DNA of 64,000 nucleotides, taken from assembly GCA_030692515.1 (NCBI GenBank), contig JAUXZS010000016.1:132313-196312 (forward strand). Reading direction: 5' to 3'. A program made the translations under genes and the position numbers. Positions 1-64,000 of this stretch are shown one piece after another. The notes under the pieces were generated by a model. The model did no database searches. It was not told where the DNA came from and saw only the letters and a list, made by a program, of their open reading frames with translations. Origin of the DNA: Bacteroidota bacterium (lineage in GTDB: Bacteria > Bacteroidota > Bacteroidia > B-17B0 > Aurantibacillaceae). Positions within the stretch are counted from its first letter, which is position 1; each line of letters starts with the position of its first letter.

Positions 1-2123
1 CCTGCAAGAGCATAGGCTTCGTCAATAAATAATATTCCTCCCATGGCATTTTCAATAGCCCCGGCAGTTTTTGTTGCGGTTTGTCCAACGTAGCCGGCTA
101 CTAACCCTTCTCTGTCTACCTCTACAACGTGCCCTCTTTCAATAACGCCTAAAGCTTTATATATTTTCGCGATAATACGTGCCAGCGTTGTTTTACCTGT
201 ACCTGGATTTCCGGAGAAGACTGAGTGAAGCGAAAATTTATTGACAACATCTTTTCCGGTTTCGTTATAGAAACGAATTAATTTTACAAGTTCGTGAATG
301 TCCTGTTTTATTTTATCCATGCCAACTAATTCATTCAGTTCGGCAAGAGCTTCATTTAATTGCTTATCATTAATTGACAATTTTAATTGCTTTTTTTGTT
401 CTGTAAAAAACACTACTACAAGGTCCTCAAGGGAAATTGTAGAGAGATCTTCTTTTGTTAAATTGTCTAGCTCGGTTGATTTCATTAAGCGAATACCCAT
501 ATTTTGTTTTGCCTCTTCAACAATTGCATTCACAAAACGCGCGTTACCAAAGTGTTCATCACGCTTACGATAAGCCTCAATTAATTGCTCTTTTAAATAA
601 TTATCTGCTTCAGGTGAAAAACCAATTTGTTTTTGTGCAGATGAATAAACTGCAATTTGATGTAACTCTTCTGGCAAATAATCATCAAAGTGAAAATATT
701 CTGTAAATCTTGATTTTAATCCCGGATTACTTTCAATAAAACTTTTAATTTGTTTTGGATAGCCCGCGCCTATAATAGCAATATCTCCAGGGCCATCGCT
801 CATTTCTTTTAAAAGCATTTCAATAACTTCTTTACCAAAATCTTTACTATCATCGTCAGAACGTGCTAATGAATATGCTTCATCGATAAATAAAATTCCT
901 CCCCGTGCACTTTCAATCATTTTTTTTGTTTTGGGTGCGGTTTGCCCTATGTATTCCCCAACTAGGGCCGCTCGGTCTACTTCAACAACATGGCCTTTTG
1001 ATAATAAACCCATTTTATTATAAATTTTACCAAGCATTTTTACAACGGTTGTTTTTCCGGTACCAGGATTACCAGTAAAAATACTATGCAACGAAATTTT
1101 TGATGAATCATCAAAGCCTTTTTCTTTACGCAGTTTTGTAAAATTTAAATACGTAATATTCTCACGAATAGATTTTTTTACGTTATCTAAACCAATTAAT
1201 GCATCCAACTCAGATAATAATTCTTCGAGCGTTTTTTCTGTTGCCCCTTCGTTATTATTTATTCCAGAACTTGTACTTGCATTTCCCGCAGTTAAAGTTT
1301 GCTCAATAGTTTTTAGTAAAGGCGTTTCACCTTCTTCCTCAACTAAAGCGCAATTAAAAGTTGTTGCGCCTATCAACACATCGTTAAAAACAATCTCAAC
1401 TAAATATTTATCATCCGTCCATATGCCTGGAGTATCGCTACCCCAAGCTTTTTCAAAAGTATAGGTGTAATCCTTTTTATTAACATCCACAAAACCTGTT
1501 TGAATAACTGATGCCTTTTGCTGGCCAGAGTCGTCATGAAAATTTACAAAAAATTCATAATGATAATCTAATGCTGTAATGTTTTTAAACTTCACTTCTG
1601 CCCAAACATATTTAGTATCATTTTTACTAAAGGTTTTAAGGTATTTGCGATTTTTTTCTTGCCAGCCATCATGATGACTGTTATATAATTTTATATGCTC
1701 AATTTCTAAATAAGGATTCGAAGTTGTTGTTACCTCGCCAATATCATTAATATGAAATAGTTTTTCGCCAACAAAAACATCATCGATATAGGCTTGCCAC
1801 AAATAACTTCCCTTTTTCCAAAATGTCCCTTTCGCTTCAACACCCCAACCATCGCGCAAATAAAAAATGTTTTCTTCCTTTTTTACACTTATATTAATTT
1901 CGCGATTACATATTTCTTTTTTACCTACATTCTCAACGCATTTTAAATTTACTTTTGCAGCCCAATCTTCTTCATCAAACAATTTATTAAAAATCGCTAA
2001 CTCAACTCTAACGTAATCTATTTCTGCTTTATCTAAAGTTGTTCTATAGCGTTTTTGGTTATTAACCATCCACTCATTGTTGCAGAAAGTTAGTAGACTT
2101 TTATACTTAAATCTCTTTTCCAT
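1..2123 (-). CDS. Tandem CbxX/CfqX-type AAA+ ATPase, truncated by window edge
   Basis: This gene is missing from the ORF track because it runs off the left edge; I read it on the minus strand from ATG at 2123, and it stays open for about 707 codons. The N-terminal 300 residues contain two similar beta-rich segments, each ending in a W-G...Y...(D/N)D-V-(F/L)-(V/I)-G pattern. Two AAA+ modules of the CbxX/CfqX (SpoVK-like) family follow. Walker A GNPGTGKTT lies near residues 351-359 and again near 637-645, and each is followed by a GHVVEVDR segment and a Walker B (GGILFIDEAY). The window cuts the second module just after its Walker B. CbxX-type ATPases remodel protein complexes such as Rubisco, or act in sporulation and secretion; the target here is unknown. 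It is probably cytoplasmic, since no signal peptide is seen. Confidence 0.88.
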   Translation of the reverse strand, partial: MEKRFKYKSLLTFCNNEWMVNNQKRYRTTLDKAEIDYVRVELAIFNKLFDEEDWAAKVNLKCVENVGKKEICNREINISVKKEENIFYLRDGWGVEAKGTFWKKGSYLWQAYIDDVFVGEKLFHINDIGEVTTTSNPYLEIEHIKLYNSHHDGWQEKNRKYLKTFSKNDTKYVWAEVKFKNITALDYHYEFFVNFHDDSGQQKASVIQTGFVDVNKKDYTYTFEKAWGSDTPGIWTDDKYLVEIVFNDVLIGATTFNCALVEEEGETPLLKTIEQTLTAGNASTSSGINNNEGATEKTLEELLSELDALIGLDNVKKSIRENITYLNFTKLRKEKGFDDSSKISLHSIFTGNPGTGKTTVVKMLGKIYNKMGLLSKGHVVEVDRAALVGEYIGQTAPKTKKMIESARGGILFIDEAYSLARSDDDSKDFGKEVIEMLLKEMSDGPGDIAIIGAGYPKQIKSFIESNPGLKSRFTEYFHFDDYLPEELHQIAVYSSAQKQIGFSPEADNYLKEQLIEAYRKRDEHFGNARFVNAIVEEAKQNMGIRLMKSTELDNLTKEDLSTISLEDLVVVFFTEQKKQLKLSINDKQLNEALAELNELVGMDKIKQDIHELVKLIRFYNETGKDVVNKFSLHSVFSGNPGTGKTTLARIIAKIYKALGVIERGHVVEVDREGLVAGYVGQTATKTAGAIENAMGGILFIDEAYALA

Positions 2124-2197
2124 AATATCATAAAAATTGTCTATTAAAAATAAAGAAACTATTTAGAAAAATGAAATAAAAAGTAAAATAAATGATT

Positions 2198-2228
2198 TTG
2201 GGGCTTTATAAAGAAAGACTTACTTTTG
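2198..2228 (+). promoter_or_regulatory. Bacteroidota-type promoter of the marC-like gene
   Basis: TTG at 2198-2200, a 20-nt spacer, then TACTTTTG at 2221-2228 match the Bacteroidota -33/-7 consensus (TTG, N19-20, TAnnTTTG). The -7 box ends only 5 nt before ATG 2234, so transcription should begin at or next to the start codon. The ORF-track start at 2192 lies upstream of the promoter and is therefore unlikely to be used. Confidence 0.6.
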
Positions 2229-2233
2229 CAGAA

Positions 2234-2806
2234 ATGAATTTAGTATTTGACATAATAGAAATTTTAAAAGTAACAACCGTGTTGTTTGCCGTAATTGATA
2301 TCATTGGCTCTATACCAGTTGTTATAAGCCTTAAACAGCAGGCAGGGGGCATAAATGCTTTAAAAGCTTCGTGGGTTTCGTTGCTAATTATGATTGTGTT
2401 TTTATTTGTAGGTCAAACAATTTTAAATATTATAGGTATAAAAGTAGAAGATTTTGCAATTGCTGGATCCTTTGTGCTTTTTTTTATAGCATTAGAAATG
2501 ATTTTAGGCGTTAAAATTTACAAAGATGAAATTCCGGCGACTGCTTCTATTGTTCCATTGGCTTTTCCATTAATTGCGGGTACAGGAACATTAACGACTT
2601 TGCTTTCGATACGGGCAGAATATAATTTACTCTCTATTATTATTGCCATTTTTATTAATGTGGTAATTGTTTATTTTGTTTTAAAATATATTAGTCTGTT
2701 AGAAAAACTTCTAGGGATTGGTGGGATTGCAATACTTAAAAAGGTATTTGGAATTGTTTTATTAGCGCTTGCCATTAAATTATTTAGAAAACACACAGGG
2801 CTATAA
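2234..2806 (+). CDS. MarC family integral membrane protein
   Basis: A 190-residue protein with about six hydrophobic segments. The sequence LFAVIDIIGSIPVVISL near the N terminus and PLAFPLIAGTGTLTTLLSI in the middle are characteristic of MarC/UPF0056 proteins, and the length is close to the family norm of about 200. MarC was once linked to multiple antibiotic resistance, but that link was withdrawn and the substrate is unknown; it is an inner-membrane protein. I chose ATG 2234 rather than the track start at 2192 because a good promoter covers 2198-2228. The gene is monocistronic and converges on the DUF2461 gene. Confidence 0.85.
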   Translation: MNLVFDIIEILKVTTVLFAVIDIIGSIPVVISLKQQAGGINALKASWVSLLIMIVFLFVGQTILNIIGIKVEDFAIAGSFVLFFIALEMILGVKIYKDEIPATASIVPLAFPLIAGTGTLTTLLSIRAEYNLLSIIIAIFINVVIVYFVLKYISLLEKLLGIGGIAILKKVFGIVLLALAIKLFRKHTGL

Positions 2807-2925
2807 TAATTTTAAATTAAAAATTATAGATTATAAATTTTAACGTTACGCACCCAAAGTACAATAAAATGGAACCGCTTCGTTGACTTTGTTTTTTAAT
2901 TGAAGTTATTATTTTATCTAAGAAA

Positions 2926-3585
2926 TTACTTATCTGTTGCCTCCCGTAAATAGTGTAAAAAAGGATACATCGCTTTAAAGCCAGCCACTATTTCTTTTAC
3001 AGCATTTTTATCTGAAATTTGTTTGTTAGTAAACGCATGACTCACGATAAAATGTCTGTTTCGTAACAAATCAATTAGCGGATGCTCCTTATCATATCCC
3101 TTTGGAGCTGTTTTTAAAGCGCCTTCATCATCAACTCCCTTATAGTATTTTTTAAATGAAGCAGAATTTAAAATTTTTAAAAGTGGCGCAGAGTTATAAT
3201 CTATTTCTTGCCTGATAGCATTTAAGATTTCGGGTTCCGGCATCCAAACACCTCCCGCAATAAAATTACCGCCAGGTTGTAAATGAAAATAATAACCCGG
3301 TACAATAGACTTCTTTCCACCCGGATTAATACTTGCCCCCATATTATTTTTATAAGGCGTTTTATCTTTACTAAACCTAACGTCTTTATAAATACGAAAA
3401 GTACAATCTTTCGCTTTCATGTCGGGCGAAATGCGTTTATCGAATTTACTAATGCCTTCGATTATTTCTTGAACAAAGGCTTCAAACTCTTCTTTTGCCT
3501 TTAAATAATTAGGTTTATTTTTCTCAAACCAATCGCGATTGTTATTGGTCTCTAATTTTTTTAAAAATGAAAAAATACTGTCCAT
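2926..3585 (-). CDS. DUF2461 domain-containing protein
   Basis: A 219-residue soluble protein covering the whole DUF2461/TIGR02453 family. The opening FLKKLETNNNRDWFEKNKPNY and the central FRIYKDVRFSKDKTPYKNN, followed by a G-Y-Y-F-H-L-Q segment, are the family signatures. No catalytic role has been established for the family, so no function is assigned. It starts 7 nt after the stop of the AI-2E-type permease gene on the same strand, so the two are probably cotranscribed. The length is normal and no damage is visible. Confidence 0.85.
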   Translation of the reverse strand: MDSIFSFLKKLETNNNRDWFEKNKPNYLKAKEEFEAFVQEIIEGISKFDKRISPDMKAKDCTFRIYKDVRFSKDKTPYKNNMGASINPGGKKSIVPGYYFHLQPGGNFIAGGVWMPEPEILNAIRQEIDYNSAPLLKILNSASFKKYYKGVDDEGALKTAPKGYDKEHPLIDLLRNRHFIVSHAFTNKQISDKNAVKEIVAGFKAMYPFLHYLREATDK

Positions 3586-3592
3586 AAATAAT

Positions 3593-4684
3593 TTAATTTT
3601 TTATATTTTCTGAAATTTTTCTAAAGAATTTTAGGTGTGTCAAAAATCCTGAGGCTACAATACGTATGATAGTATAAACAGGCAATGCTATAATCATTCC
3701 GAATATTCCACCTAATGTTGCTGCCATTAGTGTTACAATAAAAATTTCTAATGGGTGGGCTTTTACAGAGTTAGAAAAAATATAAGGCTGAATAATAAAG
3801 CCATCAATTATATTAATACTAAACATAGTAAAAAATATAGTGGTGATAGTTCCACCAATCATATCATAACTTCCTGAACTAATACAAGAACTCACTCCCA
3901 AAAAAATTGCAATTACCATTGTAATTGCAGAACCTATGTATGGAATAACATTTAAAATTCCTGCGCAAAATGCGATTATTAAAGCATTTTTTATTCCAAA
4001 AAGAGTTAAGAATAAAAAAACCGAACCTCCTACAATAAACATGTCAATAAACAAACTTTGAAAATATTTACTCAGCATTCTTTTACTAATATTCAAAATT
4101 TCACGCATTTCCTTTTCAACACCTAAGGGAGTAATTGTCAATAAGCTATTCTTAACTATTTTCTCATCTTTCAATAAAAAAAAGGTGATAAATAAAACAC
4201 ATAATATACCTCCAAAAATTGTCCCGAAATATTGAAAGATATTATTAACCACTGCGCTTATATTTTTTGCATTCACAAATTCTGCTACCTGAGAAGATAA
4301 ATTTTGTTTTAAACTTTCTTCATCTCCAAACTTTAAAAACAAAGATTTAACACCGGGAACTTGCGCTAATATATTATGAAAAACATCATAAAAATTTAAT
4401 TCGGCTAAAAAATTTATTTCCTTGGCAAGGGGTGGAATAATTAGAAAAAATAAACTTAAAATAAGAGAAATAATTACCAAGATGGTTATTAAAGCAGCTA
4501 AGCTATTTGGCATTCGTCTTTTACCAAACTTAACTCTTTCTAATCGATAGGTTAAAGGATAACCCACTAAAAACAGAATCAATGAAATTGCTATGTAAAT
4601 TACAATTTTAAAAAATAAAATTGCAAAAGCAACAAGTGCTAATAATCCAATAATTCGCCAAATATTTATTTTTAAAGGCATCAT
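3593..4684 (-). CDS. AI-2E family transporter (PerM/YdiK-like permease)
   Basis: About 363 residues with seven to eight predicted membrane spans: a hydrophobic pair at the N terminus, a soluble loop around residues 90-150, then a cluster of C-terminal spans. The segments FNIIPYIGS-like (ILNVIPYIGSAITM) and HPLEIFIVTLMAATLGGIFGM are conserved in the AI-2E/PerM family. Members have been proposed to export quorum-sensing furanone or to act as ion or proton antiporters; the substrate here cannot be told. The track start at 4690 is a TTG inside the -7 promoter box, so ATG 4684 or the adjacent ATG 4681 is preferred. The DUF2461 gene follows after 7 nt. Confidence 0.85.
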   Translation of the reverse strand: MMPLKINIWRIIGLLALVAFAILFFKIVIYIAISLILFLVGYPLTYRLERVKFGKRRMPNSLAALITILVIISLILSLFFLIIPPLAKEINFLAELNFYDVFHNILAQVPGVKSLFLKFGDEESLKQNLSSQVAEFVNAKNISAVVNNIFQYFGTIFGGILCVLFITFFLLKDEKIVKNSLLTITPLGVEKEMREILNISKRMLSKYFQSLFIDMFIVGGSVFLFLTLFGIKNALIIAFCAGILNVIPYIGSAITMVIAIFLGVSSCISSGSYDMIGGTITTIFFTMFSINIIDGFIIQPYIFSNSVKAHPLEIFIVTLMAATLGGIFGMIIALPVYTIIRIVASGFLTHLKFFRKISENIKN

Positions 4685-4687
4685 AAA

Positions 4688-4715
4688 CAAAGATAGTTTT
4701 TATTGATTAACTTTG
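4688..4715. promoter_or_regulatory. Two divergent -7 boxes, back to back
   Basis: On the minus strand TATCTTTG occupies 4695-4688, 3 nt before ATG 4684 of the permease gene. On the plus strand TAACTTTG occupies 4708-4715, 5 nt before GTG 4721 of the GWxTD gene. Both match TAnnTTTG and are 12 nt apart, so the two polymerases could not bind at once. Neither has a clear TTG at the usual -33 distance. Both transcripts would be essentially leaderless. Confidence 0.45.
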
Positions 4716-4720
4716 GAAGA

Positions 4721-5998
4721 GTGAATAAATTTATCCATACAACAACGCTATTTTTTGTGATTTTTCTTTTGATTAATTGCTCAAACAAAAGGCAATTTGT
4801 TTCGAAACCTACAAAAAGCTTAGTTAATCCCGATAGCGAATTACTGGAGGTAAATGCTGTTGCTTACCATTTAAATGACAGCATTACTATCACATACTTA
4901 GAAATTAAAAATGAAAATTTAATTTATAAGCGTCCTGATACAACCTTTGCGTTTTATGCTGATTTACGTATTTCCTATAAACTTTTATCCGAGCCAAATT
5001 CAAGAAAAATATTAGATAGTAGCTCTTATCATCTTATTGATAGGGCATCTGAAACTGTTGAAATAAAATCGATAGTTTCTAAATTTAATTTAAAAGCATT
5101 AAACAATTCTGATTACTATTTGGATATTCAAGTATTTGACCTCAACAAAAAAATAAAATATAATAAAGGCTTAAATATTTACAAAAAAAATAATTTTACA
5201 CAGCAAAATTTTCTAATCACTTACAATAATAACATATCATTTAAAACAAATTTTTTAAAAGATGAAACCGTAGTTGTAAAATTTTCAAATCCTGCAATTA
5301 CGCAATTGACGATAAACTGCTTTTTTAAAGAGTTTGGTCCTGCCCTACCTCCTTTTTCAACAAAAGTTCAAGATGAGTTTAAATACAAGCCGGACAGTGT
5401 TTTTAATATATTTCCTAGCCAAAATCAATTTGAACTAACTATGCCGCGCTATGGTTTTTTACATGCTACAACCAATTCAATTAATACTGAGGGTTTAACG
5501 TTATATACTTTTGATGAAACTTTTCCTGGAGTGAGCAATAGTGATGAAATGATAAATTGTACAAGATATTTAATGAGTAAAGAAGAATTTGACGGGTGTA
5601 AAAATGCCGCCGATAAAAAAGTTGCAATTGATAATTTTTGGATTACAATTGCTGGAAGTAAAGAACGCGCAAGAGAATTACTAAAAAAATATTATGGGCG
5701 CGTAAAGGAAGCGAACAAATATTACACAAGCTATACACAAGGTTGGAAAAGTGATAGGGGAATGATATTTATTGTATTTGGTCCGCCCACAAATATTTAC
5801 AAAAATTCTAAAAGCGAAACTTGGGTTTATGGTTTAGAAACTAGTGTTAGTCCGCTTCGTTTTACATTTATTAAAACACAAAACCCATTTACTGATAATG
5901 ATTTTATTTTAGAACGCTCGCAGTTTTTTAAAGATCCTTATTACACTGCGGTTGATTACTGGAGACAAGGCAGAGTTTATTTAAATAATGGGAAATAA
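4721..5998 (+). CDS. GWxTD domain-containing lipoprotein
   Basis: About 425 residues. The N terminus has a lipoprotein signal (hydrophobic stretch TTTLFFVIFLLINCSN, Cys as the likely lipid-bearing residue). The C-terminal third carries the GWxTD domain: GWKSDRGMIFIVFGPP followed by ETWVYG and a final DYWRQGRVY segment. This domain is widespread in Bacteroidota and related phyla, but its function is not established. The middle contains beta-rich sequence with no family I recognise. The track start is TTG 4703, upstream of the -7 box; GTG 4721 gives a shorter signal peptide and is more likely. It is monocistronic and ends before a repeat element. Confidence 0.85.
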   Translation: MNKFIHTTTLFFVIFLLINCSNKRQFVSKPTKSLVNPDSELLEVNAVAYHLNDSITITYLEIKNENLIYKRPDTTFAFYADLRISYKLLSEPNSRKILDSSSYHLIDRASETVEIKSIVSKFNLKALNNSDYYLDIQVFDLNKKIKYNKGLNIYKKNNFTQQNFLITYNNNISFKTNFLKDETVVVKFSNPAITQLTINCFFKEFGPALPPFSTKVQDEFKYKPDSVFNIFPSQNQFELTMPRYGFLHATTNSINTEGLTLYTFDETFPGVSNSDEMINCTRYLMSKEEFDGCKNAADKKVAIDNFWITIAGSKERARELLKKYYGRVKEANKYYTSYTQGWKSDRGMIFIVFGPPTNIYKNSKSETWVYGLETSVSPLRFTFIKTQNPFTDNDFILERSQFFKDPYYTAVDYWRQGRVYLNNGK

Positions 5999-6013
5999 TC
6001 AGATTTAAAATTT

Positions 6014-6144
6014 AACCACATAGAAACACAGGGAATTAATGTTAACCTTATAAAAAAACATAGATTTTTCTTCGCCATCGCGAAGAAAACTTTGCGTCCC
6101 TCTTGTGTAAGTTTAGTTTTTTATTTTTATGAAACTATGTGGTT
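6014..6144. repeat. Short element with terminal inverted repeats and an internal hairpin
   Basis: The 160-bp gap between two convergent genes is bounded by a perfect 10-bp inverted repeat, AACCACATAG at 6014-6023 and CTATGTGGTT at 6135-6144. Inside it, TTTTCTTCGC-CATC-GCGAAGAAAA (6066-6089) is a perfect 10-bp stem with a 4-nt loop, which could also end transcription from both sides. The structure resembles a small non-autonomous repeat. Only one copy of this type is visible here. Confidence 0.5.
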
Positions 6145-6158
6145 ATTTTAAGACCTAC

Positions 6159-6641
6159 TTAGTCTTTGGCTAAACCACCTCTTTTTATCGCATCATACCC
6201 TTCATCTCTTGGTAAATTCGGTTGCTTTGATGCGGCAACTGCTAATTCATCACAGCGATTATTTTCAAAATTTGATGCATGGCCTTTTACCCAAAAAAAT
6301 TGATGTTTATCTGCATTATAAACTCTTAAAAAACGTTGCCAAAGATCAACGTTAGCTTTGTTCTTAAAGCCCGTTTTACGCCAACCAAACACCCATTTTA
6401 AATTAATAGAGTCAACCACATATTTACTGTCAGAATAAACCTTAACAGGCAAATCATTACTGGTAACACTCTCTAAACCCACAATTACAGCAAGTAATTC
6501 CATTCTATTATTGGTGGTTAATTTAAAACCGGCGCTCATTTCTTTGCGATGATGTTTAAATTTTAACACCACCCCAAAGCCACCAGGACCGGGGTTTCCG
6601 CTTGCCGCACCATCTGTATATAGCTCTATAAAGTTCTCCAA
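6159..6641 (-). CDS. rnhA: Ribonuclease HI
   Basis: A 160-residue ribonuclease HI, which removes the RNA strand of RNA-DNA hybrids such as R-loops and Okazaki primers. The four catalytic acidic residues are visible: Asp in ELYTDGAASGNPGPGG, Glu in NNRMELLAVI, Asp in VYSDSKYVV and Asp in NNRCDELAV. The WVKGHASN motif before the last Asp is also typical. The start must be TTG 6641: the preceding in-frame codon is TAA, and the first ATG lies past the first catalytic Asp. The gene stands alone, diverging from sucD. Confidence 0.93.
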   Translation of the reverse strand: MENFIELYTDGAASGNPGPGGFGVVLKFKHHRKEMSAGFKLTTNNRMELLAVIVGLESVTSNDLPVKVYSDSKYVVDSINLKWVFGWRKTGFKNKANVDLWQRFLRVYNADKHQFFWVKGHASNFENNRCDELAVAASKQPNLPRDEGYDAIKRGGLAKD

Positions 6642-6716
6642 TTAAGGCTTTAAGTTATACTTTTTTTGGATTAAATTTTAGGATTAAATTTTAAAGCGTT
6701 AAAGGTTATTTTTTTA

Positions 6717-6747
6717 TTGGGAAACTGCAAATTAGTAGGTATATTCG
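6717..6747 (+). promoter_or_regulatory. Promoter of sucD
   Basis: TTG at 6717-6719, a 20-nt spacer and TATATTCG at 6740-6747, one base away from TAnnTTTG. It lies 19 nt upstream of the sucD ATG, leaving a leader of about a dozen nucleotides. The maeB upstream region carries the same variant box, TATCTTCG at 19562-19555. Confidence 0.55.
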
Positions 6748-6766
6748 TAACTCAAAAATTAAGATT

Positions 6767-7657
6767 ATGTCGGTATTAGTAAATAAAAATTCAAAGGTAA
6801 TTGTACAAGGTTTTACAGGTGGAGAAGGAACTTTTCACGCCACTCAAATGATTGAATATGGTACCAATATAGTTGGCGGTGTTACTCCGGGTAAAGGTGG
6901 AACCACTCATTTAGATCGCCCGGTATTTAATACTGTTTCAGATGCTGTTCAAAAAGTTGGAGCCGATGTTTCAATTATTTTTGTACCTGCTGCATTTGCT
7001 GCTGATGCCATTATGGAATCTGCTGACGCAGGAATTAAAGTTATTGTTTGTATTACTGAAGGTATTCCTGTAAAGGATATGATTTATGTAAAAGAATATT
7101 TAAAAGGTAAAACTTGTCGTTTAATTGGGCCAAATTGCCCTGGTGTTATTACTGCCGGAGAAGCAAAAGTGGGAATTATGCCTGGGTTTGTATTTAAAAA
7201 AGGCAAAATTGGAATTGTTTCAAAAAGTGGAACTTTAACTTATGAAGCTGCTGACCAAATTGTAAAAGCAGGTATGGGAATAACTACTGCTATTGGAATA
7301 GGTGGCGACCCAATTATTGGAACACCTACTAAAGATGCGGTTGAATTATTAATGAACGACCCTGAGACTGAAGCCATTGTTATGATTGGTGAGATTGGTG
7401 GAAATTATGAAGCAGAAGCTGCGCGATGGATAAAAGCTAACGGAAACAAAAAACCAGTTGTTGGCTTTATTGCAGGACAAACTGCACCAAAAGGACGTAC
7501 AATGGGGCACGCAGGTGCAATTGTTGGTGGCGCAGAAGATACTGCTCAAGCAAAAATGGCAATTATGCGTGAGTGTGGAATTTTTGTTTGTGAAAGCCCT
7601 GCAGAAATTGGTAAAACAATGGCTGCGGTATTAAAAGGAGAAAAAGTTACAGCTTAA
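6767..7657 (+). CDS. sucD: Succinyl-CoA synthetase, alpha subunit
   Basis: A 296-residue alpha subunit of succinate-CoA ligase, which couples succinyl-CoA cleavage to nucleotide triphosphate synthesis in the TCA cycle. The N-terminal CoA-binding Rossmann domain shows [24 protein letters not shown] and [13 protein letters not shown] are conserved, and the phospho-histidine loop [13 protein letters not shown] lies near residue 250. The length is standard. The beta subunit gene sucC is not next to it and must be elsewhere, which is common in Bacteroidota. The gene has its own promoter and a strong terminator. Confidence 0.96.
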
Positions 7658-7675
7658 TTTATTTTATAAAAATTT

Positions 7676-7711
7676 AAAAGCCTCTTTCATTAATTTGAAA
7701 GAGGCTTTTTT
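7676..7711 (+). terminator. Rho-independent terminator after sucD
   Basis: A perfect 14-bp stem, AAAAGCCTCTTTCA (7676-7689) with TGAAAGAGGCTTTT (7696-7709), a 6-nt loop and a short T-run. It lies 19 nt after the sucD stop. Confidence 0.9.
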
Positions 7712-7784
7712 GTTTTCTTTTTTATATATCAGATAAGGTTGAGCATAGGCTCGCCAACACTGTTTTTTCCCATTCAATTATATC

Positions 7785-7941
7785 GTCCCTACGGGACTTC
7801 TAAACTAAACGATTTCACTCTCTATAAATATTCTGTCTCTATGAGACAAGTCTGTTTTTAAAACAAATTATCTTATATCCCTTTAGGGATTAAATATCTT
7901 TAGATGAAAAACAAAACGGATGAAAAAAGTCCCGTAGGGAC
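7785..7941. repeat. Cluster of four REP-like short palindromes
   Basis: Four related palindromes recur at roughly 50-bp spacing: GTCCCTACGGGAC (7785-7797), GTCTCTATGAGAC (7835-7847), ATCCCTTTAGGGAT (7877-7890) and GTCCCGTAGGGAC (7929-7941). The outer two, with flanks CGTCCCTACGGGACTT and AAGTCCCGTAGGGACG, are exact reverse complements, so the whole cluster can also fold as one large hairpin. This is the form of REP/BIME elements mobilised in trans by TnpA-REP (RAYT) proteins; no such gene is in the window. Confidence 0.65.
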
Positions 7942-7947
7942 GAAATA

Positions 7948-8343
7948 TTAATTTATGGTTGAATTAACAAAGGTCTTTCTCAATTTTTTCAAAAACAGAA
8001 ATGCAATAATACATCCAAAAGTATTCGCCACAAAATCTTGCCAATCTGCGCTGCGATTAGTGAAGCATTTAGCTTGCATTATCTCTAATAAACCACCGTA
8101 AGAAACACAAATTAAAAAATAAATAAACATCCATTTTTTACTTTGATTATATTTTAAAACAACCAAAAACAACAAACTACTTAAAATAAAAAACATGGAG
8201 GCGTGCACCCACTTATCAAAACTTAACAATTCTAACCAACTTACAGTTGGAATATAATTACCCGGTGTTGCACATAAAACAAAAATAATTGCCGCCCATA
8301 AAAATGAGAAAATAGCACTGTTATTATAAATGAGTTTTTTCAA
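7948..8343 (-). CDS. VanZ family membrane protein
   Basis: A 131-residue protein with four hydrophobic segments. The segments LLSFDKWVHASMFFILS and LLEIMQAKCFTNRSADWQDFVAN carry the VanZ-like signature (D-K-x-x-H in the second span; E-x-x-Q and D-W-x-D-x-x-A-N near the C terminus). VanZ gives low-level teicoplanin resistance in enterococci, but the wider family has no proven role. It lies downstream of sprA and gcvH, as in other Bacteroidota, although a repeat and a terminator here separate it from gcvH. The stop codon lies 6 nt from the last REP-like palindrome. Confidence 0.85.
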   Translation of the reverse strand: MKKLIYNNSAIFSFLWAAIIFVLCATPGNYIPTVSWLELLSFDKWVHASMFFILSSLLFLVVLKYNQSKKWMFIYFLICVSYGGLLEIMQAKCFTNRSADWQDFVANTFGCIIAFLFLKKLRKTFVNSTIN

Positions 8344-8357
8344 CTGGTTTTTTATTA

Positions 8358-8411
8358 AGATCCCTCCTGCGTCGGGATGACAGTTTTATCATGCAGAGGA
8401 ACGAAGCATCT
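8358..8411. repeat. Possible dispersed intergenic repeat
   Basis: The gap between gcvH and the vanZ-like gene holds a relatively GC-rich stretch beginning AGATCCCTCCTGCGTCGGGA and continuing with ATGACAG and GAACGAAGCATCT. It stands out from the AT-rich surroundings and resembles short intergenic repeats I recall from other Bacteroidota genomes. Only one copy is present here, so the call rests on composition and memory. Confidence 0.3.
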
Positions 8412-8466
8412 ATTTACGTGAACCTTTTTTAGCCGCTCATTAATTGGAACAACAAATTTTACAAAC

Positions 8467-8501
8467 AAAAAACCCTTTCGTGCATAACAAGAAAGGGTTT
8501 T
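8467..8501 (-). terminator. Rho-independent terminator after gcvH
   Basis: Read on the minus strand, AAACCCTTTC, an 11-nt loop and GAAAGGGTTT form a perfect 10-bp stem followed by a T-run. It lies about 20 nt after the gcvH stop and would end the gcvH transcript before the vanZ-like gene. Confidence 0.85.
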
Positions 8502-8519
8502 AAAGATGCGATGCAATAA

Positions 8520-8900
8520 TTATGCGCCTATTAATTTTTTATAATCTTCCACGCTTAGTAATTCATTTACCTCAGCAGGGTTAGTAAATTTAATTTTAAT
8601 AATCCATCCATTTCCGTAAGGGTCTTTATTAACGCTTTCCGGAGTAGCATCAATATCCTTATTTCCTTCTAAAACCTCTCCGGTTAAAGGCATAAATAAA
8701 TCACTAACCGTTTTTACTGCTTCCACTGTTCCAAAAACCGCTTCTTTTTCAACTGTTTCGCCAATAGTATTTACATCTACATAAACAATATCTCCAAGTT
8801 CGCGTTGAGCAAAATCAGTAATGCCTATTGTAGCTTCGCTACCGTTAATTTTTACCCACTCGTGGTCTTTTGTGTATTTTAAATCTGCTGGAAAATTCAT
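8520..8900 (-). CDS. gcvH: Glycine cleavage system H protein
   Basis: A 126-residue lipoyl carrier protein of the glycine cleavage complex, which shuttles the methylamine group from the P protein to the T and L proteins. The N terminus [16 protein letters not shown] and the lipoylation site [13 protein letters not shown] (Lys in AVK) are textbook. The track start at 8948 is a TTG that forms part of the -33 promoter element, so ATG 8900 is the true start and gives the standard length. No gcvP or gcvT is nearby; in Bacteroidota gcvH is often next to sprA, as here. Confidence 0.96.
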
Positions 8901-8919
8901 AGTTATTTTTTTTGATTTA

Positions 8920-8948
8920 CAAATGTAATTGTTTGTTTGAATAATCAA
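8920..8948 (-). promoter_or_regulatory. Promoter of gcvH
   Basis: On the minus strand, TTG (8948-8946) is followed by an 18-nt spacer and TACATTTG (8927-8920), a full TAnnTTTG match. Transcription would start near 8913, giving a leader of about 13 nt. Confidence 0.6.
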
Positions 8949-8969
8949 ATATTTTTTCGCTTAAATTTA

Positions 8970-9133
8970 GCCACTAATTGCACTAATTTCACAAATGATT
9001 AACCACAACACCAAAACTTATAAAAAAAGATAATTAATTCCTTATTTAATAAGCACCTCGTTTTTTGTCTTTTGCCCGATAATAATAAACTTTTAATTAA
9101 AATGGCTTAGTGCTAATTAGTGTAATTAGTGGC
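8970..9133. repeat. MITE-like element with 19-bp terminal inverted repeats
   Basis: GCCACTAATTGCACTAATT at 8970-8988 and AATTAGTGTAATTAGTGGC at 9115-9133 are inverted repeats matching at 18 of 19 positions, separated by 126 bp of AT-rich sequence with no ORF. The element fills the space between the gcvH promoter and the sprA stop codon. It may be a non-autonomous mobile repeat, and the long stem could also help end sprA transcription. No transposase for it is present. Confidence 0.6.
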
Positions 9134-9150
9134 ACAAAAACTCGCCATTG

Positions 9151-12100
9151 CTATTGAAAATTAATTCTCAAACTAAATCCACCAGTTGCATTTGCAGTTG
9201 GAAAAGATGCAGATGTTTGTGGTTTAGTTCTAATCCAATCATAAAACAAACGTAAATTAATATTTTGAGTTAGTTGATAATCAGCAGAAGAACGAAGCGT
9301 TAAGATATCTGTACCACCTGTTGGGATACTAATTCCATCAGAAACCCTTCTGATTATAGAGAGATTTCTTCTATAACTAACATCCAGCTTAACTAATAAA
9401 TTACTCTCTAATACTTTACCTTGAATTTGAATGCCTTTAATTTTTAATTTAGGATACATATATCCTAATCCAACAATATACTCTTGTCCTTTTGTTTCTA
9501 TAACTTGTGGGCCAGTAATATTTAAGCTTGTTGATTTATCACGTTTAGTTTCAACATTTGCACTCCATCCTTGTTTTACAAATTGAAAATCAAACTTAAC
9601 TAAAGGCGAAAAGGCTTCGGTAATTGTAATTGCATTAATATTGTAATACGGCACAAAATTTGGACTAAACGCTGTAGTACCAGTTGCAATTGAAACAGGG
9701 GCTCTAGCTGTTTGCGCATCTCCTGTAAATAAAATATTATTAGAAAATCCATTTATGTTATAGGTACTTCTATATCCATGACGGACTGTAATACTTCTAA
9801 ATGTTTTCTTGAAAACAGAAAGTTTTCCTAAACCATCCCAATTAATTGTAAAGTTCGGCAAAGGTGTTTTAGGAAAAATATTTTGTGTGCTGTAATTTTT
9901 TACATTTCTTCCGGTATAAGTTCTATAAAAAGCACCTAACAACACGTCTTGCTGACTATTACCATATCCATCAACATAACTCTCTGTGTTTCCCTGAATA
10001 TTTGTGTAAGTATATGAACCAATAGAGCCAGTTGGGTTTTCTGTTGAGAAAGCGTTAGCAGCTCCTAATTCGTTAGCTACATTTCTGCGCTCTAATAAAA
10101 ACTCATCAAATAAAGCTGAGTTTACACCAGTACCTTTATCGGTAAATGAACGGAAAAAAGTAAATGTAGAAATATTAAAATTACCGGTTTCATTTTTACT
10201 CACGTCAAAAACAAATCCATGGTCGCCAGGTTTTGCATTTGCTGGATCATAAATCATATACTGGCTAACATTGCTTGACTTAGTATAATTTCCATTTAAT
10301 TCTATTTTTAAACTACCGTGTGGTTCAATACTCGATCGATAAGTATAGGTTCTGTTTTTCGTTTCTATATATGGTGTTGTTTGTAAAGTGTTTCGAGCAA
10401 TCCAACCATTCTTCGCACTGTTTTGTCTAATAGCATCATCATGTAAACCGGTTGTAAATAAAAATCCTGGAGCTTGATTTGCAGAAAAATCCATTCCGCC
10501 ATATTGCGAACTTGGTTTAAAGTTTGGTAAGCCTTGGCCACCTTGTTCTTGAAATGAAATAGAAAGATTTTTAATCATCATGATTCCTCTTGCCAAAAAT
10601 TCTCCAATATCTTTAAAATTACTGTCTTTCTTTTTTGTGGTGTCTTTTGCCGATGCACTATTGGTGCTAACGGCTCCTTTTCCTGGTCGTGAATCGGTAG
10701 ATTTGTTTTGTTGATTTGTATTTAGTCTTTTAAAATACGGTATCTTATTATATAATTGTATTAGATTAAAATTACCAGTAATGTTATGCGAATTAGTATT
10801 TTGAATGGTATTACCAATACTATCGGTTGCAGCAAATGGTCTGCGCAACCAAGTATATGTTCCACCATACCTGTATGTAACAGTTGTAAAATCTAAAATT
10901 GGTATTTTATTAAGTGGTAGGTTAACATTCAAATTCATTTGCTGACGATAGGTAGTGTTCTCTCCAAATTTTCCGACAGACTGTTTTGTAGTTGTATCTG
11001 TTTTTCCATTCATAAAAGTGTTGACTATATCATCACGATGTGCTTTGTCTTCTTTAAACACCTCACCATACCTTTCTAAAACACGACCTTCATTATTAGC
11101 AGTATAATCAAATTTTATTGATTTTGTAAAATCCCAACGTAAATTATAAGCTCTATTAATTAAGAAATTTTTATTTACGAGTGTTGGATTTTCAAACACG
11201 TTTGAGCCCGCATAAAAACTTGTGATATCTCTATTTTTTAGGGCTGCATAAGTTCTATTTAAATCTACTGAAGTACCAAAACTATTTGGCATTAATTGTA
11301 AATTAAAATCTTTAATTAAAGCAAACCATTTATTTTGAAATATTTTTACTTTAGTAAATGGTTTAAGTGTAAAAGGACGGGTGATATTATAAGCATATTG
11401 AATATTACCACGGTATTGCCTGTTAATATTATACTCAACATTTACATTTCGTTTAAACAATTCAGTATACGCATAGGTAACTGCAAAATTACTAACGTCC
11501 CAGGGCATTGGTTTAGCTCCCTTCCGCTTAAAGCCATCTATCCTAACATTAGTTAAGTTAAATCCTTTTCGTTCATTAAAATCTAATACTTGATCCTTAA
11601 TATCTTTTTTGGTGGCAGCAGGTATATCAGAATTTTTATTAAAATCGTCCATTTTAATATCCGGATCAATTGGATTAAATAAAGGCGTCACAATTGATTG
11701 CCCATAATTATAAAAAACAGGTAAAGTAACTTTCCATTTATTTGGGAAAAATTTGCCTGCATTAGTTGAACTGCTAAAATCCCAATTTAAATTTGTCTCT
11801 CGGCTACGCTCATTTATTTTTTGTTCAACCCCTCCCCAATATGGAGTTTTGTATGTTCCTGCTAAGGATACAGTTCCTAAGTCGGCCAGTTTTGCTTGCA
11901 CTTGCCCAGTTGTTGCCCAACCTCCTTTATTAATAAACTCAGTCAATCGCAATTCGTTTACCCAAACCTCAGCACAATGAGCCAAATTATCAGTCCCCTT
12001 ATTATTTCTAATACCAACCATTACACTTTTTATGGTTCCTAAATTTGGATTACCAACTACAGAAATTTTATAGCCGCCGAAATCTTTAACATAGGGTTGA

Positions 12101-15100
12101 CTTAATTGATTTAAATTACTAAAGTAACCAAGCTTTGTATTTCTTTCATTCTTTACAATAGTAATATCACTAAACTTAAAATTAATTTCGTTATCGGCAG
12201 GCCAAACAATATATCGGTCATCAATACTATTAGGATCATAAACACCTTTTGGTGTTAATTTTAATGGCACTTCGTATTCATAAAAGTTATTATTATAATC
12301 TGTCCCAACTCTAAAAAATAATGTAAGATCGCCATCATTTAAAGGAATATCATTTAGTTTTTCGGCATGCACATTCATTTTAATGTTGTTAAACATACGC
12401 GTATCTAAATCAACATTTTTAAATACTGCTCTGCTATCTCCATCTTTTAAATTACAAACGCGCATTTGCAAAGCCTGTTCGTTTTGTAAAACTAAATTGG
12501 TTGTTTGTACATTTTGTTGTTGCGAAATATCTGGTGGCAAAACATAATTTACGGGAACTTTTGTTCCGTTTTCTTGCAAGCTAACAGCAGACACGTCAAA
12601 AGAAGTTGAGTTATCATCGTTAGCTATATATTCACCAGTTTGTTTAAGGTCGTAAGCATAACGTCTCCAGTCTGCGCGCACTAATTCGAAACGCGCTAAA
12701 CGCACAAGCACAGGTCTTTCAAAACCCTTCATGTAAACACGCATAAAACGAATAGAGTTAAAGCCTTCAATACCACCAACAACAGATTCGAATTGTGAGA
12801 TTGGAATTTTAAATTGATACCATTTTACATTTTTATTAATACCACCAAAATCGGCAGTACCATTAAATGCGTCCACAATATAATTAGTTCCGACTGCTGC
12901 TTGATTAATATCATTTGGTGAAATTTTTATATGGTACTGATAATAATTTTCTGTTTCACTCAAAGTATTATCTCTGTTTACGTCTTCAATATTTGGAATG
13001 GTACTTGCCGCTGTAGAATAACCGGCGCTGTTTAAACTTTTGTATTGTGCTTCTGTTGGCGAATTGCCTTCGGGATTATTATATTTAGAATATCTTTTTA
13101 ATGTATTTTCTTGTGCAGCGTCATAATCATCTCCTCTAAAAAAATGATATTTATCGCTTGAAGGGTCGTTTAAAAAAGCGTCTTTAACAGATTGATTAAA
13201 TGAACCCGATTGCATATCGGCTATTGCACTTCTAAAACGATAACGCTCATAAGAATCACTTAAACCATCGTAACCAACATCTTGAAATTCGCGGTCGTTA
13301 TTATCTTGCGAAAAGGCGTTAACCGTTGGTGGAATTAAAGGAATGTTTGACACGTTGTTAGAATCTATTGGCAAACTCTTTGAAAAATCTGAAACACCCG
13401 GTATTCCATTTTCATATACCATTCGTCCATCTTTTACAATATCTTCAGATATGTTACCCAAGTTAATAAATAAATCACCTACCGGTAATTTTGTTTTATC
13501 AAAATCAGGATGCGTTTTTACATCGTAATCTTCATTAAATGGATCCATCATCCAAAACTGAATGTATTCAATATTTGCAGCTTGAAAATCATTTGTTTCT
13601 AACCTACGCATAATACCACCCCAACGATTTTGCGGATTTTTTAAAGTTCCATCTTGATTTATACCTCCTGAAAATTGAGTTGGATTTACATCGTAGTTAT
13701 ATGGGCCACGTTCTGTAGGATAAAAACCTAAATCTAAAACTGGTAATACAACCTGCTGACCGTTAGGAGGTGTTTTACCGGGAAATAATTCTGTTTCAAA
13801 AACCTGACGCCACATGTTATTTGAAAAAAGTTGATTGTTATAATAGCTTGGAGTAGTTCCGCTTTGCGAACGCGTAAACATTGGGTCGATATTATACCAA
13901 TTAAAACGCGCGCGGTTTAAACCTGTTGCTGTTGTGTTTGTAGTAACAGCTTCTGGAAACAAACTTGGAATACCTTGTGGAATACTTGCCAAATACCAAC
14001 CCTGTGGATTTCTAACATCTATTAGGGAAATTGAACCTTCAAAATCATCAATATAAGAGTTACCACTTTTACCAATTGCTTTTGCATTACCGGGAAATAA
14101 TTTTGCAAACTCTCCTCGTGTAGAAATAGTACTCATTTCCTTGGTGCTATACAATGGTAACTTGTCAAGCAAACGAGTAATGAAAGGCGCATCGGTTTTA
14201 TAATTAAAATCTAAACCGGCCACAATATTACTTACAGGCTCATCACCAATGCTTACTTTTTGTGTTATTGGTCGTTCATTAAAGCGCAAGATGGTACTAC
14301 CTAAAGTTAAATTTCTTCCTGCTTTATAATCTAAACGCGTACCCCATAAACTTTTTTGTTGCACATTAAAAAGCGAATTACTTTCTAAAGAAACTTTTAC
14401 AGTTGCACCTGAGTTTAAAATTCCTTCGTTAATAATTTTTACTCTACCTAATGTATAATCAACTGTGTAATCAGTATTTTCTGTTAATGCAATTCCATTG
14501 GCGGTAACCACAACAGCGCCTTGAGGAATGTTTAATGCGTTTAATGCAATCTCAGAGCCAGAAGCAGAGCGATAAGTTCCTTTTATTTTATAACGATTTT
14601 TGTTTTGAATAAATGATGCGCCTGTTTTTGTTGAATCGTAAAGCTCAGTAAAAATATATTTATTAGCGCCCGGAAAATCATTAAACTGATCGAATTCTTT
14701 TGCTAAACTTCTTCCAAAAGGTTCAACGGTTGGAAAGTAAACTCTACCGTTATTTGGTAAAATGGTATAATCCTTAATAAAATCAAACACACCATCAGAA
14801 ACTTTATCACCATTAACACTTAAATTATCGCATTTCAAAACACGAATTAATTGTATTCCATTTATTTTCCCAAATGGTATGTAGGGAACATCAACACCGG
14901 TTTCAATATTATTATAATAAACATCTAATTTAAAATCTTGCGCATTTAAATTATACGCGCCCAAAGCATAAACGTTTTTCATCATTAAATCCCATAAAGG
15001 ATGCTTAACACTAACGTTATTACTTTTTAATAATTTACAAACTAAGAGTGCATTATTATCTGGTACTTGATCGCTAAACTCACCAACCTGATAGGTCTTG

Positions 15101-16641
15101 CCACCAAATGTATATTGATAAGAAACTGCTAAAGATTGCTCGTTACTTAATTGTTGATTTAATGAAATAAAACCGGTACGTGGATTAAAAAAATATTCCG
15201 TTTGATTTAATCTTCTGGCATTTTGAATTACGTTATAATCACGTGAAGCATCCATATAACTGCCCCCAGTGTTGTTAGTGTTTGTGGCAATAACGGTAGT
15301 TGGTAATTTTAATGAAACAGAACTTAACACCCTGTCTTTTAATAATCCATCAACCGTATTGGTCATGATTGAATATAAATTATTAGCGTCATTACTTGGA
15401 TTAACGTCAAGTCCATCTGTAATTGCATAGTTGGAAGGTATAATAACTGAACCCGAAGAGTATGCTGACAATCCTTTAAAAACGTGCGCCGAATCCTCTC
15501 CTAAATCTTCGAAAGCTACTACATTTCTAGTTTGCTCGGCTGTACCATTAATATTTAAAACGTAAACCTCAACTTTTGTTATTACAATGGGAGTATTAAT
15601 AACGGGCAAACTTCCCATCCAAGCATCATAATTATCTCTAAAATAATGCCCTAAAAAAAAGTGTTTGTTTTGCTCGTAATTATCGCCATTAATTTGAAAA
15701 TTTTGTGTTTGCGCACCACCCTGAACCGTTACCTCTTGCTTTTTACCACGCTGTTGAGAAAAAACTGTAGTTGCAGTTAGCTTACCAAATTGTAATTGTG
15801 TTTTTAATCCAAACAAAGTTTGACTACCCGAAATTAATGTACTATTTAATGGGAGCGTAACATTTCCTGCTTCTATTTTTTTAATAATTTCGTCTTCGTA
15901 GCCGGTATAATCTAACTTAACTTGATTTTCCCAATCAAAAGAGGCTTCAGTATTATAGTTAGTGGTTACTTTTAATTTATCTCCAATTTTACCAATAAGG
16001 TTTAATTGAATACGCATGTTAAAATCGAAGTTGGTAATTTTTTGTTGTCTTTGAGGAATGGCCGGGTTGAAATTCTTATTTCTATTTAAACCAAAAATTA
16101 ATTCTGCTGTACCGGTTGGTTTAATATCAACAGTATTGCCGCCAAAAATACGATCAAATAATTCGCTATTAACTTGAAGTTTGGGGATCATCCCTTTACG
16201 TGGCTTCTCATTTAAATCATCTGCAGCAACTCTCGAGCGCCAATAATCACGCATGGATTTTTTAAATTGATAATCCTGATATTCCTTCATGCTCATGTAG
16301 GTCTCAGGTCTATAATCTAAATCGCCCATTTTTTGTTTTACATCATAAGTACCTGTTTTTGGATTATACTCAACCTCTGTTTTTATATTTTCAGGATTCT
16401 CTAAATAAAGTTTTGATTTAGGATCAAACATTGGTGGTTTACCATTGTTATCATTAAAATTATAATTTAATTCGGGCGGTTCTGTTATTGGAGAATCAGG
16501 AAGTAGTATTTTTTTTGACGGAAGTTGGTTGTAAAAATCTGAATTCGCATTTTTATCGGGACTAGATTTTGTAACTACTGCTAAAAGACAAGCTGTTGCA
16601 CTGGTAACTACTACAAAATTTATAAGTCCGTTTGCTCTCAC
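9151..16641 (-). CDS. sprA: SprA/Sov, type IX secretion outer-membrane translocon
   Basis: A 2496-residue protein, the size expected for SprA (about 2400), which forms the very large outer-membrane beta-barrel through which type IX cargo leaves the cell and on which gliding depends. An N-terminal hydrophobic export signal (INFVVVTSATACLLAVV) is followed by repeated aromatic-rich beta segments through to a C-terminal strand ending in phenylalanine (GGFSLRINFQ). The long run of alternating polar and aromatic residues without membrane helices fits a barrel. It starts 13 nt after ruvA and is the last gene of the maeB-ruvA-sprA operon, an order conserved in Bacteroidota. The T9SS cargo protein at 26.5-28.6 kb is a likely client. 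Other type IX genes are outside the window. Confidence 0.95.
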   Translation of the reverse strand: MRANGLINFVVVTSATACLLAVVTKSSPDKNANSDFYNQLPSKKILLPDSPITEPPELNYNFNDNNGKPPMFDPKSKLYLENPENIKTEVEYNPKTGTYDVKQKMGDLDYRPETYMSMKEYQDYQFKKSMRDYWRSRVAADDLNEKPRKGMIPKLQVNSELFDRIFGGNTVDIKPTGTAELIFGLNRNKNFNPAIPQRQQKITNFDFNMRIQLNLIGKIGDKLKVTTNYNTEASFDWENQVKLDYTGYEDEIIKKIEAGNVTLPLNSTLISGSQTLFGLKTQLQFGKLTATTVFSQQRGKKQEVTVQGGAQTQNFQINGDNYEQNKHFFLGHYFRDNYDAWMGSLPVINTPIVITKVEVYVLNINGTAEQTRNVVAFEDLGEDSAHVFKGLSAYSSGSVIIPSNYAITDGLDVNPSNDANNLYSIMTNTVDGLLKDRVLSSVSLKLPTTVIATNTNNTGGSYMDASRDYNVIQNARRLNQTEYFFNPRTGFISLNQQLSNEQSLAVSYQYTFGGKTYQVGEFSDQVPDNNALLVCKLLKSNNVSVKHPLWDLMMKNVYALGAYNLNAQDFKLDVYYNNIETGVDVPYIPFGKINGIQLIRVLKCDNLSVNGDKVSDGVFDFIKDYTILPNNGRVYFPTVEPFGRSLAKEFDQFNDFPGANKYIFTELYDSTKTGASFIQNKNRYKIKGTYRSASGSEIALNALNIPQGAVVVTANGIALTENTDYTVDYTLGRVKIINEGILNSGATVKVSLESNSLFNVQQKSLWGTRLDYKAGRNLTLGSTILRFNERPITQKVSIGDEPVSNIVAGLDFNYKTDAPFITRLLDKLPLYSTKEMSTISTRGEFAKLFPGNAKAIGKSGNSYIDDFEGSISLIDVRNPQGWYLASIPQGIPSLFPEAVTTNTTATGLNRARFNWYNIDPMFTRSQSGTTPSYYNNQLFSNNMWRQVFETELFPGKTPPNGQQVVLPVLDLGFYPTERGPYNYDVNPTQFSGGINQDGTLKNPQNRWGGIMRRLETNDFQAANIEYIQFWMMDPFNEDYDVKTHPDFDKTKLPVGDLFINLGNISEDIVKDGRMVYENGIPGVSDFSKSLPIDSNNVSNIPLIPPTVNAFSQDNNDREFQDVGYDGLSDSYERYRFRSAIADMQSGSFNQSVKDAFLNDPSSDKYHFFRGDDYDAAQENTLKRYSKYNNPEGNSPTEAQYKSLNSAGYSTAASTIPNIEDVNRDNTLSETENYYQYHIKISPNDINQAAVGTNYIVDAFNGTADFGGINKNVKWYQFKIPISQFESVVGGIEGFNSIRFMRVYMKGFERPVLVRLARFELVRADWRRYAYDLKQTGEYIANDDNSTSFDVSAVSLQENGTKVPVNYVLPPDISQQQNVQTTNLVLQNEQALQMRVCNLKDGDSRAVFKNVDLDTRMFNNIKMNVHAEKLNDIPLNDGDLTLFFRVGTDYNNNFYEYEVPLKLTPKGVYDPNSIDDRYIVWPADNEINFKFSDITIVKNERNTKLGYFSNLNQLSQPYVKDFGGYKISVVGNPNLGTIKSVMVGIRNNKGTDNLAHCAEVWVNELRLTEFINKGGWATTGQVQAKLADLGTVSLAGTYKTPYWGGVEQKINERSRETNLNWDFSSSTNAGKFFPNKWKVTLPVFYNYGQSIVTPLFNPIDPDIKMDDFNKNSDIPAATKKDIKDQVLDFNERKGFNLTNVRIDGFKRKGAKPMPWDVSNFAVTYAYTELFKRNVNVEYNINRQYRGNIQYAYNITRPFTLKPFTKVKIFQNKWFALIKDFNLQLMPNSFGTSVDLNRTYAALKNRDITSFYAGSNVFENPTLVNKNFLINRAYNLRWDFTKSIKFDYTANNEGRVLERYGEVFKEDKAHRDDIVNTFMNGKTDTTTKQSVGKFGENTTYRQQMNLNVNLPLNKIPILDFTTVTYRYGGTYTWLRRPFAATDSIGNTIQNTNSHNITGNFNLIQLYNKIPYFKRLNTNQQNKSTDSRPGKGAVSTNSASAKDTTKKKDSNFKDIGEFLARGIMMIKNLSISFQEQGGQGLPNFKPSSQYGGMDFSANQAPGFLFTTGLHDDAIRQNSAKNGWIARNTLQTTPYIETKNRTYTYRSSIEPHGSLKIELNGNYTKSSNVSQYMIYDPANAKPGDHGFVFDVSKNETGNFNISTFTFFRSFTDKGTGVNSALFDEFLLERRNVANELGAANAFSTENPTGSIGSYTYTNIQGNTESYVDGYGNSQQDVLLGAFYRTYTGRNVKNYSTQNIFPKTPLPNFTINWDGLGKLSVFKKTFRSITVRHGYRSTYNINGFSNNILFTGDAQTARAPVSIATGTTAFSPNFVPYYNINAITITEAFSPLVKFDFQFVKQGWSANVETKRDKSTSLNITGPQVIETKGQEYIVGLGYMYPKLKIKGIQIQGKVLESNLLVKLDVSYRRNLSIIRRVSDGISIPTGGTDILTLRSSADYQLTQNINLRLFYDWIRTKPQTSASFPTANATGGFSLRINFQ

Positions 16642-16654
16642 TAAAAATTATATA

Positions 16655-17254
16655 CTAAAAGTTTTTTAACGCTGCTTTTATTAATATTTCTACATATTCG
16701 GTACCAATACCTTGCTGTTTTATTGCTTTTTCTATTGCCTTTTCAGCCGAAATCCTAGGAAAACCTAAGGTAACCAGTGCCAATAACGCCTCGTCTTTAT
16801 TTTTATTGTACGAAGTTGTTAAAATCTGTGAAATACCTCCCTCATGTTTACCCATTTTACCTTTTAAGTCAACAACGATGCGTTGCGCGGTTTTATCACC
16901 AATACCCTTTATGCTTTTTAACATGGCAACATTTGCTGTATTTATTGCGCCAGCAATTTCGCTAGGACTATGGCTGGAAAGCATTAGTAGCGCACTGCCG
17001 CCACCAACACCGCTAACGGAAATTAATTTTCTGAATAATTCGCGCTCATCTTCTTCGGCAAAACCATAAAAACGTGGGTTATCATCGCGAATATAAACGC
17101 TCTCGATAAACAACTGTGCCTCTGTCTGTTGACTCAGTTTTGAATAAGTATTTAAAGAAACAAGCAACCCATAACCAACACCATTTGCCTCGATGATAAT
17201 CTGAGCTGGGTTTCTGTATGTTATTTGTCCTTTTACATAATTTATTAACGACAT
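16655..17254 (-). CDS. ruvA: Holliday junction DNA helicase subunit RuvA
   Basis: A 199-residue RuvA, which binds four-way DNA junctions as a tetramer and loads the RuvB motor for branch migration. The N-terminal OB domain (VKGQITYRNPAQIIIEANGVGYGL), the two helix-hairpin-helix motifs (LISVSGVGGGSALLML and LKSIKGIGDKTAQRIV) and a C-terminal RuvB-binding domain (DEALLALVTLGFPRISAEKAI) are all present. The first hairpin reads GVGGGSA where GVGPKxA is more common. It lies between maeB (9-nt gap) and sprA (13-nt gap). Confidence 0.96.
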   Translation of the reverse strand: MSLINYVKGQITYRNPAQIIIEANGVGYGLLVSLNTYSKLSQQTEAQLFIESVYIRDDNPRFYGFAEEDERELFRKLISVSGVGGGSALLMLSSHSPSEIAGAINTANVAMLKSIKGIGDKTAQRIVVDLKGKMGKHEGGISQILTTSYNKNKDEALLALVTLGFPRISAEKAIEKAIKQQGIGTEYVEILIKAALKNF

Positions 17255-17263
17255 AGCTTTTTC

Positions 17264-19534
17264 TTACTTTCTATTTTGAGCATCCACAACTGCTATGGTA
17301 ATCATGTTAACTATTTCCCGTACGCTACTTCCTAGTTGTAAAACATGTACTGGTTTATTTAATCCCATTAATACAGGGCCAATTGCTTCGGCGCCCCCTA
17401 GTTCTTGCAATAATTTGTATGCGATATTACCAGCTGCTAGGTTTGGAAAAATAAAGGTATTTACATCTTTATCCACTAAATGACTAAAAGGAAATTGTTC
17501 TTTCAATAAATTATTATTTACTGCAAAGTTTGCTTGAATATCACCGTCAACAATTAATCCAGGATAATTTTTATGTAAAATACTTGCAGCTTCGCTAACT
17601 TTTCTAGGAGATTCGCCTTCTGCAGAACCAAAATTAGAATAAGACAATAATGCGATTCGTGGCGTAATATTAAACTGTTTCACAGTATTTGCCGTTAGTA
17701 CAGCGATATCTGCTAACTCTTGAGCTGTAGGATTTGCGTTCATGGTTGTGTCTGCAAAAAAGTATGGTCCACGTTTTGTTACCATAATGTAGAGCCCCGC
17801 CACTTTGCTAACCCCTGGTTGCACACCAATAATCTCTAAAGCCGGTATCATTGGCCTACTATATTTTTTGGTAAGCCCTGATATCATTGCATCTGCTAAG
17901 CCCAATTCAACCATCATTGCGCCAAAATAATTGCGGTCGCGCATTAATTTTCTGGCATCGTATTGTGTTAAGCCTCTGCGCTGACGCTTACGCCAAAGCA
18001 TATCGCCAAACTCTATATGATTTTCTTCCTCATCATGCAACCATGGATCAATGATTGGCGTATCACCAAAATCAAGTTGATACTCTTCTATTAAATTTTT
18101 TATTTTTTCTTTATTACCCAATAATATTGGCTTTGCAATACCATCATCACGAACCAATTGTGCCGCTTTAAGAACTTTATAATTATCGGCTTCGGTAAAT
18201 ACAACACGCTTTGGATTAATTTTTGCTTTGTCAGCAAGGCTTCGCATCAATTCATTGTCTTTTCCTATCCGATTATCTAACTCTGTTCTATAGGCTTCCC
18301 AATCTGTGATTTTGCGTTGAGCAACACCGCTATCAATGGCGGCTTTTGCAACGGCAGAGGATACGGTTGAAATTAAACGGCTGTCGATAGGTTTTGGGAT
18401 AATATAATCGGGACCAAAACTCAAATTTTTGGAATCATAAGCAAGGTTAACGTAATCAGGAACCGGCTCTTTCGCTAACGACGCTATTGCAAGAGAAGCT
18501 GCTAATTTCATTTCCTCGTTAATGCAGGTAGCTCTAACGTCCATAGCACCTCTGAAAATAAAAGGAAATCCAAGAACATTATTTACTTGATTAGGATGGT
18601 CGCTTCTACCTGTTGCAACAATAATATCTTTTCTTGCAGCCATTGCCTCGTCGTAAGAAATTTCTGGAGTAGGATTAGCTAAAGCAAAAACGATACAGTT
18701 TTTAGCCATACTTTTTACCATATCCTGACTTAAAATGTTTCCTTTAGAAAGACCTACAAACACATCGGCGCCTTTGATTGCTTCAGTTAAAGTATTTATT
18801 TTAGTGCTCTCGCAAGCAAAAAAAGATTTATATTCATCTAGGTCTGTTCTACCCTTATGAATAACCCCTTTGCTATCAAGCATTGTAATATTTTCTTTTT
18901 TTACTCCTACGGCAATATACATTTTTGCGCAAGAATTTGCAGAAGCGCCGGCGCCATTGATAACCAGCTTAATATCTTTCATTTTTTTCTTTGAAATCTC
19001 TACGGCATTCAATAAACCTGCGGCGCTAATAATTGCTGTTCCGTGCTGGTCATCATGCATTAAAGGGATATTTAAAACCTCTTTTAAACGGCGCTCAATT
19101 TCAAAACACTCTGGCGCTTTAATGTCTTCTAAATTAATTCCGCCAAATGTAACTGCAATATTTTTTACCGTATTTACAAACTCATCAATATTTGTTGTAT
19201 CTACCTCAATATCAAAAACATCTATATCTGCAAAAATCTTAAAAAGCAAACCTTTACCCTCCATTACAGGCTTAGAAGCCAAAGCTCCAATATTACCTAG
19301 TCCGAGCACAGCAGTACCATTAGAAATAACTGCTACTAAATTACCTTTTGCAGTGTATTTATAGGCATCTTCAGGATTTTTTTCAATCTCCAAACATGGC
19401 TCAGCAACTCCTGGAGAGTAGGCTAGAGTTAAGTCTCGTTGGGTTCTGTATGGTTTTGTAGGAATTACCTCAATTTTGCCCGGACGGCCTTGAGAGTGGT
19501 AATCTAAAGCATCTTCTTTTCTAAATTTTGCCAT
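17264..19534 (-). CDS. maeB: NADP-dependent malic enzyme with phosphotransacetylase-like domain
   Basis: A 756-residue two-domain enzyme. The N-terminal 420 residues are the malic enzyme (oxidative decarboxylation of malate to pyruvate), with YSPGVAEPC near residue 40, MHDDQHGTAII and the nucleotide-binding loop VINGAGASANSCAKMY. The C-terminal 320 residues resemble phosphotransacetylase (PRVVFTEADNYKVLKAA; GAMMVELGLADAMISGLTK); in MaeB of other bacteria this part has a regulatory acetyl-CoA-binding role. The length matches E. coli MaeB. It is the first gene of the operon with ruvA and sprA. A variant -7 box, TATCTTCG, lies at 19562-19555. Confidence 0.95.
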   Translation of the reverse strand: MAKFRKEDALDYHSQGRPGKIEVIPTKPYRTQRDLTLAYSPGVAEPCLEIEKNPEDAYKYTAKGNLVAVISNGTAVLGLGNIGALASKPVMEGKGLLFKIFADIDVFDIEVDTTNIDEFVNTVKNIAVTFGGINLEDIKAPECFEIERRLKEVLNIPLMHDDQHGTAIISAAGLLNAVEISKKKMKDIKLVINGAGASANSCAKMYIAVGVKKENITMLDSKGVIHKGRTDLDEYKSFFACESTKINTLTEAIKGADVFVGLSKGNILSQDMVKSMAKNCIVFALANPTPEISYDEAMAARKDIIVATGRSDHPNQVNNVLGFPFIFRGAMDVRATCINEEMKLAASLAIASLAKEPVPDYVNLAYDSKNLSFGPDYIIPKPIDSRLISTVSSAVAKAAIDSGVAQRKITDWEAYRTELDNRIGKDNELMRSLADKAKINPKRVVFTEADNYKVLKAAQLVRDDGIAKPILLGNKEKIKNLIEEYQLDFGDTPIIDPWLHDEEENHIEFGDMLWRKRQRRGLTQYDARKLMRDRNYFGAMMVELGLADAMISGLTKKYSRPMIPALEIIGVQPGVSKVAGLYIMVTKRGPYFFADTTMNANPTAQELADIAVLTANTVKQFNITPRIALLSYSNFGSAEGESPRKVSEAASILHKNYPGLIVDGDIQANFAVNNNLLKEQFPFSHLVDKDVNTFIFPNLAAGNIAYKLLQELGGAEAIGPVLMGLNKPVHVLQLGSSVREIVNMITIAVVDAQNRK

Positions 19535-19589
19535 AGTTTTTTTTTAAAGGAAGACGAAGATACTAATAATATTTAACCTAAGGAATAGG

Positions 19590-19612
19590 CAAAAAACGCT
19601 CAAAAAAGCGTT
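19590..19612 (-). terminator. Terminator of the histidine kinase/zinc-ribbon operon
   Basis: On the minus strand AACGCT, TTTTTG and AGCGTT form a 6-bp stem followed by TTTTTTG. It lies about 75 nt after the stop of the small zinc-ribbon gene and upstream of maeB. Confidence 0.55.
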
Positions 19613-19687
19613 ATAAAAACGAGGTTTTTGGATGGGAATTTTTATAGTTTTTTAAACCGATAGTTTTCTGAAAAAAACGAGAGTATG

Positions 19688-19906
19688 TTACAAATATCGA
19701 AATTCTCGCCAAGAATTTTTACACTTTTCGCACTGATAAACGTCCTCTACTTCTGTGTGCATAAGATGGTACATTTCTAAACTTCCCTCAATTAAAATTC
19801 GTTCTAGCCATAGTAATTCATCATGTCCACATTCAAGACATTTTCCAAGAACTCTTTCGTTTATTACTTTTCTTTCCGGAATAAAACCTTCATTGGGCTC
19901 AGTCAT
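19688..19906 (-). CDS. Small zinc-ribbon protein
   Basis: A 72-residue protein with two CxxC pairs, GKCLECGHDEL and YQCEKCKNSW, separated by 40 residues, which is the pattern of a structural zinc ribbon. No enzyme motif is present and I do not recognise the family. The track start at 19948 overlaps the histidine kinase gene; ATG 19906 lies 12 nt after the kinase stop and is preferred. Cotranscription with the kinase suggests a linked role, but nothing in the sequence says what it is. Confidence 0.7.
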   Translation of the reverse strand: MTEPNEGFIPERKVINERVLGKCLECGHDELLWLERILIEGSLEMYHLMHTEVEDVYQCEKCKNSWREFRYL

Positions 19907-19917
19907 AACATTTTTAA

Positions 19918-22900
19918 TTATGCTTTTAAAAACTCTAGATAAAAACAAGTTCCAATTCCAAGTTCAGATTCAAACCAAACCTTTCCATCAAAGCCTTGCA
20001 TAATATTTTTAACCATAGCTAAACCAATGCCAGAACCAGTTGTTTTTGTTGTAAAATTAGGAGTAAATAATTTTTCTTCCATTCCAATATCAATCCCGCA
20101 ACCGTTATCTTTTATCGAAATAACAATAAATTCGTGTTTCTCTTGACAGTCAATTTCTATTTTCGGATTTACAGTTTCATCTAAGGCCTGAACAGCGTTC
20201 TTTAAAACATTATTAAAAACTCGTAAAGCCTGGTCTTTATCCCCCAAAACAAATAATTCCTTTGAAAGAATATTATTTGTGATAGAAATGTTTTTATGAT
20301 TCTCGAATATTAAAACAGCAGTATTAATAACCTCGCAAAGGTTTATGCTTTGCAGATTTGTTTTCGGAAATTTAGCGAAGCTGCTAAACTCATTCGCAAT
20401 ATTCGCCAATGAATCTATTTGCTCAATTATTCCGGCACTTGCTTTTTCAAACTTTTCTTTAAAATCATCGGGATTATTTTTCATTAAATGCTGTAAATAT
20501 TGCAAGTTCAACTTCATTGGCGTGAGTGGATTTTTAATTTCATGAGCTACTTGTTTTGCCATTTCTCTCCAAGCACTTTCGCGTTCACTTTGCGCTAAAA
20601 GATTGGCGCTTACCTCCAATTTAACTAGCATTTGATTGTACTCGCTAACCAATTTTCCAATCTCGTCATTGCTTTTCCATTTTATTTTTTCGTTTTGTTT
20701 ACCAAAAGTAATATTTCCAATTTGCTGTTTAATTAATTGCAATGGTCTAGTAATGTAACCCGCCAATATCAATCCTGATAAAATACTAATTACAAATAAT
20801 ATTACATAAACGTTAATAAAGGCGCTAATAATGTCCGATAATTCATTCACTAAATCTGCTTGCTTGGCATAATATGGTAAATTAACAAAACCAATTAACT
20901 GCTTTGTATTAGTAAACAAAGGCGTGTACAATGATAAATAATTTAGTTCTCCAGCCTTTTCGTTTACGCTCGTTGCAGAAGTTTTATTTCCTTTTAAATC
21001 TGAATATGCTTGAGGGTTCATTATTGTAGCGGCTAAACCTAAATCATACAAGCGTGGCTCACTTGTATTAAATAAATTTCCTTCTTTACTAAACAAACTT
21101 ATATCGGTATTAAATAAATGCGCGTATTCTTTTAATTTTAAATTAACTAATTCCTTTTGAGAAACATCAAAAACTTCGGTAGGTGTAAATTGAGTGGCTA
21201 ATTCGTTTATAATAGTTTGAGTTTTCTCTTGCAGTTGTTTTATATTATCTGCTTCAAATTGATTTGTAACTAATTTTGCAGAAGTATAGCCCACAGCAGA
21301 AATAGCTAATAGTAACAATAAAATTATTATAGCTTGAATGCGGCGTGTAAAAGAGGATGATTTAAATCTGTCGGTAAAAAGCGCGCCATAAATAAGATAA
21401 CTACAATAACTTACAAACGAAAAAAATAAAAATAAATATGAATTATAGGTGAAGTAATAGTTCCAGCTTTTGGTTTTTTGACTTATAATAATTTGCGTTT
21501 CCTCATCGGGATTAAAAAAATAATGAACATAATCTGGATTTGTTTTTGAAAGCGCTACCGAATCACTAATAAAATAAGGATAATTAAAATCTCCGTAACG
21601 ACTTGAAATTTGACCAGAGCGATACACAGCATGATTAAACTTTATTAGCTTCTCGGGTTTTTTTTGTGATTCATCTACCAATAAATCAGGGAAACTTCCT
21701 AATTCTTCGAATTGTTTAGGTTCTAAACGAATATATAAATTTTTTGAACCTAAAGATATTTTGCCAATATAACGTGAGTTTTTTTTGTGACGAGCAATAA
21801 AAAATAAATTTTGAGAAATTGAATCGGTTTCATTATACTTAATTTGATCCTCAAAAAAACCTTCGTTTAAAAGAATAGGGTCTTTTGGCACCAGCAAAGG
21901 TTTGCAATCTTTATCAAATAGGGAAAATTCTAGATTGTACCGATTAAAGTACCCACCAAAAAAATTCTGTTTTAATAGCTGCCCAATTTCATTTTGGCTA
22001 CTTGGTAAAAATTCTATTAGAATCTTTAATTTTTCATCGTTAGCAATTTTATCTGGTAAATTTGCAAACTCGCTTTCTAAAATAGCATCTTTTCTTTCAC
22101 TTAAACTATATGATAAAAGATTGAGGTCTAGTTTTTGATTTTTATTGATGTAAAAATTAAAAAATGAAGCGGTTATTATAGACATAATAAGTATTTGTAA
22201 ACCTAAGCCTAAAGAGTTTTTAGAATAATTAAACTTATTTAAAATAAATAATGATAAAGCAAAAACAACTAACCAATAACTTTCAAACAATTTAGTATAC
22301 CCAAAGCCTATATCAATAAAAAAACAAATACAACTTATCAATAATACAAAGGCCACACTATTTTTTACAAAATTGCCATTAAAAAATCCTATTAGCTTTT
22401 GGACTAAAACAAAAATCGCTAAACAATAACAAGTCAACGCAAACAGCGCGATATAAGCTGGATATTTAATGCTAAATATGCTCAAAAAATCAAAACTAAG
22501 AGTTGAGTCTGTTACTAAACTTATTAAAGCATTATTGAATTGAACAACAACAAATCCAACAACAATTGATAAGAACAGAACGTATAAATAATTTCCAGTT
22601 TTTTTATTGGTTATTTGGATTTTTAAAAAAAACACCGTGCCTAAAAACAATAAAATAATTGCATTTATTAATATATCTCCTAAATAAGAATTAATTGATG
22701 AAAAAGCATTTCCAAATAACTGAACATCATATAACACGCTCCTATAAAAAAATGCCGGCCATTTTAACCAAATCATTAGCGCTCTAAAAAAAATTATTAA
22801 AACAAGCAAAATAATAGTTTTATAATTACTTTGGCTTAGCTTAATAAGGAGTAAAATTGAAACTAAAGAGAAAATAAATCCAATTAAAAAAATAACAAAA

Positions 22901-23499
22901 CAAACATTACTAATACTGCTCGAATGATAGAATTGATCATTCCCCGAAAGAAAAAATAATGGTTCTTTATCTAAATAAATTCCATTTTCTGGTAATCCTG
23001 TGGTTGCAATATTTATTTCTTTAGGAATCTTTGTCCAATCACTAAAACCATTTTGTAAATAATTATTTTGCAAATCATAATTTGGTTTTAATAAACAGAG
23101 TGTTAAGCCCAAATCAGCTGCAATTTGTTTTTTTATATATAAATAATATCCTTGTTTTAACTTCGCTAATCCAAAATCCTCATCAAATAATTTTCTATCA
23201 TATGACAGCGGAATTTGCGCATTGTTCCAATAAACAAGACTGTCATTTTTAAATTTATAAATACCTATATTTTCTTCTTTAAATAGTTCTACTAATTGTT
23301 GCTTATTAATATTTTGCTTTTCACTTAATAACAAATTGAGAGCGTTTTGCGCCAACAATTGTTTAGCCTCTATTTTTCTGGAGGCGTTTTCCGAAATTTG
23401 ATGAATAGAAAAGGTGAAATGCCTGTCAAGTAAAATTGCTCCGGTCATCAAAACTAAGCTGAAAACCAGTAGGATATAGTGTATTTTCTTTTTTTGCAT
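19918..23499 (-). CDS. Very long membrane histidine kinase, NtrY-like core, no adjacent response regulator
   Basis: A 1193-residue sensor kinase. It opens with a membrane span (residues 7-25) and an extracytoplasmic stretch, then about eight hydrophobic spans from roughly 200 to 460, a second large extracytoplasmic segment, two more spans and a HAMP domain near 915. The H box VAHEIKNPLTPMKLNL puts the phospho-accepting His near residue 986. N, G1 and G2 boxes follow (NVLKNAVQALDE, DNGCGI, GSGIGLAMVKNIM). The EIKNPLTPMK spelling is typical of NtrY-type kinases. No response regulator lies beside it. The zinc-ribbon gene follows after 12 nt. The stimulus is unknown; the two sensor segments suggest envelope sensing. 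Confidence 0.88.
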   Translation of the reverse strand: MQKKKIHYILLVFSLVLMTGAILLDRHFTFSIHQISENASRKIEAKQLLAQNALNLLLSEKQNINKQQLVELFKEENIGIYKFKNDSLVYWNNAQIPLSYDRKLFDEDFGLAKLKQGYYLYIKKQIAADLGLTLCLLKPNYDLQNNYLQNGFSDWTKIPKEINIATTGLPENGIYLDKEPLFFLSGNDQFYHSSSISNVCFVIFLIGFIFSLVSILLLIKLSQSNYKTIILLVLIIFFRALMIWLKWPAFFYRSVLYDVQLFGNAFSSINSYLGDILINAIILLFLGTVFFLKIQITNKKTGNYLYVLFLSIVVGFVVVQFNNALISLVTDSTLSFDFLSIFSIKYPAYIALFALTCYCLAIFVLVQKLIGFFNGNFVKNSVAFVLLISCICFFIDIGFGYTKLFESYWLVVFALSLFILNKFNYSKNSLGLGLQILIMSIITASFFNFYINKNQKLDLNLLSYSLSERKDAILESEFANLPDKIANDEKLKILIEFLPSSQNEIGQLLKQNFFGGYFNRYNLEFSLFDKDCKPLLVPKDPILLNEGFFEDQIKYNETDSISQNLFFIARHKKNSRYIGKISLGSKNLYIRLEPKQFEELGSFPDLLVDESQKKPEKLIKFNHAVYRSGQISSRYGDFNYPYFISDSVALSKTNPDYVHYFFNPDEETQIIISQKTKSWNYYFTYNSYLFLFFSFVSYCSYLIYGALFTDRFKSSSFTRRIQAIIILLLLLAISAVGYTSAKLVTNQFEADNIKQLQEKTQTIINELATQFTPTEVFDVSQKELVNLKLKEYAHLFNTDISLFSKEGNLFNTSEPRLYDLGLAATIMNPQAYSDLKGNKTSATSVNEKAGELNYLSLYTPLFTNTKQLIGFVNLPYYAKQADLVNELSDIISAFINVYVILFVISILSGLILAGYITRPLQLIKQQIGNITFGKQNEKIKWKSNDEIGKLVSEYNQMLVKLEVSANLLAQSERESAWREMAKQVAHEIKNPLTPMKLNLQYLQHLMKNNPDDFKEKFEKASAGIIEQIDSLANIANEFSSFAKFPKTNLQSINLCEVINTAVLIFENHKNISITNNILSKELFVLGDKDQALRVFNNVLKNAVQALDETVNPKIEIDCQEKHEFIVISIKDNGCGIDIGMEEKLFTPNFTTKTTGSGIGLAMVKNIMQGFDGKVWFESELGIGTCFYLEFLKA

Positions 23500-23572
23500 T
23501 TATCATAGCAAAATAGGAAAAAATCTTCTATTCAAGGCGCTATTTTCCTTTTTTTTGCGTTTTAATAAGGTT

Positions 23573-23580
23573 TATATTTG
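23573..23580 (+). promoter_or_regulatory. -7 box upstream of the TMTC-like operon
   Basis: TATATTTG, a full TAnnTTTG match, ends 24 nt before ATG 23605. No TTG occurs at 19-20 nt upstream; the nearest, at 23555-23557, leaves 15 nt. The TTG used as start in the ORF track (23578) is the end of this box. Confidence 0.45.
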
Positions 23581-23604
23581 TACTTTGCAGATATTTTTAA
23601 TTTT

Positions 23605-26106
23605 ATGGCACAACCAACAAAAACACTAAAACAACCTACTTTTCCAGAGTTAAGTAACACTTTTAAGTACTTTACTTTTTTAACGCATAAAATGGCGATG
23701 GTCATTATTGGAGTTGTAGGTTTTACCTTTTATATAACTTCTATTAATGGGGAATATGCTTTAGATGATGGTATTATCATTCACCAAAACGATCACGTAA
23801 TTAAAGGGATTAGAGGTATTCAAGGTATTTTAACAAAAGATGCCTATGAAAGTTTTTACCGACGTATGTGTGCTACTGATCAATTAGCTGGGGGTCGTTA
23901 CCGTCCTCTTTCGGTAATAAGTTTCGCCATAGAACAGGAATTTATGGGTGCCTACCGAACAGGCCTCTACTTAAAAGTAGAAGACTCAAACAAGAACGGC
24001 ATATTAGATAAAGACCTAGTGAGTTATACTTCGCCTTGCGGCAGACCAGAAACCAATTATGAGTATAACGATTTTGTGGATTTAAATGGTGATGGTATGG
24101 CTCAACAAAATGAGTGCTACAATTGCTGGGATACAAATAAAAATTTTAAAAACGATTCTGACGAAGATTTAAATATTGACGGTGTTTTTAATGAAGTTGA
24201 TTGTCAAGTATACAAAGCTAATGTTCGCCACTTTAACAATATATGGACATTTGCACTAGGTTGTGTTTTTCTTTATTTAGTTTTTTCACGTTATTTTTTC
24301 CGAACAAATCAAGACCTTGCTTTTTTAGCTGCCTTGCTTTTTACTATGCATCCAATACATTCAGAAGCAATTGCTAATGTAAAAAGTCGCGATGAGATTT
24401 TTTCTTTAATATTTATTTCTCTCACCTTTCTCTATTCCTTCAAATACATGGAAACCAAGAAACCGCTTGATCTTTTTTGGGCTTCCATCATGTTTTTACT
24501 CGCCTTGCTTTCAAAAGAATATGGTATTATGTTATTAATATTGGTGCCTTTAGCGGTTTACACTTTTACTGATAATGATTTTGACATTAAAACCTTCAGT
24601 AAAACAAAAGAATTTAAGCAAACAATTTTTATTGGGTTAACCTTTGTTGTGTGTGCCTATTTTATGCTTTATCTAAAGCGCTCTTTCGACATGCATGCTT
24701 TGCCAGGTGCAAAACCAATTAAATCTTTCTGGGTGTTTCCTTTTATTTTTGTTGGGGTTAGTATGTTTTTACTTGGCGCCAATAAAAAGAATAATTTTCA
24801 AAAATTAATGAGTTGGTTTTATTTTGTGATGTTGTTTTATTTAGCAATGCGTTTAATGGCAGTGAAATTAAAACCAGGTGTGCCAGATACTGAAATTTTA
24901 AATAATCCATACTTATTAGCAACAGGCGAAGAACGCTTTTGTACAAAAGCTTATGTTTTATTAAAATACTTCTGGCTACAATGTTTTCCACACCCTCTAT
25001 CATCAGATTATTCATACAACACAATTGAGTATCGTCATTTTACTAGTTGGGATTTTATTGCGTCCATAATACTTCATATTGGAATTGTAGTTGGCGCAAT
25101 TAAGTATACGCTAAAAAAACACCTTCTTGGTTTTGCCTTAATGACTTATATAGTTTTTGCATTGTTAATTGGTAACGTATTAATGGATATTGGCGCAACC
25201 ATGGGTGAACGTTTGATATTCCATTCAAACATAGGTTTTTGTATTCTTGCGGCGTGGGTCATTTTAAAAGGCTTTGATAAATTATCTGCAATCGCATTAA
25301 ATATAAGAAGAGCCGTACTTATTACAATTGTTTTAGTTGTTGGCTTTTTATTTGGTTGTAAAACCTGGGAGCGTAATTACGATTGGAAAAACGACGTTAC
25401 TTTATTTTTAAAAGACGTAAACACAATGCCAAACTCCGTTTTAGTTTTAGGGAATGCAGGAGCACGTTGGGTTGATTTAGCTGATACAAAAGAAATTACA
25501 GGCATACAGGTTGTTGGGCAAGATTCAACTCGTTATAATGATTATAATGGTACGCTTCATATAACCGATGAGGAAGTGAAAGAAGGCGGTTATGCTTCCA
25601 AAAGGGATGCCGCTTTATATAAAGGAATTGGTTTTCTGAAGCATGCTATCGAACTTCACCCTCGCTATGTTAATGGTTATTTAAATTTAGGATTGGCTTA
25701 TTTTAAATTAAGAAAAGATTTTGAAGCATTATATTATTGGAAAAATGCAGAACGTCTTTACCCAAACAATCCATACCTAAGAAATTATTATATTGTATAT
25801 TATAATGATCTTAAAAACCGTGGGGCAACTTATTTTAATCGTGGGCGAATGGATTCTGCAGCAGTTGCCTACAGAAAATGTACATTACTCGATCCATACA
25901 ATCCAGAAGGTTGGTATAATTTAGGAGGAGCTTACTTCAATAGTCAAAGGTATGTTAAGGCTAAAGAAAGTTGGGAGCGTGCTCTACAATTAAACCCGAA
26001 TTATGCTGAAGTTAAACGTGTGTTGCCAATGATTACACCTCAAATGTGTGGGCAAGTACCAATGACCAGCGTGGTTCCTCAATCGCAGCCTGTTAATAAA
26101 AATTAA
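23605..26106 (+). CDS. TMTC-like membrane protein O-glycosyltransferase with TPRs and EF-hand-like insertion
   Basis: An 833-residue polytopic protein. After a first span (about residues 30-50) it has the acidic pair in EYALDDGIIIHQND, then GRYRPLSVISFAIEQ and MHPIHSEAIANVKSRDEIF, the signature segments of TMTC-type GT-C glycosyltransferases, which in animals O-mannosylate secreted proteins. About ten spans follow, then roughly four TPR repeats at the C terminus (YVNGYLNLGLAYFKL; PEGWYNLGGAYFNSQRYVKA). Residues about 127-195, in an extracytoplasmic loop, hold four calcium-loop-like motifs, for example DSNKNGILDKD and DLNGDGMAQQNE, plus four cysteines; this insertion is not part of the usual family. 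Donor sugar and acceptor are unknown. The stop overlaps the next start (TAATG). Confidence 0.75.
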   Translation: MAQPTKTLKQPTFPELSNTFKYFTFLTHKMAMVIIGVVGFTFYITSINGEYALDDGIIIHQNDHVIKGIRGIQGILTKDAYESFYRRMCATDQLAGGRYRPLSVISFAIEQEFMGAYRTGLYLKVEDSNKNGILDKDLVSYTSPCGRPETNYEYNDFVDLNGDGMAQQNECYNCWDTNKNFKNDSDEDLNIDGVFNEVDCQVYKANVRHFNNIWTFALGCVFLYLVFSRYFFRTNQDLAFLAALLFTMHPIHSEAIANVKSRDEIFSLIFISLTFLYSFKYMETKKPLDLFWASIMFLLALLSKEYGIMLLILVPLAVYTFTDNDFDIKTFSKTKEFKQTIFIGLTFVVCAYFMLYLKRSFDMHALPGAKPIKSFWVFPFIFVGVSMFLLGANKKNNFQKLMSWFYFVMLFYLAMRLMAVKLKPGVPDTEILNNPYLLATGEERFCTKAYVLLKYFWLQCFPHPLSSDYSYNTIEYRHFTSWDFIASIILHIGIVVGAIKYTLKKHLLGFALMTYIVFALLIGNVLMDIGATMGERLIFHSNIGFCILAAWVILKGFDKLSAIALNIRRAVLITIVLVVGFLFGCKTWERNYDWKNDVTLFLKDVNTMPNSVLVLGNAGARWVDLADTKEITGIQVVGQDSTRYNDYNGTLHITDEEVKEGGYASKRDAALYKGIGFLKHAIELHPRYVNGYLNLGLAYFKLRKDFEALYYWKNAERLYPNNPYLRNYYIVYYNDLKNRGATYFNRGRMDSAAVAYRKCTLLDPYNPEGWYNLGGAYFNSQRYVKAKESWERALQLNPNYAEVKRVLPMITPQMCGQVPMTSVVPQSQPVNKN

Positions 26107-26501
26107 TGCGGAGGTGGGCAATAATTAGCTTATTGTTTCTAAATTATTCTGTCAAATCACAAACAGTTATTAATTTAGATACTTTAAATTTGCCTACTCA
26201 AACAGAAAATATTTATAATAAAGCATTGTTTGGTGATAGTTTAGTGAGCAGCTTTTGCATTGTTATTAAAAACGAAGTTAAACTACACAAGCATGAACAT
26301 CACAGCGAACATGTTTTTGTTATAGATGGAGAAGGACAAATGAGTTTAGAAAATAAACTATTTACTATTAAAAAAGGGGATTTAATTTTTATCCCCAAAA
26401 ATAGTATTCATTCAGTAAAAACTACAAGCAAACAACCTTTAAAAGTAATGAGCATTCAGGCTCCGATTTTTGATGGAAAAGATAGAATTATTATAAAATG
26501 A
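26106..26501 (+). CDS. Secreted cupin-domain protein
   Basis: A 131-residue protein with an N-terminal signal peptide (WAIISLLFLNYSVKSQ) and one cupin barrel. The first cupin motif is visible as LHKHEHHSEHVFVIDGEGQM, with three His and a Glu to hold a metal; the second is KKGDLIFIPKNSIHSV. Cupins of this size may be isomerases, dioxygenases or sugar binders, and the sequence does not decide. It starts inside the stop codon of the glycosyltransferase gene and overlaps the next gene by 4 nt (ATGA), so the three are translationally coupled. Confidence 0.82.
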   Translation: MRRWAIISLLFLNYSVKSQTVINLDTLNLPTQTENIYNKALFGDSLVSSFCIVIKNEVKLHKHEHHSEHVFVIDGEGQMSLENKLFTIKKGDLIFIPKNSIHSVKTTSKQPLKVMSIQAPIFDGKDRIIIK

Positions 26502-28573
26502 AAATGAAAAAAAATTTACTACTAGCATCCCTTTTGATTTTAACATCATCTTTAGTTTCACAAATACTATTTAGTAACAGTTTCGGAAACTTAAACTTAC
26601 AATCCTATACTACCACTTCAAGCGCCGTGGAATACACTACCGCCCCAACAATTTTTAGCATTATTAACGATGGTTTTAAGAACAACATTGGTTCAACAAC
26701 CAATCCCAACAAACCTTTTAATGTTCCAGCGCTTAAAAGTGAAGGTTGGGCAGTTGTATATAACGCCTTAGAGAATGATACATTTTTAGTGAGTACAAGT
26801 TGGCTAGACACTTTAGTTACAACTAACAGATGGATTATTACTCCTCCAATATCCAACATTGCGGCAAATACCGTTTTAACTTGGTTAGCAAAAAGTCCAG
26901 ATGCAAATTTTCCAGAAAGTTACGAGGTATATGGAACTAATAAAACAGGAACATTAGTTGCTCAAGATTTTGCAATTGGTGATTTATTATTTTCAACTAC
27001 ATCAGAAAATAATTCTTGGAAAAGACGTTCTGTAAATCTTAGTAGTTTTGCGGGACAAACTTTACGTTTTGCTTTCAGAAATAATTCCAATAACAAATAT
27101 CAAATTTGGATTGATGATATTGAAGTAATTACATTAACAAATAATATCGATGGTGAATTAACTTCCATTGAAACACCAAAATATATTCTTACCAATTCAA
27201 CACAAACAATTAGTACAACTATTACTAACTTAAGCGCTACAGTAATAAATTCGGTTACGTTAAATTACCAAGTTGGTAATTCAATTATTCAAACCGAAGC
27301 AATTACGCTTTCAAGTCCGTTAGCTTATAAACAATCCGTAAGCACCACTTTTGGATTACCTTATACAATTACAACTGCAGGAAATTATAAATTAAAAACT
27401 TGGTTAAGCAAGGTAAATTCTACTTTAGATCAAAATCAATTAAACGATACTTCATTCATATACATTACGGCGCAAAGCACTGCGCCTAGAAAATCGGTTT
27501 TAGTTGAGCAATTTGTAAATGCTTTTGATGGAGAATGTCCGGATGCGCAGGAAAAAATGTTAACGCGTCAAAACGATTCAGTAATTGTTGTAAATATTCA
27601 TGATTTAGATTCCTTAAAAGAAGCTAACTCAATAGGACTATTATCCGCTTACAAAAAAAATTCTGCAACAGCGATGTTCGATAGAACTTATTACTCAAAT
27701 CCAGGCGCCATTGCGGCATCTAGACCTTACTACGATAGCTTAATTTACAAACAATTACGTAAAATATCTCCAGCAAGTATAAGTATCATTAACAAAAGTT
27801 ATAACTCAACAACAAAACAATTATCTTTTACTGTAAAGGCAGATTTTATTGGAGATGTAAAAGGAGATTTGCGTTTAAATGCTTACTTAACTGAAAATAA
27901 CGTTCATGGCTCGTCTTATGACGTTTCTTTAAATGGCTATAACCAGTTAAATAATTTTTATAATGTACCATGGTCACCTTATTATCAAATGGGTTATTAT
28001 TCTTCTACCTATTCAACTTATGTTTTAAATGCTTTTCAATTTAAACATCAAAACACATTGGTGCATTCATTTGATGGCTCTTTTGGAAATGCCGGCGTAA
28101 TTCCTACCACCGGAGGAACACAAGGTCAATCTTATCAAAAAACATTTACCTTAACCGTGCCAACCCCGACAAATGCAATTAATAAATACAATTCGGATAA
28201 TTTATATATCGTAGGTTTTTTAGCAGAGTATAACACAAACCTTTACAATAGAAATATATTAAATGTAGTAAAAGAAAAAATTACCTCGAATAGTGAAACA
28301 GTTGGTGTAAAAGAAATTGAAGGGAAGACTCAACTGTCTGTTTATCCCAACCCATCTAGCGGGAAAATTTATCTAACTAGTCCAAATGAAATAAACACAT
28401 ACGAAATTAAAGTGGTTGATTTAATGGGAAGAATAGTATTAATTGAAAACCTTATTCAAGTGGGGAATCCTAGCGTGCTGGATGTTTCAAGTCTAACTAA
28501 CGGCATTTATTTTCTCCAAATTAGCTCAGTACAGGGCAGTTTTGTTGAAAAAATAGTGATTCAAAAAAACTAG
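26498..28573 (+). CDS. Secreted Omp28-like protein with type IX sorting domain
   Basis: A 691-residue extracellular protein. A signal peptide (KKNLLLASLLILTSSLVSQ) precedes a choice-of-anchor J beta-sandwich at about residues 40-210 (WIITPPISN; FRNNSNNKYQIWIDDIEV). Around 330 begins an Omp28-related segment (RKSVLVEQFVNAFDGECP). The last 75 residues are a type A type IX C-terminal domain, with YPNPSSGKIYL, VVDLMGRIV and a final KIVIQKN. It is therefore exported by SprA, encoded 10 kb away, and either released or anchored on A-type LPS. It is the last gene of the TMTC-like/cupin operon. Its start could be ATG 26498 or 26504. Confidence 0.88.
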   Translation: MKMKKNLLLASLLILTSSLVSQILFSNSFGNLNLQSYTTTSSAVEYTTAPTIFSIINDGFKNNIGSTTNPNKPFNVPALKSEGWAVVYNALENDTFLVSTSWLDTLVTTNRWIITPPISNIAANTVLTWLAKSPDANFPESYEVYGTNKTGTLVAQDFAIGDLLFSTTSENNSWKRRSVNLSSFAGQTLRFAFRNNSNNKYQIWIDDIEVITLTNNIDGELTSIETPKYILTNSTQTISTTITNLSATVINSVTLNYQVGNSIIQTEAITLSSPLAYKQSVSTTFGLPYTITTAGNYKLKTWLSKVNSTLDQNQLNDTSFIYITAQSTAPRKSVLVEQFVNAFDGECPDAQEKMLTRQNDSVIVVNIHDLDSLKEANSIGLLSAYKKNSATAMFDRTYYSNPGAIAASRPYYDSLIYKQLRKISPASISIINKSYNSTTKQLSFTVKADFIGDVKGDLRLNAYLTENNVHGSSYDVSLNGYNQLNNFYNVPWSPYYQMGYYSSTYSTYVLNAFQFKHQNTLVHSFDGSFGNAGVIPTTGGTQGQSYQKTFTLTVPTPTNAINKYNSDNLYIVGFLAEYNTNLYNRNILNVVKEKITSNSETVGVKEIEGKTQLSVYPNPSSGKIYLTSPNEINTYEIKVVDLMGRIVLIENLIQVGNPSVLDVSSLTNGIYFLQISSVQGSFVEKIVIQKN

Positions 28574-28582
28574 AACGATTTT

Positions 28583-28612
28583 TTGTCATGTTTTAAAAAA
28601 AGCCTATCTTTA
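28583..28612 (+). promoter_or_regulatory. Promoter of tRNA-Leu
   Basis: TTG at 28583-28585, a 19-nt spacer and TATCTTTA at 28605-28612 fit the Bacteroidota consensus with one mismatch. The -7 box ends 12 nt before the mature tRNA 5' end, so little or no leader has to be removed. Confidence 0.6.
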
Positions 28613-28624
28613 CATTCCTAAACT

Positions 28625-28705
28625 GCGGGTGTGGCGTAATGGCAGCCGCACCAGACTTAGGATCTGGCGCTGAAAGGCGTGGGGGTTCGAGTCCCTTCAC
28701 CCGCA
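28625..28705 (+). tRNA. tRNA-Leu (anticodon UAG)
   Basis: An acceptor stem GCGGGTG/CACCCGC encloses a D arm, an anticodon arm CCAGA-CTTAGGA-TCTGG with anticodon TAG, a long variable arm (class II, GCGCTGAAAGGCG) and a T arm GGGGGTTCGAGTCCCTT. The long variable arm and UAG anticodon identify tRNA-Leu for CUN codons. The 3' CCA is not encoded; the base after the stem is A, followed by CAG. Confidence 0.96.
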
Positions 28706-28725
28706 CAGTTAATTTTTAACTACTT

Positions 28726-28752
28726 AAAACCCTGAGATTTTCAGGGTTTTTT
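28726..28752 (+). terminator. Rho-independent terminator after tRNA-Leu
   Basis: AAAACCCTGA (28726-28735), loop GATTT, TCAGGGTTTT (28741-28750): a perfect 10-bp stem with a T-run, 20 nt beyond the tRNA. Confidence 0.88.
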
Positions 28753-28843
28753 GTTTTTAATATTATTTTCTTTCAAAACAAAAAAAGTTAATGACTACTA
28801 GACTCACTTTTCACTTCTCTTTCTTTTTCCTAACTTTAAATTG

Positions 28844-29776
28844 ATGATTTTCAAAAATAAACTGTTTCTGTTTTTTTTGTTTTTACTACTTTCTTTTTAT
28901 AAAGCAAAAAGTCAGAAGCAACAACCTTTTGTTTTAGTTTTAGGAATAGCGCAAGATGGAGGTTATCCGCATTTAGGCTGCGAAAAAAAATGTTGCGACA
29001 TTGCCTGGAAAAATGATTCATTAAAAAAAAATACTGTGTCGCTTGCTTTGGTTGATCCAGAAACAAAAAGTTGGTGGCTGTTTGAAGCCACTCCGGATAT
29101 AAAAGAGCAACTAAATTTATTTAAATCTTTAACAGATGGGGGTTACAATTATTTACCAACTGGTATTTTTATTACGCATGCGCATATTGGTCATTATACT
29201 GGACTTATGCAATTAGGACGAGAAGTGTTGAACAGTGCTGAAGTTCCAGTTTATACTCTTCCAAAAATGAAATTATTTTTAGAAACCAATGGTCCGTGGA
29301 GTCAACTAGTAAGTCTTAAAAACATCCAGCTCTTCAATTTAAGCCAAGATTCTATTTTAAAATTAAATTCTCAAATTTCAATTATAACTTTTACTGTTCC
29401 GCATCGCGATGAGTTTTCTGAAACTGCAGGTTTTAAAATAATAACATCTTCTAAAAAATATCTTTTCATTCCGGACATTGATAAATGGCAAAAGTGGGAT
29501 AAAAATATTATTAAAGAAGTAGAAAAAGTGGATGTAGCTTTTTTAGACGCCACGTTTAACGACTTAAGCGAACTAAAAAACAGAAAGATTGACGAGGTGC
29601 CACACCCTTTTATTTCTGAAACAATTGACCTTTTCAAAAACACAGATACTAAAATAAAATCAAAATTATATTTCATTCATTTCAATCATACAAATCCAAT
29701 GCTTTGGGATACATTATCACAACAGACTATCCAGAAAAAAGGATATAAACTTTCGAAACAAGGCGAGAAATTATAA
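28844..29776 (+). CDS. Secreted PqqB-like metallo-beta-lactamase-fold hydrolase
   Basis: A 310-residue protein with a cleavable signal peptide (LFLFFLFLLLSFYKAKSQ). LVLGIAQDGGYPHLGC and the nearby CCDIAW resemble the start of PqqB, and THAHIGHYTGL supplies the HxHxxH metal motif of the MBL fold; PHRDEF and FLDATF are further conserved metal-site segments. PqqB itself is a hydroxylase in pyrroloquinoline quinone synthesis, but no other pqq gene is here and PqqB is not normally exported, so this is more likely a periplasmic relative. ATG 28844 is used rather than TTG 28841. Its stop codon directly abuts the GTG of uvrC. Confidence 0.78.
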   Translation: MIFKNKLFLFFLFLLLSFYKAKSQKQQPFVLVLGIAQDGGYPHLGCEKKCCDIAWKNDSLKKNTVSLALVDPETKSWWLFEATPDIKEQLNLFKSLTDGGYNYLPTGIFITHAHIGHYTGLMQLGREVLNSAEVPVYTLPKMKLFLETNGPWSQLVSLKNIQLFNLSQDSILKLNSQISIITFTVPHRDEFSETAGFKIITSSKKYLFIPDIDKWQKWDKNIIKEVEKVDVAFLDATFNDLSELKNRKIDEVPHPFISETIDLFKNTDTKIKSKLYFIHFNHTNPMLWDTLSQQTIQKKGYKLSKQGEKL

Positions 29777-31600
29777 GTGCTAGAAAATTATTCGGAACAT
29801 ATTCAATCATTGATAAAAACACTTCCTGATTTACCTGGAGTATATCAATACTATGACGAAAATGAACTTCTTTTATATGTTGGTAAAGCCAAAAACTTAA
29901 AAAAAAGAGTGTCATCCTATTTTGCAAAAGAGCACGATAGCGCCAGATTACGCTTAATGGTAAAAAAAATAGTTGATATTAAAACCATTAAAGTAAACTC
30001 TGAACTAGACGCTTTATTATTAGAAAATAACTTAATAAAAAATCTTAAACCTAAATACAATATTAATTTACGAGATGATAAAACCTATCCGTGGATTATC
30101 TTAAAAAAAGAACGCTTCCCTAGATTATTTTATACTCGCCGGCAAGTAAAAGATGGCAGCGAATATTTTGGGCCATATGCCTCAGTTAAAGTTATGCATA
30201 CTTTATTAGATCTTATTCGGCAAACATATCCTTTAAGAACCTGCACGTATGATTTAAGTAAAGAAAATATTGAAAAAGGAAAGTTTCGACCTTGTTTAGA
30301 ATTTCACATTGGCAAATGTAAAGCGCCGTGCGTTGACAAACAAAGTGAAGGAGAATACAATCAAAATATTAATGAAATAAGACAAATTATTAAGGGTGAT
30401 ATTAATTTTGCCTTGCGCGATTTAAAAGAAAAAATGCAAGCTGCATCTGAAAACTATGATTACGAGAAGGCTGAACTCTTAAAAAATAAAATTGAAACAT
30501 TAAGTAATTACCAAAGTAAATCTACAATAGTTCATCCTTCAATTACTAACACCGACGTTATTAATATTATAAGTGATGAAAAAAACGCTTACGTTCACTA
30601 TTTCAAAATAATAAACGGGGCAATAATTCACGCTCAAACTATTGAAATTAAAAAGAAAATAGATGAAAGCGATGAAGACCTTTTGTTATTTGCAATCATA
30701 GAATTCAGAAACAGATTTAATAGCAGCAGTAAAGAAATTTTAGTGCCTTTTATTCCGGAAATAAAATTACCTGAATGTGAATATATTATTCCAAAAATTG
30801 GCGATAAAAAACAATTGCTAGAATTATGTTTAAGAAATGCTACTGCCTATAAAATTGAAAGGGAAAATCAAATAGCGTTAACCGACCCCGATAGGCATAC
30901 AGAAAGAATCATGAATCAAATGATGAAAGATTTAAGGATGAAAGAACAGCCGCGTCGCATTGAAGGTTTTGATAACAGCAATATACAGGGAGAATATGCA
31001 GTAAGTGCAATGCCCGTTTTTATTGATGGGAAGCCTGCGAAAAAAGAATACCGTCATTTTAATGTAAAAACTGTTGTTGGCGCAAATGATTTTGCAACCA
31101 TGGAAGAAATTATTTTCAGGCGTTACTCTCGCGTGATAGAAGAAAATTTACCCATGCCACAATTAATTGTGATTGATGGTGGTAAAGGGCAATTGAGTGC
31201 TGCTTACGAAAGTTTAAAAAAATTAAAATTAATTGGGAAAGTTGCAATTATTGGTATTGCAAAACGCTTAGAAGAAATATATTTTCCTGGAGATTCGTTG
31301 CCATTATATTTAGATAAACGAAGTGAGACCTTAAAAATAATACAACAAATACGTGATGAAGCACATCGCTTTGGTATTACACATCATAGAAATAAACGCA
31401 GCAGAGAAACTTTTAAAACCGAACTTAATGATGTAAAAGGAATTAGTGATAAAACTGCTGAAACCTTGCTAATCGAACTTAAAAGTGTAAAAAATATAAA
31501 GGAAGCTAGCATGGAGGAATTAGAAAAGTATATTGGAAAATCAAAAGCAAAATTAGTTTTTGATTACTTCAACAAAATTGAAGAAAAACCAATTAATTAA
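29777..31600 (+). CDS. uvrC: Excinuclease ABC subunit C
   Basis: A 607-residue UvrC, the nuclease that cuts on both sides of DNA damage marked by UvrAB. The N-terminal GIY-YIG domain (LPGVYQYYDENELLLYVGKAKNL), a UVR segment for UvrB contact (ASENYDYEKAELLKNKIETL), the RNase H-like C-terminal nuclease (IEGFDNSNIQGEYAV; LIVIDGGKGQLSAA) and a terminal helix-hairpin-helix (VKGISDKTAETLL) are all present. The start is GTG 29777, immediately after the upstream TAA, so translation is probably coupled. Length is standard. Confidence 0.96.
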   Translation: MLENYSEHIQSLIKTLPDLPGVYQYYDENELLLYVGKAKNLKKRVSSYFAKEHDSARLRLMVKKIVDIKTIKVNSELDALLLENNLIKNLKPKYNINLRDDKTYPWIILKKERFPRLFYTRRQVKDGSEYFGPYASVKVMHTLLDLIRQTYPLRTCTYDLSKENIEKGKFRPCLEFHIGKCKAPCVDKQSEGEYNQNINEIRQIIKGDINFALRDLKEKMQAASENYDYEKAELLKNKIETLSNYQSKSTIVHPSITNTDVINIISDEKNAYVHYFKIINGAIIHAQTIEIKKKIDESDEDLLLFAIIEFRNRFNSSSKEILVPFIPEIKLPECEYIIPKIGDKKQLLELCLRNATAYKIERENQIALTDPDRHTERIMNQMMKDLRMKEQPRRIEGFDNSNIQGEYAVSAMPVFIDGKPAKKEYRHFNVKTVVGANDFATMEEIIFRRYSRVIEENLPMPQLIVIDGGKGQLSAAYESLKKLKLIGKVAIIGIAKRLEEIYFPGDSLPLYLDKRSETLKIIQQIRDEAHRFGITHHRNKRSRETFKTELNDVKGISDKTAETLLIELKSVKNIKEASMEELEKYIGKSKAKLVFDYFNKIEEKPIN

Positions 31601-31615
31601 GCCTAATTTTAAAAA

Positions 31616-32707
31616 ATGAAACGCCTGTTTTTAATACTAACTTTATTTAATTTATTTTATGCTTCAGCACAAAATAACGTGCGCATTTTTTCCGGCCAAG
31701 GAGAGCTATTCACTGTGAGCGTGTTTGACTCTATTCAAAATAAAATTCCTCAAACGAGCGTGCTAATAACTTCTATTTATGAAGATACATTACAAATAAA
31801 ACTTGAATTTGAAAACAAAACAAAATTTGAAACAACTCTATTTATATATGACAAAGGAAAGCCAACCACTAATAAAGAGTTTAATTATAAAATAACTAGA
31901 GAAGGAAGTAAAGTAAAATTAAGTTATGTTGGCTATTACGATATTAAAAAATTACCTAATCCTTTAGTGCCCGAAAAACCAATAATTGACACAACCACAA
32001 AATACAAAAATACCCGTCTTGGTCATTTTTGCGAATTAAAAGATGGTAAGCCAATTTATTTTAATAATATTCCTAAAGATGAGATTTGTAAAACTGGAAT
32101 GGTAGCTGAATACCTAAACTATACAAATTTATTAATGGTAAAAGCGCAAGTTGTAGATGATAAGTTTATTGTAGCGGAAAATGTATGCAGAAATAATTGT
32201 TTAACAGTATCACAATTAAATTTTATTTTAAACTATATAGATTTTGAGTTAGATAAACTCAAATTAATTAAGTTAGCTTATTTTAATTTGGTAGATATTG
32301 CAAATAAAAAAGATCTCGAAAAATCTTTTAGGTTCGAATCTTCAGTGACTGAGTTAAACAGTTTTTTAAAAACCGCCCCAGATTCAAAAATTAAATCAAG
32401 CACTATTTGCAAAAACGCTTCTTCTCAAGAAGAAATAAAAGCTCTTGCAAATAAGCTAGGGGCCTATGAAAACGATTCTCAAAAATTTGACGTCTTCAAA
32501 AAATCTTATGGTGAATATTGTTATACCAAGGATCAAGTCGTTACAATTTTAACCTTGTTTATTCATGACCGTGAAAAATTTGACGCGGCAAAGCTGCTTT
32601 ATTTTAGATGTATAGAAAAAGGCAGTTTTTTAGAAATATCCGAAGTATTTTCTTATAATGAAACAATTAGTGGGCTAAAAGATTTTGTTGCCAAACAAAA
32701 AGGATAA
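31616..32707 (+). CDS. Secreted DUF4476 protein
   Basis: A 363-residue protein with signal peptide (LFLILTLFNLFYASAQ). The first half is beta-rich and not recognised, with a short Pro-rich linker (NPLVPEKPIIDTTTK). The second half contains two helical DUF4476-like units, at about 190-255 and 265-360. The first includes LNFILNYIDFELDKLKLIKLAYFNL and the second YCYTKDQVVTILTLFIHDREKFDAAKLLYF. Each has the F-x-x-D-K/R-(x)n-K-L-x-Y-F pattern. The family is Bacteroidota-specific with no assigned function. It lies 15 nt after uvrC and could share its transcript. Confidence 0.75.
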   Translation: MKRLFLILTLFNLFYASAQNNVRIFSGQGELFTVSVFDSIQNKIPQTSVLITSIYEDTLQIKLEFENKTKFETTLFIYDKGKPTTNKEFNYKITREGSKVKLSYVGYYDIKKLPNPLVPEKPIIDTTTKYKNTRLGHFCELKDGKPIYFNNIPKDEICKTGMVAEYLNYTNLLMVKAQVVDDKFIVAENVCRNNCLTVSQLNFILNYIDFELDKLKLIKLAYFNLVDIANKKDLEKSFRFESSVTELNSFLKTAPDSKIKSSTICKNASSQEEIKALANKLGAYENDSQKFDVFKKSYGEYCYTKDQVVTILTLFIHDREKFDAAKLLYFRCIEKGSFLEISEVFSYNETISGLKDFVAKQKG

Positions 32708-32755
32708 GAATAGCCCTTTAGCCTATTAAATAAGGTGTTTTATCTACTAAATAAC

Positions 32756-32786
32756 TTGGCTATATGATGGTCTTTTTTTATATTTA
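32756..32786 (+). promoter_or_regulatory. Promoter of the polysaccharide locus
   Basis: TTG at 32756-32758, a 20-nt spacer and TATATTTA at 32779-32786 fit the -33/-7 consensus with one mismatch. The -7 box ends 5 nt before the TTG start of the ABC ATPase gene, implying a nearly leaderless mRNA for the long plus-strand run to 43.3 kb. Confidence 0.5.
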
Positions 32787-32791
32787 CGATA

Positions 32792-33994
32792 TTGAAGCCC
32801 ATTTTAGAAATAAAAGAAATTAGCAAAAAATTCCAAATTCAAGGCAATACTAAACCTTATTTGAGTTTACGTGAAAATTTATTTTCGTTTATAAAGCCAG
32901 GTCAAAAAAAAGAAGAGTTTTGGGCATTAAATAATGTTAGCTTTAATGTTGAACAAGGAGATACTGTTGGAATAATTGGAAAAAACGGCGCTGGAAAATC
33001 TACCCTATTAAAAATACTTTCAAAAATTACGCCTCCTACTTCGGGTAAAATAATTTGCCGGGGTAGAATTGCCAGTTTATTAGAGGTTGGCACAGGCTTT
33101 CATCCAGAACTTAGCGGACGTGAAAATATTTTCATGAACGGTTCTATTTTAGGAATGCGTAAGACAGAGATTTTAAAAAACTTTGATGCCATAGTTGATT
33201 TTTCTGGGGTTGAAAAATTTATTGATACTCCATTAAAACATTATAGCAGTGGAATGCAATTGCGATTAGCTTTTGCTGTGGCGGCTTTTTTAGAAAATGA
33301 AATCTTAATTATCGATGAAGTATTAGCCGTTGGTGATGCAGAGTTTCAAAAAAAATGTCTTGGTAAAATGGGAGACATTAGTAAAAGTGGTAGAACTATT
33401 TTATTTGTGAGTCATAATATAAATGCTGTTAAAAGCTTATGCAATAAAGGCATATTGCTTGAGCACGGCAAATTGATTTGTAAGGATACTTCTAAAATAG
33501 TAGTCGAAAAATATTTAAATCAGGAAATGGCTATTGCCAATAAATATATTGCCCCGAAAGAATTAAGTATCGGAGCATTTGTAAATAGCATCAGTATAAA
33601 AAATCATGAGGGAAATTCCTTAAACTTTTTACCAATTTCTAATGATTGGAAAGTTGAAATTGAAATTACTGTAAACGAAAATATTCCTCATTTTATTATC
33701 GCAGCCGGTTTTACCAATAATGAAAACATTCCTATTAGAACAACTTGGACAAAACCAATAAACATAAAACCAGGGAAATACCTTATTGTTTTTAATGAAG
33801 ACAAAATATATTTAGGCGCCGGTATTTACAACTTGCATGTTGGACTCTCTTCCCGTGAGCAGGTTATTCAATATCTTGAAAATATTTTAAATGTTGAATT
33901 TGATACATATGTAAACAAAGAAATATCCTTACGGTCTGACTCTGGCGTAATATTAAACCAAATGAATTATACATTAAACGAAATCATTCAATAA
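32792..33994 (+). CDS. Polysaccharide ABC exporter ATPase with C-terminal sugar-binding domain (Wzt-like)
   Basis: A 400-residue Wzt-type protein. The ATPase half has Walker A GKNGAGKST (residues 63-71), signature YSSGMQ (151-156) and Walker B ILIIDEVLAVGD. Residues from about 255 to 395 form a beta-rich domain, which in Wzt of E. coli O8/O9a binds the chain-terminating group of the O-polysaccharide before export. The start is TTG 32792, fixed by alignment to the family opening. The partner permease Wzm, normally adjacent, is not in the window. It heads a set of methyltransferase and glycosyltransferase genes that run in the same direction with short or overlapping junctions. Confidence 0.88.
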   Translation: MKPILEIKEISKKFQIQGNTKPYLSLRENLFSFIKPGQKKEEFWALNNVSFNVEQGDTVGIIGKNGAGKSTLLKILSKITPPTSGKIICRGRIASLLEVGTGFHPELSGRENIFMNGSILGMRKTEILKNFDAIVDFSGVEKFIDTPLKHYSSGMQLRLAFAVAAFLENEILIIDEVLAVGDAEFQKKCLGKMGDISKSGRTILFVSHNINAVKSLCNKGILLEHGKLICKDTSKIVVEKYLNQEMAIANKYIAPKELSIGAFVNSISIKNHEGNSLNFLPISNDWKVEIEITVNENIPHFIIAAGFTNNENIPIRTTWTKPINIKPGKYLIVFNEDKIYLGAGIYNLHVGLSSREQVIQYLENILNVEFDTYVNKEISLRSDSGVILNQMNYTLNEIIQ

Positions 33995-34017
33995 TTTTTT
34001 CAAGCACCTCTGTACCT

Positions 34018-34668
34018 ATGGGCTATATATATTCAGGCATTCCTAAAGAATTAATTTTAAAGTTAAAACAAGAAAGTGGTTACGAAAACCTTGTAGAAAC
34101 GGGAACGTTTACAGGCAATACAATTATTTGGGCGGCATCAGTTTTTAAAAACTGTTTTACCATAGAAATTAATAAGTCTCTTAGCGATTTAGCTTCTCAA
34201 CGAAGTGATTGTCCAAAAAATATTCAATTCATTGTCGGCGATAGTAAAACAGAATTAAAAAAATTAGTTCCTACTCTTTCTGATAAAACAATATTTTGGC
34301 TAGATGGTCATTATTCAGGCGAGGGTACTGGCGGCGTTGATAACGAATGTCCAGTTATGGATGAGCTAGACGCTATAAAAATTCTTCCTAACAGCCTTAT
34401 TCTAATAGATGACGCAAGATTTTTTTTAGGGCCTCCTCCATTGGGTCATAGGGCAAAAGACTGGCCAGGACTAGATGAAATTATTTTGAAATTAAAAACA
34501 AATTTTCCTAATCATTATTCTTCATTAGTTGACGACACCATCATTTCTGTTCCTCAACAATATAAATTTGTTTTAGATAATGATTGGCAAAAGAATTTTT
34601 ACATACGATACCCAAAACAAAAACAATCGAAAACACTTCTTAGCTCTATAAAAAAATTATTTTCTTAA
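34018..34668 (+). CDS. Class I SAM-dependent methyltransferase-like protein
   Basis: A 216-residue protein. ENLVETGTFTGNTIIWAA resembles the glycine-rich SAM motif, FTIEINKSLSDLA the acidic motif II, and FWLDGHYSGEGTGG with LILIDDARFF the later acidic metal-like motifs seen in sugar O-methyltransferases of the TylF/macrocin type. The substrate is unknown; position right after the Wzt-like ATPase suggests a glycan. The next gene starts at the base after its stop codon. Confidence 0.68.
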   Translation: MGYIYSGIPKELILKLKQESGYENLVETGTFTGNTIIWAASVFKNCFTIEINKSLSDLASQRSDCPKNIQFIVGDSKTELKKLVPTLSDKTIFWLDGHYSGEGTGGVDNECPVMDELDAIKILPNSLILIDDARFFLGPPPLGHRAKDWPGLDEIILKLKTNFPNHYSSLVDDTIISVPQQYKFVLDNDWQKNFYIRYPKQKQSKTLLSSIKKLFS

Positions 34669-35415
34669 ATGCTCATTCAGTTATTACAATATTTGCTATA
34701 CAAGAAATCGGCTAAAAAAATTTGGCCCGATTTTAAAAAATTTATTGCCTTAGAATCTAGAGCAACAAAACGTTTTTCAATTTCAAAAAACAACTTTAGA
34801 CCACAATTAGAAGAAAACAGCTCCACAACAAACTTCGATCGCCATTATACCTATCATCCCGCCTGGGCTGCAAGAATTTTAAAGGAAATTAATCCTACAG
34901 CTCACATCGACATATCATCAACAGTAAATTTTTCTACAATTGTTTCTGCCTTTATTCCAATCAGCTTTTATGATTACCGTCCTGCTGAAATTGTACTACC
35001 TAATTTATCATGTGATTTTCAGGACCTTTGCAAATTAACTTTTGAAGATAATTCCATTGAGTCATTATCATGCATGCATACAGTTGAACATGTTGGATTA
35101 GGAAGGTATGGCGATGCATTAAATTATGATGGCGATCTAATTGCCATGAAAGAATTATCGCGTGTTCTAAAAGCAAATGGAAACTTATTATTTGTAGTTC
35201 CGATTGGAAGTGAATCTAAAATCTATTTTAACGCTCACAGAGTTTACACTAAAAATCAAATTGAAAAAACCATGTTTGATTTTGGATTAAGTTTAAAAGA
35301 ATTTACTCTGATACCAGAATTAGGAAAAGATGGGGGTCTTGTAAAATCTCCATCTGAACAATTATTAAACAAACAAACCTACGCTTGTGGTTGTTTTTGG
35401 TTTACAAAAAAATAA
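34669..35415 (+). CDS. DUF268 family protein, methyltransferase-like
   Basis: A 248-residue protein. TVEHVGLGRYGDALNYDGDL is the hallmark of DUF268, a family with a class I methyltransferase-like fold found in polysaccharide clusters; KELSRVLKANGNLLFVVPIG is the usual strand after the acidic motif. The glycine-rich SAM motif is poor (HIDISSTVNFSTIVSA in its place), so SAM binding may be altered. It abuts the genes on both sides. Substrate unknown. Confidence 0.75.
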   Translation: MLIQLLQYLLYKKSAKKIWPDFKKFIALESRATKRFSISKNNFRPQLEENSSTTNFDRHYTYHPAWAARILKEINPTAHIDISSTVNFSTIVSAFIPISFYDYRPAEIVLPNLSCDFQDLCKLTFEDNSIESLSCMHTVEHVGLGRYGDALNYDGDLIAMKELSRVLKANGNLLFVVPIGSESKIYFNAHRVYTKNQIEKTMFDFGLSLKEFTLIPELGKDGGLVKSPSEQLLNKQTYACGCFWFTKK

Positions 35416-35419
35416 AAAC

Positions 35420-36106
35420 ATGTCGCTAAACGAACAAAATAGAATAAACTGGGTAAAACAAACATTGGAGTCGTTGCCTTCAGGAAAACGCATTTTAGAC
35501 GCAGGAGCAGGAGAACAACAATACAAACAATTTTGTAGTCATTTGAATTACGTTTCCCAAGATTTTGCGCAATACAATCCAAAACAACTAGAAAAAGGAT
35601 TACAAATGCCAAAATGGGAGTATGGCAAACTAGACATAATCTCAGATATCAATAACATTCCTGAAGCAGACGAAAGTTTTGATGCAATATTATGTACAGA
35701 AGTTTTTGAACATATTCCGGAACCCATTAAAGCCATTAAAGAATTTAGCAGGTTACTTAAAAAAAATGGCTCATTAATAATAACAGCTCCATTTTGCAGC
35801 ATGACCCACTTTGCACCATACCATTATTATTCAGGCTTTAATCGTTTTTTCTACGAAAAACATCTTGTTGATAACGGATTTGAAATAATCTCAATCGATT
35901 ATAACGGAAATTACTTTGATTATGTAAACCAAGAATTATCCCGTTCGCCCTATGTCGGTGAAGAATATTCTAACGATAAAATAACTAAAGTTGAAAAATT
36001 GGCATTAAAAATCGTAAGTAAAATGCTTACTCGTTTTTCAAAAAAAGACAAAGGCTCTTCTGAATTACAAAACTTTGGCTTTCATGTTGTAGCTATTAAA
36101 AAATGA
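35420..36106 (+). CDS. SAM-dependent methyltransferase
   Basis: A 228-residue class I methyltransferase (Methyltransf_11 type). Motif I is KRILDAGAGEQQYKQF and the later FDAILCTEVFEHIPEPIKAI is the diagnostic post-motif; RLLKKNGSLIITAPFC follows. The track start (35387) is replaced by ATG 35420, which lies 4 nt after the upstream stop. The stop overlaps the fucosyltransferase start (ATGA). It probably methylates a sugar of the locus product. Confidence 0.85.
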   Translation: MSLNEQNRINWVKQTLESLPSGKRILDAGAGEQQYKQFCSHLNYVSQDFAQYNPKQLEKGLQMPKWEYGKLDIISDINNIPEADESFDAILCTEVFEHIPEPIKAIKEFSRLLKKNGSLIITAPFCSMTHFAPYHYYSGFNRFFYEKHLVDNGFEIISIDYNGNYFDYVNQELSRSPYVGEEYSNDKITKVEKLALKIVSKMLTRFSKKDKGSSELQNFGFHVVAIKK

Positions 36107-36978
36107 TAATTGTTAAAATACAAGGCGGATTAGGCAACCAACTGTTTCAGTTTGCTTTAGCTTTAGCTTTAAAAACAAAAAATCCAAACGAGAAAATTGG
36201 AGTAGACCTAACTTACTACAAAACAAAAAATAAACGTATTACAGAACGAAAAAGTTTTATTCATGCATTCAACATAGATAGTTTTCCAGAAGCAACTTTT
36301 AAGGAGTTAAATAAAACAAATCCACTTCAGACAATAAAAAAATTATTCTCAAAAGAAAAAAAAATCTTAATAATAAACGAAAATTCAACCTTATTTCTCC
36401 CTTCAATTTTATCCTGTGATACAAATACATTCTTAAATGGATATTGGCAATCCTATAAATATTTTGAAGAAATAAATTCTGTCATAAAAAAGCAGTTCTC
36501 TCTAAAAATTTCTTTAAGTGTTGAATCGGAAGAACAAAAAAAAATTATTTTAAAAACACCGACTTCAATCGGTATTCACATTAGAAGAGGAGATTACCTT
36601 TCTAAATACTCGGAAATTTACAATCAATTAAACCTAGATTATTATTATAAAGGCGTTGCTTATGTTCAAAAAAATCTTAACGTAGAGAAAATAAGTTTGT
36701 TTTTGTTTTCTGATGACATAGAATGGTGCAAACAAAATTTTAAAACAACGGAGGAAGTTTATTTTATAGAAAACGCATCAACTAAACCTGATTACGAAGA
36801 TTTATCTTTAATGTCTTATTGCACACACAATATTATTGCAAACAGTTCGTATTCATGGTGGGGAGCATGGCTAAATACGAATGAGAATAAAATAATTATT
36901 GCGCCTAGTAAATGGTATAATAATCAAGAGCCAGATTTTAATAAAAGCATATACCCTTCAACATGGACAGTCCTTTAG
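36103..36978 (+). CDS. Alpha-1,2-fucosyltransferase, GT11
   Basis: A 291-residue GT11 enzyme, which transfers fucose from GDP-fucose to a galactose-like acceptor. MIIVKIQGGLGNQLFQFALA at the N terminus, the GDP-fucose motif GIHIRRGDYL near residue 155 and ANSSYSWWGAWLN near 245 are the three family signatures. It is cytoplasmic, without a signal or membrane span. The GDP-fucose synthesis genes (gmd, fcl) are not in the window. It overlaps the next gene by 16 nt. Confidence 0.92.
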   Translation: MIIVKIQGGLGNQLFQFALALALKTKNPNEKIGVDLTYYKTKNKRITERKSFIHAFNIDSFPEATFKELNKTNPLQTIKKLFSKEKKILIINENSTLFLPSILSCDTNTFLNGYWQSYKYFEEINSVIKKQFSLKISLSVESEEQKKIILKTPTSIGIHIRRGDYLSKYSEIYNQLNLDYYYKGVAYVQKNLNVEKISLFLFSDDIEWCKQNFKTTEEVYFIENASTKPDYEDLSLMSYCTHNIIANSSYSWWGAWLNTNENKIIIAPSKWYNNQEPDFNKSIYPSTWTVL

Positions 36979-37985
36979 TTACCATACTTATGCCTGTTTA
37001 TAATGCAGACTTCTTTTTGAAGAGGGCGATGGATAGTATATTAGAACAAACATATTCAAACATAGAATTCTTAATTATAAACGATGGAAGTACAGATAAT
37101 TCATTATCGATAATTAAATCCTATTCAGATAACAGAATTGTATTAATCGAAAACGAGAAAAATTTAGGGTTAATTTATTCACTTAATATTGGTTTACAAA
37201 AAGCGAGAGGAAAATACGTTGCTAGAATGGATGCAGATGATGTTAGCTACAAAAATAGAATACAAAAACAATTGGTTTTTATGGAAAATCATAGTGATGT
37301 AGGAATTTTAGGAACATTTATACAAAAAGAAAAAAAGTTTGAGCTCTATGCTAACCCAAAACTAACATCTAACGAACTTAAAGCAAGGTTAATTTTTAAT
37401 AATATTTTTAATCACCCTACAATTCTGTTTAGAAATAGTTTTTTAAAAGAACAGAATATTTCCTACAACGCAGAGTTTAAGCATGCAGAAGATTATAATT
37501 TATGGTTAAATACAATTCCTAAAACTGACTTTGCTATTTTAAATGAGTCACTTTTATATTATGAAAACCATCAAAGTCAAGTTTCCGAAATTTTTAATGC
37601 AGAACAAAAAATAAATGTAAATAAAAGTCATCGACAATTTTTCACTTCTCTGAACTTGAATTTTAGCGGCGCTGAACTTGAAATTCATAGGAGATTGTTT
37701 TATCAAGATTACTTATACAACAAAACATTTATTGCAGAGCTTGAGAATTGGTTGTTAAAAATTTCTGAAAGCACTTCTTTACAATCATTGCTTACAAAGG
37801 AAGCTTTACAAAAAACAACATCAGTAGTGTGGTTTGAAGTATGCACTCATTTTGCTTCAAAAAAAATAAAAACACATCAACGTTTTTACAAATCCCCGCT
37901 TTGTAATACAAAACAGCTTTCTTTTAAAAGCATATTACTATTTAATTTAAAAAGTATTTTCGCATTTAACTCATTGCCTTTATAA
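36963..37985 (+). CDS. Glycosyltransferase family 2
   Basis: A 340-residue GT2 enzyme. VTILMPVYNADFFLKRAMDS, LIINDGSTDNSLSII and the metal-binding acidic triplet in YVARMDADDVS are the GT-A nucleotide-sugar signatures, and HAEDYNLWL is the likely acceptor-side acidic motif. No membrane span is evident. The start lies 16 nt inside the fucosyltransferase gene. Linkage and sugar cannot be predicted. Confidence 0.9.
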   Translation: MDSPLVTILMPVYNADFFLKRAMDSILEQTYSNIEFLIINDGSTDNSLSIIKSYSDNRIVLIENEKNLGLIYSLNIGLQKARGKYVARMDADDVSYKNRIQKQLVFMENHSDVGILGTFIQKEKKFELYANPKLTSNELKARLIFNNIFNHPTILFRNSFLKEQNISYNAEFKHAEDYNLWLNTIPKTDFAILNESLLYYENHQSQVSEIFNAEQKINVNKSHRQFFTSLNLNFSGAELEIHRRLFYQDYLYNKTFIAELENWLLKISESTSLQSLLTKEALQKTTSVVWFEVCTHFASKKIKTHQRFYKSPLCNTKQLSFKSILLFNLKSIFAFNSLPL

Positions 37986-37994
37986 TTTTCAAAC

Positions 37995-38774
37995 ATGGTA
38001 AAAAAAATAATTAAATTTCTTTTTAATTCTTCTTATTTAGAGAAAAAATTAGCCTTAAAGGAAGTCTTTTTTACAGACGGAAACGAAAATATCACTCGCT
38101 TAATTAAATTAGTTAGAAACATACACATTAGCGATGATAGTTCTTTAATTATAGATGTTGGTGCTTACAATGGAGCTACATCAATTTTGTTTTCCGAAGC
38201 TTTTCCGAAAAAAAAAATAATTGGGTTCGAGGCAAATCCAAAGGCTTACGAAAATGCAATTAAAAACTGCATCAATCACAAAAACATAACCTTACATAAC
38301 TTTGCAATTTCTAATAAATCAGAAACGTTAAATTTTTATATTACTTCTAATGATGTGTCTTCTTCAATAAACAAAATCGATGAAAAACAAATTAACAGTG
38401 AAGATTATAGAAACGAATTAAACTTAAAAACGCAAATTAATATTGCCGCTCATAAATTAGATGAGTTTCTTGAAGATAAAAACATTTTGATATTAAAAAT
38501 AGATACTCAAGGGCACGAATTGAAAGTTTTAGATGGCGCAAAAGAAACATTAAAAAAAACCAGTTTTGTATTAATAGAAATGAGTAATCATAAATTATAT
38601 ATTGATGGTTGTAAATATCATGAAGTAGACGAAATGATGCGAAAAAACAATTTTACACTCATTGATATTATTGTAACTTATAGAAAAAAAGGAATAATAC
38701 TTACTGAATATGACGCTATTTATGCGAATAACAGCATCCAATCTTTAGAAAAATTAGTATTATCTTCATCCTAA
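37995..38774 (+). CDS. FkbM family methyltransferase (first copy)
   Basis: A 259-residue FkbM-type O-methyltransferase. IIDVGAYNGATSILFSEAF is the SAM motif, IIGFEANPKAYENA the acidic motif, and ILKIDTQGHELKVLDGAKE the family hallmark (usually IKIDVEGxExxVLxGA). FkbM enzymes methylate hydroxyls of sugars and polyketides. It stands 9 nt after the GT2 gene and 12 nt before a second FkbM gene that is only distantly similar, so the pair is not a recent duplication. Confidence 0.88.
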   Translation: MVKKIIKFLFNSSYLEKKLALKEVFFTDGNENITRLIKLVRNIHISDDSSLIIDVGAYNGATSILFSEAFPKKKIIGFEANPKAYENAIKNCINHKNITLHNFAISNKSETLNFYITSNDVSSSINKIDEKQINSEDYRNELNLKTQINIAAHKLDEFLEDKNILILKIDTQGHELKVLDGAKETLKKTSFVLIEMSNHKLYIDGCKYHEVDEMMRKNNFTLIDIIVTYRKKGIILTEYDAIYANNSIQSLEKLVLSSS

Positions 38775-38786
38775 AATAAATATTAA

Positions 38787-39572
38787 ATGTTCCTGAAATC
38801 AATAATTAAAAAAATGCTTAATCTGGTTCTGTCTTTAATTGACAAAGAGCACTTAGTAGAATATTATCAATTAAAACACAATGAACCTAAAATCTTACCA
38901 AGCATAAGCAATTTTTATTCGGGATTTATAACGCCAAACATGAAAATTATTGATGTTGGAGCAAATGTAGGCAACTACTCTCAGGTATTTTTAACTCTTG
39001 GCGCTAAAGTATTAGGACTTGAACCACAAAAATATTGCCAGAAAATTTTAGAAAAACGCTTTAAAAACTCAATTAATTTTAAACTAATTCCCCTTGCCTC
39101 AGGAGCAAAAGAATCAATTGAAAAAATCCACAAATCCAATTCTCACACCATTGCTTCGATGAACAAAAATTGGATTGATAATGTAAAAAAAAGTGATCGC
39201 TTTAATGGAGAAGATTGGAATAAAACAGAAACCATTTCTGTAACAACTATAGATAACATTATAAAGGAAAATTTTTGTCCTGATTATATTAAAATTGACG
39301 TTGAAGGTTTTGAATTAGATGTATTAAAAGGTTTAAGCCATTCGGTAGAATATATTTCATTTGAAATAACTTTACCCGAAATGAAGCAAACAGCAATTGA
39401 TTGCGTAAATGAAATAGGTCGTATTGGTAATTATTTATATTCAATACCAGAAGCAGAAAAAGTTATTGATATAAAAAACTGGCAAACAAAAACTGAAATT
39501 ATTTTGTATCTAGAATCTTTAAGTCAAAATTCTGAAAAAATTTCGGCGGACATTTTTTGTAAAAAAAGTTAA
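38787..39572 (+). CDS. FkbM family methyltransferase (second copy)
   Basis: A 261-residue FkbM-type methyltransferase. MKIIDVGANVGNYSQVFLTL, VLGLEPQKYCQKIL and YIKIDVEGFELDVLKGLSH are the expected motifs. It differs from the preceding FkbM protein over most of its length, which suggests two different methylation sites on the glycan. The last residues (ILYLESLSQ) are unremarkable. Confidence 0.88.
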   Translation: MFLKSIIKKMLNLVLSLIDKEHLVEYYQLKHNEPKILPSISNFYSGFITPNMKIIDVGANVGNYSQVFLTLGAKVLGLEPQKYCQKILEKRFKNSINFKLIPLASGAKESIEKIHKSNSHTIASMNKNWIDNVKKSDRFNGEDWNKTETISVTTIDNIIKENFCPDYIKIDVEGFELDVLKGLSHSVEYISFEITLPEMKQTAIDCVNEIGRIGNYLYSIPEAEKVIDIKNWQTKTEIILYLESLSQNSEKISADIFCKKS

Positions 39573-39582
39573 AGCTATTCAT

Positions 39583-40392
39583 TTGACTAAAAACACGGCC
39601 ATATTAGTACTTTCGTGCGATAAATACGCAGATGCTTGGCGTCCGTTTTTTCTTTTTTTTGAAAAATACTGGGGTGATTGTCCTTTTCCAATATACTTAG
39701 GCACAAATGAAAAAGAATTTAAGTTTAATAATGTAAAACAAATCTTCTCTCATAAAAACACTACTTGGTCTGATGAACTTCAAATTATTCTAAAGCAAAT
39801 TCCAGAAAAAAACATTATACTTATTTTAGAAGACTATTTTATTTACAAGCAAGTTAATACCGAAACAATAATTAAATTATTAGAAATAATGGAATCTGAA
39901 AATGCTGCTTATTTAAAACTGGCAGCTTTTCCAAAAAAATATGACAAACTCTGGCCGCATAATGCACTAACTAGGCACCCAAACATTGGTGAAATTGAAA
40001 AAGAAAGTCAGTACCGTGTTTGCCTGCAAACAGCAATTTGGAATAAGGAAATATTACTAAACTTATTAAACCCCGCTGAAAATCCCTGGCAGTTTGAAAT
40101 TGAAGCTTCAAAACGCTCAAATCTATTAGATAATCCTATATTATGCGTTATGGCCGACCCTAATCAGCAAAGCGTTCACGGACCCATACAATACTATTGC
40201 ACAGCTTTAACAGCAGGTAAATGGATGCGTGGCGCAGTAAAATTATGCAAAAAAGAAAATATTGCGTTAGATTTATCTCAGCGATTGGTTGAAACTCGTT
40301 ACGAAGAATTAAGAAGAAAATTATACATTTCCTTACCAATAGGCATACGTAAAGTTGTAGACTTTTTAGGCAACAAAGCAAAAACAAAATGA
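39583..40392 (+). CDS. Uncharacterised glycan-locus protein
   Basis: A 269-residue protein I do not recognise with confidence. It starts at TTG 39583 (TAILVLSCDKYADAWRPFF), has ILILEDYFIYKQVN, which could be the acidic motif of a GT-A fold, and NPWQFEIEASKR near the middle. There is no signal peptide or membrane span. The first strand and the ILEDYF segment suggest a glycosyltransferase-like fold, but canonical DxD is not present. It is embedded between a methyltransferase and a GT2 gene with gaps of 10 and 1 nt, so it should serve the same pathway. Confidence 0.6.
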   Translation: MTKNTAILVLSCDKYADAWRPFFLFFEKYWGDCPFPIYLGTNEKEFKFNNVKQIFSHKNTTWSDELQIILKQIPEKNIILILEDYFIYKQVNTETIIKLLEIMESENAAYLKLAAFPKKYDKLWPHNALTRHPNIGEIEKESQYRVCLQTAIWNKEILLNLLNPAENPWQFEIEASKRSNLLDNPILCVMADPNQQSVHGPIQYYCTALTAGKWMRGAVKLCKKENIALDLSQRLVETRYEELRRKLYISLPIGIRKVVDFLGNKAKTK

Positions 40393-40393
40393 G

Positions 40394-41323
40394 ATGGAAT
40401 TTGAAGGCTTAAGTATAATTATTCCAACAAAAGACAGAGGCGACGTGTTTGTAAAAACACTAACAGCCGCTTATAATGCAATTACCAATATTTCGGCCGA
40501 GATTTTAATTATTAATGATTCTAAAATAAATAATCCCATTATTCCTAAAGACTTTAATGATAAGGTTAAACTGATTAATAATCCCAAAAGCGGCGTAGCC
40601 TCTGCAAGAAATTTAGGCGCAATAAACTCAAAATTTTCTAATCTTTTATTTTTAGATGACGACATACTAATTTCAGAAAAAAACATTTTTGATTTAATTC
40701 AAAATATTCAGCAATTTCCTAACTCAGCAATCAATTTTAACTGGCTGTATCCACTGGAGCTAACAGAAAATATTCAAAAAACAAAATTCGGAAGGTACTT
40801 GATTGAGAATGAATTTACATCTCTTAAAGGATGGAATAAAAATTTAAAATGGGAAGGAAAATCGGTTTTTGAACTAGATTTAGTTGCAAGTTATTTCTTA
40901 TCCATTAATAAGGAAAACTTTAATTTAATTGGAGGCTATAACGAAAGCTTCCCACATGCCGGCGCCGAAGATTTTGAATTCGCATCCCGTTTAAAAAAAT
41001 CAAATATTAAAGGTTTGTGCAATCCCTCTATTATAGTTTGGCATAATGAAGAAGACAGAGTTGCTTTATTGCCATGGCTACAAAGAAAGGAACGTTCGGC
41101 AGAAACTAGGAAAATTGCCGTTAGTTTAGGCTACCCAGAAATGGCTATTATTGCTTCAGTATTCAAAATCAAATTCGCCTTATTCTTATATCAAATTAAA
41201 TCAACTTTCATTTTTGCATTGAAACTAATTCCAAACAATAAATTGTTCGACCATCTATCTTTTAAAATAATAAATATGTTATTAGCAATTTATTTGTACA
41301 AGGGATTTTTTAAGACCAAATAA
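40394..41323 (+). CDS. Glycosyltransferase family 2
   Basis: A 309-residue GT2 enzyme: LSIIIPTKDRGDVFVKTLTA, ILIINDSKIN, GVASARNLGAINS and LLFLDDDILIS (acidic metal motif). HAGAEDFEFASRLKKSNIK is the acceptor-side ED motif with the following helix, and VWHNEED is typical of rhamnosyl- or galactosyltransferase-like GT2 members. A hydrophobic C-terminal stretch (IKSTFIFALKLI) may touch the membrane. It starts 1 nt after the stop of the preceding gene. Confidence 0.88.
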   Translation: MEFEGLSIIIPTKDRGDVFVKTLTAAYNAITNISAEILIINDSKINNPIIPKDFNDKVKLINNPKSGVASARNLGAINSKFSNLLFLDDDILISEKNIFDLIQNIQQFPNSAINFNWLYPLELTENIQKTKFGRYLIENEFTSLKGWNKNLKWEGKSVFELDLVASYFLSINKENFNLIGGYNESFPHAGAEDFEFASRLKKSNIKGLCNPSIIVWHNEEDRVALLPWLQRKERSAETRKIAVSLGYPEMAIIASVFKIKFALFLYQIKSTFIFALKLIPNNKLFDHLSFKIINMLLAIYLYKGFFKTK

Positions 41324-41337
41324 TAAATTAAACGTAA

Positions 41338-42459
41338 TTGTTATTGAAAACAAAAGTTACATACGTTATTTCACAAATTAATAAAGCCGTTTATTTTGAA
41401 TGGACGGCTGAATTAATGAATAAAGAAAAAATAGAGCTAAGCTTTATTTTATTAACTAATGGCAACAGCGAATTACAAAAATATTTGGTAAAAAATGGAT
41501 TTAAAGTAAAACAAGTAAACTATAAAAATAAATACAATTTGCCAATGGCATTATTGCATGCCATACTCTTTATCTTAAAAACAAAACCAAATATTGTTCA
41601 TGCACATTTATTTGAAGGAAGTTTAATAGGTCTCTCCGCGGCCTGGTTTTGCAGAGTTAAAAAAAGAATTTATACCCGTCACCACAGCAGTTACCACCAC
41701 GATTATTTCCCAAACTTTATAAAATACGATAGGTTATGTAATTTTTTATCTACGAAAATAATTGTTCCAACAAAAATTGTACAAGAAATTTTAGAACAAA
41801 AAGAATTTGTGCCTAAAAACAAAATCCAGTTGATTCATCACGGGTTTAAATTAGAAAGTTTTACAAAAGTATCCAGCGTAGAAATTTTATCCCTGAGAAA
41901 CAAATATAATTTAAACGAGTTTTACCCAAAAATTGGAGTCGTTTCAAGATATATAGATTGGAAAGGGGTACAGTATATTGTTCCAGCTTTTAAAAAAATA
42001 TTATTAGAGTACCCTAATGCAAAATTAATCTTAGCCAATGCAGATGGACCTTATGAGCATATAATAAAAAATTTATTGAAAGAAATTCCCAATGAAAATT
42101 ATGTCGAAATTGATTTTGAAAATAATTTATTTGCTTTGTTTAAATTGTTTGATGTTTTTGTTCATGTTCCAATAGATCAAACATCGGAAGCCTTTGGACA
42201 AGTATATGTTGAATCACTGGCTTCTTCAGTGCCAAGCGTGTTCACTCTTTCCGGAATTGCAAATGATTTTATAATAGACAAACATAATGCTTTAGTAGTT
42301 GACTATAAAAACACAAAAGCTATTTATGAGGGCGTTAAACAAATTATCGAAAATAAATCTTTAGCCTCAACTTTAATTAATAATGGTAAAGCTGATGTTG
42401 AAAATTTATTTGATATCTCTAAAATGATTTTAGCTTTAGAAACTTTATATTTATCATGA
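41338..42459 (+). CDS. Glycosyltransferase family 4
   Basis: A 373-residue retaining GT4 enzyme with two Rossmann domains. KPNIVHAHLFEGSLIGLSAA and RIYTRHHSSYH lie in the acceptor half; IGVVSRYIDWKGVQYIVPAF starts the donor half, and SEAFGQVYVESLASSVP is the EX7E nucleotide-sugar motif. The start must be TTG 41338 or TTG 41344, since TAA is the codon before 41338 and no ATG occurs for about 60 codons. The stop overlaps the next start (ATGA). Confidence 0.88.
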   Translation: MLLKTKVTYVISQINKAVYFEWTAELMNKEKIELSFILLTNGNSELQKYLVKNGFKVKQVNYKNKYNLPMALLHAILFILKTKPNIVHAHLFEGSLIGLSAAWFCRVKKRIYTRHHSSYHHDYFPNFIKYDRLCNFLSTKIIVPTKIVQEILEQKEFVPKNKIQLIHHGFKLESFTKVSSVEILSLRNKYNLNEFYPKIGVVSRYIDWKGVQYIVPAFKKILLEYPNAKLILANADGPYEHIIKNLLKEIPNENYVEIDFENNLFALFKLFDVFVHVPIDQTSEAFGQVYVESLASSVPSVFTLSGIANDFIIDKHNALVVDYKNTKAIYEGVKQIIENKSLASTLINNGKADVENLFDISKMILALETLYLS

Positions 42460-43337
42460 CCTTTTTCTCTATCATAATACCTACCTATAACCGAGAAAAA
42501 ATTATTCCTCGAGCAATAAAAAGTATATTAAACCAAAGTTTTACTGATTTTGAAATAATAATTGTTGATGATGGAAGTAGTGATGACACTGAGTTAGTTA
42601 TTAAAAATTTTCAGAACGATTCGATAAAATATTTTAAAACGGATAATTTTGGAGTTGCTCATGCCCGTAATTTTGGCATAAAATTAGCGAAAGGAAAATA
42701 CATTGGATTTTTAGATTCTGACGACTTAATGGAAACAAACCATTTACAAACAGCTCATGAATTTATTATTTCTAAAAAATTTCCGGAAGTTATTCACCTC
42801 AACTTTTTATGGGGTCCAGAAAATAAGTCGCGTATACATAAAAACACGCTACCAAAAAATTTACCAGATGATATTTTTAAAAAATGTTCTCTTCATGTAA
42901 ACTGTATTTTTATTCAAGGCGTATTACTAAAAGACAACTTATTTAATGAGTCAATATCCTTAATGTTTGCCGAAGATTGGGATTTTTTCATTAAAATTGC
43001 AACGCGTTTTAAAATACATTTATTAGACGTAAATACTTGTTATTTAGTAGATCACGAGGATAGAAATATGCGAAATTTTGACGAAAAAAAATGGGTCTTA
43101 AAAAGGGATGCAATAGCATTAAGTCTTTCGCAAGACAAATTAATTTCTGAGAATTATTCTCACAAAATAAACATGGTTACAGCCCACATGAATTCACTAA
43201 TTGCTATAAATTTTGCCGTACGAAAAAAGAAAAGAAAAAGTCTAAGTTATTGGACTTTATCTATAAAACAGAATTTTAAAGAGTTGTTTACCAGGCGCTC
43301 AATGGCAATAATTAAGCACCTTTTTTTAAGCTGGTAA
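42456..43337 (+). CDS. Glycosyltransferase family 2
   Basis: A 293-residue GT2 enzyme: FSIIIPTYNREKIIPRAIKS, IIIVDDGSSDDTELVI, GVAHARNFGIKLA and YIGFLDSDDLMET (metal motif). MFAEDWDFFIKIA is the acceptor-side acidic motif. The C terminus is Lys-rich (RKKKRKSLSYW), which may help membrane contact. It closes the uninterrupted plus-strand run that began with the Wzt-like gene; a 139-bp gap follows, AT-rich, with no convincing terminator. Confidence 0.9.
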   Translation: MTFFSIIIPTYNREKIIPRAIKSILNQSFTDFEIIIVDDGSSDDTELVIKNFQNDSIKYFKTDNFGVAHARNFGIKLAKGKYIGFLDSDDLMETNHLQTAHEFIISKKFPEVIHLNFLWGPENKSRIHKNTLPKNLPDDIFKKCSLHVNCIFIQGVLLKDNLFNESISLMFAEDWDFFIKIATRFKIHLLDVNTCYLVDHEDRNMRNFDEKKWVLKRDAIALSLSQDKLISENYSHKINMVTAHMNSLIAINFAVRKKKRKSLSYWTLSIKQNFKELFTRRSMAIIKHLFLSW

Positions 43338-43476
43338 TTTCTGCCAGAGTTGTTAAAATCCGAAATAAAAGCATATATTTATCACTGTATATCATATTTA
43401 TAAGTAGAATATATTTTAACTATTTATCTGCTTATTTTTAGAATTGTTTTATGACTAAGGCTTATTATTTTATTTA

Positions 43477-44331
43477 ATGTTTACTTTTTTTAGAGATAAG
43501 AGTCATATTCTATTTGCTTTTCTTTTTATAGTTAGTATTTCTCATTTTTTTGTGGGAGTTTCACAACAAAAAATTGAGGTCCCAAACAGAACAGAACTAT
43601 TTAACCCTCAACTTCTAAGTATAAATTCAATAGATAAAGCTCTTGCATACACCGATAGCATTTATAACTTATCGCATTCTAAAAGTTTTGATACTTTGGC
43701 CTATGTAAAAATTGCAAGTACTTTTATTAAAGAAAGGTTTTATCATAGCTTATCGAGCTATAACTTTTCGGAAAATTGGATTGCTTATGGTTTTAGTAAA
43801 ATTTTCTGGTCGCATTTTTCTGCTATCGTAAATCCCGACCATATCTTAAAATATCCCGAAGGTTTATGTAGCCAACAAAACATTATTTTTTCGGAAGTTT
43901 TAAGGAAAAAAGGTATTACTTCAAGACCCGTTGGATTGGGCCCCAAGAAGGGCCCTGGCCATTATTTAACGGAAGTGTTTTATAATAATGATTGGCATAT
44001 TTATGATGTTGATTTAGAGCCTAATTGGGAAATCACAGAGCTTAATCATCCTAGCTTGAAATATTTATTATCTAATAAAGAGATACTCTATAAAATATAT
44101 GAAAATAAATTAACCCCAAGTCATTTAGATTTTATAATTAAGGATGTAAAATACGGTAAACCAAATACTTTTCCGGCAACAAACATGCTGTGGTTCCATA
44201 AAATTACTTTAGGGTTAAGTTATATTTTTCCATTATTATTTTTGATTCTTTTTATTAGGGCTTTAATGAAGCAAAAAAAGCATAAAATAAAAAAGAATTA
44301 TAATCTCAACCAGAGTGAAGTCTTAACGTAA
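43477..44331 (+). CDS. Membrane-anchored transglutaminase-like protein
   Basis: A 284-residue protein with an N-terminal span (ILFAFLFIVSISHFFVGV) and a C-terminal span (LGLSYIFPLLFLILFIRAL) followed by a Lys-rich tail, so the domain between is probably extracytoplasmic. EGLCSQQNIIFSEVLRKKGI supplies the Cys, GHYLTEVFYNNDWHIYDVD the His and Asp of a transglutaminase-like (cysteine peptidase/amidase) triad. Such domains can act as peptidases, amidases or protein cross-linkers. It lies between a GT2 gene and asnB; the asnB gap is 19 nt, suggesting the two work together. Role not predictable. Confidence 0.72.
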   Translation: MFTFFRDKSHILFAFLFIVSISHFFVGVSQQKIEVPNRTELFNPQLLSINSIDKALAYTDSIYNLSHSKSFDTLAYVKIASTFIKERFYHSLSSYNFSENWIAYGFSKIFWSHFSAIVNPDHILKYPEGLCSQQNIIFSEVLRKKGITSRPVGLGPKKGPGHYLTEVFYNNDWHIYDVDLEPNWEITELNHPSLKYLLSNKEILYKIYENKLTPSHLDFIIKDVKYGKPNTFPATNMLWFHKITLGLSYIFPLLFLILFIRALMKQKKHKIKKNYNLNQSEVLT

Positions 44332-44350
44332 TCTTTAAAACACAAAAAAA

Positions 44351-46255
44351 ATGTGTGGAATTTCTGGCTTTATTGATTTTAATGGTTCCTCCTCAGAAAG
44401 TATTTTGGAGAACATTTCAAATACGTTATTACACCGTGGCCCAGATGCATACGGAACTAATTTTTTTCAAGAAACAACTTTTCAATTAGGTTTAGGACAC
44501 CGGAGGTTATCAATAATTGATTTATCTGAATCTGCAAAACAGCCCATGCAGTATAATCATTTGTGGATCACATTTAATGGGGAAATTTATAATTACAATG
44601 ACATTAAAACAGAATTAATTTCTTTAGGGCACAATTTTATTACCAATTCAGATACTGAAGTCATTTTGCATGCATACAGCCAATGGAATGTAAATTGCGT
44701 GAACAAATTAACTGGTATGTTTGCATTTGCAATATACGACACAAGCGCAGAGGAATTAATTTGTTTTAGAGATAGAGCCGGCGTTAAACCATTTTTTTAC
44801 TATTGGCACGAAGGTTTATTTCTTTTTTCGTCTGAACTAAAAGCTTTTCATAAACATCCAAAATTTAAAAAAGAAATAAATATAGATTCAGTTGCAGCTT
44901 TCATGCAATACGGTAATGTACCAACACCTAATTGCATATTTAATTACTGCTTTAAATTAAAGCCGGGTCATATTTTAACTTTCAAATTAAAACAGAAAGA
45001 ATTTGAGATTACAAAATACTGGGATGTTTATGATGCCTATAATAAACCAAAATTAGATATTTCCTTTTCAGAGGCAAAAACAGAAACAGAAAAAATTCTA
45101 ACATCTTCATTTGATTATAGAATGGTATCTGATGTTCCTGTAGGAGTGTTTTTAAGTGGTGGTTACGACAGCGCTTGTGTTACTGCTCTGCTCCAAAAAA
45201 ATAGTCATAGAAAATTGAAAACATTTACTATTTCAGTTCCTGACATTGGATTGAATGAAGCGCCATATGCAAAAGTGGTTTCAAAACATTTTGATACTGA
45301 GCATTTCGAATTTGAGTGTACACAAAAAGAAGCTTTAAATTTGATAGATGATTTGCCTTATCACTATGATGAGCCTTTTGCCGACAGTAGTGCAATTCCT
45401 ACAACTTTGGTTTGTAAAATGGCAAGTCAACAAGTTAAAGTAGTATTAAGTGCAGATGGTGGCGATGAAGTTTTTGCAGGCTATAATCGTTATGACTACT
45501 TAATGAAATATGGTGGGCAACTAAATCAACTTCCGGTATATTTTAGAAAAGGTGCTTCAAGATTAATGGATTTGGTTCCTGCAAATAAAATTCCTATTCT
45601 AAAAAATAAATATAATTTTTTTAATAGATACGAAAAATTAAAAGGCTTGTTACATGACCCTTCGCCCAAAAATATGATGCTTAGTTTGAGTAGGCAATTT
45701 AATGAATCTGAAATAAAAAAGTTGTTTAAGAAAGAAGTCTCTGATTTACCCAGCGCTTATTTTAGTGACGACTTAAAAAAAGAATTTTATTCTCCACTTG
45801 CCTACATGATGGCAATAGATTATCAAACGTATTTATTAGATGATATTTTGCAAAAGGTTGATCGCGCTTCGATGTCTGTTAGTATTGAGAGCCGAGAACC
45901 GTTTCTAGACCATCGTATAATCGAACTCGCAGCGCAACTCCCAGATAATTATAAATATTACCAAGGTCAAAAAAAACACATTGTTAAAGAAATTGTTCAT
46001 CAATATATTCCTAAAGAATTAATGGATCGTCCTAAAATGGGATTTGCAATACCAATTGAAAATTGGCTCATGAATGAATTAAAAAATAAAGTAAACGATT
46101 TTGTAAACGATAAAGATATTAAAGAGCAAGGCATTTTTAATTTGAATCACATTCAACACTTAAAAAAAGAATTTTACTTGGGTAAAAAAGAATACGCCTT
46201 AAAGATTTGGTATTTATTGATGTTTCAAATGTGGTATAAAAAATGGATGGACTAA
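44351..46255 (+). CDS. AsnB-type glutamine-dependent amidotransferase
   Basis: A 634-residue asparagine synthase (glutamine-hydrolysing) family protein. The glutaminase domain starts MCGISGFIDF, with Cys2 as nucleophile, and contains HRGPDAYG. The synthetase half carries the pyrophosphatase loop GVFLSGGYDSACV and LSADGGDEVFAGYNRY. All catalytic parts appear intact. It may simply make asparagine, but AsnB relatives inside O-antigen loci (such as WbpS) amidate uronic acids, and the setting favours that role here. It ends the plus-strand run and converges on a methyltransferase gene 43 nt away. Confidence 0.9.
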   Translation: MCGISGFIDFNGSSSESILENISNTLLHRGPDAYGTNFFQETTFQLGLGHRRLSIIDLSESAKQPMQYNHLWITFNGEIYNYNDIKTELISLGHNFITNSDTEVILHAYSQWNVNCVNKLTGMFAFAIYDTSAEELICFRDRAGVKPFFYYWHEGLFLFSSELKAFHKHPKFKKEINIDSVAAFMQYGNVPTPNCIFNYCFKLKPGHILTFKLKQKEFEITKYWDVYDAYNKPKLDISFSEAKTETEKILTSSFDYRMVSDVPVGVFLSGGYDSACVTALLQKNSHRKLKTFTISVPDIGLNEAPYAKVVSKHFDTEHFEFECTQKEALNLIDDLPYHYDEPFADSSAIPTTLVCKMASQQVKVVLSADGGDEVFAGYNRYDYLMKYGGQLNQLPVYFRKGASRLMDLVPANKIPILKNKYNFFNRYEKLKGLLHDPSPKNMMLSLSRQFNESEIKKLFKKEVSDLPSAYFSDDLKKEFYSPLAYMMAIDYQTYLLDDILQKVDRASMSVSIESREPFLDHRIIELAAQLPDNYKYYQGQKKHIVKEIVHQYIPKELMDRPKMGFAIPIENWLMNELKNKVNDFVNDKDIKEQGIFNLNHIQHLKKEFYLGKKEYALKIWYLLMFQMWYKKWMD

Positions 46256-46298
46256 CTATTCTCTAGTTATATTTTAGAAGCGGTCCTGCATCAAATAG

Positions 46299-47177
46299 TT
46301 AAATCTTTTTATAATAACCCTTTAATGTTAAACCACTATTTGTGAAAGAAAGAAGTTTATTTAGAATTGCTTTTGCTAAACCTAAATACCACTTACTTTC
46401 AATTTTTTTTCTCAAAACTTCATCTGAATCTTCTTTTATTACACTATTTTCTTCTTCTTGATTTTTTGAAGCATTAAGTCTTGTAACACTAATTCCTGTA
46501 GACTGAAACTTTATTGGTAAAAAAGAATGGCGCTTGGCAACAAAATTTAAGGTAGATTTTGTATAATAAGATAAATGTTCGGGGTAGGATATAACATTAT
46601 AATCTGCTTTTAAATAATACCGCATTAAAGAATTAAAGTTTGGAGTAGTTACATAAAATAAGCCATCCTTTCTTAATAGATTATATATCGCTTCTAACTC
46701 TTGGTTTGGATTATTGATGTGTTCAATTACTTCAAACGATGTTATCACATCAAAATCTTTTGTGTCAAATTTTGAAGAATCTAATATGCCTTCCGTCATG
46801 TTAATTCCCTTTTCTATGCAAAGTTTAATTGCTAATTCAGAAAACTCCGTGCCATATACCTCCCACCCTCTTTTTTTTGCTTCAATTAAAAACCAGCCTC
46901 TGCCACAACCAACATCTAATATTTTGTTAGTCTTTCTATATTTTTCAAACTCATCTAAAAGTTCCTCGTACCTTTTTACCGTTATTGAAGATAAACTTTG
47001 AACAGAATCATAAGAATAAGAACTATAATAATCATTAAGCTCTTGTAAGGAAGGAATTCGTTCCATGAAAACGAAATTACAGCTTGAACATTTAACCAAG
47101 CCATGCTTATCATAATAACCTTTTAAAGGAATTAATCTATCATTTTCACAAACCAGACATTTTTTATGTTTTTCCAT
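46299..47177 (-). CDS. SAM-dependent methyltransferase with N-terminal zinc-binding Cys4
   Basis: A 292-residue class I methyltransferase. KCLVCENDRL and KCSSCNFVF near the N terminus form a Cys4 zinc site, as in many sugar C- or O-methyltransferases. ILDVGCGRGWFLIEAKKRG is the SAM motif, and FDVITSFEVIEHINNPNQEL the post-motif. A -7 box, TAAATTTG, lies at 47223-47216, about 39 nt before the start, with no clear -33. It reads against asnB and forms a short minus-strand island with the membrane protein upstream. Confidence 0.87.
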   Translation of the reverse strand: MEKHKKCLVCENDRLIPLKGYYDKHGLVKCSSCNFVFMERIPSLQELNDYYSSYSYDSVQSLSSITVKRYEELLDEFEKYRKTNKILDVGCGRGWFLIEAKKRGWEVYGTEFSELAIKLCIEKGINMTEGILDSSKFDTKDFDVITSFEVIEHINNPNQELEAIYNLLRKDGLFYVTTPNFNSLMRYYLKADYNVISYPEHLSYYTKSTLNFVAKRHSFLPIKFQSTGISVTRLNASKNQEEENSVIKEDSDEVLRKKIESKWYLGLAKAILNKLLSFTNSGLTLKGYYKKI

Positions 47178-47287
47178 TTAAAAATTTCATTTTTTACCGA
47201 AATAAAATACCTTTTCAAATTTAATTAATATATCTAATAAACTCTAAGGAAAGCAACATGATAATGATTGTGGCAATACTTAGAATA

Positions 47288-48619
47288 TTATTTGTAAGGC
47301 ACTCTTTTATCGTAAAGATGTTTTAACATAAATATACCTCCAACAAAAAAAGGCAGTTCAGGTATTCTTAATCTTACTAAAGAACCAAAATTAGCAACAG
47401 TTAAACCAACAGAAAATGCAAAAAACAGAGAGAATAGCATGCAGAACAGTATCATAGGGTTTTTTCGTATTAAAAAAAAGAAGCCCAAAACTTTTAATTT
47501 ATAAAGTAGAAAAACCGTTAGTAATAAGAGATAGGTACTTTCAATAGCAGAAATTAGCATGCCAACATTTCTTACGTCAAACAAGGTTGGCCTATATATT
47601 CCAGAAAATACTGCCATTGGGGCAACAGTTAATATTCCACTTATACTCGCATCAAAATTTCCAATATCAAAAGCTTTTCCACCATAATGATCGGCCTTCA
47701 TGTCTTGCTGAGTTACAACAGCTTTCTCTAAAATATTATCTATTTTATACTGCCCTAAGTTGTCCCCAATTGCATCCAAAGCCATATAACCTAATAAAGC
47801 ACCTGTAGCAATTATTAAAGGCGTGGATATAAATCTTAAAAAAGGGTTTTTAATCTTTTTTACATAGTTATTACTCAACCACAAAATAACTCCTGGCAGC
47901 AAAGCGAAAAAAATGTAAGGCTTAATTGCAAGAATTATAAAAGAAGCTATAATTAAAAATAAAATATATGAAATTTTTCTTTCTCGTTTTATAAAAAAAT
48001 AATAAAACGCATACGTAAACCAACCAACAGCTGATAAAGTAAAAGAATCTTTCATTAAGCCTGAACCCCAAAACAAACATGAAGGAACAAAAAGAGCAGC
48101 AATCGCCATTTCCATTTTTAAATTGGGGAATTCTTGTAAAAAAGTCTGATACAATTTCCATATCCCCCCGTATGTTATGCAAGCAACAAGTATTGCACTT
48201 GCGAAGTAGGAATGACAACCTAGCATTATGATTGGAATTAACAACCTAACTACAAAATAGGCACTACTATCTCTTCCATTATAAACTGGGTAACCGGTTG
48301 AATCGTCAAAAAGAAATAAAAGCCCTTTTGGGTTTCCAAATAAAGCAGTCCAGAAATCGCTGGGGCTCTTATAAATTAAATTTGCAAACGCAGATGCACT
48401 TTCAAAGTAATTTGTTGTGTCACCTGCACCATAATAAAAATAATAGACTAAACCTAAAACAACCGCTCCAAAAAGTCGTGCAATTAAGCCTTTTGTAAAA
48501 TAAAAATATTCTGGATTTTTATGAATGTTTTTCAAGGTAATCCAATGGGCATAGGAAATAGCTACCAGTGCGAATAATGGCGTTAAAAGAATATCAAAAA
48601 TTGAAAGATCCTCTAACAT
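47288..48619 (-). CDS. Polytopic membrane protein, possible polysaccharide polymerase
   Basis: A 443-residue protein with about ten hydrophobic spans and a large loop near residues 300-345 (VVTQQDMKADHYGGKAFD). The conserved-looking charged spots YYGAGDTTNYF, LFWGSGLMKDSF and NFGSLVRLRIPELPFF (Arg-Leu-Arg next to a late span) resemble membrane proteins of Bacteroidota polysaccharide loci that may be Wzy-type polymerases or GT-C enzymes. I cannot assign a family. Position among glycosyltransferases and the absence of any other polymerase candidate in the locus support the guess. Confidence 0.55.
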   Translation of the reverse strand: MLEDLSIFDILLTPLFALVAISYAHWITLKNIHKNPEYFYFTKGLIARLFGAVVLGLVYYFYYGAGDTTNYFESASAFANLIYKSPSDFWTALFGNPKGLLFLFDDSTGYPVYNGRDSSAYFVVRLLIPIIMLGCHSYFASAILVACITYGGIWKLYQTFLQEFPNLKMEMAIAALFVPSCLFWGSGLMKDSFTLSAVGWFTYAFYYFFIKRERKISYILFLIIASFIILAIKPYIFFALLPGVILWLSNNYVKKIKNPFLRFISTPLIIATGALLGYMALDAIGDNLGQYKIDNILEKAVVTQQDMKADHYGGKAFDIGNFDASISGILTVAPMAVFSGIYRPTLFDVRNVGMLISAIESTYLLLLTVFLLYKLKVLGFFFLIRKNPMILFCMLFSLFFAFSVGLTVANFGSLVRLRIPELPFFVGGIFMLKHLYDKRVPYK

Positions 48620-48690
48620 TTATTATATAAACTCTTTTTTATAAATATGATAGTCATGCAACTATAAAAATACTATTTTTACTTCAATTT

Positions 48691-49923
48691 ATGACTAACG
48701 CCAAGACCTTTTTATTTGTTTCAATTGATGGAATGACAGACCCTTTAGGTCAATCACAAGTTATTCCTTATTTATTAGGTTTAGCAAAAAAAGGAATGAA
48801 AGTTGAAATTGTAAGTTGCGAAAAAAAAGAAAATTGGGATTTAAACCATACCATAATAGAATCCATCCTTAAACTCTCAAATATTTCCTGGAGTTTTTGT
48901 TTTTATAAAACCGGGAAACCCTTTTTATCACAATTACAAAACTTTTTAGCACTTAAAAAAATCGTAATTAAAATAGCAAAAATAAATTCTTTAAATACAA
49001 TTTTGCACTGCAGGAGCTATTTACCCGGCTTAATTGGTCTTTATTCAAAGAAAAAATTTAAGACTGGGTTTATTTTTGATATGCGTGGCTTTTGGAGTGA
49101 CGAAAGAATTGAAGGCGGGATATGGAATGTAAAAAGTCCTATAGGTTCATTATTATATACATATTTTAAGAAAAAAGAAAAAGAAATGATAATTTCAGCT
49201 GACGCGATTGTTGCTTTAACACACAAAGCAAAAGAAATTATTTTAAGTTGGGATTTGGGTGTTGCGTCGAATAAAATTACGGTGATTCCTTGTTGCGTTG
49301 ATCTTGAACATTTCTCGCAAAGTAATATAGATGGTAAACGATTGTCGTTATTACAAGAGAGCTATCCAAAACTAAAAAATAAATTTGTGTTAAGTTATGT
49401 TGGCTCGTTAGGCACTTGGTATCTAATAGAGGAAATGATGGCGTTTTTTAAAACTCTCTCAAAAAAAACAGATTCAATATTTTTAATCATAACAAAAGAT
49501 AGTTTAGATTTAGTTTATAACGCAGCTAAAAAACACAACATTGATATTGAAAAGCTAATTGTAGTTTCATCCTCAAGAGAAGATATGCCTTACTATATTT
49601 CATTGTCAACCGCATCTATATTTTTTATTAAACCCTCTTTTTCAAAATCGGCATCTTCCCCAACAAAAATGGGAGAACTTTTATCAACTCGTATTCCAAT
49701 AATAACTAATGCTGGCATTGGTGATGTTGATTTAATTATTCGAGAAACAGAATGTGGTGTTATCCTCAATAACTTTAGTGATGACTCTAATGAAAAGGCA
49801 GCTAAAAATTTGTTAGAAAATATTGATTTTTATAAAAACAAAACGGTGGCAACAGCTCACAAATATTTTTCTTTAGAAGATGGAATCAATCAATATTCAA
49901 AAATTTACACTTTATTTATATAA
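48691..49923 (+). CDS. Glycosyltransferase family 4
   Basis: A 410-residue GT4 protein. FVSIDGMTDPLGQSQVIPYL is a common opening in Bacteroidota GT4 enzymes; TGFIFDMRGFWSDERIEGG is the acceptor-domain loop, FVLSYVGSLGTWYLIEEMM starts the donor domain, and SPTKMGELLSTRIPIITNAG is the donor-site helix. The usual second Glu of EX7E is replaced by this K-x-x-E-L-L-S form, which occurs in many relatives. It diverges from the membrane protein gene (71-nt gap) and is followed by galE after 18 nt. Confidence 0.85.
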   Translation: MTNAKTFLFVSIDGMTDPLGQSQVIPYLLGLAKKGMKVEIVSCEKKENWDLNHTIIESILKLSNISWSFCFYKTGKPFLSQLQNFLALKKIVIKIAKINSLNTILHCRSYLPGLIGLYSKKKFKTGFIFDMRGFWSDERIEGGIWNVKSPIGSLLYTYFKKKEKEMIISADAIVALTHKAKEIILSWDLGVASNKITVIPCCVDLEHFSQSNIDGKRLSLLQESYPKLKNKFVLSYVGSLGTWYLIEEMMAFFKTLSKKTDSIFLIITKDSLDLVYNAAKKHNIDIEKLIVVSSSREDMPYYISLSTASIFFIKPSFSKSASSPTKMGELLSTRIPIITNAGIGDVDLIIRETECGVILNNFSDDSNEKAAKNLLENIDFYKNKTVATAHKYFSLEDGINQYSKIYTLFI

Positions 49924-49941
49924 AAACATTAAATTTAGATC

Positions 49942-50979
49942 ATGCCTTCTCAAAATTTATCAACTATAATTGTCACCGGAGGAGCCGGATATATTGGTTC
50001 ACACACAATCATTGAATTGCTGACAAAAACAAATTATAATGTAATTTCTATCGATAACTTTTCAAATTCTACTGCAAAGTCTTACCAAAGAATTAAAGAA
50101 ATTACTAATAAATCTTTTGAATCTCTTGATTTTGATTTATGTAATGAGAATCAACTCGTAACGCAATTATCAAAAATAAAAAACATTATTGGCATCATCC
50201 ATTTTGCTGCTTATAAATCGGTTCCAGAAAGTGTTACTAACCCATTACTTTATTACATTAATAATTTAAATTCATTAAATAATCTTTTAAAGTTTGCCCA
50301 AGAACAAAAAATTGAAAATTTTATTTTTTCGTCATCATGTTCGGTTTATGGTAATGCTGAAAACTTACCGGTTACAGAAGAAACTCCGTTAAAAAAAGCC
50401 GAAAGCTCATACGGGCACACAAAACAAATTGGTGAGGATATTATTAATTTTGTTTGTAAAGCAAACCCCAATTTTAACGCCGTTTTATTACGTTACTTTA
50501 ATCCGGTTGGCGCTCATCCTTCAGGAAAAATTGGTGAGTTTCCATTAAACCGCCCAAATAATTTAGTGCCCATAATAACTCAAACAGCTGTTGGAAAAAA
50601 TTCTCTAACTGTATTTGGAAACGATTTTGACACCCGCGATGGCTCTTGCATAAGGGATTACATTCATGTTAGTGATATTGCCGATGCACATGTAAAAGCA
50701 CTCAATTATTTAATTGAAAGAAAAAATAAAAATAATGTTTCGTTATTTAATTTAGGAACAGGAAATGGAGTAAGTGTTTTAGAAGCAATAAAATCTTTTG
50801 AAAAAGTTTCTGGTAAAAAATTAAATTATACAATTGGGCCCAGACGTGAAGGAGATGTGGTTGCTATTTACGCCAATAATAATCTCGCAAAAAAAGAATT
50901 AAACTGGAATCCTGAATTTTCTTTAGATGATATGATGCTGAGTGCTTGGAAGTGGCAATTAAATTTAGAAGCGGAATAA
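49942..50979 (+). CDS. galE: UDP-glucose 4-epimerase
   Basis: A 345-residue short-chain dehydrogenase/reductase that interconverts UDP-glucose and UDP-galactose. IIVTGGAGYIGSHTIIELL is the NAD-binding motif, FSSSCSVYG holds the catalytic Ser, and SSYGHTKQIGE the YxxxK pair. RRDGDVVAIYAN-like RREGDVVAIYANN near residue 310 contacts UDP. It supplies galactose for the glycan locus or for general use. It converges on the pyrophosphatase gene with a 9-nt gap. Confidence 0.94.
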   Translation: MPSQNLSTIIVTGGAGYIGSHTIIELLTKTNYNVISIDNFSNSTAKSYQRIKEITNKSFESLDFDLCNENQLVTQLSKIKNIIGIIHFAAYKSVPESVTNPLLYYINNLNSLNNLLKFAQEQKIENFIFSSSCSVYGNAENLPVTEETPLKKAESSYGHTKQIGEDIINFVCKANPNFNAVLLRYFNPVGAHPSGKIGEFPLNRPNNLVPIITQTAVGKNSLTVFGNDFDTRDGSCIRDYIHVSDIADAHVKALNYLIERKNKNNVSLFNLGTGNGVSVLEAIKSFEKVSGKKLNYTIGPRREGDVVAIYANNNLAKKELNWNPEFSLDDMMLSAWKWQLNLEAE

Positions 50980-50988
50980 TTTATTAAA

Positions 50989-51624
50989 TTAAACTCCCTT
51001 TTCTAAATAATCTTTAAACTTTGTTTTATAATCTGTTATACTTCTTAAAATAACTTCATGCGCCTCCTTTGAACCATAAGTATGCGTTATTTCAACTGCT
51101 TTATTTTCTTGGCCTGGCATGTTTTTATAGGTTAAAAAATAATGCTTCAACCTATCAATTAAATTTGCTGGGCAATCTTTTACCTCTTTAATGTGTCCAT
51201 ATATTTCATCTTGCTTTAAAACCGCAATAATTTTATCGTCGGCCTCGTCTTTATCAATCATTCTAAAACCACCAATTGGAATAGCCTCTAAAATTATATC
51301 TCCACTAGTAATATTTTTTTCAGTTATCACGCAAATATCTAATGGATCTCCATCACCGCGCAAAACTGATTTTCCTGATTTAATTTCCGAAAAATCTCTT
51401 ACTTTTTCACCACAATAAGTTTGCGGAATAAATCCATAAAGTGCCGGAACTATATTTGAAAATTTTTGTGGACGATCAACTTTTCTATAACCTGTAACTT
51501 TATCAATTTCGTATTTCACATTATCAGTTGGCACCATTTCAATATAGGCCGTGATGCTATTAGGACAATTTTCACCAATCGGAATTCCATGCCATGGGTG
51601 AGGTTTATATAATTGAAAACTCAT
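50989..51624 (-). CDS. ppa: Inorganic pyrophosphatase (family I)
   Basis: A 211-residue soluble pyrophosphatase, which hydrolyses PPi to drive biosynthesis. YEIDKVTGYRKVDRP, ALYGFIPQTYCGE, the metal site RGDGDPLDICVI and MIDKDEADDKIIAV are the family signatures, with the Asp cluster intact. The length is slightly longer than the E. coli enzyme (176), as in other Bacteroidota. It lies 2 nt after the TIMP-like gene on the same strand and is probably cotranscribed with it and hutH. Confidence 0.94.
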   Translation of the reverse strand: MSFQLYKPHPWHGIPIGENCPNSITAYIEMVPTDNVKYEIDKVTGYRKVDRPQKFSNIVPALYGFIPQTYCGEKVRDFSEIKSGKSVLRGDGDPLDICVITEKNITSGDIILEAIPIGGFRMIDKDEADDKIIAVLKQDEIYGHIKEVKDCPANLIDRLKHYFLTYKNMPGQENKAVEITHTYGSKEAHEVILRSITDYKTKFKDYLEKGV

Positions 51625-51626
51625 TT

Positions 51627-52217
51627 TTAAAATTTAAAATATTTTTTAAATAACCAGTAAAATAAAAAAATTACGAGCAGTGAACTTAACAATAACATTA
51701 TTGTTTGCGACTTTGAAGGGATTAAGTTTCGTTCTTCTGCAGCATTTGATGTTTGTGCTAACAACCTATGTAAACCTAAATTCTTTTTTAAAAAACTTGC
51801 TTCCTCATAGTAATCATTACCATAAGTAACTGCATAAAAATCTTCCTTATCGTTTTTAAAATATTTTCTGCTCCTACTGCACCAATTCATAACGGCTTTG
51901 TCTATTTGTTTATAAGTACTATAAATAATCCACTCCTCTCCTTCGCTGAATTCTTGAGCGCATTCAACTCCACATTCAAACAAAACCTTAAACTGTTTGG
52001 TGGCATTTCCTTTATATAATTCATCTATTTCAAAAATTGCAATGCCAAATTTATTATCGCAAGGTGTTACTGAAATAATTTTTCCTTTAAAAATTATTTC
52101 ATACTTATCGCATTCTTTGATGCTAAGTTCAGTTAAAGGGCATTGACATGCATTACTTATTTTTGAAATAAGAAAAAGTACTGTTACAAAAAATAATTTT
52201 AAAAATTTATAGTTCAT
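51627..52217 (-). CDS. Membrane-tethered TIMP/NTR-like protein
   Basis: A 196-residue protein. A signal peptide ends ...SKISNA, and cleavage there would leave a mature N terminus of CQCP, the Cys-x-Cys start of TIMP/netrin-like (NTR) domains. FKGKIISVTPCDNKFGIAIF, YKGNATKQFKVLFECGVECAQEF and WIIYSTY with a later MNWCSRSRKYF follow the TIMP-like pattern with paired cysteines. A C-terminal span (TIMLLLSSLLVIFLFYWLF) and basic tail tether it to the membrane. Animal TIMPs inhibit metalloproteases through the free N-terminal Cys; for bacterial members the function is unknown. Its start overlaps the hutH stop (TAATG). Confidence 0.72.
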   Translation of the reverse strand: MNYKFLKLFFVTVLFLISKISNACQCPLTELSIKECDKYEIIFKGKIISVTPCDNKFGIAIFEIDELYKGNATKQFKVLFECGVECAQEFSEGEEWIIYSTYKQIDKAVMNWCSRSRKYFKNDKEDFYAVTYGNDYYEEASFLKKNLGLHRLLAQTSNAAEERNLIPSKSQTIMLLLSSLLVIFLFYWLFKKYFKF

Positions 52218-53707
52218 TAAAAGGTTGTATTATTTATAAATACATGAGATGCATTTATTAATTCATAAAGCACCTCATCTTTTTCCATAAAAGAAACACT
52301 TTTTCTATAAGTAGAAATTAATGCTTCCACTTTTTCGGAAGACTTTAAAGGACGTTTTAATTCTAATGCTTGAGCCGCGTTTAATAATTCAATCGCCAAA
52401 ACTTTTTCGGTATTTTCAATTACCAAAAAACATTTTGTAGCAGCATTTGCTCCCATACTTACATGATCTTCTTGACCGTTGCTGGAAACAATACTATCAA
52501 TACTTGCAGGTGTGCATAACTGTTTGCTCTGACTAACAATACTTGCCGCAGTGTACTGAGGAATCATAAAGCCAGAATTTAATCCGGCTTTGGCCGCTAA
52601 GAAAGGTGGTAATCCTCTTTGCCCGGAAATTAAAAGATAGGTTCTGCGTTCTGAAATGCTCCCCAATTCCGCCATTGCAATACATAAAAAATCTAAAGCC
52701 AAAGCTAATGGTTGTCCATGAAAATTTCCTCCGCTTAATATTTCATCGTCGTCAGGAAAAATAGTTGGGTTATCGGTTACTGAATTAATTTCAGTTTCAA
52801 AAACAGACTTCACATAATTAACAGTGTCTTTTGTTGCGCCATGCACTTGAGGTGCACATCGGAAAGAATAAGGGTCTTGTACTTGTTTTTTTTCTTGCTT
52901 ACCAATTTCACTTCCCTCTAAATATTTTCTAATATCGCGTGCTGTTTGCAATTGCCCGGCGTGAGCTCTGATGGTATGCAAATTATCTTTAAACGGGTCA
53001 ATTCGTCCATCAAATGCATCTAAAGAAACTGCTGTAATAAAATCTGCGGCTGTATTTAAATGTTCGGATTTAATTAAACAATAACAACCATAAGCACTCA
53101 TAAATTGTGTGCCATTTAAAAGTGCCAGACCTTCTTTAGATTTTAGTTTTATTGGCGAAAGATTATTTTCTTTTAAAACATCAATAGCGTTTAGCTGTTT
53201 ATTTTTATAATTTACTTTTCCTAAACCTAACAAGGGCAAACTTAAATGGGCCAATGGTGCTAAATCACCACTTGCACCCAAAGAACCTTGCTGATAGATT
53301 ACGGGATAAATTTTATGATTAATAAAATCACACAAGCGCTCAACAGTTTGTAGTTGTACGCCACTCTTTCCATAACTCAATGATTGAATTTTTAAAAATA
53401 ACATTAGTTTTACAACCTCTTGCGGAACCTCTAAGCCCAAACCGCAAGCATGACTCTTAACTAGATTTTCTTGTAATTGCTCTAAATCGTTATCAGGAAT
53501 AATTACATTGCATAAAGAACCAAAACCTGTGTTTATGCCGTAAATAGGATCATTATTATTTTTTAATTTTTCATCTAAAAAATTTCTACATTTTAAAATA
53601 GATTTTTTTGTTGCTTCTGATAAAGCGACTTTTGCATCACTATCCGCTAAGAAATTTTTTAAATCTAATAAAGTTAGTTTTTTAGTATGATCAACATTAA
53701 ATGTCAT
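52217..53707 (-). CDS. hutH: Histidine ammonia-lyase
   Basis: A 496-residue lyase that removes ammonia from histidine to give urocanate. GSLGASGDLAPLAHLSL contains the Ala-Ser-Gly that forms the MIO electrophile; GLALLNGTQFMSAYG and QDPYSFRCAPQVHGA are further active-site segments. The length is standard (about 500). No other hut gene (hutU, hutI, hutG) is in the window. It lies 6 nt after hisS, so histidine charging and histidine breakdown genes share a transcript. Confidence 0.93.
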   Translation of the reverse strand: MTFNVDHTKKLTLLDLKNFLADSDAKVALSEATKKSILKCRNFLDEKLKNNNDPIYGINTGFGSLCNVIIPDNDLEQLQENLVKSHACGLGLEVPQEVVKLMLFLKIQSLSYGKSGVQLQTVERLCDFINHKIYPVIYQQGSLGASGDLAPLAHLSLPLLGLGKVNYKNKQLNAIDVLKENNLSPIKLKSKEGLALLNGTQFMSAYGCYCLIKSEHLNTAADFITAVSLDAFDGRIDPFKDNLHTIRAHAGQLQTARDIRKYLEGSEIGKQEKKQVQDPYSFRCAPQVHGATKDTVNYVKSVFETEINSVTDNPTIFPDDDEILSGGNFHGQPLALALDFLCIAMAELGSISERRTYLLISGQRGLPPFLAAKAGLNSGFMIPQYTAASIVSQSKQLCTPASIDSIVSSNGQEDHVSMGANAATKCFLVIENTEKVLAIELLNAAQALELKRPLKSSEKVEALISTYRKSVSFMEKDEVLYELINASHVFINNTTF

Positions 53708-53713
53708 TATAAT

Positions 53714-55189
53714 TTATTTTAATTCGTCAATTATTTGCGCAAGACTTAATTTTTTTTGTTCGCCCGTTGTCATGTTTTTAAAGGCGTAAGTTTTAGTTGC
53801 TATTTCATCACCACCCACTATACAAACAAACGGAATATTTTTTTTGTTAGCGTAATCAAATTGCTTACTTAATTTTTTTGTTACGTCAGGATAAATTTCG
53901 CAGGAAATATTATTTTCTCTTAAAGAAGCTGCTAATTGCAAACAGTGTTGTTGTGTTTCCAAATCAAAATGAGTAAATAATAGTTTGGTGCTCGAAACTT
54001 TACTGATATTCTCTGGAAATAAATTTAATTCTTCCATCACATCATAAATACGATCAATACCAAAAGATATTCCTACTCCACTCATATCTTTTAAACCAAA
54101 AATTCCTGTAAGGTCATCATAACGTCCACCGCCTAATATACTTGGTGTAAAAGTTCCTGCGTTTGCCTTTACTTCAAAAATTGTTCCTGTATAATAATTT
54201 AATCCGCGGGCAAGCGTAATATCTAATTCAATTTTTGCAAAAGAAGTATTAGAATTATCTAAAAGATATTCAATTTCTTCAATTCCTTTTTTTCCTTCAT
54301 CATTGCTACCAACTAACTTTCTTAACACCTCTACTTTTTCGTTATTGTTTCCCTTAAAATCTAAAAGAGGTTGTAATGTTTCAATTGCTGTAGCTGAAAT
54401 TCCTTTTTCTAATAGTTCTTTGTTAACACCATCTTTTCCAACCTTATCTAGTTTATCAATTGCTACTGTAATATCAATAATTTTTGAAGGCTCGTTAATC
54501 ACTTCGGCTAAAGCAGTTAAAATTTTACGATTATTAAATTTCAAAATAACTGGCACGTTTAATTCTTTAAACGATTTATCCATTAATGAAATTAAATCCA
54601 ATTCGTTAATTAAAGAATCAGAACCAATAACATCAGCGTCACATTGGTAAAATTCGCGATAGCGTCCTTTTTGTGGTCTGTCAGCTCTCCAAACCGGTTG
54701 TATTTGATATCGCTTAAAAGGAAATGTTAATTGATGCTGATTCATTACCACATAGCGCGCAAAGGGCACTGTTAAATCGTAACGTAAAGCTTTTTCGGCA
54801 ATTTTATTAACGACTTTTGCTCTGATAAAACGATTGACAGTTGAATGATAAATTAATAGATCACGCAACCTTTGTTCTTCAATAGGAGTACGAGCATTAT
54901 TTTCAATTAATAGTTCCCATTCTTTTTTCTTTTCCACGTACTCATCTCCAAAATCTGTATCAGATATCGCCTCCATGAAGTTCCCGCTGTTAAGTATCTT
55001 AAAAATAAGTTTATCTCCTTCATCTCCATACTTACCTGTTAATGTAGATAAATTCTCCATCGCAGGTGTTTCTATTGGTTGGTAGCCAAACAACTCAAAG
55101 TTTTTTCGGATAATGTTTAAAATATACTGTCGCTTCTGCATTTCTACAGGTCCAAAATCGCGAGTACCTTTAGGTATTGATGGTTTCAT
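53714..55189 (-). CDS. hisS: Histidyl-tRNA synthetase, with an extra insertion
   Basis: A 491-residue class II synthetase that charges tRNA-His. MKPSIPKGTRDFGPVEMQ is the usual opening, ALRYDLTVPFARYVV holds motif 2 surroundings, FYQCDADVIG and LARGLNYYTGTIFEV are the histidine-specific motifs, and GGGRYDDLTGIFG with GVGISFGIDRIYDV is motif 3. Between KILNSGNF and EKALRYDLTVPF there are about 35-40 more residues than I expect from other Bacteroidota HisRS, including VEKKKEWELLIENNARTPIE. The track start 55210 is a TTG inside the -7 box; ATG 55189 is used. First gene of the hisS-hutH-TIMP-ppa run. Confidence 0.94.
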   Translation of the reverse strand: MKPSIPKGTRDFGPVEMQKRQYILNIIRKNFELFGYQPIETPAMENLSTLTGKYGDEGDKLIFKILNSGNFMEAISDTDFGDEYVEKKKEWELLIENNARTPIEEQRLRDLLIYHSTVNRFIRAKVVNKIAEKALRYDLTVPFARYVVMNQHQLTFPFKRYQIQPVWRADRPQKGRYREFYQCDADVIGSDSLINELDLISLMDKSFKELNVPVILKFNNRKILTALAEVINEPSKIIDITVAIDKLDKVGKDGVNKELLEKGISATAIETLQPLLDFKGNNNEKVEVLRKLVGSNDEGKKGIEEIEYLLDNSNTSFAKIELDITLARGLNYYTGTIFEVKANAGTFTPSILGGGRYDDLTGIFGLKDMSGVGISFGIDRIYDVMEELNLFPENISKVSSTKLLFTHFDLETQQHCLQLAASLRENNISCEIYPDVTKKLSKQFDYANKKNIPFVCIVGGDEIATKTYAFKNMTTGEQKKLSLAQIIDELK

Positions 55190-55207
55190 TGAAAAATATA
55201 ATAAGCA

Positions 55208-55215
55208 CAAACTTA
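55208..55215 (-). promoter_or_regulatory. -7 box of hisS
   Basis: TAAGTTTG on the minus strand, a full TAnnTTTG match, ends 18 nt before the hisS ATG. The nearest TTG upstream leaves a 23-nt spacer, so the -33 element is weak. Confidence 0.45.
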
Positions 55216-55279
55216 ACGATTTTATAGCTATTAACTTTCAAAATTTTATCATAATTAGACCAGCTTTTATAGTATCCAC

Positions 55280-56974
55280 ATGCGTAATTATCACTATTTT
55301 GGGGCAGCCATAATTAAATTGACCTTGAAGAAACCTAAAATACTTCTACTGACTTTTTTATTCAGCAATTTTTATTTTCTATTGGCTCAAAAAGCAGTAA
55401 ACACATCTTTTTTTGATAAAAATGGGGCTCTCTCTACAATTGAAGATGCACTTTATTTTAGAGAAACTACTGATTCTGTTGATTATTATAAATCGTATTA
55501 CTTAATAGATAGTTCCTTATTTTTCTATGGCAAAATTATTTCAGCTAAAGACTCGTCTGACCAAAAAAATCTTTACTCAGGGCTTTGTATTTGGTACTAT
55601 AGTAATGGTAATAAAAAAACCGAAAATAATTATAATGATAAAGGAATTTTTAATGGAACATGTTCGGATTATTTTGAAAATGGAATGCTGAAAAAACAAG
55701 TAGAGTATATTAATGGAAGACTCAAAAATAAAACTTTTACCGAATATAGTTCAAGTGGAGCAGATGCAACAGTTTTCCAAGATGATTTTTATGACAACCG
55801 CTTTAACTGGTTGCTTACCTCAAACGATAACGGATCGGCAAAAATAAAAATTGGTGGTTTAGAATTAATTAGTAAAACTAAAAAAGGTTTTATAAAATTA
55901 TTCCCAAATAAAATTGCAACTAAAAATTATTCCATTGAAACTATTATTAATTCAAATTCTTTATCAAAAATCACAAAAGGAGGGATAATTTTTGGATTTA
56001 AAGACTCAGCAAACTATTATTATTACTTTATTTCGAAAAATCAGTATTATATCGGGTCCTTTAAGGATAATGTGGAAACAAAACATGCTGATGGATTTGT
56101 TTCTCCATTATTAATTGACGGAAATTGGAATAAGCTCAAAGTAATTCGGTTAAAAAATAAATTATTATATAGTATTAATGATGACATCCTATTTTCTGTG
56201 GATGAATCCAACGACGTAGAAAATGGAATAGGTCTTTCCATAAATACATCTGGTATTGTTGTGTTTGACAGATTGATTGTTAGGGAATACCAAAACGATA
56301 AAGTTATTGAGTCCACATATCCAATATTAAAAGGCTTTAACACATACAACATACATAATGATGATTATGGTATCCAAAATTTTTCAACTGGTCTAATTTT
56401 AAACAAAGAGGGGCTTATAATAACCAATGCTTCAAATTTTAATCAATACACGCAAATAATTGTAGAAACATATGTTAATGATTCTATAAAAAAATTCTTT
56501 GCTGATTTAGTGGTTAAAGATCATTTTAATAATCTTGCTATTATTAAAATTAGAAATCCAGAAAATTATTATCTTTCAGAGCCTGCCTATTCATTTTGCG
56601 AAAAAGGATCAGTTGAAATCGAGAGCGACTTGTACTCCATGTATTTTACTAAAGGAGATACTAACGAAAATAAAACAACTCTTATTAAAGGGAAACTAAA
56701 AACTAAAGCCCGTTTTGAAAACTTATCCGCAACTTTTTATTCTTCCTTGAAAACTGAAATAATAACACTCGGCGGGCCAGTTTTTACAGAAGATGGTGAA
56801 TTGCTAGGTATTATTACTGTTCCCGCATTAAAAAACCTTACAACAGCAGTTAAATTAGGTCAAATAGAACAAATTATTTTTAATTCCCGTCGAAACTTTA
56901 AAAAACTAAAAAAACCAGAAAAAAATTCGATATCAGCTATTTCAAGAAACATAGTGCTTATTAAGGTAAGATAG
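55280..56974 (+). CDS. Secreted protein with YwqK/MORN-like, jelly-roll and catalytically dead trypsin-like domains
   Basis: A 564-residue exported protein. The start is ATG 55280, or TTG 55325, which would give a more compact signal peptide beginning KKPKILLLTFLF. Residues about 100-155 contain YwqK/MORN-like repeats (YYSNGNKKTENNYNDKGIFNG; YFENGMLKKQVEYINGRL). Residues 165-350 look like a concanavalin-like sandwich (GGIIFGFKDSANYYYYFIS; NGIGLSINTSG). The last 200 residues track a DegP-like protease: GLILNKEGLIITNASNF, NNLAIIKIRNP and ITLGGPVFTEDGELLGIIT. The positions of His, Asp and Ser hold Ser, Asn and Leu, so peptidase activity is not expected. Monocistronic. Confidence 0.72.
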   Translation: MRNYHYFGAAIIKLTLKKPKILLLTFLFSNFYFLLAQKAVNTSFFDKNGALSTIEDALYFRETTDSVDYYKSYYLIDSSLFFYGKIISAKDSSDQKNLYSGLCIWYYSNGNKKTENNYNDKGIFNGTCSDYFENGMLKKQVEYINGRLKNKTFTEYSSSGADATVFQDDFYDNRFNWLLTSNDNGSAKIKIGGLELISKTKKGFIKLFPNKIATKNYSIETIINSNSLSKITKGGIIFGFKDSANYYYYFISKNQYYIGSFKDNVETKHADGFVSPLLIDGNWNKLKVIRLKNKLLYSINDDILFSVDESNDVENGIGLSINTSGIVVFDRLIVREYQNDKVIESTYPILKGFNTYNIHNDDYGIQNFSTGLILNKEGLIITNASNFNQYTQIIVETYVNDSIKKFFADLVVKDHFNNLAIIKIRNPENYYLSEPAYSFCEKGSVEIESDLYSMYFTKGDTNENKTTLIKGKLKTKARFENLSATFYSSLKTEIITLGGPVFTEDGELLGIITVPALKNLTTAVKLGQIEQIIFNSRRNFKKLKKPEKNSISAISRNIVLIKVR

Positions 56975-57090
56975 TAGCTATCAAATAGATTAACGAGATA
57001 CAAAACGAGTATAAATATTTTTATTTGAATTTTCGGCACTTCTAAAATATTAAATAATTAATTTTTACATAAAAGGTGAATTTTCGACAC

Positions 57091-57127
57091 GGAAACTTGC
57101 GGAGCAAATAAAGTTTCCATAGTTTTG
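57091..57127 (+). promoter_or_regulatory. Promoter with palindromic operator upstream of the TonB receptor operon
   Basis: GGAAACTT (57091-57098) and AAGTTTCC (57111-57118) are perfect inverted half-sites 12 nt apart. TTG at 57097-57099, a 20-nt spacer and TAGTTTTG at 57120-57127 form a Bacteroidota promoter, so the palindrome covers the whole spacer between the two boxes. A dimeric repressor bound there would block polymerase. The regulator gene is not in the window. The leader to ATG 57183 is about 50 nt. Confidence 0.65.
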
Positions 57128-57182
57128 CGCTCGATTAAAACAATTTTGCTAAAACAGCGTTTACAAACTACAAACAATTAAT

Positions 57183-59537
57183 ATGAAATTTCGTTTACTC
57201 TTACTTTTAAGCTTTTTAGTTTTTAAAATATACAGTCAAGATAAAGCCACCATTAGTGGTTATATAAAAGATTCTAAAAATGGGGAGTCTTTAATTGGCG
57301 CAACTGTATATAAGCAAGGTTCTAATATGGCTGCTTCTGCAAATGAATATGGATTTTTTTCATTGACATTGCCAAAGGGTCAACATGTAATTGTTGTTTC
57401 GTTAATTGGCTACGCCACGTATTCATTTCAGGTAAATCTCGAAAAAAATATTAGTAAAACTTATGAATTATCTGAAGAAGGTAAACAATTAGATGAAGTA
57501 GTAATTACGGGCGAAGCAGCAGATAAAAACATTACAAGTACTGAAATGGGTACAACAAAATTAGACATTAAACAAATAAATAAAATTCCAGCCATGTTTG
57601 GCGAAGTGGATATTGTTCGTTCCATACAATTGCTGCCGGGTGTAACTACTGTTGGTGAAGGCGCGAGTGGCTTTAATGTACGGGGTGGTAATATCGATCA
57701 AAATTTAATACTGTTAGATGAGGCGCCAGTGTATAATTCGTCTCACTTATTTGGTTTTTTCTCGGTGTTTAATCCAGATGCAGTTAAAGACGTAAAATTA
57801 ATTAAAGGAGGAATTCCTGCACAATATGGCGGAAGAGTTTCTTCAATTTTAGATATAAGAATGAAAGAAGGTAATTCTAAAAAATTGACTTTCACCGGAG
57901 GTATTGGTACGGTTTTTAGTCGTTTTAGTATTGAAGCTCCAATAGTAAAAGATAAGGTAAGTTTTATTTTAGCCGGAAGAAGAAGCTACATTGATGCTTT
58001 GGTAAAACCATTTTTAAAAAGCACTAACGCGTTAAAAAAAGCAGATTTTAATTTTTATGATCTAACTGCAAAAATAAATTGGCGTATTGATGATAAAAAC
58101 ACGGTTTTTGCAAGTGGTTATTTAGGAAGAGACGTTTTTGGAAGTACAGGATTTAAATTTAACTGGGGTAACTCAACAACTACTTTGCGCTGGAATCATA
58201 TTTTTAATAGTAAACTTTTCATGAATGTTTCTGCATTTTATAGTAATTACGATTATTTAATAGATTTTAAACAAGAAAGTAATAACCAACAATTTAATTG
58301 GACAAGCAACATCATCAACTACAGTTTTAAACCCGACTTTAGTTATTTTGCCAACAGTAAAAATAAAATTAGATTTGGCGCGCAAGCGTTATTGTATGAT
58401 TTTAAGCCTTACGATGCTACCGGCAAATTTGAAAATACTACTGTCATATTTAAATCCGACAAGCGCTATGGTGTTGAATATTCTGCATATATCAGCAATG
58501 AACAAAAAATAAGGCCACGGTTAACTTTTGAATATGGCGTAAGAGTTAGTATTTACAATTATATTGGAAAAGGAACAGCTTATACATTTAGAGATACTAC
58601 TGCTAATGAAGAGTTACCACTTGAGAGTTCTAAAAAGTATAAGAATGGTGAAATAATAAAAGATTATGTAAACCCTGAGCCTCGCTTCTCTATGAATTAT
58701 GTTATTAATAATTCTAGTTCCATTAAAGCAAGTTATAATAGAATGGCACAATACATTCAGTTAATTAGTAACACGGCAGCAAGCACGCCGTTAGATGTCT
58801 ATACCATTGCATCTAATAATTTAAAACCATTGTTGGCCGACCAAGGAAGCGTAGGCTATTTTAGAAATTTTAAAGATAATATGTACGAAACATCTGTAGA
58901 AGTGTATTACAAATATTTACAAAATCAATTAGATTATATTGATAATGCTAACCTGTTTATTAACCCTACAGTTGAAAACCAATTAGTACAAGGCTTGGGT
59001 AGAGCCTATGGAGCTGAGTTTTACATAAAGAAAACAAAAGGTAAAATTAATGGTTGGATAAGCTACACCTTAAGTAAAACTGAGCGTTTAGTAAGAGGTA
59101 TCAGTAATGATAATTGGTTTTTTAGTCGTTATGATAGAACCCATTGCTTAAATACAGTTTTAAATTATGAAATTGCTAAAAACTGGAGCATTTCAACCAA
59201 CTTCGTTTTCTTAAGCGGAACGCCGGCAACTTTTCCTAATTCAAAAATTACGATTCAAAATTATAATATTCCTTATAACACAGATGGGATAAGAAACAAT
59301 TACAGAATTACACCATATCACAGAATGGATTTAGGGGCAACTTACAATTTCAAGAAAAATGACCAACGTCGCTATAAACAAAGCATCGTGCTAAGCGTAT
59401 ACAATGTTTATAATCGCCGCAATGCTTTTAGCGTTTATTTTAGAACCAAACAAGGCTCTACTTTTGAAACTGAGGCTGTTCGTTTTTCAGTTATTGGCTC
59501 TATAGTTCCTGCAATTACTTATAATTTTAATTTTTAA
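57183..59537 (+). CDS. TonB-dependent receptor with CarboxypepD-reg-like domain
   Basis: A 784-residue outer-membrane receptor. After a signal peptide (LLLLLSFLVFKIYSQ region) comes a carboxypeptidase-regulatory-like domain (ISGYIKDSKNGESLIGATVY to about residue 100), a plug domain (VRSIQLLPGVTTVGEGASGF; NVRGGNIDQNLILLDEAPVY) and a 22-strand-type barrel ending in SIVPAITYNFNF, with the C-terminal aromatic expected of barrel proteins. No SusD gene follows; instead a DUF4249 lipoprotein gene starts 4 nt later. Ligand unknown. Confidence 0.92.
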   Translation: MKFRLLLLLSFLVFKIYSQDKATISGYIKDSKNGESLIGATVYKQGSNMAASANEYGFFSLTLPKGQHVIVVSLIGYATYSFQVNLEKNISKTYELSEEGKQLDEVVITGEAADKNITSTEMGTTKLDIKQINKIPAMFGEVDIVRSIQLLPGVTTVGEGASGFNVRGGNIDQNLILLDEAPVYNSSHLFGFFSVFNPDAVKDVKLIKGGIPAQYGGRVSSILDIRMKEGNSKKLTFTGGIGTVFSRFSIEAPIVKDKVSFILAGRRSYIDALVKPFLKSTNALKKADFNFYDLTAKINWRIDDKNTVFASGYLGRDVFGSTGFKFNWGNSTTTLRWNHIFNSKLFMNVSAFYSNYDYLIDFKQESNNQQFNWTSNIINYSFKPDFSYFANSKNKIRFGAQALLYDFKPYDATGKFENTTVIFKSDKRYGVEYSAYISNEQKIRPRLTFEYGVRVSIYNYIGKGTAYTFRDTTANEELPLESSKKYKNGEIIKDYVNPEPRFSMNYVINNSSSIKASYNRMAQYIQLISNTAASTPLDVYTIASNNLKPLLADQGSVGYFRNFKDNMYETSVEVYYKYLQNQLDYIDNANLFINPTVENQLVQGLGRAYGAEFYIKKTKGKINGWISYTLSKTERLVRGISNDNWFFSRYDRTHCLNTVLNYEIAKNWSISTNFVFLSGTPATFPNSKITIQNYNIPYNTDGIRNNYRITPYHRMDLGATYNFKKNDQRRYKQSIVLSVYNVYNRRNAFSVYFRTKQGSTFETEAVRFSVIGSIVPAITYNFNF

Positions 59538-59541
59538 AATC

Positions 59542-60426
59542 ATGAAAACTATTTTCAAATTTTTATTTATTAGCACGGCATTTTTCGGGATTACTTCATG
59601 CGAAGATGTTGTTCAGATTAAACTAGACGAAGGATCAAAATTATATGTTATTGATGCCTTTGTAAACAATACTCGAAGCAACCAAACAATTAGAGTATTA
59701 ACCAACGATAATTATTTTAGTAATAGAGAAGCGCCTCCCGTTACAAATGCAACAGTAATCTTAAAAGATTTAACTGCAAACAAACAATACAACTTTAACT
59801 ACACGTCAAAAGGAAATTATGTTTTTGCTTTAGCGACAACCGATACAATCTCTAAAATAGGGCATCAATATGAATTAAATGTAATTGTAGATGGTAATAC
59901 TTACACATCTATCTGTCTGCAAAAACGAACAGCTATTTTGGATAGCATTAGCGCAGTATACAATGATGGAACTTCTGGATTTGGACCGCCGAACCCTTCG
60001 TACAACTGTTTTTTATGGGCAAGAGATAAAGTTGATTTAGTTCCGGATTATTACTGGATTAAAACTTTTAAAAACGATACTCTTTTTGATAAACCAAGCG
60101 ACTTAAACACTGCGATTGATGGGACAGGTGGCGAAGTTACAAATGCAGGTGGTGCTGATACATTAGATTTTACCCCGCCAGCAATTTTTTTGGGGTTTAA
60201 TAGTTATAAGTCTGGCGATAAATGTAAAGTTGAAATTCATTCTATTTCTCGAGAAACTAATAATTTTTTATTTCAGGCAGTTGCCCAAATTCAAAATGGC
60301 GGTTTATTTGCAACAACACCCGAAAATGTTAGAACTAACATTACAACACCCTCAGGAGCAAAAACAAAAGCTGTTGGTTGGTTTAATATGGCAACTGTGG
60401 TTTCAAAAACTAAACTAATTCCTTAA
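59542..60426 (+). CDS. DUF4249 lipoprotein
   Basis: A 294-residue lipoprotein. The signal FLFISTAFFGITSCED gives the lipid-bearing Cys, and VVQIKLDEGSKLYVIDAFVNN is the standard opening of the DUF4249 family. VTNATVILKDL and a later F-L-F-Q-A-V-A-Q-I-Q segment follow the family. DUF4249 proteins are usually encoded next to a TonB receptor, as here, and may help it capture its ligand, though this is inference. Likely coupled to the receptor gene. Confidence 0.85.
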   Translation: MKTIFKFLFISTAFFGITSCEDVVQIKLDEGSKLYVIDAFVNNTRSNQTIRVLTNDNYFSNREAPPVTNATVILKDLTANKQYNFNYTSKGNYVFALATTDTISKIGHQYELNVIVDGNTYTSICLQKRTAILDSISAVYNDGTSGFGPPNPSYNCFLWARDKVDLVPDYYWIKTFKNDTLFDKPSDLNTAIDGTGGEVTNAGGADTLDFTPPAIFLGFNSYKSGDKCKVEIHSISRETNNFLFQAVAQIQNGGLFATTPENVRTNITTPSGAKTKAVGWFNMATVVSKTKLIP

Positions 60427-60447
60427 TTATCATTTCAGTTTTTCTTT

Positions 60448-60455
60448 TATCTTTG
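60448..60455 (+). promoter_or_regulatory. Possible internal -7 box
   Basis: TATCTTTG, a full TAnnTTTG match, lies 20 nt before ATG 60475, with no TTG at the -33 distance. It could give the small lipoprotein gene its own transcript. Confidence 0.35.
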
Positions 60456-60474
60456 ATGATCTAAAAAAAACAAA

Positions 60475-60840
60475 ATGAAAAATTATTTTATTCTTGCAGC
60501 AATTTCATTAATTATTTTTTCTTGTAAAAAAGACAGAGTTTGCTCCTGTACTATTACAAAAACGGGCACTTCAACCACTACAGGAAAAGCTGAACTAGTT
60601 ATAATACCAGGTTTTCCTCTGGACTTAGCCGATACATCGTTTGTTACAAACATTAACGAAACACAATCTGTAGATAAAAAAATTGAAAAGGTTACTAAAC
60701 GAAGGGCGAAAAATAATTGTATTAGCTATACAGAACCATATAATGAAACAATACTTACATCCGTGCCTGCGTCTTCGTTTAATTTATCAGTTATTGTAAC
60801 TAACAAAGGCGATAAACATTATGCCTGCGAATTAAAATAA
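60475..60840 (+). CDS. Small lipoprotein of unknown function
   Basis: A 121-residue protein with a lipoprotein signal (FILAAISLIIFSCKKD). The mature part has four further Cys, in VCSCTI, NNCISYT and HYACELK, so disulphides are likely. No family is recognised. It lies 48 nt after the DUF4249 gene, with a possible promoter of its own, and its stop is 1 nt from the convergent gapA stop. Confidence 0.7.
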   Translation: MKNYFILAAISLIIFSCKKDRVCSCTITKTGTSTTTGKAELVIIPGFPLDLADTSFVTNINETQSVDKKIEKVTKRRAKNNCISYTEPYNETILTSVPASSFNLSVIVTNKGDKHYACELK

Positions 60841-60841
60841 A

Positions 60842-61837
60842 TTATTTTCCCATCTTTAGTGTAAGTTCAACAAGGCGATTACAATACCCCCATTCGTTAT
60901 CGTACCAGCCTATAATTTTTACGAGATTTCCTACAACACTTGTAAATTCAGCATCGTACACTGCGCTGTGCGGGTTTCCAATAACATCTATGCTTACAAT
61001 AGGGTCTTCTGTGTACTCTAATATCCCTTTTAAATTTGTTTTAGCAGCAGCTTTAAAAGCTTCATTAATTTTATTTACCGTTGGGATTTTGTTTAATACA
61101 CAAGTAATGTCTGTTAGTGAACCATCGGGCACAGGAACACGCATACCACAGCCACCAATCTTACCCTCTAAATGTGGGAAAATTTTGGTGATTGCCTTAG
61201 CCGCACCAGTAGATGTAGGAATAATGCTCATTGCAGCTGCTCTAGCTCTTCTTAAATCTTTATGTGGTGCATCGTGAATTCTCTGATCACTAGTATAGGA
61301 ATGCACTGTAGTGATATAGGCATCCTCTATACCAAACTGATCTAATACCATCAACATGGGAGCCGCGCAATTAGTTGTACAACTTGCATTTGAAACAATA
61401 ATATCATCAGGTTTTAGGAAGTTATCGTTTACACCTATTACAATAGTTCTAATATCATCGTCCTTTGCCGGTGCAGAAAGCAATACCTTCTTTGCGCCAG
61501 CCGCTATATGTTTAGAAGCATTTTCTTTATCTAAAAAATGACCAGTACACTCAACTACAATGTCAATATTATTTTCTTTCCAAGGCAATTGAGCCGGATC
61601 TTTTAACGAAACAATTTTTATTGTTTTTCCATTAATAATCAAATTATTATTTTCGACTTTTATCTCCCCATCAAATTTTCGATGAATAGAATCGTATTTA
61701 AATAAATGCGCTAACGTTTCTGCATCTGTTAAATCATTAATAACAACAATATCAATAAGGGGGTTATTAATACAATTACGTAAATAAACTCTTCCAATTC
61801 TTCCGAAACCATTTATTGCAACTCTGATTTTTTTCAT
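60842..61837 (-). CDS. gapA: Glyceraldehyde-3-phosphate dehydrogenase, type I
   Basis: A 331-residue GAPDH, which oxidises glyceraldehyde 3-phosphate to 1,3-bisphosphoglycerate in glycolysis. The NAD site is VAINGFGRIGRVYLRN, the catalytic Cys lies in VSNASCTTNCAAPML near residue 150, and the paired His in TTVHSYTSDQ near 178. WYDNEWGYCNRLVEL is the usual C-terminal signature. All key residues are present. It follows the WG-repeat gene after 18 nt and may share its transcript. Confidence 0.96.
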   Translation of the reverse strand: MKKIRVAINGFGRIGRVYLRNCINNPLIDIVVINDLTDAETLAHLFKYDSIHRKFDGEIKVENNNLIINGKTIKIVSLKDPAQLPWKENNIDIVVECTGHFLDKENASKHIAAGAKKVLLSAPAKDDDIRTIVIGVNDNFLKPDDIIVSNASCTTNCAAPMLMVLDQFGIEDAYITTVHSYTSDQRIHDAPHKDLRRARAAAMSIIPTSTGAAKAITKIFPHLEGKIGGCGMRVPVPDGSLTDITCVLNKIPTVNKINEAFKAAAKTNLKGILEYTEDPIVSIDVIGNPHSAVYDAEFTSVVGNLVKIIGWYDNEWGYCNRLVELTLKMGK

Positions 61838-61855
61838 TTTAGTGCTTATTGAATT

Positions 61856-62746
61856 TTATTTTTTGTACGGTTTTCTTTGTTTTGATTCTAAATTAAACGT
61901 AAACCAATCATGTTTAACTCTAATTAATGCTTCGTCCTTTGCAAACGGAAGCACCTCATCTGCGCCAAAAATAGTTTCTTCTTTTGTTTTTGAATCTAAC
62001 AAAATATAATATTCTCTGGGCTCAAATATTTTATGAATAACATAATTCTTAGTCGCCATATCAATATGGCGTAAAGACTTTGCAACTTTTTTTCCACTAT
62101 AATCATAAATGTCATCTTCTCCTGGGCCACCAAGTCCGGCGGTACATCCAACTATTAAAGAATCTATTGGATTAATTTTTATACTAGAGTAACTATAAGG
62201 CACAACTTGCTCTTCCTTGAAATTATTTAAACCTGTATAAACTATCCCGCCTTCGTTTTTAATTTCCGTAATAATAAAATTTGGATCTGCTGTCAAGAAA
62301 ATTTCATTATAACCTGTAAAAATTGTTTGAGTAAAATCTTTATTAATTAAATACTTTTTATTTTTTGAGCTTACAATAAAATACTTTTCATCGTCATTGA
62401 ATTGAGACACTGAGTTCTTTACAAGTGAAAACACACTGCAAGTATCAGATTCGTTCGTCTTAATTTTTAACTTATCGCCCTGCTTGTTCAAATAATTACA
62501 ATTGTAAACTGTAGTAAAGGACTTCATAAACTTATTAGCCGAAGCAACCTTTGTTTTATAACATGCTAAGCAAACCTTTCCGGAATTGTCAAAATTAAAA
62601 ATAGTGTCATAAACAGGCTTGATAATAATATTTGTGTTTTCCTTAATTCCCCATTTAAGATTTTCTTTGAAGGGCGCAGTTTGAGATTTCAAATCTTGCC
62701 AAAAGATTAAAAAAAAGAAAGCGAATATGTTAATTACATTTCTCAA
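61856..62746 (-). CDS. Exported WG-repeat-like protein
   Basis: A 296-residue protein with signal peptide (INIFAFFFLIFWQDLKSQ). LKWGIKENTNIIIKPVYDTI is a WG (KWG) beta-repeat, and KKYLINKDFTQTIFTGYNEIF and EEQVVPYSYSSIKI look like degenerate copies. GTAGLGGPGEDDIYDYSG-like sequence near residue 205 is Gly-rich. It must start at TTG 62746, as an in-frame TAG lies three codons upstream and the next ATG would remove the signal peptide. Function unknown. Confidence 0.68.
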   Translation of the reverse strand: MRNVINIFAFFFLIFWQDLKSQTAPFKENLKWGIKENTNIIIKPVYDTIFNFDNSGKVCLACYKTKVASANKFMKSFTTVYNCNYLNKQGDKLKIKTNESDTCSVFSLVKNSVSQFNDDEKYFIVSSKNKKYLINKDFTQTIFTGYNEIFLTADPNFIITEIKNEGGIVYTGLNNFKEEQVVPYSYSSIKINPIDSLIVGCTAGLGGPGEDDIYDYSGKKVAKSLRHIDMATKNYVIHKIFEPREYYILLDSKTKEETIFGADEVLPFAKDEALIRVKHDWFTFNLESKQRKPYKK

Positions 62747-62895
62747 AATATACTAAACATTAAATGTAATTAAAATTTGATTTAAAAAGGCTGTTTTTTA
62801 CCGAAAATAAAAATAAAAAAAACATCAATATCTCCTATGTACTACGTTGTTAGGGGATTTAACAAAATTTAGTTACCTAAAGCAATAGCGTGTTT

Positions 62896-63726
62896 TTACA
62901 TTAGAAGAGAAGTTTGTGTGCTAAATTTCTTCTCGGGCATTTTTTCTTTATTCAAATCATCTAAAGCAATTTCATAAACGTTGGTTTCATTATAGCGTGA
63001 GGCAATAATGATGTTTGTGCCCTGCGCGTTTTTTAAAAATAATTCGCGTACAAGATTCGGGCAATTATTATCCTTAGAAAGGTGCGATAAAATTAAATGG
63101 CTCATAAATTTAGGCTTATGTTTTACGAATATCTCTAAGGCTTGAGAATTTGATAAATGACCTTTATCGCTGCTAATGCGGTTTTTTAGGTAATAAGGAT
63201 AATTTCCTTTTTCCAACATCAAATCATCATAATTTGCTTCAAGAAAAGCAGCGTTACACTCTTTAAAATTCCTGATGACATGTTCGCAAGCTAAACCAAT
63301 GTCCGTTAACACACCAATTTTAATGCCATTGCCTGACACAATAAAACTATAGGGATCTGAAGCATCGTGCATTTTTGGAAAGGCAGTTATTGAAAGCTTT
63401 CCAATATTAATTGCTTTATAGGCAGCAAATGTTTTTATTAAATCAGTTGGTAAAAAAAGTTTACTGTGTGTTAATGTAGTTGGTGTAATATAAACAGGTA
63501 ATTTAAATTTTCGAGACAAAACAGAAAGTCCTCGAATATGATCTGAATGTTCATGAGAAATAAAAATTGCTTTTACTTTTTCGAGAGATAATTCTAGGCG
63601 AGCCATGCGCTTTTCTACCTCTCTACAGGAGATTCCAACGTCAACCAAAACTCCTTCATCATTATTTCCGACATAATAACAATTACCATTACTCCCCGAA
63701 TTTAACGATGCGATAAAAAGTGACAT
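62896..63726 (-). CDS. MBL-fold metallo-hydrolase, YycJ/WalJ-like
   Basis: A 276-residue cytoplasmic hydrolase. SLNSGSNGNCYYVG is the characteristic YycJ opening, VDVGISCREVEKRM follows, and FISHEHSDHIRGL is the HxHxDH metal motif; LTDIGLACEHV and LEANYDDLML supply later ligands. In Firmicutes, YycJ is linked to the WalRK cell-wall system and to DNA repair; the role in Bacteroidota is not known. No two-component genes lie next to it. Length is typical. Confidence 0.88.
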   Translation of the reverse strand: MSLFIASLNSGSNGNCYYVGNNDEGVLVDVGISCREVEKRMARLELSLEKVKAIFISHEHSDHIRGLSVLSRKFKLPVYITPTTLTHSKLFLPTDLIKTFAAYKAINIGKLSITAFPKMHDASDPYSFIVSGNGIKIGVLTDIGLACEHVIRNFKECNAAFLEANYDDLMLEKGNYPYYLKNRISSDKGHLSNSQALEIFVKHKPKFMSHLILSHLSKDNNCPNLVRELFLKNAQGTNIIIASRYNETNVYEIALDDLNKEKMPEKKFSTQTSLLM

Positions 63727-63987
63727 GATTTAGTAAAGAAACAAATTTTAATTGATTGAAGATATTTGGTGTAAAAATTATTTTTCGGCTTTACTTTTTC
63801 ATCCGCTTGTTAAAATCAATCTAGCTGTGCCATTTTAATTCATGAGAACCGCTCAGGCCTAATTTTTCGGTTGTTTTGCTTTTTAAACCCTAAAACTTGT
63901 TTAAAACTTTACAAAATCAATTTCTTTCACCAATTAAAAAGAGCTTATTTTCACTCATTATAAATTTAAAATAAATAAAAATAAAAA

Positions 63988-64000
63988 ATGGAACAAAACA
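63988..64000 (+). CDS. Possible 5' end of a further gene, cut by window edge
   Basis: ATG 63988 begins four codons (M-E-Q-N) before the window ends, after an A-rich leader of the sort common upstream of Bacteroidota starts. TAAATTTA at 63961-63968 could be its -7 box. The 260-bp gap before it holds nothing else I can identify. Confidence 0.25.

Follow-up and report, generated by a model that had tools for sequence, protein, structure and literature searches.

Within the window, i.e. the whole 64,000-nucleotide stretch of DNA analysed here, an open frame encoding 564 amino acids was verified, and the features assigned to it are collected in Table 1. Translation probably starts at the TTG codon at position 55319, since in one orthologue (L004) a TTG is the sole possible start and in another (L003) an ATG occupies the same alignment column. 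The export proposed for this protein by a first-pass annotation agrees with the signal peptide found here, the core of which is the hydropathy maximum of the protein and falls within a modelled helix (residues 19-35); no lipobox cysteine is present in this signal peptide, and a periplasmic or surface location is predicted. The Pfam MORN_2 match to the repeats that follow (E = 6.4e-6) lies slightly below the cut-off, and MORN_2 is matched in 20 of 29 family members (E ≤ 0.01). The beta-sandwich weakly resembles the 3-keto-disaccharide hydrolase type, one family member matching PF06439 below the cut-off (E ~3e-4). The C-terminal tail is also present in intact members of the family, and sequence comparison suggests that the trypsin-like domain and tail form a module joined to differing partners. 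Five Bacteroidota Trypsin_2 proteins with other N-terminal parts (L022, L023, L025, L029 and L101) carry a similar tail, ..EQ(V/I)K... The gene downstream of the open frame encodes a TonB-dependent receptor with a carboxypeptidase-regulatory domain and is followed by one for a DUF4249 protein (window positions 57183-60426), a synteny kept in the four closest genomes.

Table 1. Positions in the window of the open frame and of the features assigned to its product.
Feature	Position	Strand	Basis and remarks
Whole open frame	55280..56974	+	Span given by the first-pass annotation, 564 aa; 551 aa if TTG 55319 is the start
Signal peptide (predicted)	55319..55390	+	Hydrophobic core, residues 21-35 (ILLLTFLFSNFYFLL), ending ..LLAQ
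MORN_2-type repeats	55571..55753	+	Residues ~98-158; Pfam MORN_2
Beta-sandwich domain	55763..56293	+	Residues ~162-338; all-beta in the model, pLDDT ~90
Disordered linker	56309..56362	+	Residues 344-361; pLDDT < 50
Pseudo-trypsin (HtrA/DegS-like) domain	56375..56890	+	Residues ~366-537; Pfam Trypsin_2, Foldseek, family profile
Ser385, catalytic His position	56432..56434	+	Alignment with intact homologues
Asn418, catalytic Asp position	56531..56533	+	Alignment with intact homologues
Leu497, catalytic Ser position	56768..56770	+	Alignment with intact homologues
Conserved C-terminal tail	56927..56971	+	SRNIVLIKVR; helix 550-557 and strand 558-563 in the model

Fold and architecture of the protease-like domain

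The first-pass annotation had assigned the domain to the trypsin-like, DegP-type proteases, with structure prediction and overlay as the proposed check, and this assignment was upheld. Pfam Trypsin_2 matches residues 370-511 (E = 1.6e-8; 35.8 bits against a curated cut-off of 27.6). An AlphaFold2 model was built from a 29-row alignment (mean pLDDT 83.8), with a pTM of 0.56 that leaves the relative placement of the domains uncertain; in Foldseek searches this model matched the protease domains of DegS and HtrA1 across ~170-190 residues, with TM scores of ~0.65-0.74 (normalised to the protease domains alone) and rmsd values of mostly 2.5-4 Å. This structural match identifies the modelled fold as trypsin-like, i.e. 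a chymotrypsin-like double barrel, and the family profile (alignment A4), when compared with known structures, likewise finds DegP, DegS, DegQ and HtrA1 over the protease region (E down to 4e-25). Receptor-binding domains of large toxins also appeared in the Foldseek list; at a TM of ~0.2 and an rmsd of ~18 Å these were rejected as a chance resemblance involving a jelly-roll beside a second beta domain.

The annotation had further described the joining of this domain to MORN-like repeats and a sandwich as an unusual fusion, a view that did not survive comparison. Full-length alignments and the tree identify MORN_2, sandwich and Trypsin_2 as the standard architecture of a Bacteroidota-wide family, nearly all other members of which are intact, and the window protein conforms to this three-part build along its entire chain. 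In the 87 genomes of the taxonomic family that were searched (the order comprises the same 87 genomes), homologues occur in 7 of 10 genera, and a scan of public genomes located proteins of this build in Flavobacterium, Polaribacter, Profundicola, Paludibacteraceae and other Bacteroidales, as well as in genomes labelled Chitinophaga and Chryseobacterium. A search for related loci returned 45 with a mixed alignment as the query and none with the window protein alone; among the papers that could be searched, none dealt with the MORN_2-sandwich-Trypsin_2 architecture.

Loss of the catalytic triad

The claim that His, Asp and Ser are replaced by Ser, Asn and Leu is borne out by alignment with 48 rows in which the His-Asp-Ser (HDS) triad is intact. 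The window motifs TN-A-S385, N-N418-LAIIKI and T-L497-GGPVF align with TN-x-H, N-D-LAILKI and GN-S-GGPVF of the homologues, across which the Asp motif reads N-D-L(A/S)I and the Ser motif GN-S-GGP; the triad of active HtrA serine proteases is lost at all three sites, and comparison and modelling together predict that the window protein is not catalytic. Because orthologues of other species share the triad loss, it is not a sequencing artefact.

The tree set comprised 57 rows, of which 48 keep HDS, and the tree was calculated from the MORN and sandwich columns only, to keep convergent decay in the protease domain from grouping rows. Eight lost-triad proteins from eight species (L001-L006, L010 and L019) form one clade with 100/100 support, so that in answer to the lineage-wide question raised by the annotation, the loss is common to the whole orthologue clade. 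None of the eight has the His (S, V, E, K, A, E, K and A, in the order given); either N or D occupies the Asp site, and the residue at the Ser site differs among members. L004 and L005 still carry both the Asp and the Ser of the triad, and the His was probably lost first in this clade. Its members are patchily distributed (8 of the 87 genomes of the taxonomic family), and all but one of the eight have an open frame of full length. At L125:8297-10002 (genome G009) an apparent frameshift breaks a clade member into two frames that overlap, and this is either a pseudogene or an assembly error. L021 (genome G063) falls outside the clade on the MORN and sandwich tree and is a second triad loss. Genome G022 carries two tandem lost-triad copies, which a second tree places outside the clade, in a position that long branches make unsure.

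The protease domain is the most conserved part of the intact members (~76% mean identity), whereas in the clade it stands at ~52%, the level of the rest of the protein; a drop of this kind is the expectation when catalysis, and not the fold, is released. Mean identities for the pseudo-trypsin and sandwich domains of the four closest clade members are 52 and 51%, respectively. NG86 estimates of dN/dS for the pseudo-trypsin domain, rough because dS is saturated, are ~0.07-0.28 where computable and resemble those of the other domains, and G371, G378, D401, F406, G498, F502 and G510 are invariant. In rough terms, these values suggest that catalytic constraint is gone and fold constraint kept, with purifying selection acting on the fold.

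A barrel-like gene beside the intact proteases

In the short subfamily (~550 aa), intact members lie directly upstream of a ~270-aa gene on the same strand, mostly at a spacing of -10 to +35 nt; this linkage of a protease with an adjacent barrel-like gene is newly described here. The ~270-aa product has a signal peptide and a C-terminal GYxxGFGF, and its family is matched by neither Pfam nor NCBIfam. The model of this product (mean pLDDT 81.5) contains long antiparallel strands and retrieves mainly outer-membrane barrels from Foldseek, with weak E-values (0.007 and above), making an outer-membrane barrel the likely identity of the modelled protein. Up to three tandem barrel-like copies were observed directly after an intact protease gene (L126:10837-13293, L127:7287-8895 and L041:9650-12106), and a 589-aa exported gene with no Pfam match is often the next after such copies.

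Within the taxonomic family, every genome that has an intact member (13 of 13) carries the barrel-like gene directly downstream of it, and the gene is missing in 8 of 8 genomes that have only lost members of the clade or G063 type; no gene of this kind (A5/A6 family) was found in the window, nor in the window's genome at E ≤ 1e-10. Longer intact relatives (~750 aa) are without the barrel-like gene, and the linkage is therefore a trait of the subfamily. A "perfect" correlation between triad loss and barrel absence was ruled out by G022, which keeps barrel-like genes beside both of its lost-triad copies, and triad loss therefore does not need loss of the barrel gene; with at most three independent pairs, a formal phylogenetic test of the one against the other has no power. 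At L131:3082-7097 of G022 lie two tandem pairs, each of a degenerate-triad sandwich-trypsin gene and a barrel gene; catalysis was lost separately here, and the barrel was kept.

The gene neighbourhoods of the lost copies contained no partner shared clade-wide. Neighbours are common to the four closest species by plain synteny, distant clade members share none of these, and G033 has one other operon in common with G009.

Interpretation and relation to known systems

Since purifying selection appears to act on fold, sandwich and MORN repeats alike, the likeliest account, and one that we consider fairly probable, is that a protease of HtrA-like ancestry now serves, without catalysis, as a binding or structural module, its fold retained by such selection. 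The ancestor would have been an active HtrA-like protease of the trypsin family, with the MORN_2, sandwich and Trypsin_2 build widespread in Bacteroidota. The common ancestor of the window's clade would have lost the catalytic His, whilst the Asp and Ser positions drifted, and in the same clade the gene would have ceased to be trailed by the barrel-like gene of the intact relatives; the chymotrypsin fold, sandwich and MORN repeats would have been retained through purifying selection. A binding role for the window protein is plausible; candidate surfaces for a ligand are the pseudo-active-site face and the sandwich. Weighing against this account are the patchy occurrence of the gene, its lowest conservation among syntenic genes, the frameshift in G009, from which it follows that the gene can be dispensable unless the frameshift is an assembly error, the retention of Asp and Ser in L004 and L005, by which the decay is uneven, and the case of G022, in which the triad is lost and the barrel gene kept.

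Several of these observations would suit a relic, in which the protease domain is decaying and the MORN repeats and sandwich carry the function, the trypsin part being a folded passenger, or in which the whole gene is disappearing. Among the syntenic genes that were compared, the window gene has the lowest conservation (identity 52-53%, against 61-92% for the others), the pseudo-trypsin is the most divergent domain across the clade (minimum pairwise identity 18.6%), one lineage is frameshifted and the barrel partner is gone. However, the intact protein is likewise fast-evolving: in one intact pair the protease domain is 73% and the whole protein 61% identical, against mostly 82-84% for the neighbouring genes. 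The persistence of seven full-length frames across species, in four of which the housekeeping neighbours are 78-89% identical to the window's, also speaks against decay, as do the low dN/dS of the domain (from saturated dS), its invariant residues and the conserved tail, and we regard a relic as unlikely.

The idea that the protein regulates an active protease in trans or serves as its decoy, by analogy with MamO and MamE, draws some support from the two intact-triad Trypsin_2 proteins encoded by the genome (the DegP-like L100 and the 371-aa L101). Of the eight clade genomes, however, G005 alone encodes an intact member of the same family, and there elsewhere in the genome, so that a decoy directed at such a copy is unlikely; the stretches of up to ~10 kb flanking the lost copies on either side contain no other family member, and the idea as a whole seems to us quite improbable. 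That the protein is still an enzyme, its active site rebuilt at another place in the domain, is hard to believe: the Asp and Ser kept by L004 and L005 would favour it, but the domain has no new His or Ser conserved in the clade, D401 is its sole invariant acidic residue in the seven unbroken members, and the oxyanion-loop PGNSGG is unconserved in the clade.

Beyond the proposed conversion of a protease into a non-catalytic module in the window's clade, we tentatively suggest, as a possible if rather doubtful extension, that the short subfamily is an outer-membrane-linked protease with a co-encoded barrel, and that on at least three occasions this protease became a recognition module without catalysis, twice without the barrel and once (in G022) with it. 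If true, the short subfamily would form a natural series on how a protease becomes a binding protein. Active relatives, an inactive clade and two further inactive lineages are all present in one Bacteroidota family, and a barrel-like gene stands beside the active short-subfamily members and is missing in two of the three inactive lineages. This combination allows one to ask directly which targets the active enzyme has, and what survives its death.

Intact MORN_2-sandwich-Trypsin_2 proteins of Bacteroidota (for example L030, L041 and L043) share their architecture from end to end, and the C-terminal tail, with the window protein at ~24-34% identity but, unlike it, retain His, Asp and Ser; intact short-subfamily members are followed by a co-directional outer-membrane-barrel-like gene, which the window protein is without. 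With HtrA, DegS, DegP and DegQ (Trypsin_2, PF13365) the window protease domain has fold and sequence pattern in common. In contrast to these proteases, the window protein is without the triad, MORN_2 repeats and a beta-sandwich precede the domain, and a Pfam scan finds no PDZ domain in a chain that stops shortly past the protease domain.

MamO, a magnetosome protein, is, to our knowledge, the well-studied case of a bacterial pseudoprotease, and few others have an intact sister group for comparison; among documented proteins it is the closest in kind to the window protein. It works with the MamE protease, has a TauE transporter domain and binds metal via a surface di-His site, H148 and H263 (PMC4794232). 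The window protein differs in architecture: Pfam finds no TauE domain, no active member of the family lies close by, and a conserved His pair is lacking, there being no His conserved across the clade in the domain. The likeness lies in an HtrA/trypsin-like domain without catalysis: in MamO, a domain of HtrA type has lost proteolysis and gained metal binding, and among related proteins such losses have occurred independently in several taxa (PMC4794232).
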